A stretch of 64,000 bases of DNA from Candidatus Desulfofervidus auxilii (GTDB lineage Bacteria; Desulfobacterota; Desulfofervidia; Desulfofervidales; Desulfofervidaceae): assembly GCA_030262725.1 (NCBI GenBank), contig JAJSZS010000010.1:1-64000 (forward strand), given 5' to 3'. Both the position numbers and the translations under genes were made by a program. Shown piece after piece: positions 1-64,000 of the stretch; the first letter of the stretch is position 1, and every line of letters begins with the position of its first letter. The notes below the pieces were generated by a model, which did not search any database, was not told where the DNA came from, and saw only the letters and a program-made list of their open reading frames with translations.

Positions 1-77
1 GCGCCTGTAGCTCAGCAGGACAGAGCAGCGGACTTCTAATCCGCGGGTCGGGGGTTCGAATCCCTCCAGGCGCGCCA
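1..77 (+). tRNA. tRNA-Arg (anticodon TCT)
   Basis: The sequence folds as a full cloverleaf. The acceptor arms are 1-7 and 67-73, the anticodon stem pairs 28-32 with 40-44, and the seven-base loop 33-39 carries TCT at 35-37. A TTCGAAT T-loop follows. The discriminator is G74 and CCA is encoded at 75-77. The window begins exactly at the first base, so the promoter is not visible. The 3' half (34-77) is repeated at 1189-1232, marking this gene as an integration site. Confidence 0.95.
34..77 (+). repeat. att-like direct repeat, left copy (3' half of tRNA-Arg)
   Basis: These 44 bases match 1189-1232 at 43 of 44 positions; the only difference is C73 against T1228. The match starts in the anticodon loop and stops at the CCA end, the usual footprint of a tyrosine-recombinase attachment site in a tRNA gene. 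The left copy is part of the intact tRNA. Confidence 0.85.
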
Positions 78-287
78 TTTTTAATATCTTTGCAGTAATA
101 ATTAATTGTCCATTGTTCCTTTGAGCCTAGTCTAAGCATTCTTATAAGGAAAATACCAGAAATCCAAAAGCCACTAGCTATTATTAGTTGTTTGGGAAGT
201 ATCCCAGTTGAAAATTTATCCTTAGCATGGTAGGAATAGCAATAGCAAACACAAAAATACACCAAACAAAATATCTAAAACAATAAA
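78..287 (-). other. non-genic stretch with an open minus-strand frame
   Basis: No convincing gene is visible. One minus-strand frame stays open from about 275 into the antisense of the tRNA. It reads as a short hydrophobic stretch followed by the familiar antisense-tRNA peptide GGIRTPDPRI. It has no clear start or ribosome binding site. It may be the tail of a membrane-protein gene cut off during island decay, or chance. No strong promoter for the mntA gene at 288 could be recognised. Confidence 0.2.
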
Positions 288-584
288 ATGGAAAAAACAG
301 AGAATCAGATTGAACAAATAAAGGACACAATCATTGAAGTACTTAAAAAACATGGTGTAAAAAGAGCGGCCCTTTTTGGCTCTGTTGTGAGAGGAGAAGC
401 AACAAAGGAAAGCGATGTAGACCTTCTGGTTGAATTTGAGGAGGGAAAGAGCCTTCTTGACCTTGCAGGTCTAAAAATAGAGATTGAGAAATTGCTTAAA
501 AGAAAGGTGGATGTTCTTACCTATAATTCTCTTCACCCACTTCTTAAGCAGAGAATACTCAGTGAGCAAGAGATAATCCTGTGA
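288..584 (+). CDS. mntA: MntA-type antitoxin, minimal nucleotidyltransferase
   Basis: This 98-residue minimal nucleotidyltransferase has the family signature [20 protein letters not shown]: the GS motif followed by the D-x-D metal-binding pair. In characterised MntA/HepT systems the enzyme adds AMP to a tyrosine of the HEPN toxin and so neutralises it. The stop codon overlaps the start of hepT by four bases (GTGA), so the two are translationally coupled. No Shine-Dalgarno sequence is evident before the ATG. The gene lies inside the tRNA-bounded island, consistent with horizontal acquisition. Confidence 0.85.
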
Positions 585-931
585 AGAAGGATCCAAAGAT
601 TTTCATAGAACATATACTTGAATGTATTAAATTAATCGAGGAATACACTAAAGGCAAGACAAAAGAGGATTTCTTTAAGTCTCTCCAACTTCAGGACTCT
701 GTTATCAGGCGGATAGAGATAATTGGAGAGGCTGTTAAGAATATCCCTGAAGAACTTAAACAAAGATACCCTGAGATTCCCTGGAAGGAGATTGCAGGTA
801 TGCGTGATATTCTCATTCATGAATACTTTGGGATAGACTTAGCGTTAACTTGGGAGGTAGTGAGAAGGGATATCCCTGATTTGAAAACAAAAATTCTAAA
901 GATAAGGGGAGAGCTAATGGAAGGAAAATGA
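581..931 (+). CDS. hepT: HepT-type HEPN ribonuclease toxin
   Basis: A 116-residue all-helical HEPN (DUF86) protein. The catalytic RX4HXY motif is intact as RDILIHEY near residue 75. In this family the Arg and His form the RNase site, and the Tyr is the residue the partner MntA modifies. The start is GTG, inside the mntA stop region. Length and motif match functional HepT toxins, so the pair is probably active. Targets are inferred from the family to be tRNA or mRNA. Confidence 0.87.
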
Positions 932-951
932 TCACTCCCTTTTAGGATAGC

Positions 952-1188
952 CTATCCCGTATTTTTCAAATACTCCAATGCTGGCTCGGAGATTTTTCTT
1001 ATAAATTCCTCAGGTTCTGTGACCTGATAGACCCCTCTTTTTACCCTCTGGATATAACCCTTCTTTGCCAAGTCATGGATGACCTTTGGGGCCTGGGAGG
1101 TGGGAAATACCGAGCGAAATCTGTCTAAGGAAAACTCCTCCCTTTCAAAGACCCTCCATATCTAGGCATATAATTCTGTATATTTGTT
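952..1188 (-). pseudogene. truncated winged-helix (AbiEi-like) regulator remnant
   Basis: On the minus strand the frame from 1188 to the stop at 952-954 encodes a recognisable winged-helix segment (PTSQAPKVIHDLAKKGYIQ, then VKRGVYQV). This pattern is typical of the N-terminal DNA-binding domain of AbiEi-type antitoxins and related regulators. An in-frame TAG (near 1158-1160) interrupts it about ten codons into the preserved part. No start codon is visible, because the 5' end is cut by the right att repeat. The island boundary thus appears to have truncated the gene. Family assignment is tentative. Confidence 0.5.
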
Positions 1189-1232
1189 TTCTAATCCGCG
1201 GGTCGGGGGTTCGAATCCCTCCAGGCGTGCCA
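1189..1232 (+). repeat. att-like direct repeat, right copy (tRNA-Arg 3' fragment)
   Basis: This is the displaced tRNA 3' end. It has no 5' half and cannot fold as a tRNA. Position 1228 is T where the intact gene has C73, so a tRNA rebuilt with this end would have a G-U first pair. The fragment also forms the 3' end of rsmE on the other strand. Confidence 0.85.
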
Positions 1233-1952
1233 GAAAATATTTTGAATAATGCTTAAAGCGGCTATAGTTGCTGTTTCTGCGCGTAAGATATAAGGATTTA
1301 AACTTATAGGAACAAAATTATTCTCTTTTGCTTGATTTATTTCCTCTTTAGAAAAACCACCTTCAGGTCCAATACAAATTAGGACTTCTTTTTTTTGAAG
1401 ATTCTTAAATACAGAAAGAATAGGATTTGCTTTTTCTTCTCTTGGCCCTACTGCTATGAGTTTTATTCCTTGTTTTTGGGCAAGTATTTCTTCAAAAGAA
1501 ATTATTTTTATTTTAGGGAGATAGTTATTTCCAGACTGTTTTAAGGCTTCTATCGCTAATTTTTGCCATCTTTTAATCTTTTTTTCTTTTTCCTTTAAAA
1601 AAGGAACGCTGTATTTTGTTGTACAAACATAAATTGCCCATACACCTAGTTCGGTTGCCTTTTGAATGACTAAATCCATTGCTTTTGTTTTTAAAAGACT
1701 AATACCTAAATAAATTTTAACAGATGGAGGTGGTATAAAATACTGTTCTTTAATAGCAATAGAAGCTTTCCTTTTATCTAACTGAATTATCTCTGCGCGA
1801 TAAACATTGCCTTCCCCATCAATAATTTCTATTTCATCACCTAGTTTGAGTCGCAAGACATCTTCTAAATGATGTCGCTCTTCTCCTTCAATAACAGATT
1901 TTTTCTTAATCTTTTGGGGTGGTAAATAAAAGCGTCTTAAAATATGAGACAT
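1191..1952 (-). CDS. rsmE: 16S rRNA m3U1498 methyltransferase RsmE
   Basis: RsmE methylates U1498 of 16S rRNA using S-adenosylmethionine. The SPOUT knot signatures are present: IGPEGGFSKEEI and ILRAETATIAAL near the C-terminus. I chose the ATG at 1952 because the product then begins MSHILRRFYLP, the family pattern; an in-frame ATG exists at 1994. The start overlaps the prmA stop by 16 bases. The last 12 residues (HAWRDSNPRPAD) and the TAG stop are antisense translation of the tRNA 3' fragment at 1189-1232, so the native end is effectively IIQNIFW. Confidence 0.9.
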   Translation of the reverse strand: MSHILRRFYLPPQKIKKKSVIEGEERHHLEDVLRLKLGDEIEIIDGEGNVYRAEIIQLDKRKASIAIKEQYFIPPPSVKIYLGISLLKTKAMDLVIQKATELGVWAIYVCTTKYSVPFLKEKEKKIKRWQKLAIEALKQSGNNYLPKIKIISFEEILAQKQGIKLIAVGPREEKANPILSVFKNLQKKEVLICIGPEGGFSKEEINQAKENNFVPISLNPYILRAETATIAALSIIQNIFWHAWRDSNPRPAD

Positions 1953-2764
1953 ACCCATTCTCCCTGTATCATTACCTCCCGATAAGGCAGACAAATAGCT
2001 TTTTTTACTTGTTCTATCTCATTTTTTAAAATGCCTGATAAAATTAAGCTTTTTTGATAAAGTTTTTTTAATTCTTGTGCCAAAGAAATAATAATCTTTG
2101 TCTCTAAATTTGCCACTACCCAATCAAATGATTGATTTATTTTTTTAATATTTCCATGAATTAATTTAATATTTTTTATTTTATTTAACTTAAAATTCTC
2201 TTTAGCTGCCGCAATAGCTAATGGGTCTATATCTAGAGCTAAGATTTCTTTTATACCAAGCTTTTCGCCTAAAATAGCCAAAATACCAGTTCCAGTACCT
2301 ACATCAAGTAAAGTTTTAGGATGTTCTTTTGCATAAAGTTTATACATTGCTTTTAAACATAATTGGGTAGTTTCATGCATGCCAGTGCCAAAGGCCATGC
2401 CTGGTTTAATCCAAATAGCAATTTCATCCATCTTAGGCGTATATGTCCATGAAGCTGGAAGTACAATAAGATTAGGATTAATGCGGCAAGATTTAAAGTG
2501 AGTTTTCCATTTTTTTTCTTCAATTAATTCCCATTCACAATCAATTATTATGTCTGCAAAAAGTGCCTGCAAAAGTATTGCATGTGTTTCAATAGACTTT
2601 TTTTCTTCTTCCCATTTTTCTAAAGGATGATAACTAAAAAACTCCAAAAATTTATCTTCTTCATTTATGATTTCAATTCCTCTTTGTGTAATTTTATAAA
2701 GAAATTCTATAAATATTGAAGCAATTTCTTTACTTACATGCCATTTTCCTCTATACCACCACAT
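1937..2764 (-). CDS. prmA: ribosomal protein L11 methyltransferase PrmA
   Basis: This 275-residue protein carries the PrmA hallmark IKPGMAFGTGMHETTQLCL and the SAM-binding motif LLDVGTGTGILAI. PrmA trimethylates lysines and the N-terminus of ribosomal protein L11. The N-terminal recognition domain is shorter than in E. coli but present. The gene starts 31 bases inside the preceding cNMP/CBS gene and overlaps rsmE downstream, so it is the middle of a coupled set. Pairing of prmA and rsmE is common across bacteria. Confidence 0.92.
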   Translation of the reverse strand: MWWYRGKWHVSKEIASIFIEFLYKITQRGIEIINEEDKFLEFFSYHPLEKWEEEKKSIETHAILLQALFADIIIDCEWELIEEKKWKTHFKSCRINPNLIVLPASWTYTPKMDEIAIWIKPGMAFGTGMHETTQLCLKAMYKLYAKEHPKTLLDVGTGTGILAILGEKLGIKEILALDIDPLAIAAAKENFKLNKIKNIKLIHGNIKKINQSFDWVVANLETKIIISLAQELKKLYQKSLILSGILKNEIEQVKKAICLPYREVMIQGEWVCLIF

Positions 2765-4485
2765 TCTGAAAAAATAAATTTTTTAAATCTTTTCAAAGAC
2801 CAAAAGCAATCTTGCAATAAAATTTTTTCCTGATTTGATAGATAATGGGGGTCAAGCCAATCAGATTTAAATTTGATTCTAAATATATTTAAAAAATTAT
2901 AAATTTCTTTCAACTCAATTATTGTTTCTTTCTTCAAAATTCCTTTTTTTCTTAAATCATCTAAGCGTTCAAATGTATTAGTTTTTTCAATCTGATGTAA
3001 AAAGGATAAAAGACGCACACCGTCTATAATTATTTCCAAGGTTTCTACCAAGTTTAATTTTTCTTTAAGATATTCAGATTCAAATAATATGCGATCGCGA
3101 ATAAATCCTATAGGTAAATCAATTTTAAAAAATTGTTCCCATAACAAATTTAAAATTTCTTTTTTAGCATAAAGAAAGTTTTTTATTTCCTTTAAAAAGT
3201 ATTCTTCTCCTGCAATCTTTCTTGCATCCAAAAAATGATAAAGTTGCTTTATTGTTTTTTGATTATTTAATAATTTTTTTATATTATCTTTACAATCTTG
3301 AAATGAGCTATAAAAAATTTTATCTTCATAAAGTGAAAAACCACATTTTTTTAGACTTTCAGATAATCTTTCTACAAATTTTTGATTATTATAAATCAAA
3401 CCAAGTTTTAAAGGAAAAGGCCAATTTTGTTCTCTTCGTCCCAATTCTCCCAATCCTATTAAGCAATAAGAATGTTTTTTTAAAAAAGAAAGAATTCTAC
3501 ATAAAGTATGATCTATAAATTCTGAAGTTAATTCCATAATCAACATTGGACAAGCGCCTTCATTGAATAATACATTAATTACTTGATCCATGCTCTTAAC
3601 TAAGCTAGCCAATCCTTCAATTGTATTCTGCCTTTGAATTTCAGCAATAAAGGTAATAAGATTTACGCCTTGAAGGAGAATTAAATCATGTAAGGAAATG
3701 ACCCCAATAAAATGTTTTTTATCCAATACACACAAATGACGGCAGTTGTGTTTTGCCATTTTTAAAAGTGCTTCAAAATAAGAAGCATTTTTTTCAATGC
3801 CAATTATAGGAGTAGTCATAATTTGAGCTACAGGTGCTTTCAGATTCAGATTTTTAGCTATAACTTTTTCTGTTAAATCTGTTTTTGTCACAATCCCTAT
3901 TGGGTTTCCTTTTTCATTAACTACAATAATAGAGCCTACTTTATTTTTTGCCATGCTTTGAGCAGCAGTAATAATAGGGGTATTTTCAGTGCAAGTTACT
4001 GGAGGTATTTTTATAAGCTCATTTAATCTTATGGTAAGATGAGGTAATGAAGGTTTTTGTTTTTTTAATTGATAAGGTAAAGGTTTAAGCCGATCTTTAA
4101 AGTGTTCTTCAAAAGCTGGGTATTCTTTACAGAGTTTTAAAAAAATCTCTTTAGGAATTAGATAACAAACAACATCATCTATTGCTTTTACATTGTATGC
4201 TTTTTCTCCTTTTATAAGACCAATACCACCAAAATAATCTCCTTCACTTCTATATTCTATTTCTTCTCCCAAAATTTTAACAATACCAGAATAAATTAAA
4301 TAGAAAAAGGGAATTTCTGTATTTTTTTCTAAAATGTTCATTCCTTTTGGATAATATTCAATTAGAATTGTTTTAGCCACTTCTTTTATAATTTCTTCAG
4401 GTAAAAGATTAAAAGGGACTATAGATATTAAAAATTCTTCAATTCTTTGAAGAGGAAGACGCAAGCTTGCTATTCGATGAGGCAA
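2734..4485 (-). CDS. cNMP-binding/CBS/DUF294 protein with degenerate nucleotidyltransferase
   Basis: In order, the 583 residues hold a cyclic-nucleotide-binding-like domain (about 20-130), a CBS pair (about 150-275), a DUF294-type nucleotidyltransferase domain and its C-terminal helical domain. The nucleotidyltransferase motif is degraded: where the neighbour at 5196-6638 has GSEGRQEQ and TDQDNGIVY, this protein reads GELGRREQ and FPLKLGLIY, losing both metal-binding aspartates. It is probably catalytically dead and acts as a sensor or regulator. The start is TTG with GGAGG five bases upstream. The gene follows the exonuclease gene after 12 bases. Confidence 0.85.
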   Translation of the reverse strand: MPHRIASLRLPLQRIEEFLISIVPFNLLPEEIIKEVAKTILIEYYPKGMNILEKNTEIPFFYLIYSGIVKILGEEIEYRSEGDYFGGIGLIKGEKAYNVKAIDDVVCYLIPKEIFLKLCKEYPAFEEHFKDRLKPLPYQLKKQKPSLPHLTIRLNELIKIPPVTCTENTPIITAAQSMAKNKVGSIIVVNEKGNPIGIVTKTDLTEKVIAKNLNLKAPVAQIMTTPIIGIEKNASYFEALLKMAKHNCRHLCVLDKKHFIGVISLHDLILLQGVNLITFIAEIQRQNTIEGLASLVKSMDQVINVLFNEGACPMLIMELTSEFIDHTLCRILSFLKKHSYCLIGLGELGRREQNWPFPLKLGLIYNNQKFVERLSESLKKCGFSLYEDKIFYSSFQDCKDNIKKLLNNQKTIKQLYHFLDARKIAGEEYFLKEIKNFLYAKKEILNLLWEQFFKIDLPIGFIRDRILFESEYLKEKLNLVETLEIIIDGVRLLSFLHQIEKTNTFERLDDLRKKGILKKETIIELKEIYNFLNIFRIKFKSDWLDPHYLSNQEKILLQDCFWSLKRFKKFIFSECGGIEENGM

Positions 4486-4497
4486 ATTAACCTCCTT

Positions 4498-5199
4498 TTA
4501 AACTTTAGCTATTCTTATTAAATCTTTTAATTTCATATTTTCCATTTCACCTAATAATTTTTGAAAGATTATAGCAGTTCCTAATACATCTCCAATAACA
4601 TTATGCCTATCAAAAACAGGGGTACCTAATTCCTTTGCCATAGTATCTAGAGAAATTGCTTCTCTTTCTGGCTCAATGTTATAAGAATGTCTTTTCAAAA
4701 AACGAAATAATCGCAAAATATCAAGGGCTAAATTTGGTAAATGAATGCCAAAAAAAGCTTTCATCTCTCGATTGATAAACATTAAATCAAAACCTGTATG
4801 GCAACCTACTAAAATATCCTGACGGCAAAATTCTAAAAATTTTAATAAAACTTCATCTACTTTTGGTCGGTCTTCCACCATACTGGGTGTAATGCCATGA
4901 ATAAAAATAGAATCAGCAGGAATTTCATTTTTAGGTTGAATCAATTCATAGAATATATCAGAAAGAACAACTCTTCCCTCTTTGATCCCTATTGCTCCTA
5001 TAGCTACAAGTTCTGCTTCTTTTTTTAAACCAGTGGTTTCAGTGTCAAAGACCACATATCTTACGGCTTTAATAGGCATATCAAGGTTAGGAGGTGGCAT
5101 TTTTAAAATTTTCTCAACATTAGGAGGTAATGGTTTTGTTTTTTTCTTTGAAAATTTTTCTTTTAAACTAGTCCAAAAAGACATTTTTGACTCCTTCAA
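4498..5199 (-). CDS. DnaQ-like DEDDh 3'-5' exonuclease
   Basis: This 233-residue exonuclease has ExoI FDTETTGL near residue 51 and the ExoIII H-x(4)-D element HNVIGD near residue 196, so the DEDDh catalytic set looks complete. It resembles the epsilon subunit of DNA polymerase III but is linked to CBS/DUF294 and symporter genes, an association seen in many bacteria. It overlaps the upstream DUF294 gene by four bases. Its role there is not established; nucleotide or RNA turnover in a signalling pathway is a guess. Confidence 0.85.
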   Translation of the reverse strand: MKESKMSFWTSLKEKFSKKKTKPLPPNVEKILKMPPPNLDMPIKAVRYVVFDTETTGLKKEAELVAIGAIGIKEGRVVLSDIFYELIQPKNEIPADSIFIHGITPSMVEDRPKVDEVLLKFLEFCRQDILVGCHTGFDLMFINREMKAFFGIHLPNLALDILRLFRFLKRHSYNIEPEREAISLDTMAKELGTPVFDRHNVIGDVLGTAIIFQKLLGEMENMKLKDLIRIAKV

Positions 5200-6638
5200 A
5201 CTATATGTCCAAGATAAAATTTTTCCCGTAAAACAGCTTGAAAACGATTAACAATTTTTAAAGCATCTTTTAGAAAACGATGTTCTAAAGGACTTAATTG
5301 GCGTAAATCAATAATATTATTTGGTGTTTTACCATTTTCCCAACATCTAAGCTGATGTTGTAATCGAATTCGTGTCATAAAATCATATGCTTCAATTAAA
5401 TCTTTTGCATCTTTTTCATTTATAATCCCGCGATTTTTAAGTTTATTTAATCTTTGCCAAGTATTTTTATCTTCTATACCTTCCATTAACGCATAAAGAC
5501 GTACTCCATTGACAATACCAGCAAGTCCATAAAGTTTAATATTAAGATAATGTCTACCTCCACTAGCCCTTTTAGCAGCAAACCATTCTAAAAAATTGCT
5601 AGGAGCATTAATAAGGGCAGTTTGAGCTAAACTTCTAAATATTCCTCGCCAACTTTTAATGCTTTTAAGTAAAATTTGATATAGCTTTTTTGCTAAAGAA
5701 AAATCACCCCATAATGGCCTTAAATCAGCTAAAACTGTTAACCATATAATCGCATTTTCTTTTTCAACAGTTACCCATTTTTTTAATGTTTTTTCCCATT
5801 GTAAAAGAGATTGGCACCAATTAGGTTGATTAGCCATTATTTTTCCATCACAGACAGGATAACCACATTTGAGCAGGTAATTAACTGCTTTTTTACCAAA
5901 ATAATTGCTGTAATCAGTGACATCAAAAGGGGTATCAGCATACACTATTCCATTGTCTTGATCAGTTATCAAAGTTTGTTCTTGGCGTCCTTCACTACCA
6001 AATACTAGCCAACAAAGGGACTGAGAGAAATCTAATTTTATTTCTTTTTTAAGAGATTGGCGGGTTAATTCTAAAATTTTTTTAACGATATGATCATGAA
6101 TTTCAGTAATTAACAATCCCAAATGATACATATTAATTCCAGACCTAAGTAAAGAATTGGCTACTTGAGGTGTTTGTTTAAATAAATAGCTTAAACCTTC
6201 TAATGAATCTTGTTTTTCGATCTCACGAATAAAACCTATAGGATGAGGAGTGCTTAGCATCATTAAATCATGACTAGAGATCACGCCTTGAATTTTTCCT
6301 GTTTTATCTACAATAGGTAGATGATGAATATTGTGTTTCATCATAATGTGTAATGCATCAAAAGCAATTGCATCAGATGAGATAGTTAAAGGAGATTTAG
6401 TCATAATAACTTCAACTGGTATATCAGTACTCAGATTATAGCCAAGAACTTTATTTCTTAAATCTTTATCTGTAACAATACCTAGAGGAATACCTCCATT
6501 ATCTACAATGACAACAGAACCTATTTTTTCTTTAACCATTAATGAAACCACTTCATGCACTTTTGTATTAATTTTACAAACAACAGGTGGACGGAAAATA
6601 AAAAAACTTATAGGTGTACTTAGATTTATACTGTGCAT
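5196..6638 (-). CDS. CBS-pair/DUF294 putative nucleotidyltransferase
   Basis: A CBS pair (about residues 15-130) is followed by a DUF294 nucleotidyltransferase domain with an intact GSEGRQEQ motif and TDQDNGIVY, the metal-binding D-x-D related to GlnD/GlnE enzymes. A C-terminal helical domain completes it. At 480 residues it lacks the N-terminal cNMP domain found in its 583-residue neighbour. No Shine-Dalgarno is seen before the ATG, which lies 11 bases downstream of a strong intercistronic hairpin. The substrate is unknown. CBS pairs typically bind adenine nucleotides, so energy-state sensing for the upstream transporter is plausible. Confidence 0.87.
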   Translation of the reverse strand: MHSINLSTPISFFIFRPPVVCKINTKVHEVVSLMVKEKIGSVVIVDNGGIPLGIVTDKDLRNKVLGYNLSTDIPVEVIMTKSPLTISSDAIAFDALHIMMKHNIHHLPIVDKTGKIQGVISSHDLMMLSTPHPIGFIREIEKQDSLEGLSYLFKQTPQVANSLLRSGINMYHLGLLITEIHDHIVKKILELTRQSLKKEIKLDFSQSLCWLVFGSEGRQEQTLITDQDNGIVYADTPFDVTDYSNYFGKKAVNYLLKCGYPVCDGKIMANQPNWCQSLLQWEKTLKKWVTVEKENAIIWLTVLADLRPLWGDFSLAKKLYQILLKSIKSWRGIFRSLAQTALINAPSNFLEWFAAKRASGGRHYLNIKLYGLAGIVNGVRLYALMEGIEDKNTWQRLNKLKNRGIINEKDAKDLIEAYDFMTRIRLQHQLRCWENGKTPNNIIDLRQLSPLEHRFLKDALKIVNRFQAVLREKFYLGHIV

Positions 6639-6648
6639 TTAAAGATTT

Positions 6649-6686
6649 TTTAAGGGACCTTGCCTAAAAAGGCAAGGCCCCTTAAA
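6649..6686 (-). other. intercistronic stem-loop between small protein and DUF294 genes
   Basis: Inverted arms 6649-6665 and 6670-6686 pair at 16 of 17 positions around an AAAA loop; the single mismatch is A57/C78. The stem starts directly after the small-protein stop and ends 11 bases before the next ATG. No uridine run follows on the minus-strand transcript, so it is more likely an mRNA-stabilising, processing or partial attenuation element than a classical terminator. Confidence 0.6.
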
Positions 6687-6773
6687 TTAACCAAATACTC
6701 CAGCTCCTAACATAAAGATGAAGAGGATAGTGAAAACAAGAATACAAATTAAAGTGAGATCTTCTGCTGCCAT
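6687..6773 (-). CDS. 28-residue symporter small accessory membrane protein
   Basis: A very short gene follows the symporter stop by 10 bases. AGGAGG ends six bases before its ATG, giving a near-consensus ribosome binding site. The product starts MAAEDLTLICILV, continues as one hydrophobic helix and ends LGAGVFG; a single transmembrane segment fills almost the whole protein. Small one-helix proteins encoded beside SSS-family symporters are known as accessory subunits, and position, size and binding site all fit. Expression has not been shown here. Confidence 0.72.
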   Translation of the reverse strand: MAAEDLTLICILVFTILFIFMLGAGVFG

Positions 6774-6783
6774 ATCTTTCCTC

Positions 6784-8601
6784 CTAACTGCTCTTAGTTG
6801 GGGCAACCCTAGCTACGCCCACGGGTGCCTTTATTTCCTCTACAACAATATTCTTTTCTACTTCGGCTCGTTGGATCTGTTCTTCAGTAATAGAAGAAAG
6901 ACCTGCCTTAAAGCAAAGTGCCCACATCATCACAATTCCTATTAACCACCAGACAATCTGCCATGCCCAAAGTGGAGGAAATCCTGCAAAGGAAAAGGCT
7001 TTGTTTCCTAATATGGCAAAAGGCCCAATAGCAAAGAGATACCACAAAGGTACCCATACTTTCATAACCTTTCTCCATTTTTTCTGAGACTCTGTAGGAC
7101 TATCAATACTGTCTAACCATTGACGAATTTCTTTCTGACGTTCCTGAATTTCTGGTGAGTCCTTTATTCCCAAACCACGACAAAGATATGCGACTACTAA
7201 GGCTGCAAAGATTCCCCAACCAGCGCAATGAATAGTAAGTGGATATTTCCATACATTATAAGTTAAGAATATTGCGATCATTCCTGCTAACACTCCAAGG
7301 GCTGCACCTATGCCTGGAAACCTAAATCCCCAAATAGTACCTAAAAGAGGTAAATACATAATAAATCCAAAAGCAGTAGCTAATCCTCCTAACATAACGA
7401 GAGCTGCTTTGGAAGTTAATCCTACACCTAAAGCAACTGCTGTGATAAGTACTGCTAATAGTCTTGAAGTCCAAATCTGTTCTGCATGTCCTGCATTGGG
7501 TCTGATGAATCTAAAATAAACGTCTCTACATATAATAGTAGCACCTGTTCCTACATAAGGAGCAGCAGTAGAATGCATAGCAGCAATTGCACCGATAAAC
7601 ACTAGACCTAACCAAAAGCCAGGAATATAAGTACTCATAAGTTGGGGAACCAAATCTTTATCTGTGCTTATATTTAAGACATTTAATACATCAGTAAGCA
7701 ATCTTCCTCCCATTCCTTGAATGGCAGTGAAGAAAAACAAAGCAAATCCAACAACAAAAGTGGAAGCAAATGCCTGCTGCCATGGAAATGGTCTAGGATC
7801 CTTATTACCAAATTGCCACATAGTAAAAGCAGGTGAAGCTTGAATACCCATTAAAGCAAACATATAAGTAAGGATCATCACACCTGTCCAAATGGTTTTT
7901 CCCCAAGTAAATTCTATCATTGATGGAATTTCTAAGTATTTTTTAGGAAGTACAGAAAGTTTTTCAACAAAATCTGTCCAACCGCCAAATTGTTTTAATA
8001 CAAATGCTCCAATGATGATAATGCCTGCTACTAATAATATACATTGTAACATTCCTACCCAAGTACTCGCTCGCAAGCCACCTGCAGCTACATAGAATAA
8101 TACTACTGCAGCTAAAAATATTGCACCAAGCTCAAATGGAAATCCTGTAACCCAGTGAAAAAGGGCACCAGCAGCCATAAATTGAACAGCAGAATAAAAG
8201 CAAGAATAAAGAAAAGCAGTAATAACTACTAACCATCTCATAGCTTCATTTCCATAATAATAGGCATACATATCACCTGGAGTAATAAATCCATACCTTT
8301 TTCCTAAAAGCCACACCCTCTTTGCAAAGAAGGTTCCTGAAATAGGAATAGTTAGAACATAAAAAGAGGCAAATGCATAAGGTAAACCATCTCTCCAGAT
8401 AAGACCAGGATGACCAATAAATGTCCAACCACTAAAGGAAGCAGCAGTAGCCGCTAACAGAAAGGCTATCATCGGAATCTGTCTACCTGCAATAGTATAC
8501 TGAGCTGTTGTTTTTGCTTTAATAGCTCCTTCTATACCCCAATAAATACAATAGATAATGTAAACAATAAGCATTATCCAGACCCATGTTACACCACTCA
8601 T
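6784..8601 (-). CDS. sodium:solute symporter (SSS family)
   Basis: A 605-residue protein with about 13 hydrophobic segments. Near the N-terminus it reads YTIAGRQIPMIAF and AATAASFSGWTF, typical of sodium:solute symporters for acetate, pyruvate or other organic acids. A cytoplasmic linker (about residues 480-515) and a charged C-terminal tail follow the core helices. The ATG is preceded by AAAGGAGGG. It heads the run with the 28-residue protein, two DUF294 proteins and an exonuclease, an arrangement that suggests regulated carboxylate uptake. The substrate cannot be read from sequence. Confidence 0.88.
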   Translation of the reverse strand: MSGVTWVWIMLIVYIIYCIYWGIEGAIKAKTTAQYTIAGRQIPMIAFLLAATAASFSGWTFIGHPGLIWRDGLPYAFASFYVLTIPISGTFFAKRVWLLGKRYGFITPGDMYAYYYGNEAMRWLVVITAFLYSCFYSAVQFMAAGALFHWVTGFPFELGAIFLAAVVLFYVAAGGLRASTWVGMLQCILLVAGIIIIGAFVLKQFGGWTDFVEKLSVLPKKYLEIPSMIEFTWGKTIWTGVMILTYMFALMGIQASPAFTMWQFGNKDPRPFPWQQAFASTFVVGFALFFFTAIQGMGGRLLTDVLNVLNISTDKDLVPQLMSTYIPGFWLGLVFIGAIAAMHSTAAPYVGTGATIICRDVYFRFIRPNAGHAEQIWTSRLLAVLITAVALGVGLTSKAALVMLGGLATAFGFIMYLPLLGTIWGFRFPGIGAALGVLAGMIAIFLTYNVWKYPLTIHCAGWGIFAALVVAYLCRGLGIKDSPEIQERQKEIRQWLDSIDSPTESQKKWRKVMKVWVPLWYLFAIGPFAILGNKAFSFAGFPPLWAWQIVWWLIGIVMMWALCFKAGLSSITEEQIQRAEVEKNIVVEEIKAPVGVARVAPTKSS

Positions 8602-8735
8602 CGCACCCTCCTTTAGAAGTTTTATTTTTGTTTACTTAATCAAAATACTCCTGTCCAGATCCGTGCAGATGAAAGGACTTTTTTAAAGATAGATGGCTGC
8701 CTTAGACATATGAAAGGTATTTTAAATATTTTTCA

Positions 8736-8763
8736 TTGACAATGTTAAATGCCTTATGTTAAT
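8736..8763 (+). promoter_or_regulatory. candidate promoter of the HepT-like gene
   Basis: A perfect TTGACA at 8736-8741 is followed after 16 bases by GTTAAT (8758-8763), placing the start of transcription within a few bases of the ATG at 8774. No ribosome binding site precedes that ATG. The -10 match is only moderate. The rest of 8602-8773 is AT-rich intergenic DNA between divergent genes. Confidence 0.4.
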
Positions 8764-8773
8764 GTGGTTTTAG

Positions 8774-9220
8774 ATGCATAAAAAAGTATTGTTTAATCGG
8801 ATTGCTTGGATAGAAAAAAATTTAGAAGGAATACGTTCACTTCCTTTGGAAAGTTATGATGTATTTATGAAAGACAAACGTAATATTCGAGTAGCAGAGT
8901 TTTATTTAAGAAAAGGTCTTGAAGCTGTGCTTGATCTTGGTAGATATATTTTAATAAATGGTTTTGGAATACAAGTTTCTAAATATGAGGAAATAGCTGA
9001 AAAATTAGATGAAAATGGAGTTTTATCAAAAAAAGATGTTATATTGCTTAAAATTATAGCTCATAAATGTTATCAACTTGTTTATTATCGCTCTGAAATT
9101 ACAGAAAAAGACATATATGAAATGTGTAAAGAAGAATTAGAAAAACTTTCGCGTTTAAAAGATGCTTATTCATATTGGATAAAAGCTAATTTTGAAAAAA
9201 TAGCAGCAACATTACATTAA
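8774..9220 (+). CDS. orphan HepT-like HEPN (DUF86) protein with degenerate active site
   Basis: This 148-residue helical protein aligns with HepT/DUF86 proteins (LRKGLEAVLDLGRYILINGFG, then a region ending DIYEMCKEELEKL; LRKGLEAVLD and GRYILINGFG are the useful anchors). Where active HepT has R-N-x3-H, this one reads KCYQLVYY, so both the catalytic Arg and His appear to be replaced. No MntA partner is adjacent. It may be a non-catalytic HEPN protein that binds RNA or a partner. It converges with and overlaps the HD gene by four bases. Confidence 0.7.
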   Translation: MHKKVLFNRIAWIEKNLEGIRSLPLESYDVFMKDKRNIRVAEFYLRKGLEAVLDLGRYILINGFGIQVSKYEEIAEKLDENGVLSKKDVILLKIIAHKCYQLVYYRSEITEKDIYEMCKEELEKLSRLKDAYSYWIKANFEKIAATLH

Positions 9221-9768
9221 AGTCCTAATTTATCTGCAATTTTTTGCATAGCTTTAAGAGCAATATCTACAAATTCTTCAAGTGAAAGCCCTAATTCAAC
9301 ACAAGTTTTAATTTGTTCTCTATTAGCACCTGCTGCAAATCCTTTTTCTTTAAATCTTCTTAACACAAAATCCTTATCTATTTTTGATAGCTTTTTTTCA
9401 GGTATTATTAAAGCACAGGCTACAATAAGACCAGTAAGAGGATCTACTGCATAAAGTGCTTTATCTAATTTTGTTTTTCTTGGAAGGTTATGTATTGGAT
9501 TGTGCACTTTTACAGCATAAACCACATCTTCAGGTAAACCCATTTCTTTTAATATTTCTGCTCCTACTAAACTGTGTTTTTCAAATTGATCTTTTGTTTC
9601 TTCATAATCAATATCATGCAAAAGACCAGCTAATCCCCATTTCTCCTTATCTTCATCAAATCTTTCTGCCAATGCCCTCATTACTGCTTCAGTGGCAAGC
9701 ATATGTTTTATAAGATTTTTATTTTTTACCCGCTTTTTTAATTCAGAAAAGAATTTCTCTCTATCCAT
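9217..9768 (-). CDS. HD-domain (HDIG) phosphohydrolase
   Basis: A 183-residue stand-alone HD protein. The metal ligands are visible as KHMLATEAVM near residue 20 (first His), LLHDIDY near residue 50 (the HD pair) and KHSLVGAEIL. This is the HDIG subfamily common in thermophiles and anaerobes, usually annotated as a predicted hydrolase of unknown substrate. The stop overlaps that of the convergent HEPN gene. Confidence 0.8.
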   Translation of the reverse strand: MDREKFFSELKKRVKNKNLIKHMLATEAVMRALAERFDEDKEKWGLAGLLHDIDYEETKDQFEKHSLVGAEILKEMGLPEDVVYAVKVHNPIHNLPRKTKLDKALYAVDPLTGLIVACALIIPEKKLSKIDKDFVLRRFKEKGFAAGANREQIKTCVELGLSLEEFVDIALKAMQKIADKLGL

Positions 9769-9789
9769 ATGTCTTTATTTAGGACAAAA

Positions 9790-10833
9790 TTATTTTATTG
9801 TCAAATTTAAAATAGCTGATATAACTGCTTTTGGAGAAATTGTTTTTAAACATGCTTTATATTCTTGATTAAGGCAAAATTCTTGATAACAACCTCGGCA
9901 TTTAAGATCTGCTGGTGCTTCAAAAATAATCTTTCTTTCTGTCCATGGGCCTGCTAAGTGTGAGAAAGTAGGGCCAAAAATACCAATAACAAATGTACCA
10001 ACAGCTGCTGCAATATGAAGTGGCCCTGTATCATTTCCCAAATATAAATCGCAAATTTTACAAATTCCAGCAAATTCTATTAAATTAAGTTCTGTTGTTG
10101 CTATTAATGGTTTAAAATTTATTTGAGAAATAATATCTTTTATTAAATGAGTCTCATTTGGAGCTGCTATTAAAATTATATCATATCTATCTTTTACTGC
10201 ACTGATTACTTTAGCAAAATTTTTTGTTTCCCATTGTCTTAAAGGATTACGTGCTCCTGGATGAATGAGAAGTTTTCTTTTAGTGTTATGAAGTTGAGGA
10301 AACCTTTGATATAAATTATTTAAAATATGATCTGGAATCTGAATCTTAATAGAGGTGTCATGGATTTTTACCCCCAATTCTTTTAATAAATCTAAATGAT
10401 ATTCTACCATGTGTTTTTTATTTATTTTTGCATTTACTTTATGAGTATAAAGAAAACGCCTAGGTTTATGTTCATTATCATAGCTAATTCTAATTTTTGC
10501 TCCTGAAAGGAATGAAATAAAGGCAGGTCTATCTGCATCTGTTAAATCAATCACTGTATCAAATTTTTTTTTCCTAATATTTTTTATAAATTTCAAAAAT
10601 CTTAAAAAACCAAATCTGCTTTTTACTTTTTTTCTAGGAAATGTTAAAACTTCATTTACCAATGGATTTAGATAAAAAAAATCCTCTGTGCCTTCATTTA
10701 CTAAAACAGAAAGTTTTAAATGTGGATAATTCCATTTTAAATTATTTATTACTGGTAACATCCAAATTGAATCGCCAATATAGCGAAGTTTCATTAATAA
10801 AAGTTTTTTAGTATTTTTAAGTAGATCTTGCAT
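9790..10833 (-). CDS. GT9 glycosyltransferase, heptosyltransferase family
   Basis: A 347-residue GT9 enzyme. MKLRYIGDSIWMLPVINNL at the N-terminus and GNDTGPLHIAAAVG near residue 270 are the ADP-heptose:LPS heptosyltransferase signatures, with LIHPGARNPLRQW between them. It probably adds a heptose or related sugar to the LPS inner core at the cytoplasmic face of the inner membrane. The start has no ribosome binding site but a well-placed promoter. Five glycosyltransferase genes cluster here. The exact acceptor is not determinable. Confidence 0.87.
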   Translation of the reverse strand: MQDLLKNTKKLLLMKLRYIGDSIWMLPVINNLKWNYPHLKLSVLVNEGTEDFFYLNPLVNEVLTFPRKKVKSRFGFLRFLKFIKNIRKKKFDTVIDLTDADRPAFISFLSGAKIRISYDNEHKPRRFLYTHKVNAKINKKHMVEYHLDLLKELGVKIHDTSIKIQIPDHILNNLYQRFPQLHNTKRKLLIHPGARNPLRQWETKNFAKVISAVKDRYDIILIAAPNETHLIKDIISQINFKPLIATTELNLIEFAGICKICDLYLGNDTGPLHIAAAVGTFVIGIFGPTFSHLAGPWTERKIIFEAPADLKCRGCYQEFCLNQEYKACLKTISPKAVISAILNLTIK

Positions 10834-10840
10834 ATTTAAT

Positions 10841-10869
10841 TTTTTATTCTCTAAAATAGAGTTTGTAAA
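10841..10869 (-). promoter_or_regulatory. candidate promoter of the GT9 gene
   Basis: On the minus strand TTTACA (10869-10864) and TAAAAA (10846-10841) are separated by 17 bases. Seven bases separate the -10 from the ATG at 10833, so transcription would begin at or within one base of the start codon, predicting a leaderless mRNA. Confidence 0.4.
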
Positions 10870-10879
10870 GGAGAGAAAA

Positions 10880-11959
10880 ATGAAGATACTTCATCTTGAA
10901 GGTGCATTAGGTTGGGGTGGTCAGCAAATAAGAATTTGTAAAAAAATTAAAGCATTAAAAGAAAAAGGATATTGGATTGCATTAGGAACCTTTCCTGAAA
11001 CAAAAATTTTTTATAAAGCTAAAGAATTTGATATTCCTGTTTATCATCTGCCTTTAAAAAAGAAAGATTTAAAGGGAATCCCTGCTCTTTTAAACTTAAT
11101 AAAAAAAGAAAATATTAATATTATTCATACTCATACGAGTTGGGATACATGGGTAGCTAGTATAGTGAAATTAATTTATCCCAAATTTGTCTTAATTAGA
11201 ACAAGGCATATCTCTACACCTGTTGGTAGAAATCCTTTAAGTTGGTTACTTTATAATGTTTTTTCAGATTGCATTATTACTACAGGAGAATTTATCCGTA
11301 GGCAATTAATTGAATATAATAAATTTAATCCTAAAAAAATTATTTCTATCCCTACAGGTGTAGATCTATCTATATTTGATCCAAAAAGAGTAAAAGGTTC
11401 ATTAAATAAAAATGGTTTTTTAATAGGCATGATTTCTGTTTTTTTAGAAGAGAAAGGACATAAATATTTTATTTTAGCTGCTAAAAAAATCTTAAAAGAG
11501 ATACCTTTTGCTAAATTTTATATTATAGGTGATGGAAGCAAAGAAGCAAAAGAAATGATTGAAAAACAAATATATTCTTTAAACTTAAAAGAAAAAGTAT
11601 ATATGCTTGGGTTTAGAGAAGATATTCCACAAATTTTAGCCTCATTAGATATATTAGTACATCCTTCTTATGGTAGTGAAGGAGTACCACAAGTAATTTT
11701 GCAAGCATTAGCAATGAAAAAACCAGTTATTGCTACTAATGTAGGTGGGATCCCGGAAGTGATAAAAAATAATGAGACTGGTTTGCTTATACCATCAAAA
11801 GATGTAGATGCTATTGTTAAAGCAGTGATTGAATTATATAAAAATAAAAATTTAAGGGATTTTTTAGGTAAAGAAGGAAGAAGATTAGTAGAAGAAAGAT
11901 ATTCATTTGATAAAACAATACAAAAAATTGAAGAAATTTATAAAATTTACTCAAAATAA
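10880..11959 (+). CDS. GT4 glycosyltransferase
   Basis: A 359-residue GT-B enzyme with the N-terminal glycine motif EGALGWGGQQIRICK and a C-terminal GT4 donor site: EEKGHKYFILAAKK, then HPSYGSEGVPQVILQALAMK with the conserved E-x7-E. It transfers a sugar from a nucleotide donor, probably to LPS or another surface glycan. AAAGGAGAG precedes the ATG. It is transcribed divergently from the GT9 gene across a 46-base gap. A convergent 63-base gap after it has only a weak hairpin. Confidence 0.85.
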   Translation: MKILHLEGALGWGGQQIRICKKIKALKEKGYWIALGTFPETKIFYKAKEFDIPVYHLPLKKKDLKGIPALLNLIKKENINIIHTHTSWDTWVASIVKLIYPKFVLIRTRHISTPVGRNPLSWLLYNVFSDCIITTGEFIRRQLIEYNKFNPKKIISIPTGVDLSIFDPKRVKGSLNKNGFLIGMISVFLEEKGHKYFILAAKKILKEIPFAKFYIIGDGSKEAKEMIEKQIYSLNLKEKVYMLGFREDIPQILASLDILVHPSYGSEGVPQVILQALAMKKPVIATNVGGIPEVIKNNETGLLIPSKDVDAIVKAVIELYKNKNLRDFLGKEGRRLVEERYSFDKTIQKIEEIYKIYSK

Positions 11960-12022
11960 ATATCTAAAATTCTTTGGGTAAAGAACCTGATATGTATTTA
12001 GTTACAAAAAGAATTTTAAGTT

Positions 12023-13135
12023 TCATTTTAAGGCATCATTTTGAATCTTTTCAATCTTATCTACAATAGTTTCTACAGAAAAATTCCTTTTAACAAAATC
12101 ATAGGCATTTTCTATCATTTCTTTTGTTTTTAAAGGATTATTTAAAATAAAATCTATTGCCTCAGCAATGGCTTTACTATTATGTGGAGGGATTAATATA
12201 CCTGTTTTTTTATTTAAAACAAATTCTGGTATACCACCTATAGATGTAGCAATTACAGGTTTTTTCATAGCAAATGCTTCTAATATTACTCTCCCAACAG
12301 ATTCTACATCAGTAGAAGGTAATACCAAAATATCTATTGTTGACATAATTTGAGGAATATCTTTACGAAAACCTGTAAAAATTATATTTTTTAATCCAAA
12401 TTTATTTACTAAATCTTTAAGTTCATTAATTCGAATTGATGACTTATCTGTTTCCCCACCAACAATTAAGAAATAAATATTTGGTCTATCTTTTAAATAA
12501 TTTGCTGCTTCTATAAAGTATTTATGTCCTTTTTCTGGTCTTATCTGAGCAATAAGGGCTATTATAGTTGCATTTAATGGAATGTTAAATTCACTTCTAA
12601 TATAATTTCCATTTATATTTGGATTAAATTTTTCAAAATCTATACTTGCTGGAATAACTTTTATTTTTTTAGGATTTATTTTATTATTTTTAATAAACAT
12701 CTCTTTAATCATATTGCATCTTACAAGAAGATATTTGCATCCTCTTTTATAAATAAAGGAACGATGCCATTTAGAAGGAACTGGATTAATTATATCTCTC
12801 CATCTTAAAATAGGGATATTAGAGTTTAAAGTTGCCCAATAAGATATCCAATGGTCCTTTGGACTATGAGAATGGATAATTTCTATATTATGTTTTTTAA
12901 TTATTTTTCGCATTTTGATTATAGAGAATAAATCAATAGTATTTTTAAAAGGTAATTGATAAAAATTTAATTTAAATTGTTTAATAATCTCTGCCAAAAT
13001 TTTATTTTTGGAATTTATAATTAAAATTACAAAATGCCCTCTTTTTGCTAATTCTTTTGCCTCTAAAACCATTTCATATTCTTGACCACCAAAATTTGGG
13101 CTAGCCTCTGTTTGAAGAATGTTCATTTTTTTCAA
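12023..13135 (-). CDS. GT4 glycosyltransferase
   Basis: A 370-residue GT-B fold enzyme. ASPNFGGQEYEMVLEAKEL begins the acceptor domain, and RPEKGHKYFIEAANYL followed by PSTDVESVGRVILEAFAMK gives the donor site with its two conserved glutamates. It resembles the neighbour at 10880-11959, suggesting related surface-glycan roles. The gene overlaps the preceding GT2 gene by 35 bases and is the last of a long co-directional series running from the trp leader. Confidence 0.85.
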   Translation of the reverse strand: MKKMNILQTEASPNFGGQEYEMVLEAKELAKRGHFVILIINSKNKILAEIIKQFKLNFYQLPFKNTIDLFSIIKMRKIIKKHNIEIIHSHSPKDHWISYWATLNSNIPILRWRDIINPVPSKWHRSFIYKRGCKYLLVRCNMIKEMFIKNNKINPKKIKVIPASIDFEKFNPNINGNYIRSEFNIPLNATIIALIAQIRPEKGHKYFIEAANYLKDRPNIYFLIVGGETDKSSIRINELKDLVNKFGLKNIIFTGFRKDIPQIMSTIDILVLPSTDVESVGRVILEAFAMKKPVIATSIGGIPEFVLNKKTGILIPPHNSKAIAEAIDFILNNPLKTKEMIENAYDFVKRNFSVETIVDKIEKIQNDALK

Positions 13136-13883
13136 TTTCCCAAAGTTTTACATATTTTAAAAAAGTATAATATGCTTGTTCAGTAGAAAGTATAAGTCCA
13201 TGAATGCCATCTAAAAAACCTTTTTTAAAAAAATACATGCGTAAAAAAGCAAAAAAAGGATGTGTAATTAATTGATGAGCATGAAATTTTTTCCCTCTTT
13301 TATGCATCTCCTTTGCCATTAACTCTGAATATCTTTGCGTTTTATAAAACATTTCTTTTATCTGTAAACATGTTTCATGTTCAATATGTCCTTTTAAAGT
13401 ACCAATCTTTGCCTTATTATAAAATTCAAAGTGATCATGTGCTAAATAATCTGTATATTCTCCAAATCCTTTTCTGAAAAGTTGTGTTGAGCGATAATCA
13501 GGATACCAACCACAATGCTTTATCCATTTTCCTAAAAAATAACTTTTTCTAGGAATCCTAAAACCATCATAAGGAGGGTCTTTTTTTAAAATTTCTAATA
13601 TTTCTTCTTTTAACCTATCTGTTACTCTTTCATCTGTATCTAAACTTAAGATCCAATCACCACTAGATTTTTCAATTGCAATATTGCGCATTCTTCCATA
13701 GCCCATAAATGGATAATCAAACACTTTTAAATTAGGATACTTAGAACAAATCTCTTTTGTATTGTCTGTACTAAAAGAATCTATAACAATAATCTCATCA
13801 GCCCATTTTACACTCTCTAAGCATTTTTCTAACTTATGAGCCTCATTAAAAGTAATCACATTTACTGATAGTTTCTTCATCAT
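13101..13883 (-). CDS. GT2 glycosyltransferase, WaaE/KdtX-like
   Basis: A 260-residue GT-A enzyme. It opens with LSVNVITFNEAHKLEKCLES and ADEIIVIDSFSTDNTKEI, and the metal-binding D-x-D region is SLDTDERV. The order and spacing match the LPS core beta-1,4-glucosyltransferase family (WaaE, formerly KdtX). It overlaps the preceding GT2 gene by 38 bases and the following GT4 gene by 35, so the three are probably co-translated. The sugar donor is inferred, not proven. Confidence 0.83.
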   Translation of the reverse strand: MMKKLSVNVITFNEAHKLEKCLESVKWADEIIVIDSFSTDNTKEICSKYPNLKVFDYPFMGYGRMRNIAIEKSSGDWILSLDTDERVTDRLKEEILEILKKDPPYDGFRIPRKSYFLGKWIKHCGWYPDYRSTQLFRKGFGEYTDYLAHDHFEFYNKAKIGTLKGHIEHETCLQIKEMFYKTQRYSELMAKEMHKRGKKFHAHQLITHPFFAFLRMYFFKKGFLDGIHGLILSTEQAYYTFLKYVKLWEIEKNEHSSNRG

Positions 13884-14673
13884 TTTCTCCTTTTACAATA
13901 CCATTTTTACAAAAATATCCATTGGATGTTAAAGTCTTAGCTAAAAGGGCATCATTTTTACTTAATCCATCTCTTGAATAAGGTGGATGCCATAAATGGA
14001 AACAGATGGCCAAAAAAGGGTGTTCTTTACGATAAAGCCCATATTTATAACATCTTATTGCCAATTCTGTATCCTCTCTTCCCCATCCTTCAAAGTCTTC
14101 ATTAAATCCATTTACTGCTAATAAGTCTTTTTTAAAAAAAGCCATATTACATCCTTTTATTCCTTTAATTTTCCTGTGTTTAAATGCAGGAAATTTTTTA
14201 AAACGAAATATATGGTGTGTATTAGAAATCTTTCTTTTTAAACCTGCCCATATTAAAAAAGAAAAGGAATTTGCTTCAAAAAAAGAAAATTTTGGTTCTA
14301 AATCCTTACTTACCAATACCCTTTTACCTTGAACAAAACAATTTTTTTCTGCCAAAAATAGATGATCAGAAATAAAGTATTTGTTTGGGATGCAATCACC
14401 ATCTAAAAAAATAATATATTCTGAAGTAGCTAATTTAATAGCTTTATTTCTTATCTTTGCTGCTCTAAATCCTTTATCTTCCTGCCATACATGCAATACT
14501 TTAAATGGCGATTTTTTTATAAAATTTTTAATTACTTCTTCTGTTTCTTTACCAGAACCATCATCAGCAATAATGACTTCATCTGGCAAATGGGTTTGAA
14601 AAATTAATCCTTCTAATACCCTTTTTAAGGCTAATGGACGATTATATGTGGTTACAATGATTGAAACTTTCAT
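13846..14673 (-). CDS. GT2 glycosyltransferase with galactosyltransferase-like C-terminal region
   Basis: A 275-residue GT-A enzyme. VSIIVTTYNRPLALKRVLEG, then IIADDGSGKET and FLDGDCIP give the nucleotide-sugar and D-x-D sites. The C-terminal GWGREDTELAIRCYKYG is the acid/base region found in galactosyltransferase-type GT2 proteins. It overlaps THEP1 upstream and the WaaE-like gene downstream. It is likely another LPS or capsule enzyme. Confidence 0.82.
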   Translation of the reverse strand: MKVSIIVTTYNRPLALKRVLEGLIFQTHLPDEVIIADDGSGKETEEVIKNFIKKSPFKVLHVWQEDKGFRAAKIRNKAIKLATSEYIIFLDGDCIPNKYFISDHLFLAEKNCFVQGKRVLVSKDLEPKFSFFEANSFSFLIWAGLKRKISNTHHIFRFKKFPAFKHRKIKGIKGCNMAFFKKDLLAVNGFNEDFEGWGREDTELAIRCYKYGLYRKEHPFLAICFHLWHPPYSRDGLSKNDALLAKTLTSNGYFCKNGIVKGENDEETISKCDYF

Positions 14674-15178
14674 ATTTATAATAATTTCTTATTATTCTTG
14701 GTAAGTCATCTCGATTATTTATGTTTACTTCTATTAATTTTATTTGTTTAAGCTTTTTAATGTCTTCTATAAAAGAATCACCTTTTATAGCAATTGTGCC
14801 TAAAAATAAATATTTTTCATGTAATAAATCCCATATAAATTTTTTAAATCTTTCTGAAAGACACTCCATCTTTCCTATTTCATCAATGATAACAATTTCT
14901 TCTAAAGTAGGTTTTAAACTCATTAATACCTTTTCAAGTGCCTTTATATCTACTTTATATTTGCTCACCTTAAATGGTGTTTTAAAATTAATATGGCTAA
15001 AAATAATCTCTTTCCCATCTAAAGTAACTAATTTAAATCCTACTCTTTTACCTTTTTCTTTTATTTCTTCAGTATAAAATCCACATAATTTATAACCATC
15101 TTTTTTAAACAGATTTATAACTTTTTTAATAATAGTTGTCTTTCCAATACGTGGTGGCCCTGTTAATAAAATCTTCAT
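14642..15178 (-). CDS. THEP1 family nucleoside-triphosphatase
   Basis: A 178-residue P-loop NTPase with Walker A GPPRIGKTTIIKK at the extreme N-terminus and Walker B EIVIIDEIGKMEC near residue 98, the THEP1 hallmark. THEP1 proteins hydrolyse NTPs and are common in archaea and thermophilic bacteria; a role in RNA or nucleotide metabolism is suspected but not settled. It overlaps the tRNA nucleotidyltransferase gene by four bases and the GT2 gene by 32. Confidence 0.87.
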   Translation of the reverse strand: MKILLTGPPRIGKTTIIKKVINLFKKDGYKLCGFYTEEIKEKGKRVGFKLVTLDGKEIIFSHINFKTPFKVSKYKVDIKALEKVLMSLKPTLEEIVIIDEIGKMECLSERFKKFIWDLLHEKYLFLGTIAIKGDSFIEDIKKLKQIKLIEVNINNRDDLPRIIRNYYKYESFNHCNHI

Positions 15179-17817
15179 GTTAAAAATCTTTTTACTAATG
15201 CCTTTTCTTCCTCTATTGTCTTTATTTCACCATCCAAACGGGCTTTAAGCAAGTTTTCAAGAATAATTTTAAAAATTGGGCCAGGCTTAAGTCCCATTGC
15301 CTTTAAGTCATTGCCAGTTAAAAGGGGTTTAATTTGTCGCCATTGTGTAAAATATTGAGAAATTAATTTCTTTTTATTATGAGGCAATTTGGCCATTAAA
15401 TAAAGCAAAAATTCAGAAGGTATTTCTTTTAAACTGAAATAAACTTCACTTGGTTTTATTTCTTTCTTTTTTTGCCAAAGATAATAAAGCTCTAAAATCC
15501 TTTCTCTATATGAAATAAATGTTTTTCTTTTGCTTTTTAAAAAATCAATTCTATTTAAAAATGATTCTACTTCTTTCTTTTTAAAATTATCAATCAAACC
15601 TAAAAGATAAACCTCTTCTTTAGCATAATCCTCTTCAAGGTAAAGTAAATCATACCAAGATATAACAATTTTAATTTCTCTAAATAATTTTTCTAGGCTT
15701 TTTGTCCATCTTAATTTAGGATGAATCAATGGTAAGACATTAAGCTGTGCCAATTTTGCCATAATAGCACCTGGATCTGCTTCAAGAAAAATACATTTAA
15801 GCTCATGCCATATACGACTACCAGCAACATGTTCTAATGGATTTAATTTTAAAGACTCCTGCATTAAATCAAGCGTTTGTTTGCCGATTTTAAAGCCAAA
15901 TCTCTTTTCAAATCTGATTGCTCTTAAAATACGTGTTGGATCTTCAACAAAGCTTAAATTATGAAGTACTCTAATTATTCCATCTTTTAAATCACGTTGT
16001 CCTCCAAAAAAGTCTAATAATAATCCAAATTCCTTTGGATTGAGTTTTATAGCCAAAGTGTTAATAGTAAAATCACGACGATATAAATCCAATTTTAATG
16101 AACTTGTTTCTACTTTAGGCAATGCACCAGGAGACTCATAAAATTCTGTTCTTGCAGTAGCAATATCTAAGCGAAAACCATCTGGTAAGATAACTACTGC
16201 TGTGCCAAATTTTTCATAAGTATGAATATGTGCATTAGTTTCTTTACGCAATGCTTTAGCTAATTTGATCCCATTTCCTTCAACAACAATATCAATATCA
16301 AAATTTTCATGGCGAAGTAAAAGATCCCTTACAAATCCACCTACAACATAAACATTTTGTCCAAGTTTTTCTCCAGTTTCACCAATTTTTTTTAATAAAT
16401 CTATAATTTTTTTTGGTAATTGTTCATTTAATAAAGAAGTCACATATTTTTGATGAGGCTTTTTATCAAAATCAATACCTCCTAAAAACGCAGAAGGATT
16501 GGTTAAAAGATAATGCAAAAGATCTTTTCTAGTAATAACACCTATTAATTTGCCCTTTTCTATAACAGGCACAATTCTCTGTTTGTGCTGAAGTAAAGCT
16601 TCTTTTATTTCAACAATTGAGGCTTCTGGTGAAAGGGTTGGAAATTCGGTTGTCATAAATCTTCTGACCGGTTCATTTCCCAACTCATGATAAATTGCTT
16701 TGTCTATTACTGGTCGTGTGATGATGCCAACTATTTTTTCATTTTCTACTACAGGTAAAGCGTTTATATCGTATCTAACTAAAATTTTTTCTGCTTCCTT
16801 AATCTTTGTATCAGGATTGACCCATTTTACTGGATGAGACATAAGATCTTTTGCTACTTTTGGCTGTTTTATCTTTTCAGATAATATAGATAAGAGCTTA
16901 TTTTCTACTTGTATAAGCGTTAATCCTTTTACTACAGCTGAGGCAGCTGCTGGATGTCCACCTCCTTCAAAAGGTTCTAAAATCTCAGCTACATTTACTT
17001 CAGGCAATTTGCTTCTACCAACAATAAATATACGACGTTCTAATCTCACTAAAGCAAATAACACTGGCATATTTTCCATTTCCATCAATTGATGGACAAG
17101 AAATGCAAGATTACTTATATAGGTTTCACTAGAAAGTTTTGTAATAATAATGGGAATACCGTGAATAAAATGTGTTTTTGCCTCATGTATAAGTTCATGT
17201 AAAATGCTGATGTCAGAGGTGCTAAGACGATGAGTGAGAATTTCACTCATCATATTTAAATTTGCACCACATTCTAATAAATAAGCAGCTGCTTCCAAAT
17301 CTTCTTTTGTTGTAGAGCGGAAAGTAAAAGAACCTGTATCTTCATAAATTCCTAAAGCCATTAATGTAGCTTCTTCAGGAGTAATTTTGATTTTTTTCTC
17401 TTTTAAAATCTCAATCAAAATTGTAACTGTTGCTCCTACTGGCTTAATTATGCTGAAATCTAAAGGTATTTCTGGGTCAGGTGGTAAATGGTGATCATAT
17501 ACATGTACTTTTACTCCCTCTTTTTTTACTACTTCTGCTAATGCCCCAATGCGACTTAATTGACTTGTATCCACTAATACTATTTGTGTAATATCATTAA
17601 GGTTTATTTCTTTTAATTTTGTGAGTTGAAAGTATTCAATTGCTATATTTAACAAAAATTCTTTTACATTTGATTCTTGAGTAGTAGGGGCAATAGGGAT
17701 GGCATCAGGATAGAGTTTTTTAGCTGCTAACATAGAAGCAATACCATCAAAATCGGCATTTTCATGAGTGGCAATAACAGTGATGCCTTTATTTTGCACG
17801 TGGGTGGAAACGGACAT
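15175..17817 (-). CDS. DHH-CBS-tRNA nucleotidyltransferase fusion (probable A-adding type)
   Basis: An 880-residue fusion. The DHH phosphoesterase part has HENADFDG, VLVDTSQL and YDHH with a DHHA1 GGGHPAAA (residues 1-310). Two CBS domains follow (about 315-440). The class II nucleotidyltransferase part has VGGFVRDLLL, DIDIVVEG, RRDFTINTLA and EDPTRILRAIRFEKRFGF. The same architecture occurs in the A-adding enzymes of bacteria that split CCA addition between two proteins. A second nucleotidyltransferase is encoded at 47673-49067. The DHH part suggests an attached phosphodiesterase activity on tRNA ends or small RNAs. Confidence 0.88.
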   Translation of the reverse strand: MSVSTHVQNKGITVIATHENADFDGIASMLAAKKLYPDAIPIAPTTQESNVKEFLLNIAIEYFQLTKLKEINLNDITQIVLVDTSQLSRIGALAEVVKKEGVKVHVYDHHLPPDPEIPLDFSIIKPVGATVTILIEILKEKKIKITPEEATLMALGIYEDTGSFTFRSTTKEDLEAAAYLLECGANLNMMSEILTHRLSTSDISILHELIHEAKTHFIHGIPIIITKLSSETYISNLAFLVHQLMEMENMPVLFALVRLERRIFIVGRSKLPEVNVAEILEPFEGGGHPAAASAVVKGLTLIQVENKLLSILSEKIKQPKVAKDLMSHPVKWVNPDTKIKEAEKILVRYDINALPVVENEKIVGIITRPVIDKAIYHELGNEPVRRFMTTEFPTLSPEASIVEIKEALLQHKQRIVPVIEKGKLIGVITRKDLLHYLLTNPSAFLGGIDFDKKPHQKYVTSLLNEQLPKKIIDLLKKIGETGEKLGQNVYVVGGFVRDLLLRHENFDIDIVVEGNGIKLAKALRKETNAHIHTYEKFGTAVVILPDGFRLDIATARTEFYESPGALPKVETSSLKLDLYRRDFTINTLAIKLNPKEFGLLLDFFGGQRDLKDGIIRVLHNLSFVEDPTRILRAIRFEKRFGFKIGKQTLDLMQESLKLNPLEHVAGSRIWHELKCIFLEADPGAIMAKLAQLNVLPLIHPKLRWTKSLEKLFREIKIVISWYDLLYLEEDYAKEEVYLLGLIDNFKKKEVESFLNRIDFLKSKRKTFISYRERILELYYLWQKKKEIKPSEVYFSLKEIPSEFLLYLMAKLPHNKKKLISQYFTQWRQIKPLLTGNDLKAMGLKPGPIFKIILENLLKARLDGEIKTIEEEKALVKRFLT

Positions 17818-18682
17818 AAGTTTCCTTTAAATGAGTTTTAGTAATATGAGTATAAATTTCAGTAGTAGTTATAGAGGCATGTCCTAACATAGTTTGAACA
17901 GATCTTAAATCTGCCCCTCTTTCTAAAAGATGTGTGGCAAAGGAATGTCTTAATGTATGAGGGCTAATGGATTTTTCAATACCTGCCTGTATAGCATAAC
18001 GCTTTATAATTTCCCAAAATGCTTGCCTTGTAATAGGTTTTCCTTGATAGCCAATAAATAAATATGGATTTGAAGGAGAATTTGATAAGATATAACGTGC
18101 TTTTTCTAAATAAATATTCAATGCATTTATAGCTTTACTACCAATGGGAACCAATCTTTCTTTTGCTCCTTTGCCCATTATAATAATATAGCCTGCTTCA
18201 AGATTTATTTGATTTAGTTTTAATCTTACAAGTTCTGAAATACGTAATCCAGTGGCATAAAGCAATTCAAGCATAGCTTTATCTCTCAAACCGCGTATAG
18301 TAGTTGTATCAGGCTGTTCTAAAAGTCTTTCAACTTCTTCTAAACTCAATACTTGAGGCAATTTTTTTGGAAATTTTGGTGTTTCTGCTAAAGCAGCTGG
18401 ATTTGATGATAAGCGCTTTGTAAATACAAGAAAACGAAAAAATGTTTTTATGCCAGACAATATCCTTGCACGACTACGTGGAGAGAGGTTTTTTTTACTT
18501 AACCAATATATAAATTCATTAATTTCTTTTGGTTGAACATGAAGTAAACTCTTAATACCCTTTTCTTGAAGAAAAGAGAGAAATTTACTTAAATCTGTTG
18601 CATAAGCAGCAATTGTATGTTGGGAAAAGCCCCGCTCTAATAACAAAAAACGATAAAATTCATCAATTAATTCATATTCCAT
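17789..18682 (-). CDS. xerD: tyrosine recombinase XerD/XerC type
   Basis: A 297-residue recombinase with a core-binding N-domain (residues 1-90) and a catalytic domain carrying ATGLRISELVRL (Arg I), HTLRHSFATHL (H-x-x-R), LGHASITTTEIYTHI (His and the nucleophilic Tyr). Xer proteins resolve chromosome dimers at dif. Length and surrounding housekeeping genes favour Xer over a phage integrase. It overlaps the following gene by 29 bases. Whether it is XerC or XerD cannot be decided here. Confidence 0.87.
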   Translation of the reverse strand: MEYELIDEFYRFLLLERGFSQHTIAAYATDLSKFLSFLQEKGIKSLLHVQPKEINEFIYWLSKKNLSPRSRARILSGIKTFFRFLVFTKRLSSNPAALAETPKFPKKLPQVLSLEEVERLLEQPDTTTIRGLRDKAMLELLYATGLRISELVRLKLNQINLEAGYIIIMGKGAKERLVPIGSKAINALNIYLEKARYILSNSPSNPYLFIGYQGKPITRQAFWEIIKRYAIQAGIEKSISPHTLRHSFATHLLERGADLRSVQTMLGHASITTTEIYTHITKTHLKETYVRFHPRAK

Positions 18683-18713
18683 ATTAAATTTTTATCATAA
18701 AAGGGTGAGCCTG

Positions 18714-19514
18714 TCACTTTTTAAAAACAGCCTTAGCTGCTTCATATCCAATTTCAATTGCTTCTTTTCCTCGATGGAAATCAAATACACCAATGGAAGC
18801 TACATCTGGTTCAATTAAATAATCTGGCTTTTGTTTTTTTATTTCTATTTCTATAAGCACATTTTCTAAAATTAAAAGACTTTGCATGATAATGTTAATT
18901 AAACTCCACTCTTGTGTTGAATGTTCTATTTTTAATGAACGTGGTATAACATTAACTGCAATAACCTTATTTGCTCCCATTTCTTTTACTAGACCAATGG
19001 GAAGAGGTGTTGTCACTCCTCCATCTACTAATAGATGATTATTCCATTCTATTGGAGAAAATATACCAGGAATGGCAATGCTTGCCCTAATTGCTTTAAT
19101 TACTGAACCTTTGTTTAACTTTACCACCTTTCCAGTTTCAATATCAGTAGCTACAGCCAAAAAGGGGATTTTAAGTTTAGAAAAATCAATATCTCCAATA
19201 ATACTGATTAAATAGTTTTCTATATTTTTTCCAGATATTAAACCAGTTGAAGAAGGGATTGAGATAAAAAGACGCAACATTTTTTTAAAACCAATTTCTA
19301 AAGCCAATTTTTCTATTTCTTTAGCACTTAAACCTGAAGCATAAAGGGCACCAATCAATGCACCCATACTTGTGCCAGCAATAAAGTCTATTTTGATATT
19401 CATTTCTTCTAAAGCTTTTAATACCCCAATATGGGCTAATCCTCTAGCTGCTCCTCCACTTAATGCTAAACCTATTTTTGGCTTTTTCCAAAATTTAATG
19501 AATAATTTTACCAA
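18714..19514 (-). CDS. patatin-like phospholipase, RssA family
   Basis: A 266-residue serine lipid hydrolase. The oxyanion motif GGAARGLAHIG, nucleophile motif GTSMG and the catalytic Asp in VDGGVTTPLP are all present. It is about the size of the small RssA/YchK-type patatins, which act on membrane lipids. It follows lepB with a 20-base overlap and precedes xerD by 31 bases. Confidence 0.87.
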   Translation of the reverse strand: MVKLFIKFWKKPKIGLALSGGAARGLAHIGVLKALEEMNIKIDFIAGTSMGALIGALYASGLSAKEIEKLALEIGFKKMLRLFISIPSSTGLISGKNIENYLISIIGDIDFSKLKIPFLAVATDIETGKVVKLNKGSVIKAIRASIAIPGIFSPIEWNNHLLVDGGVTTPLPIGLVKEMGANKVIAVNVIPRSLKIEHSTQEWSLINIIMQSLLILENVLIEIEIKKQKPDYLIEPDVASIGVFDFHRGKEAIEIGYEAAKAVFKK

Positions 19515-20115
19515 TTCTTGACCATCTAATGTTGTAAAATGGTCTTTCCCAAGACCAATAAATAATAAATGCTTTTCCTAAGATATCATCTCTGTCTACA
19601 AAACCCCAAAAACGGCTATCATGGCTAGAATCGCGATTGTCTCCCAAAACAAAGTATTTGTGAGGTGGTACTATAACTGGGCCAAAATTGTCTCTAGGAA
19701 AGACATCACCTGGATAAATGCGTTCATCAGTAAAATAGGCATGGGGATCAGGATAGGGTTTGTCATTAATAAATACCTTTTTATTTCTAATTTCAATCTT
19801 ATCACCAGGCAATCCAATAACCCTTTTGATAAAATCCTTACTCCGATCAACAGGATAGATAAAAACAATTACATCCTCACGTTGAGGATCTTTAAACTCC
19901 ACTATGGTTTTGTTTATAAAAGGAATCTTAATACCATAAATAAATTTGCATACAAGGATATGATCCCCTACAAGTAAAGTAGGAATCATAGAGCCAGAAG
20001 GTATTTTAAAGGCCTGAACAATGAAAGAGCGGATAAAAAGGGCAAGTACTATAGCAATAAGAATAGATTCTGCCCATTCACGAAGTTTTGCTTTTTGTTT
20101 TTTTACTCTTTCCAA
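19495..20115 (-). CDS. lepB: signal peptidase I
   Basis: A 206-residue type I signal peptidase. A single transmembrane segment (about 18-33) precedes PSGSM with the nucleophile Ser42. The general-base Lys97 lies in FIKRVIGLPGDKI, and GDNRDSSHDSRFWGFV is the family's C-terminal signature. It cleaves signal peptides on the periplasmic side of the inner membrane. It sits two bases downstream of lepA, the classical lepA-lepB order. Confidence 0.94.
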   Translation of the reverse strand: MERVKKQKAKLREWAESILIAIVLALFIRSFIVQAFKIPSGSMIPTLLVGDHILVCKFIYGIKIPFINKTIVEFKDPQREDVIVFIYPVDRSKDFIKRVIGLPGDKIEIRNKKVFINDKPYPDPHAYFTDERIYPGDVFPRDNFGPVIVPPHKYFVLGDNRDSSHDSRFWGFVDRDDILGKAFIIYWSWERPFYNIRWSRIGKIIH

Positions 20116-20117
20116 TT

Positions 20118-21920
20118 TTATCCCCTTTCTCTTGAAAATACTGTTAAAAATGCCTCTTGTGGAATAGTAACTAATCCAAGTTGTTTTAAACGCTTCTTCC
20201 CCTCTTTTTGCTTTTCTAAAAGTTTCCTTTTACGAGTAACATCCCCACCATAACATTTTGCTGTTACATCTTTACGTAATGGAGGTATACGTTCACGTGC
20301 AATTATTCTTCCTCCAATAGCTGCTTGAATAATGACTTCAAATAATTGGCGAGGAATTAAATCTCTTAAACGTTCTACAAGCTTTTTCCCCTGATAATAT
20401 GCCTTTTCTTTATGAACAATAAGAGAAAGGGCATCTACAGGCTGACCATTAATAAGGATATCTAATTTAATAAGAGGCGATTCTTTATAACCTATAATTT
20501 CATAATCAAAAGAAGCATAACCTCGACTTAATGATTTTAACCTATCATAAAAATCTGTTAATATTTCAGCAAAAGGCAATTCATAAATAAGAATAACGTG
20601 TTTTTCTGATATAAATTTCATTTCTATTTGTCTGCCTCGCCTTTCTTCACAAAGACGTATAATATTACCTAAAAATTCAAGTGGCACATGAATTTCTGCT
20701 TTAACAATAGGCTCAAGTATTCTTTTAATTTTTACTGGAGATGGTAACTTAGCAGGATTATCAACTTCTATTGTTTTGCCATCAGTCAATTCTACTTTAT
20801 AAACTACGGAAGGAGAAGTGCTAATTACAGAAAGGTTAAACTCTCTTTCCAATCTTTCTTGTACAATCTCCATATGCAACATACCAAGGAAACCACATCT
20901 AAAACCATAACCTAAAGCTGCCGAAGTTTCAGGTTCAAAGACAAAGGCAGAATCATTTAAATTTAGCTTTATTAAAGCTTCTTTTAAATCTTCATATTCT
21001 TTAGGATCAGAAGGATAAAATCCTGCAAATACAACAGGTTTTACTAATTTAAAACCAGGTAAAGGTTTTTCTGCAGGCTTAGTAGCTGAAGTAATAGTAT
21101 CACCAATGCGAGCATCTTGTATGGTTTTTATTCCAGCCTTAACATAACCCACTTCACCAGGTCCTAATTGATTGACAGGTTTTTGCCAAGGAGTAAATAC
21201 ACCGATTTCACTAACTTCATAAATCTTTTGAGATGACATTAATTTAATCTTCATGCCTAATCTAATAACACCATTAACTACTCGAATAAGGACAACAACC
21301 CCTTGAAATGGATCAAACCAAGAGTCAAAAATAAGTGCTTGTAAAGGCATTTCTATATTTCCAATAGGAGGAGGGATACGTTTTACAACTGCTTCAAGTA
21401 CTTCCTTTGTACCAATTCCTTTTTTAGCGCTAGTAAGGATGACTTCAGAGGTATTAAGACCTAAAACTTCTTCAATCTCTTTTTTGACTCTTTCAGGGTC
21501 TGCATTAGGTAAATCAATCTTATTAATTACTGGTATAATCTCAAGCCCCTCTTCTACTGCAAGATAAGCATTTGTTACTGTCTGTGCTTCTACTCCTTGA
21601 ACTGCATCTACTAAAAGGATAGCTCCTTCACAGGCAGCAAGACTACGAGAGACTTCATAGGTAAAATCTACATGTCCTGGTGTATCAATAAGATTTAATA
21701 TATAATCTTTACCATCTTCTGCTTTATATTGAAGACGGACAGTTTGAGCCTTTATGGTAATTCCTCTTTCTCTTTCTAAATCCATTTGATCTAAAAATTG
21801 TTCCTTCATCTTTTCAGGAGGTACAGCTTTAGTAAGCTCTAAAATTCTATCTGCCAAAGTAGATTTACCGTGGTCTATGTGAGCGATTATGCAGAAATTT
21901 CTAATATTTTTCACTTTCAT
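20118..21920 (-). CDS. lepA: elongation factor 4 LepA
   Basis: A 600-residue translational GTPase. G1 [16 protein letters not shown]2/G3 [11 protein letters not shown] and DTPGHVDF, and NKID give the G domain; EF-G-like domains and a lysine-rich LepA-specific C-terminal domain ([19 protein letters not shown]) follow. LepA binds the ribosome and aids biogenesis and stalled-elongation recovery. It overlaps the ROK kinase gene by 20 bases and precedes lepB by two. Length and order are standard. Confidence 0.96.
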
Positions 21921-22860
21921 TTCCCAGCTTCTGTTTCACTAAATAGCATGCGCCATAAATACCAGCCATATCTCCCAATTTTGTTTTTAAAATCTCTACT
22001 TCCCCATAATTAATAGATAATAATTCATACATTAATGTTTCTTTTAAAGGGCCTATAAATGCATCCCAAGCATCACTCATTCCACCACCAATAATAACAG
22101 TATTAAACCCAAATATATTGCACAAATTGGCGATTCCTATTCCTAAAGCCCAACCAACTAAATAGAATAAATAGTTAGCTAAAATATCACCTCTTTTAGC
22201 AGCCGTAAAGACATCTTTAGCTGTAAATTTTTCTTTTTTATTTAAAATTGAAGGCATGCCTGCCTTAATATGTTTTTCAGCCCTTCTGACAAGCCAACCA
22301 GCTGAAGCAAATGTTTCAAGACATCCTTTACGTCCACAAAGACACCTTTCTCCATTTGGATCAATCTTCATATGACCAATTTCTGCTGCACTAGAATAAC
22401 CACTAAAAAGACGATTTTCATAAACAATACCTCCACCTACACCAGTACCTAATGTAAGTAAAAAAAAGTTTTTCTTTCCTCTACCTGCCCCTTGCCAGGC
22501 TTCTCCTAAAGCAATAAGATTAGCATCATTTTCAATAAAAATAGGTAAATTTGGCAAATTTTCTTTTAGAGTAGAAACAAGAGAAATATTGCGCCAACCT
22601 GGTAAATTGGGAGAAAAACAAACAATACCTTCTTTTGGTCTTAATATTCCAGCAATACCAATACCTATACCTAAAAGATTTATTTCTGAATAAGAATTTT
22701 TTATTTTTCTTATAAGATTATAAATTTTTTCAACAACAGTTTTTACACCTTTTTTGGCTTCAGTAGGCTCTTTATAGAAATCAATAATCTCTCCATTTTC
22801 TGATATTAAACCACAACGTAAATTTGTGCCTCCTATATCAAAACCAATAAAACCCTTCAT
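21901..22860 (-). CDS. ROK-family sugar kinase, probable glucokinase
   Basis: A 319-residue ROK protein. The ATP motif [15 protein letters not shown] starts the protein, GTGVGGGIV is central, and [17 protein letters not shown] is the zinc-binding ROK signature. No helix-turn-helix domain is present, so it is a kinase rather than a repressor. Glucose phosphorylation is the best guess and fits the glycogen genes in the window. It overlaps the HAD gene by four bases. Confidence 0.85.
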
Positions 22861-23426
22861 AATTTATTTATTATTTCTAAAATTTCCTTTAACCTTTTGA
22901 TCCTTTTTCCTACCTTTACATAACGATTCCATGGTTGATCATAGACAAAGATCTTCATTTTAGGCATTTCCATAGCAATTTTTGTAATTACATCAGGTCT
23001 ATCTTCTACAAAAAAGCACTTATGGCTATTTACGCAATAATTTATCTTTTCTTGAGGATTTGTAACAATGAGTTGATCAAAATAAAAGTCATTATTTTTT
23101 AACCAATAAAAAGTAAGCTCACGCAAATAAGGAGGACGCGCTGTCACAAAAATAATTTTCCATCCTGCCTTACTTAAAATCTCTGTTACTTTAGCTGCAT
23201 CAGGCATAGGAGGGATATTAATATAAAAATCTGGTTGGGTAAATTTTGTTAAAAGGAATTCTATTTCAAATTCATTGAGCCAAGAAAGACGAGTAATTTC
23301 ATATTCAGTAATGTCTTCTATTCTTACCCAAGGTTTATTTAACTCTTTTTGAACTATCTCTATCATAGCTGTGCCTGTATCCGCCACTACACCATCTATA
23401 TCAAAAAAACCAATTTTCTCTTTCAT
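22857..23426 (-). CDS. HAD-superfamily phosphatase (deoxyribonucleotidase-like)
   Basis: A 189-residue HAD enzyme. Motif I is FDIDGVVAD near residue 8, motif II VTARP near 95 and motif III FVEDRPDV near 138. The small cap and size resemble the 5'(3')-deoxyribonucleotidase-like NagD-independent group. It overlaps trpD and the ROK kinase gene by four bases each. The substrate is unknown; the trp context may be coincidental. Confidence 0.78.
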   Translation of the reverse strand: MKEKIGFFDIDGVVADTGTAMIEIVQKELNKPWVRIEDITEYEITRLSWLNEFEIEFLLTKFTQPDFYINIPPMPDAAKVTEILSKAGWKIIFVTARPPYLRELTFYWLKNNDFYFDQLIVTNPQEKINYCVNSHKCFFVEDRPDVITKIAMEMPKMKIFVYDQPWNRYVKVGKRIKRLKEILEIINKL

Positions 23427-24436
23427 TTTGCCATTTTTATCAATTTCTCTAATTTTTCATAAGCCTTTTTACTCTTTATAACCTCTTTAGCCAAATCAAT
23501 ACCATCTTCCCAATTTTTAACTAAATTAGTGATTTTAAATACAGCCGCTGCATTAAGCAACACCATATCATATTTTGCTCCTTTTTCTTTATCTAAAAGA
23601 ATATCTTTTAATAATTGAGCATTATATTCTCTATCCTTACCTTTTATTTCCTCTTCAGAAGCTATATTTAAACCAAAAGATTTTGGGTTAATTTCATATT
23701 CAAATATTTCTCCTTCCTTTAATTCAGCAATATATGTTTTTCCTGTAATTGTAATTTCATCATATCCACCTTCACCATGAACAATCATAGCCCCCTTTAA
23801 ACCTAAATTTTTTGAAACATGAGCTAATGGAGAAAGCCATTTTTTATCATATACTCCTATTACTTGATGGGTAGTTTTTGCTGGGTTGGTAAGAGGACCT
23901 AAAATATTAAAAATTGTGCGTAATCCCAATTCTCTTCTAGGAGAAAGGGCATATTTCATGGCTGGATGAAACTTTGGGGCAAAAAGGAATCCTATACCTA
24001 TTTCATCAATGCACCTTGCTACTTTTTTTATATCTAATTCTAAATTTATACCCAAAGCCTCAATGACATCAGCACTCCCACAATGGCTTGAGACAGAACG
24101 GTTCCCATGTTTAGCTACCTTTAATCCAGCTCCCGCTACAACAAAGGCAGTAACTGTTGAGACATTAAAAGTATTCTTTCCATCACCTCCAGTGCCACAT
24201 GTATCTACTAAAGGTTTATCTCTTTTAACTTCTATTTTATATGCCTTATCCCTTATAACCTTTGCTGCAGATGTAATCTCAGTTATTGTCTCACCTTTCA
24301 TACGTAATGCTACTAAAAATGCACCAATTTGGGCTGGTGTAGCCTTTCCTTCCATTATGGCTGACATAAAATAAGTCATCTCATCCTTATCTAAATCCTT
24401 ACCTTCAACTAATTTCCCCAAAATACCCTTTAACAT
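23423..24436 (-). CDS. trpD: anthranilate phosphoribosyltransferase
   Basis: A 337-residue TrpD, the second step of tryptophan synthesis, joining anthranilate and PRPP. The PRPP site GTGGDGKNTFNVST, the KHGNRSVSS anthranilate site and NILGPLTNPA are conserved. It lies one gene after trpG, separated by a VKOR-type gene, and starts eight bases after that gene's stop. trpB, trpA, trpC and trpF are not in this window. Confidence 0.95.
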   Translation of the reverse strand: MLKGILGKLVEGKDLDKDEMTYFMSAIMEGKATPAQIGAFLVALRMKGETITEITSAAKVIRDKAYKIEVKRDKPLVDTCGTGGDGKNTFNVSTVTAFVVAGAGLKVAKHGNRSVSSHCGSADVIEALGINLELDIKKVARCIDEIGIGFLFAPKFHPAMKYALSPRRELGLRTIFNILGPLTNPAKTTHQVIGVYDKKWLSPLAHVSKNLGLKGAMIVHGEGGYDEITITGKTYIAELKEGEIFEYEINPKSFGLNIASEEEIKGKDREYNAQLLKDILLDKEKGAKYDMVLLNAAAVFKITNLVKNWEDGIDLAKEVIKSKKAYEKLEKLIKMAK

Positions 24437-24444
24437 AATACCTC

Positions 24445-25236
24445 CTATTTGCAGGTATTAAGACCACAAGTTCCTTGTGGTTGATAAAAAAACAGTTCAG
24501 GAAATTGTTTCTTTTCTATCCCTTGCAAAATACACTGCTCTCCTACAAAGATTTCTTTTTTTCCTTTTTCCTCTATCAAAAGCACAGGTACTTCTTTTAT
24601 CCCTAATTTTTTAAGTAAAAAAGAACATCTTTCTGCTTCACAGACATAAAGTTTTAAATCTCCTTTATAATGATTTAAAAAATAATTAAGTAATTTTTTA
24701 CAATGTGGACAATTTTCCTTTACAAAAAGATACCATTTATCTTTTGGATTACCTTTTATATAGCAAATTTTTGCCATTTCTTCTAAAGTGCCTGTCATTG
24801 GCAAAATCAAATAAGTAGCAAATATTACCATAATAAGGCTTACTATGCCTGCTAATGCTGTAAGGCGATGATAGGTAAAGAGATAAATCAGAGTAATGAT
24901 TAAAAAAAGAGTGCCAACAATAAGACAAAAGCTACATAAATGAGAAAGGAAAAAAAATTGAATTCCTATTAAATAACCCTCAACAGAAAGCACACCAATT
25001 AAAATAATATCTATTATAGGAAATAGATTCCTTTTTTTAGATAAAAAAAATAATAAAGAAAGAACTAGAAATATAGTTGTTCCAATAATCAATATAAAAT
25101 TTTCATTACGAGCTAAACCCATAGCAAGTTGGCATCCTTCAGTTTGACATATAGATTTACCCTGTTGTTTGAGAAATAGTTCCAATATAATAAAAAATGC
25201 CCCAAAAAGATTTAATCCAATAAGTATGCGTCTCAT
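24445..25236 (-). CDS. VKOR-thioredoxin fusion (vitamin K epoxide reductase family)
   Basis: A 263-residue membrane protein. Four or five hydrophobic segments hold the loop cysteines CQTEGC (about residues 30-36) and the active-site CSFC (near 100). A periplasmic thioredoxin-like domain with NCPHCKKL (near 175) and VPVLL follows, ending in a Cys-rich tail. VKOR fusions pass disulfide electrons to quinone and catalyse disulfide formation, replacing DsbB/DsbA. It overlaps trpG by four bases and precedes trpD by eight, so it is embedded in the trp operon. Confidence 0.87.
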
Positions 25237-25799
25237 TTTAGATTTAAAAAATTTTCAAGTAATTTTAAACCATCTTCTGTAAGAATGGACTCAGGATGAA
25301 ATTGTACCCCTTCTATTGTATATTCTTTATGACGAATGCCCATAATTTCATCATCTTCACTTATAGCACTAACTTCTAAACAGGAAGGTAAACTTTGTCT
25401 TTCAACAGCAAGAGAATGGTATCTAGTGGCAATAAATGGATTTTTTAACCCTTTGTAAATAGTTTTTTCATCATGAAATATATTTGAAGTCTTCCCATGC
25501 ATAATATGCTTTGCCTGAATAATTCGACCCCCAAAGGCAGCAGCAATAGACTGATGTCCCAAACATACACCAAGAATAGGAATTTTTCCAGCAAAATGTC
25601 GAATAGCTTCTATAGAAATACCTGCCTTCTCAGGTGTACAAGGACCAGGTGAAATAACTAAATAATCTGGTTTTAAATCTTCTAATTCTTTTATCTTTAT
25701 TTGATCATTTCTAAAAACTGTTACTTTTTTACCAAGCACTTCGAAATACTGAACCAAATTATAAGTGAATGAATCATAATTATCTATAACTACTAACAT
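25233..25799 (-). CDS. trpG: anthranilate synthase glutamine amidotransferase subunit
   Basis: A 188-residue class I amidotransferase. The nucleophile Cys is in [15 protein letters not shown] near residue 79, and the His/Glu pair in [13 protein letters not shown] near 170. It supplies ammonia from glutamine to TrpE; the same protein may also serve PabB. It starts nine bases after trpE and overlaps the VKOR gene. Confidence 0.94.
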
Positions 25800-25808
25800 A
25801 TCTTACTC

Positions 25809-27278
25809 CTAAAGACCATTTTTCGTCCATTCTATTGCTTTTAACATTGCTTTAGCCTTATTTATAGTTTCTTCATATTCTCTTTGAGGTATTGAATCTG
25901 CTACAATACCTGCACCTACTTGAATATAAAGCTTATTTTTCCAAGCAACAATTGTGCGAATAGTAATACAAAAATCCATCTCTCCAGAAAAACTAAAATA
26001 ACCTACTGCTCCAGCATAAGGCCCTCTTTTAGTAGGTTCAAGTTCTTCAATAATTTCCATTGCCCTTACTTTTGGTGCTCCACTTACTGTACCAGCAGGA
26101 AATGTAGCTTTTAAAACCGTAAAAGCATCTTCACCTTTTTTTAATTCTCCAATTACATTAGAAACAATATGCATAACATGAGAATATCTTTCAATAACCA
26201 TTAATTCTGTAACTTTTACACTGCCTCCTTTTGCTACTCTTCCAACATCATTTCTTCCTAAATCTACTAACATAATATGTTCGGCTCTTTCCTTTGGATC
26301 GGCCAAAAGTTCTTTTTCTAAAGCCTTATCCTCTTCTTCTGTTTTTCCCCTAGGTCTTGTACCAGCAATAGGACGTACTGTAATAATATCTTTTTCAAGC
26401 CTTACTAATATTTCAGGTGAAGCCCCTATTAATTTTAATTCTCCAAAATTTAAATAAAACATATATGGAGAAGGATTGAGACTTCTTAAAGCTCGATAAA
26501 TACTAAAATCCTCTCCTTCAAAATCCACTTCTAATCTCTGCGAAAGCACAACCTGAATAGCATCACCTGCTATAATATAATCCCGTGCTTTTTTAACTGC
26601 TTCCATAAAACTAGATGGAGTGAAATTGGATTTTACTTCTGAAAGAATGAAAAGAGAAGTAGGATATTTTAAAGGAGAAGCTAGACAATCTATTCTTGAT
26701 TCAATACGTTTTTTAGCTTCATTATAGAGAAATTCAGCATTTTTTCCTTCTTCTATTAATACAAAATTAACTATTTTCATTTTATGACTGACATGATCAA
26801 AAATAATTAATTCTTGTGGTAAAACAAATATAGCCTCAGGAATATTTGTGTCTTTTTTAGAAATTGAGGGAAGTCTTTCCCAACAACGCACAACATCATA
26901 AGAAAAATATCCTACAAGTCCTCCTTGAAAACGAGGAAGTCCTGCTACCTTGGCTAAGCGAAATGTAGAGAGAATTTGTCTTAAGATGGGGAGTGGGTCA
27001 TTTACTTGCAAAAACTTTTTTTCTTTTTCTTTTTGCTTAATTTTTATTTCTGGAATTTCATAAAAAACAATAAGAAGTGGATTTAAACCAATAAAGCTAT
27101 AACGACCGAATCTTTCTCCTCTTTCAACACTTTCTAAAAGAAATGAAAAACCTTTATCTTTTAGCTTTAAATAAGTTGATACTGGTGTTTCAATATCTGC
27201 TAATAATTCTTTATAAACAGGAACAAGATTATACTCTTTGGCTAGTGTTTTAAATTCCTCAATTCCTGGTATAAACAT
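25809..27278 (-). CDS. trpE: anthranilate synthase component I
   Basis: A 489-residue Trp[18 protein letters not shown] near residue 45 contains the LLES motif that binds feedback tryptophan. The catalytic C-terminus has [22 protein letters not shown], and [17 protein letters not shown]. It makes anthranilate from chorismate. The ATG follows GGAGGAAAAA and lies directly below the attenuator terminator, so expression is set by tryptophanyl-tRNA supply as well as by enzyme inhibition. Confidence 0.95.
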
Positions 27279-27290
27279 TTTTTCCTCCTA

Positions 27291-27320
27291 AATAAAAAAG
27301 CCGTGGTTTGCCACGGCTTT
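27291..27320 (-). terminator. trp attenuator terminator hairpin
   Basis: Arms 27311-27320 and 27297-27306 form a perfect 10-bp stem (AAAGCCGTGG / CCACGGCTTT) with a four-base loop. On the transcript a run of U follows. It ends about ten bases before the trpE ribosome binding site, so it is an intrinsic terminator located within the leader. Confidence 0.88.
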
Positions 27321-27420
27321 AAATGAATTAAGCCGTGGGCTACTGCTATGGAGCAACCCACGGCTTTCTTATATTTTATAGTGGTGGGCTCACTCCATAG
27401 CAGTCCGGAGGAGCCACCAC
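27297..27420 (-). promoter_or_regulatory. trp leader RNA with mutually exclusive hairpins (attenuator)
   Basis: Three stems lie in transcript order. Stem a pairs 27411-27420 with 27381-27391. Stem b pairs 27357-27366 with 27330-27339. Stem c is the terminator, 27311-27320 with 27297-27306. Two alternatives compete. The b 3' arm (27330-27338) can instead pair with the c 5' arm (27311-27319) over nine bases, forming an antiterminator. The loop of stem a (27393-27404) is exactly complementary over 12 bases to the loop of stem b (27342-27353). Ribosome position on the Trp codons would select between these forms. Confidence 0.85.
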
Positions 27421-27437
27421 CAATAATTTAACATCAT
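27390..27437 (-). CDS. trpL: trp leader peptide with three tandem Trp codons
   Basis: A 15-codon frame encodes MMLNYWWWLLRTAME, with three consecutive TGG codons at 27422-27414 inside the 5' arm of stem a. The stop lies in the 3' arm of that stem. The promoter at 27444-27472 predicts transcription starting at 27437, so this ATG would be leaderless. Further in-frame ATGs at 27446 and 27443 would add MMG but overlap the -10. The tandem Trp codons plus the downstream terminator identify a classical translation-dependent attenuator. Confidence 0.85.
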   Translation of the reverse strand: MMLNYWWWLLRTAME

Positions 27438-27443
27438 GCCCAT

Positions 27444-27472
27444 CATATAACTTAGTCTTTTTAAAAAGTCAA
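27444..27472 (-). promoter_or_regulatory. trp operon promoter
   Basis: TTGACT (27472-27467) and TATATG (27449-27444) are separated by exactly 17 bases. Six bases lie between the -10 and 27437, so the predicted +1 is the A of the leader ATG. The promoter starts 15 bases after the stop of the preceding DHH gene, making independent initiation likely. Confidence 0.6.
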
Positions 27473-27487
27473 TTCTATTAAATGAAT

Positions 27488-28453
27488 TTAACTATTTTTT
27501 TCATTAATTTTGTTTTTTAAAATAGCAATAATCTCCTCTGCAATTTTTTGTGCTTCAGAAGCCTCATCTACATTGATTCCTCCTGCTGTAGGATGACCAC
27601 CACCTCCATAATTAGCACAGATTTTTCCTATATTAATAGAATGAATATTTTTCTCCCAAGGATTAGCACTGACTATAATCATATAACGACCACTTTGCAT
27701 TGCAAGAATACCTACTACATAAAGGCATTCTGGATAGAAATAATAAGGTGCCCAACGGCATGTTAAAAATCTTTGTGGCATACTGAAAAAAACAATTCTA
27801 TTTTCTGGGTCAAAAATAGCATTTTTTTGAAACTCTTGTAATATTTCATTGCGCATTTTTTTTGCTCTTTCAAAACGCCATTCTACAATTAAAGGTAGAG
27901 GTATTTTTGAAGAAATGAGCTGATCTTTGTATTGAAAGAATAAACGTGCAAGTTCTATTAAATAAGCATTATCTCCTTCTATACCTAAAGAAAGATGAAT
28001 TTTAAGTGGTTTTTCTTTACAAGTTATAAGTTCTTCTAAAGAGAATCTAGCACTATCTATTTTATCTGCCCACATTACCAATTCTTTAAAATTTAAATTG
28101 CGATAAGAAAAAACATCATAAAGCACTTCCCATATAAGTAAAGCACAAGAAGATTTTTTTGGGTCAAAAAAGTGCCGACTTGGTTCAAGTGGCCCTTCAT
28201 AGTTATTTAAGCCAGTTTGATGGTGATCAAACCAATATGTTGCCTGAGGATGGAAGATATAGTCTAAAACAAAGCTTATATCTCCTTTTAATGTAGTTTT
28301 TGTCCAATTGTTTTTTAAACCATAGCCTACAGGGAAAAATTTTATTTGAGAAGGAGACCATTTTTCTTTAACATAATCAGCGATTAAAGCAGCAGAAACT
28401 ATCCCATCAAAATCACGATGGAAATAAATGGCAATTTCCTTCTGTTCCATCAC
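27488..28453 (-). CDS. DHH-family phosphoesterase
   Basis: A 321-residue DHH/DHHA1 protein. FHRDFDG holds the first Asp pair, FVLDYIF the third, WFDHHQTG the DHH motif, and GGGGHPTAGGI the substrate-binding DHHA1 loop. It belongs to the NrnA/RecJ-like superfamily that cleaves short RNAs or cyclic dinucleotides; the substrate cannot be named. It is transcribed from its own divergent gap (28454-28571) and ends 15 bases before the trp promoter. Confidence 0.85.
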   Translation of the reverse strand: MMEQKEIAIYFHRDFDGIVSAALIADYVKEKWSPSQIKFFPVGYGLKNNWTKTTLKGDISFVLDYIFHPQATYWFDHHQTGLNNYEGPLEPSRHFFDPKKSSCALLIWEVLYDVFSYRNLNFKELVMWADKIDSARFSLEELITCKEKPLKIHLSLGIEGDNAYLIELARLFFQYKDQLISSKIPLPLIVEWRFERAKKMRNEILQEFQKNAIFDPENRIVFFSMPQRFLTCRWAPYYFYPECLYVVGILAMQSGRYMIIVSANPWEKNIHSINIGKICANYGGGGHPTAGGINVDEASEAQKIAEEIIAILKNKINEKNS

Positions 28454-28571
28454 TTTCTCCTAAAAATTTTTTGCATAGTTATAGCCTTAAATCTTTTTGC
28501 TGGCAATCTCACTTGTCTCTTAAAAAGTTGTACTTATTTATATTAAAAAATAATAATAAGGAGGTGAAAGG

Positions 28572-29618
28572 ATGCGGATTGCTCAAGTTGCGCCTCTATA
28601 TGAAAGTGTCCCTCCAAAATTTTATGGTGGTACTGAAAGGGTGGTGTCTTATCTTACAGAAGAATTGGTCAAACAAGGACATGAAGTAACCCTTTTTGCC
28701 AGTGGTGATTCTGTAACAAAGGCACGTCTTATTTCTCCATGTCCTAAAGCATTGCGATTAAATGATTGTATGGACAGTTTAGTACATCATATTCTTATGC
28801 TTGAACAAGTTTTTCAACATGCTCATGAGTTTGACATTATTCACTTTCATATTGATTATATCCATTTACCACTTTTTCGCCGTTGTCTAACACCTTTCCT
28901 CTCAACACTTCATGGAAGATTAGATATAAAAGATATTTTCCCACTTTATAGAGAATTTAAAGAGATGCCTTTTGTCTCTATTTCAAATGCACAGCGTAAA
29001 CCCCTCTCTTTTATAAATTGGGTAGGCACTGTATATCATGGTCTACCCAAAGATTTATATAAATTTCGAGCAAGACATGGTAAATATTTAGCTTTTTTAG
29101 GAAGAATTTCTCCTGAAAAAAGGGCAGATAGGGCTATAAAGATAGCTGAGATGGCAGGAATGCCTTTGAAAATTGCAGCAAAAGTAGATAAAGTTGATAA
29201 AGAATATTTTGAGATAGTAATAAAGCCTATGTTAAAAAGTTCTTATGTGGAATTTATAGGAGAAATTGGCGAAAAAGAAAAAAATGAATTTTTAGGAAAT
29301 GCTTATGCTTTGCTTTTTCCAATTGATTGGCCTGAACCTTTTGGTTTAGTAATGATAGAGGCAATGGCTTGTGGTACACCAGTTATTGCTTGGCGTTGTG
29401 GCTCTATACCAGAGGTTATAGAAGACGGTGTTAATGGCTTTATTGTTGAAAGTTTAGAGGAGGCAGTAAAAGCAATAGAAAAAGTGAAAAGATTAAGTCG
29501 TAGACGTTGTCGTAAAATATTTGAAGAAAGATTTACATCAAGCCGTATGGCAAGGGATTATCTATATCTTTATGAAAAACTTTTAAGAGAAAAAGAACCA
29601 TTACTCAAAGCAGTATAA
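28572..29618 (+). CDS. GT4 glycosyltransferase of the glycogen-linked group
   Basis: A 348-residue GT-B enzyme. It starts MRIAQVAPLYESVPPKFYGG, and has GRISPEKRADRAIKIAEMAG and PEPFGLVMIEAMACGTPVIA, the GT4 donor site with E-x7-E. AAGGAGGTG lies seven bases before the ATG. It is one base short of touching the debranching-enzyme gene, so the pair is co-translated and probably acts on the same alpha-glucan. It is smaller than GlgA and lacks its N-terminal KTGGL motif. Confidence 0.82.
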   Translation: MRIAQVAPLYESVPPKFYGGTERVVSYLTEELVKQGHEVTLFASGDSVTKARLISPCPKALRLNDCMDSLVHHILMLEQVFQHAHEFDIIHFHIDYIHLPLFRRCLTPFLSTLHGRLDIKDIFPLYREFKEMPFVSISNAQRKPLSFINWVGTVYHGLPKDLYKFRARHGKYLAFLGRISPEKRADRAIKIAEMAGMPLKIAAKVDKVDKEYFEIVIKPMLKSSYVEFIGEIGEKEKNEFLGNAYALLFPIDWPEPFGLVMIEAMACGTPVIAWRCGSIPEVIEDGVNGFIVESLEEAVKAIEKVKRLSRRRCRKIFEERFTSSRMARDYLYLYEKLLREKEPLLKAV

Positions 29619-29619
29619 G

Positions 29620-31761
29620 ATGGTTATTGAGCCACATAAGTATTATATACTTGCTAGATCAGGGGAGATTGAGCATGGTCTTATTTTAAAACAAGGAGAT
29701 AGTTTTGCTATTTTCAATCATTATGGAAATATTGAACAGAGCGGTTTAGGTGAGCAAGGTATTTATCATAGAGGCACACGTTATATTTCAAGACTTGAAT
29801 TCTTTATTTGTAATACTAAACCATTTTTTCTAAGCTCAGGCGTGAGAGAAGACAATATACTTCTTACTGTAGATTTGACTAATCCTGACATTATCATTGA
29901 TAATAACCTCTTTTTATCTAGAGGAAGTCTACATATATTTCGCTCTAAATTTCTCTTTGAAGGCAGTTATTATGAACGTATAAAAATTCAAAATTTTGCT
30001 CCTTTTAATATTAACTTACCTATTTTTATTGCATTTGATGCTGATTTTGCCGATATTTTTGAGGTAAGGGGAGTAAAGAGAAAAAAGAGAGGGGAAAGAT
30101 TAAAGGCAATTATTAAAGGAGATGCTATTATATTGGGTTATAAAGGTTTAGATGGTGTTTTCCGTCAGACAAATATTGCTTTTTATCCTTCACCTTCAGA
30201 GATTTTTCCTTCACAAGTAAAATTCCATTTAAATTTAGCACCAAAAGAAACAGCTACTTTATTTTTGACTATTAATTGTATAGAAAGTGGTGCTTCTCAA
30301 AGTCTTTCTTATGAAGATGCATTATTAAGGACAAAAAAAGTTTTAAAGGAGTTGAGGGAAAGGACTTGTGTTATTTTTACTTCAAATGAACAATTTAATG
30401 CCTGGCTTAATCGTTCTTTTAGTGATATTTTTATGATGCTTACTGAGACACCTTTTGGATTGTATCCTTATGCTGGCATTCCTTGGTTTAATACTATTTT
30501 TGGGAGAGATGGCATTATTACTGCTTTAGAATGCCTTTGGATAAATCCAGATATTGCGAAAGGTGTTTTAAATTATCTTGCCTACACTCAAGCAAAAGAA
30601 GAAATACCAGAAAAGGATGCTCAACCTGGCAAGATTGTTCATGAGATAAGAAAAGGAGAAATGGCAGCAACAGGAGAGATTCCATTTGATTATTATTACG
30701 GCAGTGTTGATACTACTCCTCTTTTTATTATTTTAGCAGGGGCTTATTATGAAAGAACAGGTGATAAAGAATTTATTAAAAATCTTTGGCCTCATATTGA
30801 ATTGGCATTAAATTGGATAGATACTTATGGTGATTTGGATAAGGATAGTTTTATTGAATATTTACCTTCTGTTAATGGACTTGTAAATAAAGGTTGGAAA
30901 GATTCCCATGATAGTGTCTTTCATGCTAATGGTAATTTAGCAAAACCACCAATTGCTTTAGTAGAGGTTCAAGGATATGTCTATTCAGCAAAGAGAAAAG
31001 CAGCTTGTTTAGCAAAAATCCTTGGGAAAGAAAAGATGTCCAAAAAGCTTTTAAGAGAAGCAGAATCTTTAAAAAGAAAATTCAATGATATATTTTGGTG
31101 TAATGAGATTAATAGTTATGCACTTGCTTTAGATGGAGATAAATGTCCTTGCAAAGTGAGGACATCAAACGCAGGACATGCCCTTTTTAGTGGTATTGCT
31201 AAAGAAGGATACGCTAAACGTCTTGTACGCACCCTATTTGAAGATCATCTTTTCTCTGGTTGGGGGATTAGGACAGTTTCAAGTCTTGAGCGAGCTTATA
31301 ATCCTATATCCTATCATAATGGTTCTGTTTGGCCTCATGATAATGCGATTATTGCATATGGTCTGAGCCGTTATGGTTTTAAAGAAGATGTTTTAAAAAT
31401 TATAAAAGGATTATTTGAAGCGAGCACATTTTTTGGCTTACATAGATTGCCAGAGCTTTTTTGTGGTTTCCCACGTAGGACAGACGAAGGGCCAACCCAT
31501 TATCCAGTAGCATGTAACCCTCAAACCTGGTCCGCAGCTGCTGTCTTTTTCTTACTGCAAGCTTGTTTAGGCATTGTTTTTGAAGAGAAGAAACTTTGTT
31601 TTTATCGCCCTATACTTCCTTCATTTTTAGAAGAAATTTATTTAGAAAATTTAAGAGTTGGAGATAGTTTTATTCATCTTTATTTGAAAAGATATGAAAA
31701 TGATGTTGTTATAAATGTTACAAGAAAGAGGAAAGATATTGAAATAATGATTGTGAAATAG
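29620..31761 (+). CDS. amylo-alpha-1,6-glucosidase (glycogen debranching enzyme)
   Basis: A 713-residue protein. The N-terminal debranching domain (residues 1-230) is followed by a six-hairpin glycosidase domain. PYAGIPWFNTIFGRDGIIT near residue 280 and YHNGSVWPHDNAIIAYGLSR near 565 are the archaeal/bacterial GDE signatures. It removes alpha-1,6 branches of glycogen and pairs with the phosphorylase encoded at 53891-56449. Start follows the GT4 stop directly. Confidence 0.88.
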   Translation: MVIEPHKYYILARSGEIEHGLILKQGDSFAIFNHYGNIEQSGLGEQGIYHRGTRYISRLEFFICNTKPFFLSSGVREDNILLTVDLTNPDIIIDNNLFLSRGSLHIFRSKFLFEGSYYERIKIQNFAPFNINLPIFIAFDADFADIFEVRGVKRKKRGERLKAIIKGDAIILGYKGLDGVFRQTNIAFYPSPSEIFPSQVKFHLNLAPKETATLFLTINCIESGASQSLSYEDALLRTKKVLKELRERTCVIFTSNEQFNAWLNRSFSDIFMMLTETPFGLYPYAGIPWFNTIFGRDGIITALECLWINPDIAKGVLNYLAYTQAKEEIPEKDAQPGKIVHEIRKGEMAATGEIPFDYYYGSVDTTPLFIILAGAYYERTGDKEFIKNLWPHIELALNWIDTYGDLDKDSFIEYLPSVNGLVNKGWKDSHDSVFHANGNLAKPPIALVEVQGYVYSAKRKAACLAKILGKEKMSKKLLREAESLKRKFNDIFWCNEINSYALALDGDKCPCKVRTSNAGHALFSGIAKEGYAKRLVRTLFEDHLFSGWGIRTVSSLERAYNPISYHNGSVWPHDNAIIAYGLSRYGFKEDVLKIIKGLFEASTFFGLHRLPELFCGFPRRTDEGPTHYPVACNPQTWSAAAVFFLLQACLGIVFEEKKLCFYRPILPSFLEEIYLENLRVGDSFIHLYLKRYENDVVINVTRKRKDIEIMIVK

Positions 31762-31801
31762 CCTTTACTTTTTTAAAAAAAGACTTATATGTAATAAAGC
31801 T

Positions 31802-32728
31802 ATGATTGAAGTTATAAATGTCTCCAAATGGTTTGGCGAGAGACAGGCATTAAAAAACATTTCTTTTAAAGTAGAAAAGGGGGAAATATTAGGATTCCTT
31901 GGGCCAAATGGCGCAGGAAAAACAACAACTATGCGTATTTTAACAGGCTTTTTCCCTCCATCAAGTGGTACAGTAAAGATTGCTGGTGAGGATATAACCA
32001 AAAATCCCATTTTTGCAAAACAGAAATTAGGCTATTTACCTGAAAACAATCCACTTTATGATGAAATGACGGTGGAAGCTTATCTTAAATTTGTTGCTTC
32101 TATAAAAGGGATAAAAGGGAAAAAGCAGAAAATGCAAGTTGAAAAAGTAATAGAAGAATGTGGTATTAAAGAGGTGAAAAATAGATTAATTAAACGTCTA
32201 TCTAAAGGTTATAGGCAGCGGGTGGGTCTAGCTCAGGCTTTAGTAAATGATCCAGAAATATTGATTTTAGATGAGCCTACTATTGGTCTTGACCCAAAAC
32301 AGATTTATGAGATTAGGCAATTAATCAAACATTTGGCTGGAGAAAAAACAGTTATCTTAAGCACTCATATTTTACCAGAAGTAAGTATGGTTTGTACAAG
32401 AGTATTGATTATTAATAAAGGAGAAGTAGTAGCTGAAGACACACCAGATAATCTTACAGCAAAAAGGGGGCAAATAGAGATTTTGGTAAAGGCACCAGCA
32501 GAAGAAATTGAAAATCATTTTAAAAGTATTCCAGAAATTGAAGGAATAGAAGTAAAGAAAGAGAATGAATTTACAAGGGCATTTTTGCGCTTTTCACCTC
32601 AAATAGAGATGAGACCTTTCATTGTAAAGACAATAGTAGAAAAAGGTTGGGATTTACTTGAGTTAATTCCAAGAAGAGCTAGTTTAGAAGAAGTATTTGT
32701 CCAACTTGTTACAGAAGAGGCTAGTTAA
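31802..32728 (+). CDS. ABC transporter ATP-binding protein, Gld-like
   Basis: A 308-residue ATPase: Walker A GPNGAGKTTTMRIL, signature SKGYRQRVGLAQALV, Walker B ILILDEPTIGLDP. It is the ATPase of a set that continues with a permease, a GldG-like protein and a DUF4340 protein, the same order as GldA/GldF/GldG clusters. In non-gliding bacteria such systems are widespread and their cargo is unknown. The gap of 40 bases from the debranching gene holds only AT-rich DNA. Confidence 0.88.
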   Translation: MIEVINVSKWFGERQALKNISFKVEKGEILGFLGPNGAGKTTTMRILTGFFPPSSGTVKIAGEDITKNPIFAKQKLGYLPENNPLYDEMTVEAYLKFVASIKGIKGKKQKMQVEKVIEECGIKEVKNRLIKRLSKGYRQRVGLAQALVNDPEILILDEPTIGLDPKQIYEIRQLIKHLAGEKTVILSTHILPEVSMVCTRVLIINKGEVVAEDTPDNLTAKRGQIEILVKAPAEEIENHFKSIPEIEGIEVKKENEFTRAFLRFSPQIEMRPFIVKTIVEKGWDLLELIPRRASLEEVFVQLVTEEAS

Positions 32729-33493
32729 ATGCGCAATATCTGGATTTTATTGAAAAAGGAATGGTATGGATATTTTACTTCTCCTATTGTTTATACAGTA
32801 CTTTTTATCTTTTTACTTTTAAGTGGTTATTTTTTTGCCAGCAATGTTGCCTACTTTAGTCTTATGAGTATTCAGGCAACACAATGGTGGGGTGGTGAAT
32901 TTAATTTGGTTGAATGGGTAATAGAACCTCTTTTGGGAAATATGAGTATTGTTTTACTTTTGCTTTTACCTCTTTTAACCATGCGTCTTTTTGCTGAAGA
33001 GAGGCGTCATGGAACAATGGAATTGCTTTTAAGCTATCCAATAAGTGATATTGAATTGATTTTGGGGAAGTTTTTAGGATGTATAAGTGTTTATATCCTT
33101 ATGCTTATTTTAACTTTTATATATCCATTGCTTTTATTTTGGGTAGGACGTTCTGACTTAGGACCATTTTTTACAGGCTATCTTGGTTTATTACTTATGG
33201 GTAGTGCCTTTATTGCTTTGGGTGTTTTTATTTCAAGCCTTACAGAGAATCAAATAATAGCAGCTGCTCTTACTTTTGGTCTTTTGCTTTTATTTTGGAT
33301 TATTAATTGGGCAGCCTATCTTACCGAACCACCTCTTTCTAAAATTTTTGAAGGCGTTTCTTTAATTACCCATTTTCGCAATTTTACAAAAGGCATTATT
33401 GATACAGCAGATATTGTGTTTTATTTAACATTTATCCTATTTGGTCTTTTTCTCACACTACGTTCTTTAGAAATACATCGGAAGCGGAGCTAA
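32729..33493 (+). CDS. ABC transporter permease, GldF-like
   Basis: A 254-residue ABC-2 type permease with six hydrophobic segments. MRLFAEERRHGTMELLLSYP after the second helix is the typical permease coupling region. It begins the base after the ATPase stop, so translation is coupled. It would form the membrane channel for the ATPase encoded just upstream. Confidence 0.87.
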   Translation: MRNIWILLKKEWYGYFTSPIVYTVLFIFLLLSGYFFASNVAYFSLMSIQATQWWGGEFNLVEWVIEPLLGNMSIVLLLLLPLLTMRLFAEERRHGTMELLLSYPISDIELILGKFLGCISVYILMLILTFIYPLLLFWVGRSDLGPFFTGYLGLLLMGSAFIALGVFISSLTENQIIAAALTFGLLLLFWIINWAAYLTEPPLSKIFEGVSLITHFRNFTKGIIDTADIVFYLTFILFGLFLTLRSLEIHRKRS

Positions 33494-33495
33494 AT

Positions 33496-34827
33496 ATGAG
33501 ACGTGTTTATTATCTTCAATCTTTGATTTTTATTTTTATCTTTCTTGGCATCCTTATAATGGCCAATCTATTTGCTCAGCAATATCATCTTCGTTTTGAT
33601 TTAACAAAAGAAAAACGCTATACACTTTCCCCTCAGACAGTAAATGTTTTAAAGAATTTAAAAACAAAAGTAAAAGTAATAGGTTTTTTTTCTTCTGGTA
33701 GTGAAAGGGAGAAAGCAAAAGATTTATTAGAACAGTATCGTTATCATTCAAGAAAGTTTAATTATACATTTATTGATCCTGACCGTCATCCTCTTGAAGC
33801 AAAAAAATATAATGTTACTCGATATAATACAATTGTTGTTGAAAGCGGAGAAAAAAGAGAACAGATTTATGAAATTACTGAGGAGAAGCTTACAAATGCT
33901 ATAGTTCGTGTGACAAGACCAGAGAGAAAGGTCATTTATTTCCTCAAAGGACATGGAGAATATGATATTGATAATAGAGGGAAGATTGGTTATAGCCGTT
34001 TAAAGACAGCTTTAACTGATAAAGGTTATATTGTAAAATCTTTATTGTTGGCAAAAGAAGCAGAGATACCAAAAGATGCAAAATTGCTTGTAATAGCTGG
34101 TCCAAATAAGCCACTTTTGTCAGCTGAGATAAAAGTAATAAAAGATTACATTGATAGAGGTGGACAAGTACTATTTTTACTTAATCCAGAAACAGGCGAA
34201 GAATTAAAAGATTTATTAAAAGAAAAGGGAATAATTCTTGATGATGATATGATTGTAGATAAGATGAGCAGACTTTTTGGAGGGGATTATCTTATTCCTG
34301 TTATAATTAAATATAATAAAAATCATCCAGTTACAAAGGATTTTAATCTTGTATGTTTTTTACCACTTGCTCGTTCTATAAAGATAAAAAAAGATTTGCC
34401 AAAGGAGATAAAGGCAGAAATACTTGCTTGGACAAGTGAAAATGCTTGGGGAGAAACAGATTTAAAGGCTCTTAAAGCAGGTAAGGCTCTTTTTGATAGA
34501 AAGGATATAAAAGGACCAGTACCAGTAGCAGTAGCAAGTTGGAAAGAAGGGGAAAATGGATTTAGAATTGCTGTAATAGGTGATGCTGATTTTTTAAGCA
34601 ACAGTTATTTTCAAGCTTCTGGTAATGGTGATTTTGGTCTAAATTTGATTTCCTGGCTTACAGAAGAAGAGAATTTAATTGCTATTCCACCAAAAGAAAT
34701 AAAAAGTACTCCACTTGTCCTTTCTCATTCTCAGGGCAAAGTTATTTTTTATTTACCAGTAGTAGTATGGCCATTGCTTATGCTTATTGTAGGTATTGTG
34801 GTTTATTTTAGGAGGCGCAAATTATGA
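33496..34827 (+). CDS. GldG-like ABC auxiliary protein
   Basis: A 443-residue protein with a transmembrane helix at each end (about 8-28 and 417-437) and a large extracytoplasmic domain between. The segment FDLTKEKRYTLSPQTVNVLK near residue 33 is the GldG family start, and the central part has a DUF4350-type fold with LLVIAGP and GGQVLFLLNPE. It pairs with the permease. Its stop overlaps the next start by four bases. Confidence 0.82.
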   Translation: MRRVYYLQSLIFIFIFLGILIMANLFAQQYHLRFDLTKEKRYTLSPQTVNVLKNLKTKVKVIGFFSSGSEREKAKDLLEQYRYHSRKFNYTFIDPDRHPLEAKKYNVTRYNTIVVESGEKREQIYEITEEKLTNAIVRVTRPERKVIYFLKGHGEYDIDNRGKIGYSRLKTALTDKGYIVKSLLLAKEAEIPKDAKLLVIAGPNKPLLSAEIKVIKDYIDRGGQVLFLLNPETGEELKDLLKEKGIILDDDMIVDKMSRLFGGDYLIPVIIKYNKNHPVTKDFNLVCFLPLARSIKIKKDLPKEIKAEILAWTSENAWGETDLKALKAGKALFDRKDIKGPVPVAVASWKEGENGFRIAVIGDADFLSNSYFQASGNGDFGLNLISWLTEEENLIAIPPKEIKSTPLVLSHSQGKVIFYLPVVVWPLLMLIVGIVVYFRRRKL

Positions 34828-36080
34828 GTTGGCGCAAACTTGCTCTTTATGCTTTTTTCCTCCTCATGATGATTATTTTTTATCAATATCAAAAAGCAAG
34901 ATTAGCCAAGATTAAAGAAAGGCAAGAGAAAGAAAAACAGATATGCAAATTAAAAACAGAAGATGTTTTTTCAATTAAATTAAAAAATAAATATGGTAAT
35001 TTTGAAATTAAAAAAGAAAATGAAAGATGGCGACTAAAACAGCCAGTAGATGATTGGGCAGATAAATTTACTATACAGGGGATTTTAGATACTATAACAA
35101 AAGCAAAAGCAGAACGTACCATAACACCAGTGCCAGACAAGCTTCTTCCATATGGTTTAGATAAACCTCGTATAGAAATAAATTTGATGGCAAAAAAAGC
35201 CAGTTTTAATCTTTTCCTTGGTAGTGATACACCAGATGCTACTAAGGTTTATGCTTTGACATCTAAAAAAAAGGCTATTTATCTTTTACCAAGCTCTTTA
35301 GTATTTTCTTTGAATAAAGATTTAGATGATTTAAGGGACAAACGTATTTTAGATTTTGATCCTATAAAAGTAATTAAAGTTAATATTAAAACTAGTGAAA
35401 AAAATATTCTTTTAGAAAAGGAAAACAATCAATGGTATTTAAAAATGCCATTTAAAGCAAAGGCTGATAAGGATGAAGTAGAAGATGTGCTTTATCGCTT
35501 ACAAACAGAAAGAGCAAAAGGATTTGAGGAAAAAATAAAAATTAAGTCAGAATTGGAAATTGAAATTTCAGAAAAAGAAAAGAATCATTGGTTAAAACTT
35601 TTTAAAGAAAAAGATAAAATTTTAGCTAAAAGCAGTTATAGACCTGTAGTTATGATTTTAAGAAAAGAATTATGGGATGAGCTTACAAAAACACCAGAGA
35701 CTTTCAAAGATAGACATTTCATTAAATTTGATCAGGAAAAAGTTAAAAAAGTAGAAATTGTTTATGCAGGGAAAAAATTAAAGGCAATAAAAAAAGAAAA
35801 TAAATGGGCTATTGAGCCAAAAAAAATGGCAGAAGATTATGAAATTGATTTTTTGATTAGTGATTTATTGAATTTAAAATATCTTCCAAAAAAAATTGAA
35901 AAGCCAAAAGAATTTCCCTTATCAAAAGCTGAAGTTAAACTTTGGGATAATAAAAAAATAATACTTTCACTTAAATGTTTTGAAGATAAGGCATGTATTT
36001 GGGTGGAATATAAAGATAAATTTTATGCTGTTGATAAAAAATTTCTTGAAAGCTTTCCTCATAAAATGAGAGAGGGATAA
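34824..36080 (+). CDS. DUF4340 protein, Gld-like transporter partner
   Basis: A 418-residue protein: one N-terminal transmembrane helix (about 5-22), then a lysine-rich periplasmic portion with repeated beta-rich DUF4340 units (KNKYGNFEIKKENERWRL, and similar RLKQPV and WYLKMPF segments). It is the usual fourth member of GldA-F-G-like operons. The function is unknown. Overlap with the GldG-like gene is four bases. Confidence 0.78.
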   Translation: MSWRKLALYAFFLLMMIIFYQYQKARLAKIKERQEKEKQICKLKTEDVFSIKLKNKYGNFEIKKENERWRLKQPVDDWADKFTIQGILDTITKAKAERTITPVPDKLLPYGLDKPRIEINLMAKKASFNLFLGSDTPDATKVYALTSKKKAIYLLPSSLVFSLNKDLDDLRDKRILDFDPIKVIKVNIKTSEKNILLEKENNQWYLKMPFKAKADKDEVEDVLYRLQTERAKGFEEKIKIKSELEIEISEKEKNHWLKLFKEKDKILAKSSYRPVVMILRKELWDELTKTPETFKDRHFIKFDQEKVKKVEIVYAGKKLKAIKKENKWAIEPKKMAEDYEIDFLISDLLNLKYLPKKIEKPKEFPLSKAEVKLWDNKKIILSLKCFEDKACIWVEYKDKFYAVDKKFLESFPHKMREG

Positions 36081-36109
36081 TTGCTTTCATAAAAAAATAG
36101 AGCTAAAAT
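36081..36109 (+). promoter_or_regulatory. candidate promoter of the rpoZ operon
   Basis: TTGCTT at 36081-36086 and TAAAAT at 36104-36109 are separated by 17 bases. A start site near 36116 leaves a 26-base leader with AAGGAGGTG before the rpoZ ATG at 36142. It is the only credible promoter in the 61-base gap after the DUF4340 gene. Confidence 0.5.
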
Positions 36110-36141
36110 AAAATTTTCTAATTAAATAAGGAGGTGGTGTT

Positions 36142-36336
36142 ATGGCACGAGTTACAATAGAAGATTGCTTAAAACAAGTGGACAATCGCTTTGCCCTTGT
36201 TCACATGGCTGTAAAAAGGGTATTACAATTGAGGGAAGGGGCAAAGCCACTTATAGAATGTAATAATAAAGAGATTGTTGTTGCACTTAGAGAGATTGCT
36301 GCAGGCAAGGTGATTAAAAAAGAAAAAAATGAGTAA
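36142..36336 (+). CDS. rpoZ: RNA polymerase omega subunit
   Basis: A 64-residue omega. [20 protein letters not shown] and VKRVLQL are the family's N-terminal region that wraps the beta' C-terminus; the tail [14 protein letters not shown] is also typical. Omega aids polymerase assembly and, in proteobacteria, contributes to a ppGpp site. Length is at the short end. It heads a five-gene set and overlaps the next gene by eight bases. Confidence 0.92.
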
Positions 36337-36778
36337 AAAAATATTTTCTTGTTTAAAAAAAAGAGATTATTTAAATGCTAAAGTATTTGATCGAGAAGAA
36401 TGTGTTAGATATGGAGAATGGTTTAAATCACAAGGTTTTTTAAGTGATGCTATAGATTTTTTTGCTAAAGCAGAAGCTAAGGAAAAATTAAAAGAGCTTA
36501 TTCCTCAAATTATTTCAGAAGGTGATGTATTTTTGTTTAAAAAGATTTATCAAGCTTTAAAAGAAAAACCTCAAAAGGAAGTTTGGGAAAAAATTGGAGA
36601 AAATGCTTTAAAACTTGGGAAAATGAATTTTGCTTTAAAGGCATTTCAGGAGATAGATAATAAAGAGAAGATAAAAGAAATAGAAGAGACTGTGCAAGCA
36701 CAGGGGCTTTATATTGCTTCTCAGCTAAGTTTGCCCTTTCTTAAACCAGAGAATAAGAAGTTAAAAAAGAAAAAATGA
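36329..36778 (+). CDS. uncharacterised helical (TPR-like) protein
   Basis: I do not recognise this 149-residue family. It is rich in Lys and Glu and reads as paired helices ([39 protein letters not shown]) resembling two tetratricopeptide-like repeats. A lysine-rich tail ends it. It overlaps rpoZ by eight bases and dnaJ by four, so it is translated with both. A role with the chaperone or polymerase is possible but unsupported. Confidence 0.6.
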
Positions 36779-37899
36779 AAAAGGACTATTACGAAATTCT
36801 TGGTGTACCTAGGAACGCAACAGAAGAGGAGATTAAGCGGGCATATAGAAGATTAGCCTTTAAATATCATCCAGATAGAAATCCCGGAGATAAAGAAGCT
36901 GAAGAAAAATTTAAAGAAATATCAGAAGCTTATGATGTATTACGTGATCCAGAAAAAAGGGCTATTTATGACCGTTATGGACATGCTGGTTTAGACAGTC
37001 ATGGAGTAGGTCCCACCTTTAGAGATTTTGATGATATTTTTAGCACATTTAGTGAAATATTTGATGAATTTTTTGGTTTTAGACCAAGCAGACATAAGGT
37101 ACCAGAAACAGGAGCAGATATTCGTTATGATTTAGAAATCACTTTAGAAGAAGCAGTATTTGGTGTAGAAAAGGAAATCAGTATACCAAAAAAGACTGTT
37201 TGTCCCTTTTGTGATGGTTCAGGGATTCAACCTGGTTATCAGCCTCAGGTCTGTGATTTATGTCATGGACGTGGGCAAGTTTATCAGACTCATGGTTTTT
37301 TAAAAATAGGCACTACATGCCCCCGTTGTGGTGGAGAAGGTTATTTGATTCTTAATCCATGTAAAAATTGTGGTGGAACAGGTTGGGTAAAAGGGAGAAA
37401 AAATATTAAATTAAGAATCCCTCCAGGTGTAGATTCTGGAACAAGATTACGTGTAGAAGGTGAAGGAGAGCCAGGTCTTCATGGTGGTCCACCTGGTGAT
37501 TTATATGTAGTTATCCATGTTAAATCGCATCCTTTTTTTACAAGAAAAGGCGATGATATTCTCTGTGAAGTACCTATTTCTTTTGTGCAAGCTGCATTAG
37601 GAGATGAGATAGAAGTACCTACCTTAAAGGGAACTCAAAAATTAAAAATTCCTCCAGGCACACAACCTGGTCATATTTTTCGTTTAAAACATATGGGTGT
37701 ACCTCATTTGGGTAGAAGAGGAGAAGGGGATCAGCTTATACGTATTGTTGTAAAGGTACCTACTGATCTCACACAACGTCAGATAGAGATTTTAAAAGAA
37801 TTTGAAGCTATAGAACAGGAGAAAAAGTCTTCTCCTTATAAGAATTTCTGGAACAAGATGAAAGAGTATCTTAAAACAAAATTTCATAAAAAAGAATGA
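36775..37899 (+). CDS. dnaJ: chaperone DnaJ
   Basis: A 374-residue type I J-protein. The J domain has YHPDRN with the HPD motif (about residue 33), followed by a short Phe-rich linker and four zinc repeats: [24 protein letters not shown] and CKNCGGTG. The C-terminal substrate domains are complete. It stimulates DnaK. No dnaK or grpE lies beside it. Confidence 0.95.
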
Positions 37900-38381
37900 A
37901 ACTCACTCATCTTTCTTCAAAAGGTGAAGTGCATATGGTAGATGTTGGTAAAAAAGAAGAAACAGCTCGTTTTGCTATTGCTCGTGGGCGGATTATTATG
38001 CGTCCAGAGACTCTTAAACTCATTATGGCTGGAGAGATGAAAAAGGGAGATGTTTTTAATACAGCTAAGATTGCTGGCATTTTAGCAGCAAAAAAAACAG
38101 CTGAAATAATACCTCTTTGTCATCCCTTAAATATTACCCATATAGATATCCAATTTATACCTTTGCCAGATGAAAATGCCATTGAAATAGAAAGTAAAAT
38201 AAGTATTGTTGGTCGTACTGGAGTAGAAATGGAGGCATTAACTGCTGTAGCTATAGCTGCCCTTACTATTTATGATATGAGCAAGGCAGTAGATAAAGAG
38301 ATGCGCATTACAGATATTCGATTGATACAAAAAAGTGGTGGTCGCAGTGGTAATTATATTTGTTCTGAGCAAACAAAATGA
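37896..38381 (+). CDS. moaC: cyclic pyranopterin monophosphate synthase MoaC
   Basis: A 161-residue Moa[18 protein letters not shown] and [10 protein letters not shown] are the active-site regions, with KSGGRSGNY at the end. With MoaA it converts GTP to cPMP in molybdenum-cofactor synthesis. It overlaps dnaJ and hisD by four bases each. No other moa gene is in the window. Confidence 0.94.
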
Positions 38382-39673
38382 AAGTTTATAAAATTTTTAA
38401 TAAAGATGACCTAAATGATTTTAAAAAAGAATGGCAAAAAAGAGTTCTTATTCCACCTGAAATTTTGCAGAAAGTGCTTAAGATAATTGATGATGTACGC
38501 AAAAAAGGAGATGAAGCAGTAATAGAATATACAAAAAGATTTGATAAGATAGATTTGTGTGAAATTGGTATAGAAATTGATTTTTTAGAGATAGAAAGGG
38601 CTTTTGAAGAAAATAAAGAGATTATTCCTTTATTAAAAGAAGCAGCTAATCGTATAAAAAATTTTCACAGTCAATATCTGCCTAAAAGTTGGTTTATTAG
38701 TGATGAATATGGGAATTTATTGGGACAAAAAGTCAGTGTAATAGAAAGGTTAGGAGTATATTGCCCAGGAGGTAAGGCTGTTTATCCTTCAACTGTACTT
38801 ATGAATGTTATACCTGCAAAAGTAGCTCAAGTAAAAGAGATTTTTATGTGTGTACCTACACCAAATGGTAAAATTTCATCTATTGTATTAGCTGCTGCTA
38901 AAATAGCAGGAGTAAATAAAATATTTCGGATTGGTGGAGCACAGGCTATTGCTGCTTTAGCGTATGGTACAGAAACAATACCAAAAGTAGATTTTATTTG
39001 CGGCCCAGGAAATATTTATGTGGCAGCAGCTAAAAAGTTAGTATTTGGCGATGTTGGTATTGATATGGTGGCTGGACCAAGTGAAATTGCTGTTATTGCT
39101 GATGGAAAAGTTCCCCCTAATTGGACAGCAGCAGATTTAATCTCTCAAGCAGAACATGATGAAATGGCTAGCGCTATCTTAATTACTAATTCAGAAGAAT
39201 ATGCTCAAGCTGTATTAAAAGAAATAGAAAGACGTTTAAATGAAATTCCTCGAAAATCTATTGCTAAAGAAGCAATTAAAAATCAAGGTTATATATTTGT
39301 AGTGCCTGATTTAGAAATAGCTGCAGAAGTAGCAAATACTATTGCCCCTGAGCATCTTGAACTTTTGATAGAAAATCCCTTTTCCCTTTTAACAAAAATA
39401 AAACATGCTGGTGCTATTTTTTTAGGTGAATATGCTGTAGAGGCTATTGGTGATTATATGGCTGGCCCAAATCATACCTTACCTACAGGAGGAACAGCTC
39501 GATTTTCTTCAGTGCTTTCTACTGAGCATTTTTTAAAACGCTCTAGTATTCTTTTTATTTCTAAAGAAGGGACAAAAGCCCTTGGGCCAAAAGTTATAGC
39601 TTTAGCTCATTTAGAAGGGCTTATGGCTCATGCTTTGAGTGTGGAGGAGAGGTTAAAGGAAAATAGAGAGTAA
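38378..39673 (+). CDS. hisD: histidinol dehydrogenase
   Basis: A 431-residue HisD, last enzyme of histidine synthesis (histidinol to histidine, NAD-dependent). GPGNIYVAAAKKLVFG, SQAEHDEMASAIL with the catalytic Glu-His, and GDYMAGPNHTLPTGGTARF (zinc and substrate site) are intact. Its 3' end overlaps the convergent kinase gene by 53 bases. No other his gene is nearby. Confidence 0.95.
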   Translation: MKVYKIFNKDDLNDFKKEWQKRVLIPPEILQKVLKIIDDVRKKGDEAVIEYTKRFDKIDLCEIGIEIDFLEIERAFEENKEIIPLLKEAANRIKNFHSQYLPKSWFISDEYGNLLGQKVSVIERLGVYCPGGKAVYPSTVLMNVIPAKVAQVKEIFMCVPTPNGKISSIVLAAAKIAGVNKIFRIGGAQAIAALAYGTETIPKVDFICGPGNIYVAAAKKLVFGDVGIDMVAGPSEIAVIADGKVPPNWTAADLISQAEHDEMASAILITNSEEYAQAVLKEIERRLNEIPRKSIAKEAIKNQGYIFVVPDLEIAAEVANTIAPEHLELLIENPFSLLTKIKHAGAIFLGEYAVEAIGDYMAGPNHTLPTGGTARFSSVLSTEHFLKRSSILFISKEGTKALGPKVIALAHLEGLMAHALSVEERLKENRE

Positions 39674-41198
39674 AAGTAGTTCCTTTATTTAATTCACTCT
39701 TTACTTCAATTTTTCCTTCATGTTCACTTACAATCTTATGGACAATGGCTAAACCAAGACCACTACCATGGGCTTTAGTAGTAAAAAAAGGTTCAAAAAT
39801 GCGATCCTTCATATCCGCAGGGATGCCTTTACCTGTGTCTTCAACATCTACTTTTACCATATTAAAGGAACTATTTTCCATACTAATAATAAGTTTTCCT
39901 CCTTCAGGCATTGCTTCATAGGCATTTACAAAAAGATTCCAGAAAATACGTCTTATTTCTTCCTTATTTCCTAAAATATAAATCTCTGGTAAGAGTTTTG
40001 TTTCAATAAAAATCTTTTTGTTTTCTAGACCACCTTTAAATAAAGCAACTGTTTCTTCAATCAATTTAGCTAAATTTACTTTTTCTTTTTGCCAAACAGG
40101 ACGAGCGAAGGTGAGATAATCTGAAATAAGACTATTAAGTCTTTTTATCTCTTGAAGAGAGAGTTCAATTAATGTTTTGCTTTGAAAAGAGATATTATCT
40201 TCTTTGCGTAACATTTGTAAACATCCACTAATAGAAGTAAGTGGAGTTCGAATTTCATGTGCCATATGAGAAGTTAATTTATTTAAAAGACTTAATTTCT
40301 CCGCTTGCTTAATATGGGTTAAATCTTGAAAAATAACTACTTTACCTACATATTCTCCTGTCTCATTTCTTAAAGAAGAAACGCTTATTCCCAAATAAAC
40401 TACCTTACCATCTGGTTTGACAAAGGAAAATTCCATCCTTTGTCCTGGAATAAGTTTTTGATATGGAAAAACTTTTTTTAATGGCTGATGTAATAAAAAT
40501 TGACTTTGATAACCAGTGAGGAATTCTGCAGTTTTGTTCATATAAAGAATGCGATCTTTTTCATTAACTGTAATGACACCACTAGGGATACTTTCAAGGA
40601 CATGTTTATGTAATAGCTCTAAAAAATGGATTTTTTTTCGTGATTTCTCAAGTTGTTCCAATAATAAACTTATAAGGAAGGCAATGGTAAAAAAAGCACT
40701 AAAATTGATTAAAAGCGTAAAAAATACATCCTCTCCTGCCTTTTCACCTAAAGGGGTAATAATGCCAAAATATTGTAAATCTATAAGACCACCATATAAA
40801 ATACAGCTTAAAGCAGCCATTAAGAAGGCACCACGTTTTTGAAATATCTGAGCAGCTAGGATGATGACAAAGATATATAAAATGGAAAAAAAGCTATTTG
40901 CTCCACCTGTGATATAAATAAGGGCTGTAATTAAAAATGGGTCAAGAGAAAGCAAAAAAGAAGACAATATACGATATTCTTTTTTATACCAAAAGAGCCA
41001 AGATAAAAAGCTAGTGAAAAAAACAACACCAGTCCATTCTAAAAAATAAATAAAATAAGATGATGGATATGGCCATTTTCCTTTAAAATATAGGAAAATA
41101 GCAAGAAGAGAAATGATAAAAACAAATGTAATCCTGAAAAATAAATAGACTTTTAGACGTTGACTATTTGTTTCATTCCTTGGATGAGTCAAGACCAT
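39621..41198 (-). CDS. PilS/NtrB-like sensor histidine kinase
   Basis: A 525-residue kinase. About six hydrophobic segments (residues 20-190) form a membrane sensor, followed by a PAS domain (about 205-310). The HisKA site is SHMAHEIRTPLTSISG and the ATPase has N-box NLFVNAYEAMPEGG and G-box GTGKGIP, GSGLGLAI. Such topology matches PilS. It overlaps the regulator gene by 26 bases, so the two form one pair. The signal is unknown. Confidence 0.88.
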   Translation of the reverse strand: MVLTHPRNETNSQRLKVYLFFRITFVFIISLLAIFLYFKGKWPYPSSYFIYFLEWTGVVFFTSFLSWLFWYKKEYRILSSFLLSLDPFLITALIYITGGANSFFSILYIFVIILAAQIFQKRGAFLMAALSCILYGGLIDLQYFGIITPLGEKAGEDVFFTLLINFSAFFTIAFLISLLLEQLEKSRKKIHFLELLHKHVLESIPSGVITVNEKDRILYMNKTAEFLTGYQSQFLLHQPLKKVFPYQKLIPGQRMEFSFVKPDGKVVYLGISVSSLRNETGEYVGKVVIFQDLTHIKQAEKLSLLNKLTSHMAHEIRTPLTSISGCLQMLRKEDNISFQSKTLIELSLQEIKRLNSLISDYLTFARPVWQKEKVNLAKLIEETVALFKGGLENKKIFIETKLLPEIYILGNKEEIRRIFWNLFVNAYEAMPEGGKLIISMENSSFNMVKVDVEDTGKGIPADMKDRIFEPFFTTKAHGSGLGLAIVHKIVSEHEGKIEVKSELNKGTTFTLYFPLTSPPHSKHEP

Positions 41199-42531
41199 AT
41201 TTTTGCAATTTATAACGAAAACTTCTAAAACTTAAATTTAAAAGTTTTGCTGCTTCTGTTTTCACTCCTTTTGCTTTTTTTAATGCCTCAATTAATAATT
41301 GTTTTTCTATACTAGCTAATTTTTCCTCTAAATCTATACCTTCTAAAGGCAATTCTGCTTTTTCTTCACTCAGTGTTTTTTTCTTTTTAAAAGTGGAGAT
41401 AATCAAACTTTCAGGCAATATAATATTGCTTGTTTCAAGTGCTACACATCTTTCAATAATATTTTCAAGTTCTCTTACATTACCTGGAAAATCATACTCC
41501 ATAAGCAAAGAAAGGGCTGAAGCAGAAATATGACGTACTTCTTTACCTAATTCCTTTGAATACTTTTCAAGAAAATATTCAATTAAAATTGGTATATCTT
41601 CTTTTCTTTCCCTTAAAGGAGGTACCCTAATAGGGATAACATTAAGCCGATAATACAAATCTTCACGAAAACGGCCAGAAATTACTTCCTGTTCTAAATT
41701 TCTATTAGTAGCAGAGATAATGCGAACATCTACTTGTACTTCTTGATTACTACCCAAAGGTTTAAAACATTTTTCTTCTACCACTCTTAACAATTTTACT
41801 TGAAGTGTAGGGGATAGATCGCCAATTTCATCTAAAAATATTGTTCCCTGATCAGCACTTTGGAAAAGTCCAATTCTATCCATCATTGCCCCAGTAAATG
41901 CTCCTTTTCTGTAACCAAATAATTCACTTTCTAAAAGAGTTTCTGGAATACCAGCACAATTTACTGCTACAAATGGCTTATTTCTTCTTGGACTTAAATT
42001 ATGAATAGCCCTTGCAATTAATTCTTTTCCTGTTCCACTTTCTCCCATTATTAAAACATTTGCCTTAGTAGCAGCAATTCTAGGCAATTTTTCAAGGAGT
42101 CTAAGCATAACTGGACTACGAGCAACAATATTGCCATAATGAATAACCTTTTCTGCTGAAATAGATTTTTCTTTTTTTAAAGCACGTTCAATCAATTTTT
42201 TTAATTCATCTAAATCAATAGGTTTTATAACATAATCAAATGCCTCTTCCTTCATTGCTTCAACTGCTGTTTCAATTGAAGGATAGGCTGTAATCATAAT
42301 AATCTTTATTCTTGGATTTTTATTTCTAAAATGCTTTAATAACTCAATCCCATTTATATCGGGCATCTTAATATCAAGTAAAATTAAATCAAAAGGTTGT
42401 TTTTCAAACAATTTTAAAGCCTCTTTACCAGTGGCAACATAATAAGGCTCAAATCCTTCCTTTTTGAGGAAGGTTTCTAAAAGAAAACCAATATTTTTTT
42501 CATCATCTACAATAAGGATTTTGTGTGCCAT
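41173..42531 (-). CDS. NtrC-family sigma-54 response regulator
   Basis: A 452-residue regulator. The receiver has VDDEKNIG and phosphoacceptor LLDIKMPD. The AAA+ part has GESGTGKE, the sigma-54-contacting GAFTGA loop and DEIGDL. A Fis-type helix-turn-helix ends it (EAAKLLNLSFRSFRYKLQKY). It activates sigma-54 promoters when phosphorylated by the adjacent kinase. Pilus or nitrogen control are possible; the sequence does not decide. Confidence 0.9.
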   Translation of the reverse strand: MAHKILIVDDEKNIGFLLETFLKKEGFEPYYVATGKEALKLFEKQPFDLILLDIKMPDINGIELLKHFRNKNPRIKIIMITAYPSIETAVEAMKEEAFDYVIKPIDLDELKKLIERALKKEKSISAEKVIHYGNIVARSPVMLRLLEKLPRIAATKANVLIMGESGTGKELIARAIHNLSPRRNKPFVAVNCAGIPETLLESELFGYRKGAFTGAMMDRIGLFQSADQGTIFLDEIGDLSPTLQVKLLRVVEEKCFKPLGSNQEVQVDVRIISATNRNLEQEVISGRFREDLYYRLNVIPIRVPPLRERKEDIPILIEYFLEKYSKELGKEVRHISASALSLLMEYDFPGNVRELENIIERCVALETSNIILPESLIISTFKKKKTLSEEKAELPLEGIDLEEKLASIEKQLLIEALKKAKGVKTEAAKLLNLSFRSFRYKLQKYGLDSSKE

Positions 42532-42538
42532 TGATTTT

Positions 42539-42567
42539 TAAATACCTTAAAAGCTCGTCTCTGTCTA
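42539..42567 (-). promoter_or_regulatory. candidate promoter of the NtrC-type regulator
   Basis: On the minus strand TAGACA (42567-42562) and TATTTA (42544-42539) are spaced by 17 bases. Seven bases remain to the ATG at 42531, and no ribosome binding site precedes it, so a leaderless transcript is predicted. Confidence 0.42.
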
Positions 42568-42579
42568 GCTTTTTTGTTA

Positions 42580-42585
42580 TATAAT
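42580..42585 (+). promoter_or_regulatory. candidate -10 of uvrA
   Basis: A perfect TATAAT lies six bases before the uvrA ATG at 42592. No convincing -35 stands 17 bases upstream (GTCTCT). Transcription would start at the ATG itself, and no Shine-Dalgarno is present. Confidence 0.45.
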
Positions 42586-42591
42586 AAAATT

Positions 42592-45072
42592 ATGTCATAC
42601 ATTAGCCTACGTGGTGGTCGGGAGCATAATTTAAAAAACATAAATTTAAATATCCCCCGTGATAAACTTATCGTCATTACGGGGGTGAGTGGTTCGGGGA
42701 AAACTACCCTTGCTTTTGATATTCTTTTTGCTGAAGGGCAGCGTCGTTATATAGAGAGTTTACCTGCTTATGTCCGTCAATATATTCAAGTATTGGCTAA
42801 GCCTGATATAGATATGTTAAAAGGCATACCCCCTACTGTAGCTATTAGTCAGCGAACAAGTCTTTTTACACGTCGTTCTACTGTAGCAACTATTACTGAG
42901 ATTGGACATTATTTAAGGCTTTTTTACGCTAAGGCAGGGAAATCATATTGTCCTCAATGTGGAAGGGCTGTTCAGGGAATGAATGAAACAGAAATATTAG
43001 AATCTATTTTAAATCGTTGGCAAGAGAAAGAAATAGTTATTCTTGCTCCTAAGGTTATAAGAAAAAAAGGATGGCATAAAGAAATATTTAAAGAAGCGAT
43101 TAAAAAAGGGTATGAAAAGGTAAGGGTAGATGGAAAAATTATCTCTCTTCCAGAAATTCCTACACTTTCTCGTTATCAAGAACATAGTATTGAATTTATT
43201 ATTGGAAAAATTAAGCCAAAATCTAATAAAATTTCAAAATTACAAAAAATAATAAATCTTGCTTTAAGAGAAGGAAAAGGAATAATTATTGTTACAGATA
43301 AAGAAAATGAGCAAATTTATAGTGAAAAGCTTTTTTGCCCATTTTGCCAAATAGGTTTGCCCAATCCAGATCCACGCCTTTTTTCTTTTAATAGTGTTTT
43401 AGGCGCTTGTCCTACATGTGATGGATTAGGAGTAGTAAATGGACATATCTGTTACAGATGTCAAGGAACAAGACTTAATCAATTAGCCCTTTCTGTTAAA
43501 GTAGATAATTACAATATTGCTGAAATACAGAAAAAAAGTGTTGATGAACTTATTTATACTTTAAATCATCTTTCTTTAGATGAAAAACAAAAAGCACTTG
43601 CTAAAATTATTTTCCCAGAAATCATTACTCGTCTTAAATTTTTAAAAGAAGTAGGACTTGGTTACCTTACTTTAGATAGAAGTGGGGATAGTCTTTCTGG
43701 AGGAGAAGCTCAGCGTCTTAGACTTGCTGCTCAATTAGGTTCAAACTTACGTGGAGTATGTTATATTTTAGATGAACCTACAATTGGACTTCATCCTCGT
43801 GATAATGAGCTTTTATTAAAAGTATTAAGAAGTTTGCAAAAACGTGGCAATACAGTTATTGTTGTTGAACATGATACTGCCACTATTGAGAAAGCAGATA
43901 TTGTCATTGATTTAGGCCCAGGTGCAGGTAAAAAAGGTGGTGAAGTAATTGCTATTGGTAGTCCAAAGGAAATAATAAAAAATCCTTTTTCTATTACTGG
44001 ACAATATTTAAAAAGACCTATTACTCTTTATCCAACACAGGAACTTAAAGATAAAAATTGGCTTATTATAAAAGAAGCAAAGGCATTTAACTTAAAAAAT
44101 ATTGATGTAAAAATTCCCTTAGCTACCCTTACTTGTGTTACTGGTGTTTCTGGTTCAGGGAAAAGCAGTTTGGTAATGGAAGTCATCTATAAAGGGCTTA
44201 AGGCTCGCCTGCGCAAGAAAAATCCACCAGATAATCATAAAGAGATGATAGGTTGGGAGAGATTGAATAGAGTATTAGTAGTGGATCATAGCCCAATAGG
44301 CCGCACACCTCGTTCTACACCAGCTACATATGTAGGGGTCTGGGATGAAATTCGTCGCCTTTTTGCCCATTTACCAGAAGCTAGGGCAAGAGGATATACT
44401 CCAAGCCGCTTCTCTTTTAATGTACCAGGAGGTCGATGTGAACACTGTGGTGGTCATGGGAAAATTAAAGTAGAGATGAGCTTTTTACCAGAAGTTTATG
44501 TAGATTGCGAAATTTGTAATGGCAATCGTTTTAATGAAGAAACCTTAAGTATCACTTATAAAGGGAAAAACATTGCTGAAATTCTCAAAATGACTATTGC
44601 CGAGGCTGCTGAATTTTTTTCTGCTATTCCTCATATTGTTAAGCCACTTAAAATCCTTAAAGAAATAGGGCTTGATTACCTCACATTGGGACAGCCAAGC
44701 CATACCCTTTCTGGTGGAGAGGCACAACGTTTAAAATTGGCTACAGAGCTATGGAAAACTAGCCAAGGAAAAACTTTATATCTCTTAGATGAACCTTCAA
44801 CTGGTTTACATCGAGCAGACATTGAAAAACTGATTAAAGTATTTAAAAAGCTTGTTGAGGCAGGAAACACCATTATTGTCATTGAACATAATTTAGATAT
44901 TATTGCTGCTGCTGATTATATCATTGACCTAGGTCCTGAAGGAGGAGAAAAAGGAGGCTATCTTGTTGCCTCAGGCACTCCATTAGAAATCATGAAATGC
45001 AAAAACTCATATACAGGAAAGTGGTTAAAGCGTGCAGTGGATATAGTAAGCTTAAATAAAACGAAACCTTAA
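42592..45072 (+). CDS. uvrA: excinuclease ABC subunit A lacking the insertion domain
   Basis: UvrA is the damage-sensing ATPase of nucleotide excision repair. Both ABC modules are present: Walker A GVSGSGKTTLAFDIL and GVSGSGKSSLVMEV, signatures LSGGEAQRLRLA and LSGGEAQRLKLA. The zinc motifs and UvrB-binding region are kept. At about residues 270-290, GACPTCDGLG runs directly into CYRCQGTRL, whereas normal UvrA has about 100 residues (the insertion domain) between these two cysteine pairs. The 826-residue length agrees. The ATG at 42592 fits MSYISLRGGREHNLKN better than the upstream TTG. Its end overlaps the convergent radical SAM gene by 21 bases. Confidence 0.93.
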   Translation: MSYISLRGGREHNLKNINLNIPRDKLIVITGVSGSGKTTLAFDILFAEGQRRYIESLPAYVRQYIQVLAKPDIDMLKGIPPTVAISQRTSLFTRRSTVATITEIGHYLRLFYAKAGKSYCPQCGRAVQGMNETEILESILNRWQEKEIVILAPKVIRKKGWHKEIFKEAIKKGYEKVRVDGKIISLPEIPTLSRYQEHSIEFIIGKIKPKSNKISKLQKIINLALREGKGIIIVTDKENEQIYSEKLFCPFCQIGLPNPDPRLFSFNSVLGACPTCDGLGVVNGHICYRCQGTRLNQLALSVKVDNYNIAEIQKKSVDELIYTLNHLSLDEKQKALAKIIFPEIITRLKFLKEVGLGYLTLDRSGDSLSGGEAQRLRLAAQLGSNLRGVCYILDEPTIGLHPRDNELLLKVLRSLQKRGNTVIVVEHDTATIEKADIVIDLGPGAGKKGGEVIAIGSPKEIIKNPFSITGQYLKRPITLYPTQELKDKNWLIIKEAKAFNLKNIDVKIPLATLTCVTGVSGSGKSSLVMEVIYKGLKARLRKKNPPDNHKEMIGWERLNRVLVVDHSPIGRTPRSTPATYVGVWDEIRRLFAHLPEARARGYTPSRFSFNVPGGRCEHCGGHGKIKVEMSFLPEVYVDCEICNGNRFNEETLSITYKGKNIAEILKMTIAEAAEFFSAIPHIVKPLKILKEIGLDYLTLGQPSHTLSGGEAQRLKLATELWKTSQGKTLYLLDEPSTGLHRADIEKLIKVFKKLVEAGNTIIVIEHNLDIIAAADYIIDLGPEGGEKGGYLVASGTPLEIMKCKNSYTGKWLKRAVDIVSLNKTKP

Positions 45073-45999
45073 CAAGAAGCGTTTTTGAGCTTCATCTAAA
45101 CGGGTAATCCCTGCTTTAATGGCTGCCTTAAGTGCTTCTTCATATTCTTCTAATGTAAGAGAGCGATTTAAATAAGAGTCTTTATAAGCTTCTCCGCAAG
45201 GACGATATTGAGCCATAACATTTACATAAGTATTTGGAGAGATTTCATTAGCAATAAATTCCATAATTTCTTTTGTATTAGCCAAACCATGAGGAAGTAC
45301 TAAATGTCTTACAAGTAAACCTTCTTCAGCTATACCTTGTTCATTAATACGCAAATCTCCTACTTGACGATGCATCTCTTTTAATGCCTTTCTTGCCACT
45401 TCTGGATAGTCTGGTGCTTTTGAATAGCGTTTTGCTACTTTAGGATCCCAATATTTGAAATCTGGCATATAAATATCTACTATGCCATCTAAAATCTTTA
45501 AAGTTTCAACTTTATCATAACCACTTGTATTATAAACCAAAGGGATAGAAAGTCCTCTTTCTACAGCAATTTTTAATGCTCCCAAAAGCTGAGGTACTAC
45601 ATGAGTAGGAGTAACAATATTTATATTATGACATCCCTGTTCTTGTAAAGAAAGCATTATTTGAGCAAAAATATCTAAAGTAATCTCTCTTCCTTCACCA
45701 AGATGGCTGATTTCATAATTTTGACAATACATACAAAGTAGATTGCAACGAGATATAAAGATAGTGCCAGAACCATGTTTCCCTACAAGTGGGTCTTCTT
45801 CACCAAAGTGGGCAAAAAAACTTGAAACAATAGGTAATTCACCTGTTTTACATATCCCCTTTTCTCCTTTAAGTCTATTTACTTTGCATTCCCTTGGACA
45901 TAAAGTACATTTTTCTAAAATCTTATATGCTTCTTCAATCTTTTTTTCTAAAGAACCATCCTCATATGCCCTTACATATCTGGGAATATATTTTCCCAT
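45052..45999 (-). CDS. radical SAM protein, PflX-like
   Basis: A 315-residue radical SAM enzyme. CNLLCMYCQN is the C-x3-C-x2-C cluster site, preceded by a second Cys set CTLCPRECKVNR at the N-terminus. This arrangement is that of PflX proteins, related to the pyruvate formate-lyase activating enzyme. No glycyl-radical enzyme is adjacent, so its target is unknown. It converges with uvrA. Confidence 0.83.
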   Translation of the reverse strand: MGKYIPRYVRAYEDGSLEKKIEEAYKILEKCTLCPRECKVNRLKGEKGICKTGELPIVSSFFAHFGEEDPLVGKHGSGTIFISRCNLLCMYCQNYEISHLGEGREITLDIFAQIMLSLQEQGCHNINIVTPTHVVPQLLGALKIAVERGLSIPLVYNTSGYDKVETLKILDGIVDIYMPDFKYWDPKVAKRYSKAPDYPEVARKALKEMHRQVGDLRINEQGIAEEGLLVRHLVLPHGLANTKEIMEFIANEISPNTYVNVMAQYRPCGEAYKDSYLNRSLTLEEYEEALKAAIKAGITRLDEAQKRFLLRFRFI

Positions 46000-46063
46000 T
46001 TATTACTCCTTCCTTGACTTTATAACATATTTAGGAGATAAGAAAAAGCGGGAAAACCTCTTG

Positions 46064-46195
46064 GTGGAATGCTTAATGCTGATGGATGGTGAATATGAAT
46101 GGCTCAAAAAACTATGTAAAAGACAAAAAGAACTTGCATTAAAGAAAAACTCTGAACTTTCAAAAATTTCTAAGAAAATTTTAAGAAAAATGTAA
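46064..46195 (+). CDS. possible small ORF upstream of the AGOG-like gene
   Basis: A 43-codon frame starting GTG (alternative ATG at 46076) ends 16 bases before the next gene's ATG. The product is Lys/Leu-rich and helical (YEWLKKLCKRQKELALKKN). An AGGAGA at 46033-46038 is too far upstream. It may be the tail of a broken gene of the acquired patch rather than a real product. The rest of 46000-46211 shows nothing else. Confidence 0.25.
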   Translation: MECLMLMDGEYEWLKKLCKRQKELALKKNSELSKISKKILRKM

Positions 46196-46211
46196 ATTTA
46201 GGAGAGATAGG

Positions 46212-47303
46212 ATGGGTTTCCTAAATTTTTATTGCGATAAATGTGGGATGTGTTTTAAAGAATTAGAAAGAATAAGAAGAGAAAAAATAATGTTTAAAAG
46301 TTGGACTAGTAATAAAAGATTCACTTCTACAAGATACGGAATCTATTCAATAAGTGATGATGAAATAATATTCATAAGAGGAACAAGTAAACCATCTTGG
46401 CCTATTAAATATGAAGCTTTTAAAAAAATCCATGATGCAATATGTAATGGAGAGATAGAAAATACGCCTAGAGAAATAGATAAATTTTTAAGAACAAAGG
46501 CTGAATGTTATTTAAGTTCATTGTTTAAATATTTCCGATGCGGGGAGAAAATTAATAAAGACAATAAATCATTCACTTCCCGAAAAAATAAGATAATTTC
46601 TATATTAACAAAATTGGGCAAACAAAATGATTTTATAAAATTTGATCAGTTTGAACCAGAATATAAATTTTTTCTTCATACTAAAAATAAATCTAAAAAA
46701 GAGCTTCTCTGTCTTATAGGGGTTTGTGCAGGTATTATTGATTATCAATTAGCAGGAAATGCTTTTATTTTTTGGAATGATTTAGAAAAATTAGTCAGCA
46801 TAAGTAAATTGAAATCTCTTGAGGACATAAAAAATTTATTTAATGACTTCCTTAATTTAAAAGTAAATAAACGTTTGAATGAAACAAAAAGGAAAGCTTT
46901 AAATAAAGTTTTTAACTCAATATTTTTTAACGACTTTAAGAAAAACTTTTCCTTTTATCTGAAAGATCCAAAAAAGCTATGGCAAGAGGTTTCCCAAGTT
47001 ACAGGTAGAAAAAAAGATATGAAAACAGTAACAATATCAATGAAAATATTTGACCTATTTCATCTTGTCTATTTTAATAGCTATGCCTTTAAAGAAAGCC
47101 TTCCAATACCTGTGGACATTCATGTAAGAAATATAACAATATTCAGAATAGATAGTCTTTTATGGCAATTGGGCAGAACATATACTGATAATAAGGATAA
47201 TTGGTATCAAGAAGTAATATCTTACCTTACCCAAAAAATACAATTAAGTTATCCAAAAGCTAAGGAAATTATAAATGAAATGTTTTGGAGGATTCTTAAA
47301 TGA
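46212..47303 (+). CDS. AGOG-like 8-oxoguanine DNA glycosylase/lyase homologue
   Basis: A 363-residue protein. The C-terminal part reads GRKKDMKTVTISMKIF and, 31 residues after the first of these Lys, LPIPVDIHVRNIT. These resemble the catalytic Lys and Asp segments of AGOG, the archaeal helix-hairpin-helix 8-oxoguanine glycosylases. The N-terminal 110 residues are an extra domain beginning with a CDKCGMCF cysteine cluster. AGGAGAGATAGG precedes the ATG. The stop overlaps the ATG of the next, broken gene (ATGA). Low sequence similarity makes the assignment tentative. Confidence 0.5.
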   Translation: MGFLNFYCDKCGMCFKELERIRREKIMFKSWTSNKRFTSTRYGIYSISDDEIIFIRGTSKPSWPIKYEAFKKIHDAICNGEIENTPREIDKFLRTKAECYLSSLFKYFRCGEKINKDNKSFTSRKNKIISILTKLGKQNDFIKFDQFEPEYKFFLHTKNKSKKELLCLIGVCAGIIDYQLAGNAFIFWNDLEKLVSISKLKSLEDIKNLFNDFLNLKVNKRLNETKRKALNKVFNSIFFNDFKKNFSFYLKDPKKLWQEVSQVTGRKKDMKTVTISMKIFDLFHLVYFNSYAFKESLPIPVDIHVRNITIFRIDSLLWQLGRTYTDNKDNWYQEVISYLTQKIQLSYPKAKEIINEMFWRILK

Positions 47304-47658
47304 AAAATAAAGTTCTTTTTTTGATACCCTGTTCTAAAAAAAGACAGATAAAGAAGTGATTAAGTGTAATCAGAAAACAGTATTTGATTATTTATCTCCA
47401 CAATCCCAACAAAAGCTTAAGAAAGCAAGAGAAAAATTTAAAGACTGTATAAAGTCAGATTCCAATTTGATAAATGCTTTGAGTAGATATAATGGGCATT
47501 TGTATAATGTAGCTCCCTCTTTTAAACAGAAATTATTTAATATTAAAGAAAGTAAATTAGATTTATTCATTATTTCTGCTGGATTTGGCATTGTACATGC
47601 ATTTGAAAGAATACCAGATTATGATTTAAGAATGGATAACAAGATTGTAAAACAATGA
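47300..47658 (+). pseudogene. frameshifted, truncated YaaA/DUF6884-like gene
   Basis: The frame from 47300 begins MKNKVLFLIPCSKK, the usual start of YaaA/DUF6884-type proteins, and stops at 47357-47359. Reading continues in another frame to 47658 with LDLFIISAGFGIV, the expected second motif. Adding one A to the A7 run at 47336-47342 joins them as PCSKKKTDKEVIK. The gene then ends at about 119 codons, half the family length, against the convergent nucleotidyltransferase gene. So it is broken twice, or once plus a sequencing error. GGAGG precedes its ATG. Confidence 0.55.
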
Positions 47659-47672
47659 GTTTTTCAAAAAAA

Positions 47673-49067
47673 TTAATATTCCTTTACCTTCCTCTCCAAC
47701 CACTCTTTAGCTTCTTCTTTTGTCTTAATTTTACCAGCTAATTGTGCCTCTTCTATTTCTTGTAATAATTTCCCAATAATTGGGCCTGGTTTTAATTTAA
47801 ACCAATTAATAATATCATGACCAGTAACTAAGCGATGTCTTTCTTTTATAGAAAGAAATTCTTTTCTTATCTTCATTATTTCTTTAAATAAATTAATAAA
47901 TTCTTGATCATAATCTTTTGGTTTACCTGGACCATTTGCTGCAAAATTATCAGCAAGGGCAAGTAAAAATAAGCCAATTGTATGTGGCTCACTCTTTCGG
48001 ATGATGCGATGCATTGCCTTTAATGTTAATTGATTTTTTTGATAAAGAGAAAGCAAATGGAATGGCCAAAGATGATGGATAATAAGAAAAGAGATTAAAT
48101 CTTTTTCTTTATTAGAGAAATGCAATCTTGAAGCAATATTTAAAAAAAGTTCAGCCCCTACTTTATTATGTCCATAAAAAGTAAAATGATTTCCTTTTTT
48201 TTCTTGAGTACTTGGTTTTCCTAAATCATGGCATAAAGCTGCCCATTTTAAACAAAATATATGAAATGGTTCTTTGACATATTCCTTAATTTCTTTTTTA
48301 AAATCTAAAATTATATTTTCAGGCTTCAAGATTAAAGATTCTATCTGTTTTAAAGTAAGCAATGAATGTCCATAAACATCTAAATGATGAAAGCCATTTT
48401 GTAATACACCTTTTAATGCATCTAACTCTGGCAAGATAGAAGAAAATATACCTGAATTTCCCATTTCTTTTATCCAGTAAGAGGCATTCTCTGTAAGAAA
48501 TAATCTTTTTAATTCTTGATAAATCCTTTCTCCAGCAATATTTTTTAAAAGAGGGGCATAACGTTTTATAGTAAAATATGTCTCTTTTTCTAAATCAAAG
48601 TTTAATTCAGCACAGATTCTAAAACCACGAAGTATCCTTAATGGATCTTCCCATAATGCCTTTTTATTAACCATACGTAAGACACAATTTTTTAAATCTA
48701 TCTTTCCTTTAAATGGATCAATAATCTTTTCTGGCTGAAAGATATTTATAGCTAGGGCATTAATAGTATAGTCTCTGGCAGAAAGGTCAGAGATTATATC
48801 TTTTCCTCTAAAAGGTGTGAAATCAAAATAAAGATTATCTTTTACTACTCTATATGTCTCCCACTCTTCATCTAAAATAACAAAATGTCCATTTATCTTT
48901 TTAGCAAAAAGAAAGGCAATATCTTTTGGTCTTTTTTCTACAGTAATATCAAAATCCTGTATTGGTCTTTTTAATAATAAATCCCTTACTACGCCACCAA
49001 CAAGATAAACCTCTTTGAGATTTAATTTTAAAGCAATATGTTTTAAAATCTCAATCCATTCTTGCAT
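47673..49067 (-). CDS. class II tRNA nucleotidyltransferase/poly(A) polymerase with HD domain
   Basis: A 464-residue enzyme. YLVGGVVRDLLL, DFDITVEK, ARDYTINALA and EDPLRILRGFRICAEL are the head and neck motifs of class II nucleotidyltransferases. An HD motif CHDLGKPST lies near residue 290. It is the second such enzyme in the window, lacking the DHH and CBS parts, and may be the CC-adding partner of the enzyme encoded at 15175-17817. It is last in the acpS-to-cca run and overlaps tgpA by 17 bases. Confidence 0.85.
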   Translation of the reverse strand: MQEWIEILKHIALKLNLKEVYLVGGVVRDLLLKRPIQDFDITVEKRPKDIAFLFAKKINGHFVILDEEWETYRVVKDNLYFDFTPFRGKDIISDLSARDYTINALAINIFQPEKIIDPFKGKIDLKNCVLRMVNKKALWEDPLRILRGFRICAELNFDLEKETYFTIKRYAPLLKNIAGERIYQELKRLFLTENASYWIKEMGNSGIFSSILPELDALKGVLQNGFHHLDVYGHSLLTLKQIESLILKPENIILDFKKEIKEYVKEPFHIFCLKWAALCHDLGKPSTQEKKGNHFTFYGHNKVGAELFLNIASRLHFSNKEKDLISFLIIHHLWPFHLLSLYQKNQLTLKAMHRIIRKSEPHTIGLFLLALADNFAANGPGKPKDYDQEFINLFKEIMKIRKEFLSIKERHRLVTGHDIINWFKLKPGPIIGKLLQEIEEAQLAGKIKTKEEAKEWLERKVKEY

Positions 49068-50988
49068 TTTTATTTTTAAGATAATTTTTTATTTCTTTTA
49101 ATAACTCATTTAAATACTTTTTTCTTTTATCATCCATTTTCTCTTTTCCATAACGTACTTCATAATAATTTAAAGCAAAATCTTTTATCATTTGAGAGAG
49201 TTTTGGGTCTATTTTTTCTATATATTTAGCCCATTCAAGCCCACCTTCTGAAGATGGACATCTAAAACCATAATTTTTTAAAATTGATTGAAGTTGTAAA
49301 AGAGGTGTCTTTTTATTTTTTCTCTTTAAAAAGTAAAAGAAAGTTGAGATTAAAAATGGTATTAAAGATAAAAATATAATTTTTTTAGACCATTTAAATT
49401 GGGGATATTTTATCTGCCAATTATTTTTTGGTGTAAAAATACGTTTTAATTCAGAGAATAATCTTCTTTGTGTAGAAAAATCATAATTTATGACATAGGC
49501 ATACCAACGCAATTTTAAATAATCAATCCATTTTGAAAGGAATAAAAATTTATGTTTTTTTATAAAATGGGCAGGAGTAGGATCAATCCTTTTCCATGTC
49601 TTTCCATCCCAATATTCTACCCAAGTATGGGCATCTTTTTGCAATACAAGATAATAATTGCCCATTTCATTCCATGTTCCACCATAATAACCACCTATTA
49701 ATCTGGCAGGGATACCAGCAGTCCTTAAAAGTAAGGTTAAGGCAGAAGAGAAATGTTCACACCAACCTTGATGAGTAGAAAAGAGAAAATCGATTATAGG
49801 GTCTCCTTTTGATTCATTTACTTTTAAAGAATAACGAAAAGGAGGTTGATTTAAAAAATGTTTAATTTTTTCAGCAATAATAGAAGGAGAATCTTCTTTT
49901 TTTATTAAATTTTTAACAATTTCTTTTAATCTTTCTTTAATACTTTCTGGCACTTGTAAATAAATATTTTTTTCTTCTGGATTAATTGAAGAGGCTGGAA
50001 AGGATGGACAAGAAAATGCCTTGTATTCTATTCGCATTGAGACATTCCTTGGCAATGAAATACTGAAATTTTTTAACATAAAGATAAAAATCCTTTTTGG
50101 AGCAACAGGTTTTATAAGAATAGGGTATTCCATAGCAAAGAGTGTTTTTCCTTGATATGGTTCTAAAAAAATTGTCTGTTTATAAGTAGATGGACAGGTA
50201 AAATCTTTTCTTTTAATTTTTTCTTTAAAATGCATTTGCCAACTGCCATTTTCATAAGTATCATAGACAATGCCACGCCAATAAGGGATAAAAGGAAGTT
50301 TTTTTGACAAAATAACTCTAAATGCTACACTTTTATCTTCTCTAATCTCTTGAATCTTTTTTAAATTTATTTTTTCTCTAAAACCTGTTTTTGCCTTTGG
50401 GTTGAAACCAAAACCAAATAAAAATGTGTAAGGAGAACGAGGAAGACATATAAAAAAGATAATGGCAAAAAGAATGACAAATAAAGTAAAAAATGAGGAA
50501 AAATAAAATAATGGTCTCTTAATAATATTTATCTCACCTGTTTTTTGAGCAGTTAAAAAACAGAGTCCTGTTAGGCTAATATAAAGAAATGCTAAAAGTA
50601 AAAAACCAAATCCTAAATCTAAGCGAGTAATAGATGCCATACAGAATAAAAATAAATTTAAAGTGTAAATTTGCCATAAATCACGATTTTTTAATGGACT
50701 TAAGAATTTTATAAGACTTAAAATAAACAATATCCTTAAAAGTATTTCAAAAGCACCTGTTGAAGGAGTAAAGAATGCAAATAAAATCAAAGAGATGGCT
50801 AAAAGATTTAGAGTAATACCAGAAAGATAAAAATGCCATTTAAGATGATTTAAGTAAGTAAGAAGGATAATTAAAACAACAATTGACCACCAATTAAAAG
50901 AAATTTCTTCTAAAAGGCTCACAGCCCCTAAGAAAAAACCTAAATATGCACAAATAACAGGTAAATCTTTAGGTCTCATAAAGGGCAA
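49051..50988 (-). CDS. TgpA-like transglutaminase with DUF3488 membrane domain
   Basis: A 645-residue protein. Six or so N-terminal helices (DUF3488) precede a periplasmic transglutaminase core with Cys in QGWCEHFSSAL, His in DAHTWVEYW and Asp in RIDPTPA. One more transmembrane helix (about 545-565) and a cytoplasmic tail follow. It goes with MoxR and DUF58 genes, the standard trio. TgpA is essential in Pseudomonas; the substrate is unknown. Confidence 0.87.
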   Translation of the reverse strand: MPFMRPKDLPVICAYLGFFLGAVSLLEEISFNWWSIVVLIILLTYLNHLKWHFYLSGITLNLLAISLILFAFFTPSTGAFEILLRILFILSLIKFLSPLKNRDLWQIYTLNLFLFCMASITRLDLGFGFLLLAFLYISLTGLCFLTAQKTGEINIIKRPLFYFSSFFTLFVILFAIIFFICLPRSPYTFLFGFGFNPKAKTGFREKINLKKIQEIREDKSVAFRVILSKKLPFIPYWRGIVYDTYENGSWQMHFKEKIKRKDFTCPSTYKQTIFLEPYQGKTLFAMEYPILIKPVAPKRIFIFMLKNFSISLPRNVSMRIEYKAFSCPSFPASSINPEEKNIYLQVPESIKERLKEIVKNLIKKEDSPSIIAEKIKHFLNQPPFRYSLKVNESKGDPIIDFLFSTHQGWCEHFSSALTLLLRTAGIPARLIGGYYGGTWNEMGNYYLVLQKDAHTWVEYWDGKTWKRIDPTPAHFIKKHKFLFLSKWIDYLKLRWYAYVINYDFSTQRRLFSELKRIFTPKNNWQIKYPQFKWSKKIIFLSLIPFLISTFFYFLKRKNKKTPLLQLQSILKNYGFRCPSSEGGLEWAKYIEKIDPKLSQMIKDFALNYYEVRYGKEKMDDKRKKYLNELLKEIKNYLKNKNARMD

Positions 50989-51835
50989 GTGTTTTTAAAA
51001 TCTCTTTTCTCTGTTTTTCTCCTTTTTCTGGAGGTAAATAAATAGATGGTGTTTTTAAACCTACAGCATAATCCTTTTTAAAAAATAAATTAGCTAAATA
51101 AGTTAATCTTCCAAGTTGATTTTCTAAATCATTTTTATTTGACAAGATAAGTAAAACTTTTTTTGAACCATCTCCTTCATATTCCTTTAAAATGAATTTT
51201 CCTAATCTAGCTGTAGCTAGCCAATGCACATGTCTTAAATACTCACCATTTAATGATTCTCTCAATCCCTTAAAATCTTCTTCACCCTTTTTTTGAACAT
51301 CTTCGTGTCCAAAATCTTTAAGCATAGATGAAAAATCACAAACAATAGGTTTTGGATAAACAAGACATTTTTCTTTAAAAGATAATTTAAATCCTCTTGA
51401 AAAAAAGCTTAAAGGAAAGTATGAAAAAATAAAAATTTCTGGTATATTTTGCCATCCTCTTCTTTGAAAGACTGTCCAGAGATAAATAGAAGCCTCCTTT
51501 TTAGGAGGAAGAAATGTAAGCCAGGAAATAGAAAATGAATTTTTTATTCCCAAGAGAAAGCTTGGAAAATATTGTTTCTTATTTTTTATTTTGATAATTA
51601 AAAATGTCTTTTTTTTAGCATAAATTTCTTGAGGAAGTTCTAATGTAAAATCAAGATTGATTAAATTAATAAAGGAAGAAAAACCAGATAAACCCATAAT
51701 AGAAAGCATTAAAGCAGCAATAATATAAAGGAGATTATTGCCAGTATTTATAGCAGCTACCCCTAAAATAATAGTAAGGATTACAAAGACAATACCTGCT
51801 ATGGTGATTTTTACTTTAAAACGTCCTTTTTTCAT
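50969..51835 (-). CDS. DUF58 protein
   Basis: A 288-residue protein with two N-terminal membrane helices and the DUF58 signature FKGLRESLNGEYLRHVHWLA followed by TARLGKFILKEYEG. DUF58 resembles a von Willebrand-like domain and is a partner of MoxR ATPases. It overlaps moxR by four bases and the tgpA gene by 20. Confidence 0.87.
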   Translation of the reverse strand: MKKGRFKVKITIAGIVFVILTIILGVAAINTGNNLLYIIAALMLSIMGLSGFSSFINLINLDFTLELPQEIYAKKKTFLIIKIKNKKQYFPSFLLGIKNSFSISWLTFLPPKKEASIYLWTVFQRRGWQNIPEIFIFSYFPLSFFSRGFKLSFKEKCLVYPKPIVCDFSSMLKDFGHEDVQKKGEEDFKGLRESLNGEYLRHVHWLATARLGKFILKEYEGDGSKKVLLILSNKNDLENQLGRLTYLANLFFKKDYAVGLKTPSIYLPPEKGEKQRKEILKTLALYET

Positions 51836-52749
51836 AAAGGTAATGGTGATGTATTTAAGATTTCCTTAAGTAAGATCTCTCTTGCTGATAAGTTTGTCTC
51901 TTCCTTTGGTAAAAGGCGATGGAAGGCTATTGGGATAAATACTGTTTTTATATCTTCAGGGGCAACATAATTTCTACCTTCTAAAAATGCATATGCTTTA
52001 GCTGCCTTTATCCAAGCAAGGGCACCTCTAGGAGAAAGACCATAACGGAATGTGTTATCTTTTCTTGTTTTTTCTATTATTTTAAGAACATAATTTAATA
52101 AATCTTCATGAAGATGAATTTTTTGTATCTCTTTTTGCATTTTAATTATTGTTTCTGGTGTAAATACAGAAGGTAAATTCCTTGCCTCTTCTTGAAGTCT
52201 TCCATGCTTTAAGATTAAAGCCTCTTTTTCTGGAGAAGGATAACCTAAGGTCAAACGCATAAAAAATCTATCTAATTGAGATTCTGGTAGAGGGAATGTG
52301 CCATGGAGTTCATAAGGATTTTGAGTAGCAATGACAAAAAAAGGAGAGGGTAAAGGTTTTACAACCCCTTCAATACTTACTTGTCTTTCTTCCATAGCTT
52401 CAAGTAAGGCACTCTGTGCTTTGGGAGTAGCACGATTGATTTCATCAGCAAGGATTACTTGATGAAATATAGGGCCTGGTCTAAAAATAAAATGACCTTC
52501 TTTTGGCTGATAAACCAATCCTCCAATAATATCAGCAGGCAATATATCGCTTGTAAATTGAATCCTAGCAAAAGAACAACCCAATACCCTTGCTAAAGCT
52601 ATAGCCAATGTTGTTTTTCCTGTCCCTGGCACATCTTCTAGAAGGAGATGTCCACCTGCCAAAAGACAACTAAAGGCAAGTTTTACCTCTTTTTCTTTTC
52701 CTATAATTACCTGATTAATGAGCTTAAGAGCATTTTTATAAAGATTCAT
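51832..52749 (-). CDS. MoxR-family AAA+ ATPase
   Basis: A MoxR ATPase of 305 residues from the chosen ATG at 52749, which overlaps the mltA stop by four bases (ATGA). A longer in-frame start at 52797 would lie deep inside mltA. Walker A is EDVPGTGKTTLAIALA, and Walker B is VILADEINRATPKAQSALLE, with sensor region ATQNPYELHGTFPLPESQLD. These ATPases act as chaperones for DUF58/vWA proteins. Confidence 0.9.
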   Translation of the reverse strand: MNLYKNALKLINQVIIGKEKEVKLAFSCLLAGGHLLLEDVPGTGKTTLAIALARVLGCSFARIQFTSDILPADIIGGLVYQPKEGHFIFRPGPIFHQVILADEINRATPKAQSALLEAMEERQVSIEGVVKPLPSPFFVIATQNPYELHGTFPLPESQLDRFFMRLTLGYPSPEKEALILKHGRLQEEARNLPSVFTPETIIKMQKEIQKIHLHEDLLNYVLKIIEKTRKDNTFRYGLSPRGALAWIKAAKAYAFLEGRNYVAPEDIKTVFIPIAFHRLLPKEETNLSAREILLKEILNTSPLPL

Positions 52750-53900
52750 TTCTTCTTTATCAGTAAATAAAGTTTTCCTCTGCGTGCCATATAACATGCC
52801 TTTGCTTCTGCTTTATTACCTGTGCCAAAAAAAATATCAGCTCTTCCTGGCCCTTTAATAGCACTGCCAGTATCTTGAGATAAAGCAAAGGAATGAAATG
52901 TTTGCCATCCTTTTAAATTCTGTTTATCATCCACAATAGGTATCTCTGTCTGTAAAAAAAGCATACTGCCTTTTGGAAAAATGTTTGGATCTGTGGCTAA
53001 AGAATAATAAGGGGTTAAAATTTCATCTAAAGCACCTAGTGGGCCTTTTTCTACAATTTGAAAGAATATATAGCTTTCATTTACAGAAAATATCTTTTTC
53101 ATCATCTCAGGATGCTTCTTAAAATATTTTTTTATTTTTATACCATTTGGTTTTTCCAAAAGACCTAATGTTTTCATTGCTTGTCCAATGCTTTTATAAG
53201 GGCGACCATTTGAAATGGCATAATGTAAATAAATCTTTTTGCCATCAGGCAAAATAACAATACCAGAACCTTGAATATGAAGGAAAAAGAGTTCTATAGG
53301 ATCATCTACCCAAATTATTTCATATCCCTTTCCAGCAAGTTTTAAAGAATAATCTATTTCTGCTCGACTATAAAAAGGAATAACTTCATTTCCTCGTACC
53401 ATGCCAATAAGTATACGAGGTGGTAATGTCTTATCAAAGCGTTTTAAGTCTATTTTTAATAGTTCATCTGGCACTCGATAAATAGGATATTTAAATCTTT
53501 CATTTGGAGAAAAACTGCCATAAAGTATTGGTTGATAATAACCAGTAAAAAGCACTTCTCTTTTTTGATTTAGACCAGCGGCTTGATAAAGGTCAAAGTA
53601 ATTTCTAATGCAACTTTGCCAATTAGATTTATTTAAACAATATTTAAAAATTTTAAGACTCTCTTCCATTTCTAAAGCAGTATAAGGAGTTCCTGCTACC
53701 AAAAAAGTATAATCAGGAGGAAGTTTTTGGTAATAATTGAGACTTTTTTCTAAGGCAACAAAAAATGTATCTAAATCCTGTGGTTTTTTTAAAACTGGCC
53801 ATTTTTTAAAAGGCAATTTAATAAGATTAGGCGGTGGTTTTGGTGGTGGCAAACAGCCTACAAAAATGCAAAGAATAAGAAAAATAATAACTATCCCCAC
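52746..53900 (-). CDS. mltA: membrane-bound lytic transglycosylase A
   Basis: A 384-residue lipoprotein. The signal ends in a lipobox-like FVGC (Cys16), so it is probably anchored in the outer membrane. The catalytic region ALSQDTGSAIKGPGRADIFF with the active Asp, and FTGYYQPILYGS and FLHIQGSG, mark MltA. It cuts murein to 1,6-anhydro products. It overlaps glgP by 10 bases. Confidence 0.92.
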   Translation of the reverse strand: MGIVIIFLILCIFVGCLPPPKPPPNLIKLPFKKWPVLKKPQDLDTFFVALEKSLNYYQKLPPDYTFLVAGTPYTALEMEESLKIFKYCLNKSNWQSCIRNYFDLYQAAGLNQKREVLFTGYYQPILYGSFSPNERFKYPIYRVPDELLKIDLKRFDKTLPPRILIGMVRGNEVIPFYSRAEIDYSLKLAGKGYEIIWVDDPIELFFLHIQGSGIVILPDGKKIYLHYAISNGRPYKSIGQAMKTLGLLEKPNGIKIKKYFKKHPEMMKKIFSVNESYIFFQIVEKGPLGALDEILTPYYSLATDPNIFPKGSMLFLQTEIPIVDDKQNLKGWQTFHSFALSQDTGSAIKGPGRADIFFGTGNKAEAKACYMARRGKLYLLIKKK

Positions 53901-56449
53901 ACCACCAATACCCCAAGTAGATAATAAGAAGGGACAAGATAAGGATGATAAGGAGTAATCTTTATACGATAGCCATATTTGCCTGTTTCATCACAATAAA
54001 AACGAGCTTCAAATCGATAAATTCCCTTTTCTTCTGAACCAACTGCCTGCATAGGTATAGTTTCTCTTTCTACTAAATTGCCTGCTGGGGTGAGTCGACC
54101 ATAATAAACTTCTACTTTTACTTCATCTGGTTTGAGATCTCCTAAACGCACTAGAGCATTAATTTTAAATTCTTCACCAACAGGTATTTCCAATTCATTA
54201 GCTGGTTCAATTTTTAATACTGCTACCTTATTCCAGTTAGTCATAATCCTTGTTTTCCATGCTGAAAGTGCTTCTGCCCCTTTCATGCCATCCTTTGCTA
54301 AATTTTGCCAATAATCAAGAGCAGGGAAGTAAAGTTGATCAACATATTCTTGAAGCATACGGTGAGTGTTAAAACGGGGGCAAAGATAACGCATAGACAT
54401 CTTCATTTTACGTATCCAGCCATGAGGTAAACCGTCTGGTCCTCTATTATAAAATAATGGAGCAATTTCATGTTCAAGGAGATTGTAAAAAGAATTGCTT
54501 TCTACTTCTGCTTGATATTCAGGATTTGTATATTCTTCATGAGAACCAATAAGCCAACCAAGTTCTGGACGATATGCTTCTGCCCACCAACCATCACTAG
54601 TACTAAAATGTATAGCTCCATTAGCTACTGCTTTCATCCCACTTGTACCACATGCTTCATTTGGTCTTAAAGGGGTATTTAACCATACATCAGCCCCTTC
54701 AACTAGATATCTAGCTACTTCCATATCATAATCTTCAATAAAGACTAAGCGTTGTCTAAAACATTCATCATTAGTCAGAGCAATAATTTCTTTAAGTATT
54801 GCCTTTGCTGGTTCATCTGCTGGATGTGCCTTTCCAGCCATGATAATTTGAACTGGGCGCGTAGGATTATTTAAAATTTTTGCTAATCTTTCAGGATCAC
54901 GAAAAATAAAATTTGGTCTTTTGTAAGTTGCCATGCGTCTTGCCCAAACTAAAGTTAATGCCTCTGGGCTCAAAATTTGACTTACCTTCATAATTTCACT
55001 TTGAGAAGCGCCCCTTCTCATAAGTTGTTTCCTCAACCGTCTTCTGCAAAAGGCTACTAATCTTTCTCTTCTACGCTCATGAGTACCCCATAGTTCTTCG
55101 TCAGGTATTTCAAGCACTTGCGACCACACTTTTTCATTATCAGGATCTTCAAACCAATGTGGTCCTAAATAGCGGTCAAAAAGCTCAGCCATTTCTTTAG
55201 AAACCCAAGATGGTATATGTATGCCATTTGTAACATATGGTATAGGAACATCTTCTTTAGAAAGATTTGGCCATAATATGTGCCAGAGTTTTTGTGAAAC
55301 AGTTTTATGTAATTTGCTGACAGCATTAATATGTCCAGAAAGTTTCATTGCTAAAATGTTCATACAAAATGGTTCATTATGATCTGCTGGGTTTTTCCGA
55401 CCAAGTCCTAAAAGCACAGGCATAGATATACCTAAGCTTTCTGTATAGTTGGCAAAATATGCCTCAATCAGATGAGGATCAAATACCTCAATACCTGCTG
55501 GTACTGGAGTATGAGTAGTAAAGACATTACTTGCCATGACTGCTAGATGGGCAGCATCGAAAGAAATACCTGTTTTTTCACGCAAAATACGAATTCTTTC
55601 AAGTCCGGCAAAGGCTGAATGCCCTTCATTCATATGGTAAATAGTTGGCGAAATACCTAAGGCATTCAATGCCCTTACGCCACCAATTCCTAATAAAATT
55701 TCTTGCCTTAAACGAATCTCTCTATTGGCATCATATAAATAAGAAGTAGTGTGGCGAATATGAGGAGGATTTTGTGGTATATTTGTATCTAAAAGATAAA
55801 GTTTTATCCGACCTACATCTACACGCCAAATTTGAGCATATGCTTTTTCATGCTTAAAATCTACAGAAATCAGTATAGGGTTGCCATTTTCATCTTTTTC
55901 TAAATGTAATGGCATATGATAGAAATCATTTGGTGGATATGTTTCTTTTTGTATGCCTTCTCTAGTAAGTGTTTGGCGAAAATAACCATATTGATAAAGC
56001 AAGCCTACGCCAATTATGGGCAAATTCAAATCACTAGCAGATTTAAGATAATCTCCTGCAAGGATGCCAAGTCCTCCAGAGTACATAGGAAGGCAATCTG
56101 TTAAACCAAATTCTGCAGAAAAATAAGCAACTAAAAAATCTTTCTTTGTTTCAAAAAAAGGAGTAAAATAGGGATTTTCAAGATAAGATTTAAACTCATT
56201 ATAAACACGATGCATATAGGCTAAAAATGCTTCATCTTGAGAAATTTCTTGAATACGTTTATGACTCAATTGACTGAGCATAAGCACTGGATTATGCCCA
56301 GTTTCTTCCCATAACCATCTGTCAAGCCTTCTAAAAAGGGCAATAACTTGAGGATTCCAAGCAAACCAAAGATTATAAGCTAATTCAAGTAAAGGTTTTA
56401 AATTATCTGGCAAACGTAATGTAACTGTAAATGTGTGAAATTGTGTCAT
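53891..56449 (-). CDS. glgP: alpha-glucan (glycogen) phosphorylase
   Basis: An 852-residue phosphorylase of the short archaeal/bacterial type with the N-terminal DUF3417 domain. YSGGLGILAGDYLKSASDL binds substrate; the PLP lysine is in ACGTSGMKAVANGAIHF near residue 605. A beta-rich C-terminal domain is appended. It releases glucose 1-phosphate from glycogen. It starts two bases after cysS and, with the debranching enzyme at 29620-31761, would complete glycogen breakdown. Confidence 0.92.
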   Translation of the reverse strand: MTQFHTFTVTLRLPDNLKPLLELAYNLWFAWNPQVIALFRRLDRWLWEETGHNPVLMLSQLSHKRIQEISQDEAFLAYMHRVYNEFKSYLENPYFTPFFETKKDFLVAYFSAEFGLTDCLPMYSGGLGILAGDYLKSASDLNLPIIGVGLLYQYGYFRQTLTREGIQKETYPPNDFYHMPLHLEKDENGNPILISVDFKHEKAYAQIWRVDVGRIKLYLLDTNIPQNPPHIRHTTSYLYDANREIRLRQEILLGIGGVRALNALGISPTIYHMNEGHSAFAGLERIRILREKTGISFDAAHLAVMASNVFTTHTPVPAGIEVFDPHLIEAYFANYTESLGISMPVLLGLGRKNPADHNEPFCMNILAMKLSGHINAVSKLHKTVSQKLWHILWPNLSKEDVPIPYVTNGIHIPSWVSKEMAELFDRYLGPHWFEDPDNEKVWSQVLEIPDEELWGTHERRRERLVAFCRRRLRKQLMRRGASQSEIMKVSQILSPEALTLVWARRMATYKRPNFIFRDPERLAKILNNPTRPVQIIMAGKAHPADEPAKAILKEIIALTNDECFRQRLVFIEDYDMEVARYLVEGADVWLNTPLRPNEACGTSGMKAVANGAIHFSTSDGWWAEAYRPELGWLIGSHEEYTNPEYQAEVESNSFYNLLEHEIAPLFYNRGPDGLPHGWIRKMKMSMRYLCPRFNTHRMLQEYVDQLYFPALDYWQNLAKDGMKGAEALSAWKTRIMTNWNKVAVLKIEPANELEIPVGEEFKINALVRLGDLKPDEVKVEVYYGRLTPAGNLVERETIPMQAVGSEEKGIYRFEARFYCDETGKYGYRIKITPYHPYLVPSYYLLGVLVVWG

Positions 56450-56451
56450 CT

Positions 56452-57888
56452 TTAGCTCCTTTTTACCCGCCAGGTAGTTCCTTGAGGGGTGTCTTCAAGG
56501 ATAATACCTGCTTTTTTCAATTCCTCTCTAATAGCATCTGCTGTTGCCCAATCTTTCTTTTTCCTTGCTTCTGCCCGTTTGGCAATAAGCCTTTCTATCT
56601 CTTCTACACTTAAGCTTACTCCTTGTGTTAAAAAATCTTCTGGCAGGCATTGACAGATACCAAATACTTTTCCCCATTCCTTTATCTTTTTTATAGCCCA
56701 AGCAATTAATTCTTTATTAATTTCTGTTTTTTCTAGATATAAATTAATAGCTTTAATGCTATTAAAAATTTGAGAAAGGGCAAGAGCAGTATTAAAATCA
56801 TCATTCATAGCCTCTTTAAACTTTTCTTCATTTTTCATTAATTCCTGATAAAGTAATTCATTTTTTAAATTTTCAGGGTTAATTTCATTTATTTTACCTA
56901 TCCTTTCCTGAGCACGTTTTAAGCTTAAATAAATTCTTTCTAAGGCACTTGTTGCTTCTTTTAAAGCTTGATCAGAAAAATCTATTGGACTGCGATAATG
57001 ATGGCTTAAAAAAAACAATCTTATTGCCTCTGGATGAAATTTTGCAAGTACTTCTCTAATAGTAAAAAAGTTTCCTAAAGATTTAGACATTTTTTCTTTA
57101 TTAACCATAAGAAAGCCATGATGAATCCAGTAACGAACAAATGGTTTTCCAGTGGCAGCCTCAGATTGAGCAATTTCATTTTCATGATGAGGAAAGATTA
57201 AGTCTTGACCACCTCCATGAATATCAAAAGTTTCTCCCAAATATTTCATACTCATTACTGAGCATTCTAAATGCCATCCAGGTCTTCCTTTTCCCCAAGG
57301 ACTATCCCACCATGGTTCACCAGGCTTTGCCTTTTTCCATAAAGCAAAATCTAAAGGATGGCGTTTTTTGGGATTTGGTTCAACTCTTGCACCAGCAAGC
57401 ATTTCATCTAGACTTCGATGAGAGAGGCAACCATAATGTGGAAAACGCTCTATACTAAAATAGACATCACCATCTGCTTCATAGGCATAACCTTTAGCTA
57501 ATAACTTTTCAACCAAAGCAATCATTTCTGGAATATGTTCTGTTGCTCTAGGTTCAATATCCGCCTTATCAACTCCAAGTGCATCCATATCTTCATAAAA
57601 TGCCTTAATATAGTATTCGGCAATTTCATGTGCAAGTTTTCCTTCCTTTTTAGCCCGATTGATAATTTTATCATCTACATCAGTAAAATTGCGAACAAAA
57701 AGCACATCATAATTTAAATAACGTAAATATTTAACAATGACATCAAAAACAATAGCAGAACGGGCATGTCCCATATGACAATAATCATAAGCTGTAATAC
57801 CACATACATAAATGCCTATTTTACCTGGCTGCAAAGGAACAAATTCTTCTTTTTTTCTTGTGAGAGTATTGTATACATATAATGCCAT
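56452..57888 (-). CDS. cysS: cysteinyl-tRNA synthetase
   Basis: A class I synthetase of 478 residues from ATG 57888; the product starts MALYVYNTLTRKKEEF, the family start (a longer in-frame start exists at 57909). HIGH is HMGHARSA, the zinc site is built from VCGITAYD and WHLECSVMS plus HHENEIAQSEA, and KMSKS is EKMSKSLGN. It charges tRNA-Cys. AGGGGTAAAAAG precedes the ATG. Confidence 0.95.
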   Translation of the reverse strand: MALYVYNTLTRKKEEFVPLQPGKIGIYVCGITAYDYCHMGHARSAIVFDVIVKYLRYLNYDVLFVRNFTDVDDKIINRAKKEGKLAHEIAEYYIKAFYEDMDALGVDKADIEPRATEHIPEMIALVEKLLAKGYAYEADGDVYFSIERFPHYGCLSHRSLDEMLAGARVEPNPKKRHPLDFALWKKAKPGEPWWDSPWGKGRPGWHLECSVMSMKYLGETFDIHGGGQDLIFPHHENEIAQSEAATGKPFVRYWIHHGFLMVNKEKMSKSLGNFFTIREVLAKFHPEAIRLFFLSHHYRSPIDFSDQALKEATSALERIYLSLKRAQERIGKINEINPENLKNELLYQELMKNEEKFKEAMNDDFNTALALSQIFNSIKAINLYLEKTEINKELIAWAIKKIKEWGKVFGICQCLPEDFLTQGVSLSVEEIERLIAKRAEARKKKDWATADAIREELKKAGIILEDTPQGTTWRVKRS

Positions 57889-57933
57889 CTTTTTACCCCT
57901 AAAAAGCAATTGTTAGCAGTAAAAATATGTTTG

Positions 57934-58764
57934 TCAAGAAATCTCTTTAAGCCATTCTTTAACTGCTTCTTCTAATAATTGATAAAAAATATCATTTCCT
58001 CCTAGCCCTTTACGTGCAAAGTAATAATTGATTTCTAAAAAAATTGGTCTTTCTGGGTAAAGTAAATCTATAGCTGCTAAATTTATACCTGTAACTTTGC
58101 GTAATCGATCAATATAAGGAGTAATTTGTTTTTTTATATCATCTGAAACATTTTTATCAATTTCTGCTCCTTGTGCAACATTTATCTTCCAAAGATTATT
58201 TTTTTGTATGCGCCAATAATAAAATTGTTTTTTGCCAATTATAACTACCCTTAAACTTCTTTTTTGATTAGGAACAAATTCTTGTAAAATAAAACCATGC
58301 CAACCTTGATGTTTTTCAAGTCCATAAATTAAGTTTAAAATATCTTTAAGCTGATTTTCATTCTCAATCAAATATACCATTTCACCCTCTCCCCCTTTAT
58401 TTCCTTTTAAAACAAATGGATAAGAGAGAGGGAGTTTTTTTAATTTTTCTCCGTGATTAGCATAAAATGAATGTAAATCTGGATAAATTATTGATTTTGG
58501 ATGTGGGATTTTTAATTGTTGCCAAATTAAAATATCACCAATTTTCCCTTCTCCAGGAAAACGATAATCATAATTGGGAAAAACATAAGGACAATTTGTG
58601 CGGCAAAACCAATAAACATCTGCTTTACATGCTTGGTGTAAAATTATTGCTTTTGCTTGTTTAATTAATCTTTTCTGTTGAAAAGAAAGAGGTTTATTGG
58701 CAATAAGTAAATTAATATCTGCTTCAATCATTGGATGTAAAGAAATGATGGGTCTTTTTAACAC
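57934..58764 (-). CDS. RimK-like ATP-grasp ligase
   Basis: A 276-residue ATP-grasp protein. [20 protein letters not shown] gives the ATP Lys-Gly loop, FILQEFVPN the second, and [19 protein letters not shown] the metal-binding Glu-x-Asn. It is close to RimK/glutathione-synthase enzymes, which join amino acids to a peptide or protein. It overlaps cimA by seven bases and precedes cysS by 45 bases. The substrate is unknown. Confidence 0.8.
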
Positions 58765-60344
58765 TCGCCTTTTGCCTGCTCTTCACGAAAAAGTTTATAG
58801 ATAATGCTATCAATTAGAGCTTGTAAGCTTGCTTCAAGAATATCATAAGAAACACCTACTGTACGCCAAACGCACTCTTTGTCTTTAGATTCAATAAGTA
58901 CTCTTACCCTTGCTTCAGTACCTGTAATTCCAGGTAAAACCCTTACTCGATAATCAACAAGGCTCATCTCTTTTAAAGAAGGGTAAAAATCTTCAAGTGC
59001 CTTTCTTAAAGCTTTATCAAGTGCATTTACTGGTCCTTGCCCTAATGCCATTGCATGTTTTTCTTTTCCATCTACAACTACCCATACTTCAGCTTCAGCG
59101 ATAGGATAACCATCAAGAGTCTTATAATCCTGAACCCGATATGTAAACAATTTAAAATATTCTTTCTTTAATTCTCCTCTAGCTCTATACATTCTTAATT
59201 TAAAAGATTCTTCAGCTACATCAAATTGGAAACCTTGATTTTCTAAATCTTTTAATTCCTTTAATATCTTTTGTACTTGAGGGTCTTTACTATCAAGATC
59301 AATACCCCATTCTTTTGCTTTGCTTAAAATAGTACTTCTGCCAGAAAGGTCAGAAATAAGAATTCTTCTTACATTTCCTACTTTTTCTGGAGGAATATGT
59401 TCATAGGTATGAGGATTTCTTTTAACAGCACTTACATGTACTCCTCCTTTATGGGCAAAGGCACTTCTACCAACATAAGGAAGATATGGTGGATGAGCGA
59501 TATTTATTAATTCTGTTACAAATCTAGAAATAGCTGTAAGTTTTGCAAGCTGTTTATCACTAATGCAGTCTATTCCCATCTTTAACTTTAAAGCTGGGAT
59601 AATTGAACAAAGATTAGCATTTCCACAGCGTTCTCCTACACCATTTAAAGTGCCCTGAACTTGCACTGCTCCTAAACGCACTGCCATAAGGCTATTAGCA
59701 ACAGCCATTTCTGCATCATTATGTGCATGGATACCAAATACAATATTTGGACATTTTCTTTTTACATACTCAATGATTTCTACTAATTCAAAAGGTAATG
59801 TTCCACCATTTGTATCACAAAAAATAATACAATCAGCTCCTGCTTCTATAGCCTTTTTAATTGTAGCTATGGCATATTCAGGGTTATTTTTAAATCCATC
59901 AAAGAAATGTTCAGCATCATAAAAAAGTTTTTTTACATAAGGACGCAAATAAGCAAGGGAATTATAAATAATTTCTAAATTTCTTTCTAAAGAAATCTGA
60001 AGTGCATCTTTTACATGTAAATCCCAGCTCTTTCCAAAAATAGTAATAACCTCAGTTTTTGCATTTAATAATGCCTTTAAATTTGGGTCATTTTCTGGTG
60101 TCCGTTGAGGATGGTGAGTGCTACCAAAGGCAGCTATTTTTGCATTTTTAAAAGAAAAATGCTTAATCCTTTCAAAAAATTGCTCATCTTTTGGATTGGA
60201 ACCAGGCCATCCACCTTCAATATAATGAACACCTAATTCATCTAATTTCTCTGCGACCTTTAATTTATCTTCTAATTGTAAATTGAAATCTTCTGCTTGA
60301 GTACCATCTCTTAAAGTAGTATCATAAATTTCTACTTTAAACAC
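58758..60344 (-). CDS. cimA: citramalate synthase
   Basis: A 528-residue enzyme. [18 protein letters not shown] at the start and [32 protein letters not shown] mark the 2-isopropylmalate-synthase family, and the long insertion with [18 protein letters not shown] is the CimA type. It condenses pyruvate and acetyl-CoA to citramalate, a threonine-independent route to isoleucine. It overlaps lysC by eight bases. Confidence 0.92.
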
Positions 60345-61557
60345 GCCCTTCTCCTAAATTAAATGCTTTATGTAATGCTTGAACAGCTTTTTTAACTTCC
60401 TTTTCATCTATTACACAAGAGATTTTAATTTCAGAAGTGCTGATCATAAGAATATTGATACCTGCATCTGCTAAAGCTCGAAACATCCTAGCTGCTACTC
60501 CAGGATGGTGTCTCATCCCTACCCCTACAACTGATACTTTTGCAATATGTTCATCACCCATAACCTTTTCTGCCTCAATTTTATTAGCAGCCTCTTTAGC
60601 AATCTCTAAAGCACGCTGAAAATCTCCCTTTGGTACAGTAAAAGTCATATCTGTAATCCCTTCTTCACTAGTATTTTGAATAATCATATCCACAACTATA
60701 CCTGCATCTCCAATAGCTTCAAATAATTTAGCAGCAATACCAGGTCTATCTGGAACTCCTTTTACTGTAATCCTTGCTTCATTTTTATCATGAACAACTG
60801 CTGTTACTACTACTTTTTCCATTTCAGCATCTGTATCTATTACCATTGTTCCCTCCTTTTCATTAAAAGATGAACGCACATGTATAGGTACATTATATTT
60901 TTTAGCAAATTCAACAGAACGAATTTGTAAAACCTTTGCTCCAAGACCTGCTAATTCCATCATTTCTTCATAAGAAATGCGATCAATCTTTCTAGCCTCA
61001 GGGCATACCCTAGGATCAGCAGTAAAAACACCCTCTACATCAGTATAAATTTCACATACATCTGCCTTTAATGCTGCAGCAATAGCTACAGCAGTAGTAT
61101 CAGAGCCACCTCTGCCAAGGGTAGTAATATTGCCTTGACGGTCTATACCTTGAAATCCAGCAATAACTAAAATATTTCCCTTTTCCAATTGTTCTTTTAA
61201 TTTAGTTGCATCAATCTGGTCTATTCTTGCCCTACCAAAAGCATTATCAGTAAATATCCTAGCTTGAAAAGCAATAAAAGAAGTTGCTGGGTAGCCCATG
61301 TTTTTTAAAGCCATTGCCAAAAGGGCTGCTGAAGCTTGTTCTCCTGTAGCAAGCAAGGCATCTAATTCTCTAGGATCAGGAGGATTAGCTATTTGTTTAG
61401 CCAAATCAATTAATCTATCAGTTTCTCCAGCCATAGCTGAAACAACAACTACTACTTTATGACCTGCATCTACAGTAGCAGCTATTTTTTTTGCCACATT
61501 CTTTATTCTTTCAATACTTCCTACTGAAGTACCTCCATATTTTTGAACAATCAGCAT
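60337..61557 (-). CDS. lysC: aspartate kinase
   Basis: A 406-residue aspartokinase. KYGGTSVGS is the substrate motif, [20 protein letters not shown] the second kinase motif. Two C-terminal ACT domains (from about 265) bind lysine or threonine for feedback. It begins the aspartate family. It overlaps tsaE by seven bases and cimA by eight. Confidence 0.94.
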
Positions 61558-62039
61558 AACTTACTCCTTTTTAAATCATAGCGTATGGTTTTAAAGTGTG
61601 CAATATTAGTTGTAAATTCAAGTCTTCTTCCTGAATTAGCAAAAAATATTTCGATTTTTAAAAATTTTGGAGGCAATAATGACTTTGGCAATTTTTCTGC
61701 CCACTCAACTACTGTTACACCATCTCCAAAAAGATATTCTTCTAATCCTAATAAAGAAAAATCTACCCCTTTTTCTATACGATAAAGGTCTATATGATGA
61801 AGAGGAATACGGCCAGGATAAGTGTGAACAAAAACAAATGTAGGACTTGTAACTGGATAATTTTCTGGTACTTCTAATCCTTTAGCAATCCCTTTAGTTA
61901 ACCAAGTTTTACCTGCCCCCAAATCTCCACTAAGCAAAATTACATCTCCTACTTTGGCATTCTTTCCAATTTTTTCTCCTAATTTAAATGTATCTTTAGA
62001 GGAAGAACTGAAATAAGTAAATTTAATCCATTTTTTCAT
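61551..62039 (-). CDS. tsaE: tRNA threonylcarbamoyladenosine protein TsaE
   Basis: A 162-residue P-loop ATPase. [18 protein letters not shown] is Walker A near residue 40, and the conserved SPTF and HIDLYRIE follow. TsaE regulates TsaB/D in t6A synthesis on tRNA. It overlaps the nnr gene by 17 bases and lysC by seven. Confidence 0.92.
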
Positions 62040-63591
62040 TGCTTTCTTTTACTTCCTTCCAAGCCGAAGGCAAATAATCAACTAATTCACCAGCAAGTAG
62101 ACCCAATTCTTCATTCTTTTTAACCCATAAATCAGCTGCTAAACCATGTAAAAAAACACCTAAAATAGCAGCTTCTTTAGTAGGATAGCCTTGACTTAAA
62201 AGTCCTCCAATTATTCCAGTTAATACATCACCCATACCACCTGTAGCCATGGCAGGATTGCCAGTAGAATTAACAAATATTTCACCATCAGGTGTAGCAA
62301 TTAGAGTACGAGCCATCTTTAATATAACTATAACTTGATATTTTTCTGCTACTTCTTTTACTAATTTTACCCTTTCTTTTAAAAGATTTTCCTTATCTAC
62401 ACCAATAAGTCTTACCATTTCACCAGGATGAGGGGTAAGGATTATATCAGTTTTTTTATTTTTTAATATTTCTAAATTTAATACATTAAGACCATCTGCA
62501 TCTATAACAAGTGGTTTATTTGCTTCAGAAATAATAGTTTCAACAAGTGCCTTTATTTCAGGATGAGTAGATAAACCTGGGCCTAGACAAATTACCTTAT
62601 AATTTATTCCACTTTCTTTAATTTCATTCCATGCCTTTAAAGAAAGGGTCATTTCTTTTGTTTCAGGAAGTGGAAGAGTCATAGCTTCAGTCAATTTTAC
62701 TTCCAAAATAGGATTAAGACTTTTTGGAATACCTAATGTAACAAGACCAGCACCAATACGTAATGCACCAAGACAGGTAAGTGTAGCTGCGCCTGTTTTT
62801 CCTGGAGAACCAGCTAATACTAATACATGCCCTGCTTGACCTTTATGCATAGGAGCAGGACGTGGTCGTAACAAATGTTTTATGTCTTCAGTTGTTACTA
62901 AATGATGTTTTAAAGAAAAATCAGCAATTACTTGAGGTGGAATACCAATGTCAACAATTTCTAAAATGCCTACATAATCAGCTCCAGGATAAATTACTTG
63001 TCCAATCTTTGGTAGAGCAAAAGTAATAGTTAAATCTGCCTTTACCGCATCACCTAAAGGATAACCTGTATCACTAGAAAGACCAGTAGGAATATCTACG
63101 GCTACAACCAAACCTTGAAATGTATTGTTTAAAAAAGAAACAGCTTCTTTAATAAGCCCTCTTATTTCTGTTTTTAAACCTGTACCTAGCATAGCATCAA
63201 TGATTAAATCACAAGCAATAAGATATTCTCTAGCTGATTGCCAATCTGATTCATTTAAGATTTCTTTAATAGGCACACCCAAACGCTCTGCTATTTTAAG
63301 ATTAAGAGCTGCTTCATTTTTTAATTTTGTTTTTTCACCAAAAAGAAAAACCTTTACCAAATAACCTTCTTGATAAAGATAACGTGCAATAACAAGACCA
63401 TCTCCACCATTATTTCCCTTACCGCAAAGCACACCAATTACTGCATCTGATAGATGTTTTAAGATATAATTTTTAATATGTTCTAAAGCACCACGTGCAG
63501 CATTCTCCATAAGCACTTCACCAGGAATGCCTACTTCTTCAATAGTAAACCTGTCAATAGCCTGCATCTCATTTGCTGTAACTAATTTCAT
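62023..63591 (-). CDS. nnr: bifunctional NAD(P)H-hydrate epimerase/dehydratase
   Basis: A 522-residue fusion: N-terminal epimerase with GKGNNGGDGLVIARYL, and C-terminal ADP-dependent dehydratase with AGSPGKTGAATLTCLGALR and NPAMATGGMGDVLTGIIGG. It repairs damaged NAD(P)HX. It starts two bases after acpS and overlaps tsaE, the common acpS-nnr-tsaE order. Confidence 0.93.
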   Translation of the reverse strand: MKLVTANEMQAIDRFTIEEVGIPGEVLMENAARGALEHIKNYILKHLSDAVIGVLCGKGNNGGDGLVIARYLYQEGYLVKVFLFGEKTKLKNEAALNLKIAERLGVPIKEILNESDWQSAREYLIACDLIIDAMLGTGLKTEIRGLIKEAVSFLNNTFQGLVVAVDIPTGLSSDTGYPLGDAVKADLTITFALPKIGQVIYPGADYVGILEIVDIGIPPQVIADFSLKHHLVTTEDIKHLLRPRPAPMHKGQAGHVLVLAGSPGKTGAATLTCLGALRIGAGLVTLGIPKSLNPILEVKLTEAMTLPLPETKEMTLSLKAWNEIKESGINYKVICLGPGLSTHPEIKALVETIISEANKPLVIDADGLNVLNLEILKNKKTDIILTPHPGEMVRLIGVDKENLLKERVKLVKEVAEKYQVIVILKMARTLIATPDGEIFVNSTGNPAMATGGMGDVLTGIIGGLLSQGYPTKEAAILGVFLHGLAADLWVKKNEELGLLAGELVDYLPSAWKEVKESNEKMD

Positions 63592-63593
63592 AA

Positions 63594-63971
63594 CTATTTC
63601 TCCAATATCACTATAGCTATAGCATAATCTTTTTCATGGCTTAAAGAAACAAAAATATTTTTCATTCCTACTTGTTTAGATATTTCAAGTGCTTTCCCAT
63701 AAAGATTAATTATAGGCTGACCTGATTTTAAATTTATTATTTCTATATCTCGCCATTTTAAACCTTTACGCCAACCAAGTCCTACTGCTTTAGCAAACGC
63801 TTCTTTTGCTGCAATTCTTGCTGCTAATTCTTGATAAAGTGTCTTTTTTTTAAGGCGAGGTAAAATCTCATTGGGTGTAAAAACTCTATTTTTAAAATGT
63901 TCTCCCCAACGTTCAATTATTTTTTTTATCCTAGGAATATACACAATGTCTATACCAATGCCATAAATCAT
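63594..63971 (-). CDS. acpS: holo-[acyl-carrier-protein] synthase
   Basis: A 125-residue AcpS. GIGIDIVYIPRI begins the protein, AAKEAFAKAVG holds the metal-binding Glu, and SLSHEKDYAIA ends the active site. It transfers phosphopantetheine to ACP. It heads the 13-gene run to the second tRNA nucleotidyltransferase. A TATAAA ends eight bases before its ATG and no ribosome binding site is visible, so its mRNA may have almost no leader; the -35 is outside the window. Confidence 0.92.
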   Translation of the reverse strand: MIYGIGIDIVYIPRIKKIIERWGEHFKNRVFTPNEILPRLKKKTLYQELAARIAAKEAFAKAVGLGWRKGLKWRDIEIINLKSGQPIINLYGKALEISKQVGMKNIFVSLSHEKDYAIAIVILEK

Positions 63972-64000
63972 GTAAAAAATTTATAACACATATTAATTTG

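Follow-up and report, generated by a model that had tools for sequence, protein, structure and literature searches.

The leader upstream of trpE in the window (the 64,000-nucleotide stretch of Candidatus Desulfofervidus auxilii contig JAJSZS010000010.1 that was analyzed) very probably specifies a ribosome-mediated transcription attenuator of trpE-trpG-trpD, arranged in six segments like the his leader. We assign this reading a probability of about 0.92, based on sequence elements, conservation and predicted energetics. On the minus strand, the leader is flanked upstream by a DHH-family gene (27488-28453) and downstream by trpE; its features and the regulated genes are as follows, in the direction of transcription.

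27467-27472, minus strand: -35 box, TTGACT; the TTGAC core is at the same position in the relatives G001, G003 and G004
27444-27449, minus strand: -10 box, TATATG, 17 bp past the -35 box
27390-27437, minus strand: leader peptide ORF, MMLNYWWWLLRTAME, probably leaderless; WWW is kept in G001, G003 and G004
27414-27422, minus strand: three Trp codons, TGGTGGTGG, the putative control codons within segment 1; invariant alignment columns
27379-27422, minus strand: hairpin 1:2 (stem a), overlapping the leader ORF; from folding and the family alignment
27384-27404, minus strand: segment 2 of the 2:3 antiterminator helix, containing the loop 27393-27404
27342-27361, minus strand: segment 3 of the 2:3 helix, containing the loop 27342-27353
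27330-27366, minus strand: hairpin 3:4 (stem b), the predicted pre-emptor; from folding and the family alignment
27330-27340, minus strand: segment 4, predicted to pair with segment 5 once freed
27310-27319, minus strand: segment 5, the 5′ arm of the terminator
27294-27320, minus strand: intrinsic terminator 5:6 with its U run; from folding and the family alignment
27284-27289, minus strand: Shine-Dalgarno site of trpE, AGGAGG, from sequence reading
25809-27278, minus strand: trpE, anthranilate synthase component I, the first regulated gene; TIGR00564 above cut-off
25233-25799, minus strand: trpG, glutamine amidotransferase subunit; TIGR00566 above cut-off
23423-24436, minus strand: trpD, anthranilate phosphoribosyltransferase; TIGR01245 above cut-off

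All elements named in a preliminary description of this DNA were recovered. The short frame carries three consecutive TGG codons (27422-27414), a U run (27299-27294) comes after the 10-bp terminator ahead of trpE (stem 27320-27297, CAAA loop), and the competing stem b is present as hairpin 3:4 (27366-27330), with a 9-base alternative pairing between 27338-27330 and 27319-27311. The 12-base complement between the loops of stem a (27404-27393, ACTGCTATGGAG) and stem b (27353-27342, CTCCATAGCAGT) is likewise exact. That description took the loop-loop step to differ from textbook 2:3 pairing, which was not supported: the 12 complementary bases make up the core of a helix of 20 bp in which the stem arms join (27404-27384 with 27361-27342, with one bulged G at 27391), and which consists of 27404-27392 paired with 27354-27342, then 27390-27384 paired with 27361-27355. 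One strand of this helix draws on the 3′ arm of stem a and the other on the 5′ arm of stem b, which makes it a conventional 2:3 antiterminator. A difference from the textbook leader does remain, in the extra hairpin (six segments rather than four) and in the probable leaderless start. The six segments form five helices in two exclusive sets, 1:2, 3:4 and 5:6 versus 2:3 and 4:5. The fold had a z-score of -6.84, with 0 of 200 shuffles equally stable, and the AAGCCGTGG...CCACGGCTT hairpin occurred at two sites in the 2.27-Mb genome, both within the leader.

The leader ORF ends in TGA (27392-27390) and probably starts at ATG 27437, 6 nt from the -10 box. A longer version from ATG 27446 was discarded because that ATG lies inside the -10 box. 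The sequence leads us to expect transcription to start at or adjacent to ATG 27437. With predicted promoters, the gap between -10 box and ATG was 5-6 nt in four species (the window, G001, G003 and G004). Of 59 leaders whose promoter could be recognised, 28 had a gap of 6-10 nt to the start codon and 24 one of 23-41 nt, while other ATGs of the same regions, used as a control, gave no peak at 6-10 nt; spacings for the window and for L002 were taken from direct sequence reading. A start codon 6-10 nt past the -10 box, as in the window and many relatives, would imply a leaderless peptide, and transcription of the short-gap leaders, the window included, would begin at or adjacent to the AUG.

The Trp codons and the 2:3 pairing, on whose conservation the preliminary description had staked its model, are kept in G001, G003 and G004, which belong to the same family and have TrpE proteins 68-74% identical. 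Their leader peptides are MLIGENWWWAL, MFGLCWWWALQMAME and MLKIRNWWWLLQGAME, respectively, and they share the hairpins and promoter spacing of the window. Across the four species, 92% of cells were paired in the terminated state and 90% in the antiterminated state, versus 27%-56% with slid partners. Compensatory pairs numbered 4 in the terminated and 5 in the antiterminated state; with only four sequences aligned they are weak alone, and those of the antiterminated state were not clearly above shuffles. A Trp-rich ORF was not found upstream of trpE in G005, of the same order.

To simulate the switch, transcripts reaching as far as segment 5 were folded in a quasi-equilibrium calculation that hid all sequence 5′ of the ribosome leading edge. 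Whichever of the three Trp codons the ribosome occupied, the probability of the 4:5 helix, P(4:5), was 0.86-1.00 in the four species; with the ribosome at the stop codon it was 0.00 in all four, and without a ribosome 0.00-0.13. When the ribosome edge was shifted in 2-nt steps, the window gave a sharp antitermination zone 18-40 nt from the ATG, which holds the Trp-stall positions and leaves out the start and stop positions, and the outcome was insensitive to the exact ribosome footprint. Equilibrium folding of the full-length leader, segment 6 included, was replaced by this prefix folding since it did not discriminate: the terminator always won, so that the switch depends on the order of synthesis. 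The same folding applied to the E. coli his leader yielded these two helix sets as well.

Regulation would then proceed as follows. Transcription would begin at or adjacent to the leader AUG, and a ribosome would load without a Shine-Dalgarno site. With Trp-tRNA scarce, it would stall on UGG UGG UGG and cover segment 1, leaving segment 2 free to take segment 3 on emergence (20 bp) and so prevent 3:4; segment 4 would then pair with segment 5, block terminator 5:6 and allow trpE to be transcribed. With ample Trp, a ribosome at the UGA would cover segment 2, hairpins 3:4 and then 5:6 would form, and transcription would end. It would also end without translation, when 1:2, 3:4 and 5:6 could all form. 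In the model, ribosome position sets the choice between a terminator and a mutually exclusive antiterminator, and the predicted helices (1:2, 3:4, 5:6 versus 2:3, 4:5) have the his-type layout; the conserved WWW in the short ORF before trpE is the cluster of codons for the pathway's own amino acid that would be expected of such a leader. Ribosome-mediated attenuation of trpE, the hairpin roles and the order of events, all proposed in the preliminary description, are supported by conservation, mispairing controls and folding simulations.

In a survey of 210 trpE loci, a tandem-Trp leader ORF was found at 74, versus 8 of 210 reverse complements; Desulfobacterota accounted for 130 loci, the window among them, and 63 of these had a Trp-rich tandem leader ORF. 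The hairpin scan of the relatives was anchored on U-tracts, and 42 of the 74 leaders had two tandem hairpins, each with its own U-tract. P(4:5) had a median, over 40 tandem leaders, of 0.99 with the ribosome stalled and 0.08 with it at the stop, and only 20 of the 40 fell within both strict limits. A leader's own 2:3 and 4:5 duplexes exceeded mispaired ones in strength, a difference matched by 0 of 5000 permutations with or without GC bins; for 4:5 after dereplication with GC bins the figure was 2 of 5000. The control pairing 3:6, to which the model gives no function, also exceeded its mispairs, by less. Part of the 4:5 signal therefore comes from shared stem sequence, and the strength of own over mispaired 4:5 duplexes was rejected as proof for this reason.

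The same control bears on a different view of the leaders, in which 3:4 is the regulated terminator of a four-segment attenuator, 5:6 a backup or duplicate, and 4:5 an accident of shared stems. For the relatives this is the main rival: most tandem leaders have a separate U-tract after 3:4, several relatives have only one terminator, and the 3:6 pairing shows that the hairpin stems have sequence in common. Its case is weaker for the window: there the sequence after 3:4, CTTAATTCATTT, makes a poor U-tract, and the good one belongs to 5:6. Moreover, an unregulated 5:6 would always block trpE, and the excess of own over mispaired duplexes is larger for 4:5 than for 3:6; we consider this reading improbable.

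Two further possibilities seem to us highly improbable. Trp operons are elsewhere controlled by a TrpR operator, TRAP or a T-box, with which the hairpins would be a constitutive terminator, but the Trp codons are kept in a short ORF, and the genome, which is 99.99% complete, gave no match to Trp_repressor, TrpBP or T-box in searches whose controls were positive; TrpR is rare in the phylum, the cut-off being passed in 14 of 394 genomes. Equally, the hairpins could be ordinary terminators of the DHH-family gene, which is co-directional and stops 50 nt short of the leader ATG, and the ORF a chance occurrence. This would have to accommodate a predicted promoter between that gene and the hairpins, the conservation of the Trp codons, 2:3, 4:5 and spacing, and the rarity of such ORFs in control sequence (8/210).

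Six-segment attenuation by a ribosome on Trp codons is the preferred reading, and the mechanism itself is of a known kind. The his leader of E. coli and Salmonella (Rfam His_leader RF00514) likewise sets three hairpins against two alternative helices and has an extra hairpin before the terminator (PMC1183508). The window leader differs from it in that it would sense Trp rather than His and in its probable leaderless start, and in most relatives a U-tract follows the middle hairpin as well. With the E. coli trp leader (Rfam Trp_leader RF00513) the window leader shares tandem UGG codons in a short peptide before trpE and the logic of 1:2, 2:3 and terminator; it differs in the extra hairpin and the 4:5 step, with six segments not four, in having three UGG codons rather than two, and in belonging to a genome with no TrpR match. 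The trpL of Sinorhizobium meliloti is leaderless, with RNA starting at the leader ATG, and attenuates trpE (PMC7298713); it probably resembles the window leader in start and in trpE attenuation, although its start has been mapped, that of the window is predicted, and the phylum is another one. The trp attenuators of Corynebacterium and Streptomyces, outside the gammaproteobacteria, have a double or triple UGG leader, a terminator and an antiterminator (PMC1262725); these too are from another phylum and are described as classical.

The Rfam search proposed in the preliminary description matched no leader family, either in the window or among 20 relatives. In the window no leader family appeared even at E values up to 10, matches far below threshold being taken as chance, and at the gathering threshold none was found in the relatives, neither Trp_leader RF00513 nor His_leader RF00514. 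The combination of trp regulation, six segments, a probable leaderless start and, in the relatives, tandem U-tract hairpins is unmatched by Rfam in the window and these 20 relatives. No prior report of trp attenuation in Desulfobacterota was found in the literature searched, which mostly excluded subscription papers. The window leader and its relatives indicate that trp attenuators occur in many Desulfobacterota families and are missed by Rfam models.

It is possible, though we put the odds somewhat against it, that these leaders form an undescribed phylum-wide class in Desulfobacterota, with an often leaderless Trp peptide and two tandem terminators locked together by 4:5, both disarmed by one stalled ribosome. 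If so, the class would be a low-leak, repressor-free design, and it would contradict a survey with Rfam models that suggested a gammaproteobacterial origin of amino-acid attenuators and few transfers (PMC3766115). From a kinetic model, Elf and Ehrenberg proposed that the extra his hairpin lowers basal read-through where attenuation alone controls (PMC1183508), and a trp operon with an extra hairpin, in a genome where TrpR was not found, fits that proposal.

The gene order downstream of the leader is trpE, trpG, a thioredoxin-like gene and trpD. The third of these (24445-25236, minus strand) is membrane-protein-like with a weak thioredoxin match; it overlaps the end of trpG and so would share the trpE attenuator. 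The trp genes of the genome are spread over at least two places: trpB is on a separate contig (G000:C6:100053-101198, L211), directly after another coding sequence, and no Trp leader was found immediately upstream of it.

Leaders in the survey varied in both RNA and peptide. Only a single U-tract hairpin was seen upstream of trpE at L013, L043, L125, L129 and L134, so the phylum has four-segment as well as six-segment trp leaders; with both one and two downstream hairpins represented, the idea about the extra hairpin can be tested by comparison. Trp-Cys-Trp-Trp replaces Trp-Trp-Trp upstream of trpE at L015, L023, L032, L039, L115, L116, L118, L122, L123, L130, L135, L147, L149, L151 and L175, and the recurring Cys codon may have a part in RNA pairing or contribute a Cys signal. 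Outside the phylum, L077 (Dehalococcoidia) has a Trp-Trp-Trp leader and one strong U-tract hairpin before trpE; 207 nt separate the trpE match from the first Trp codon, which lies upstream.
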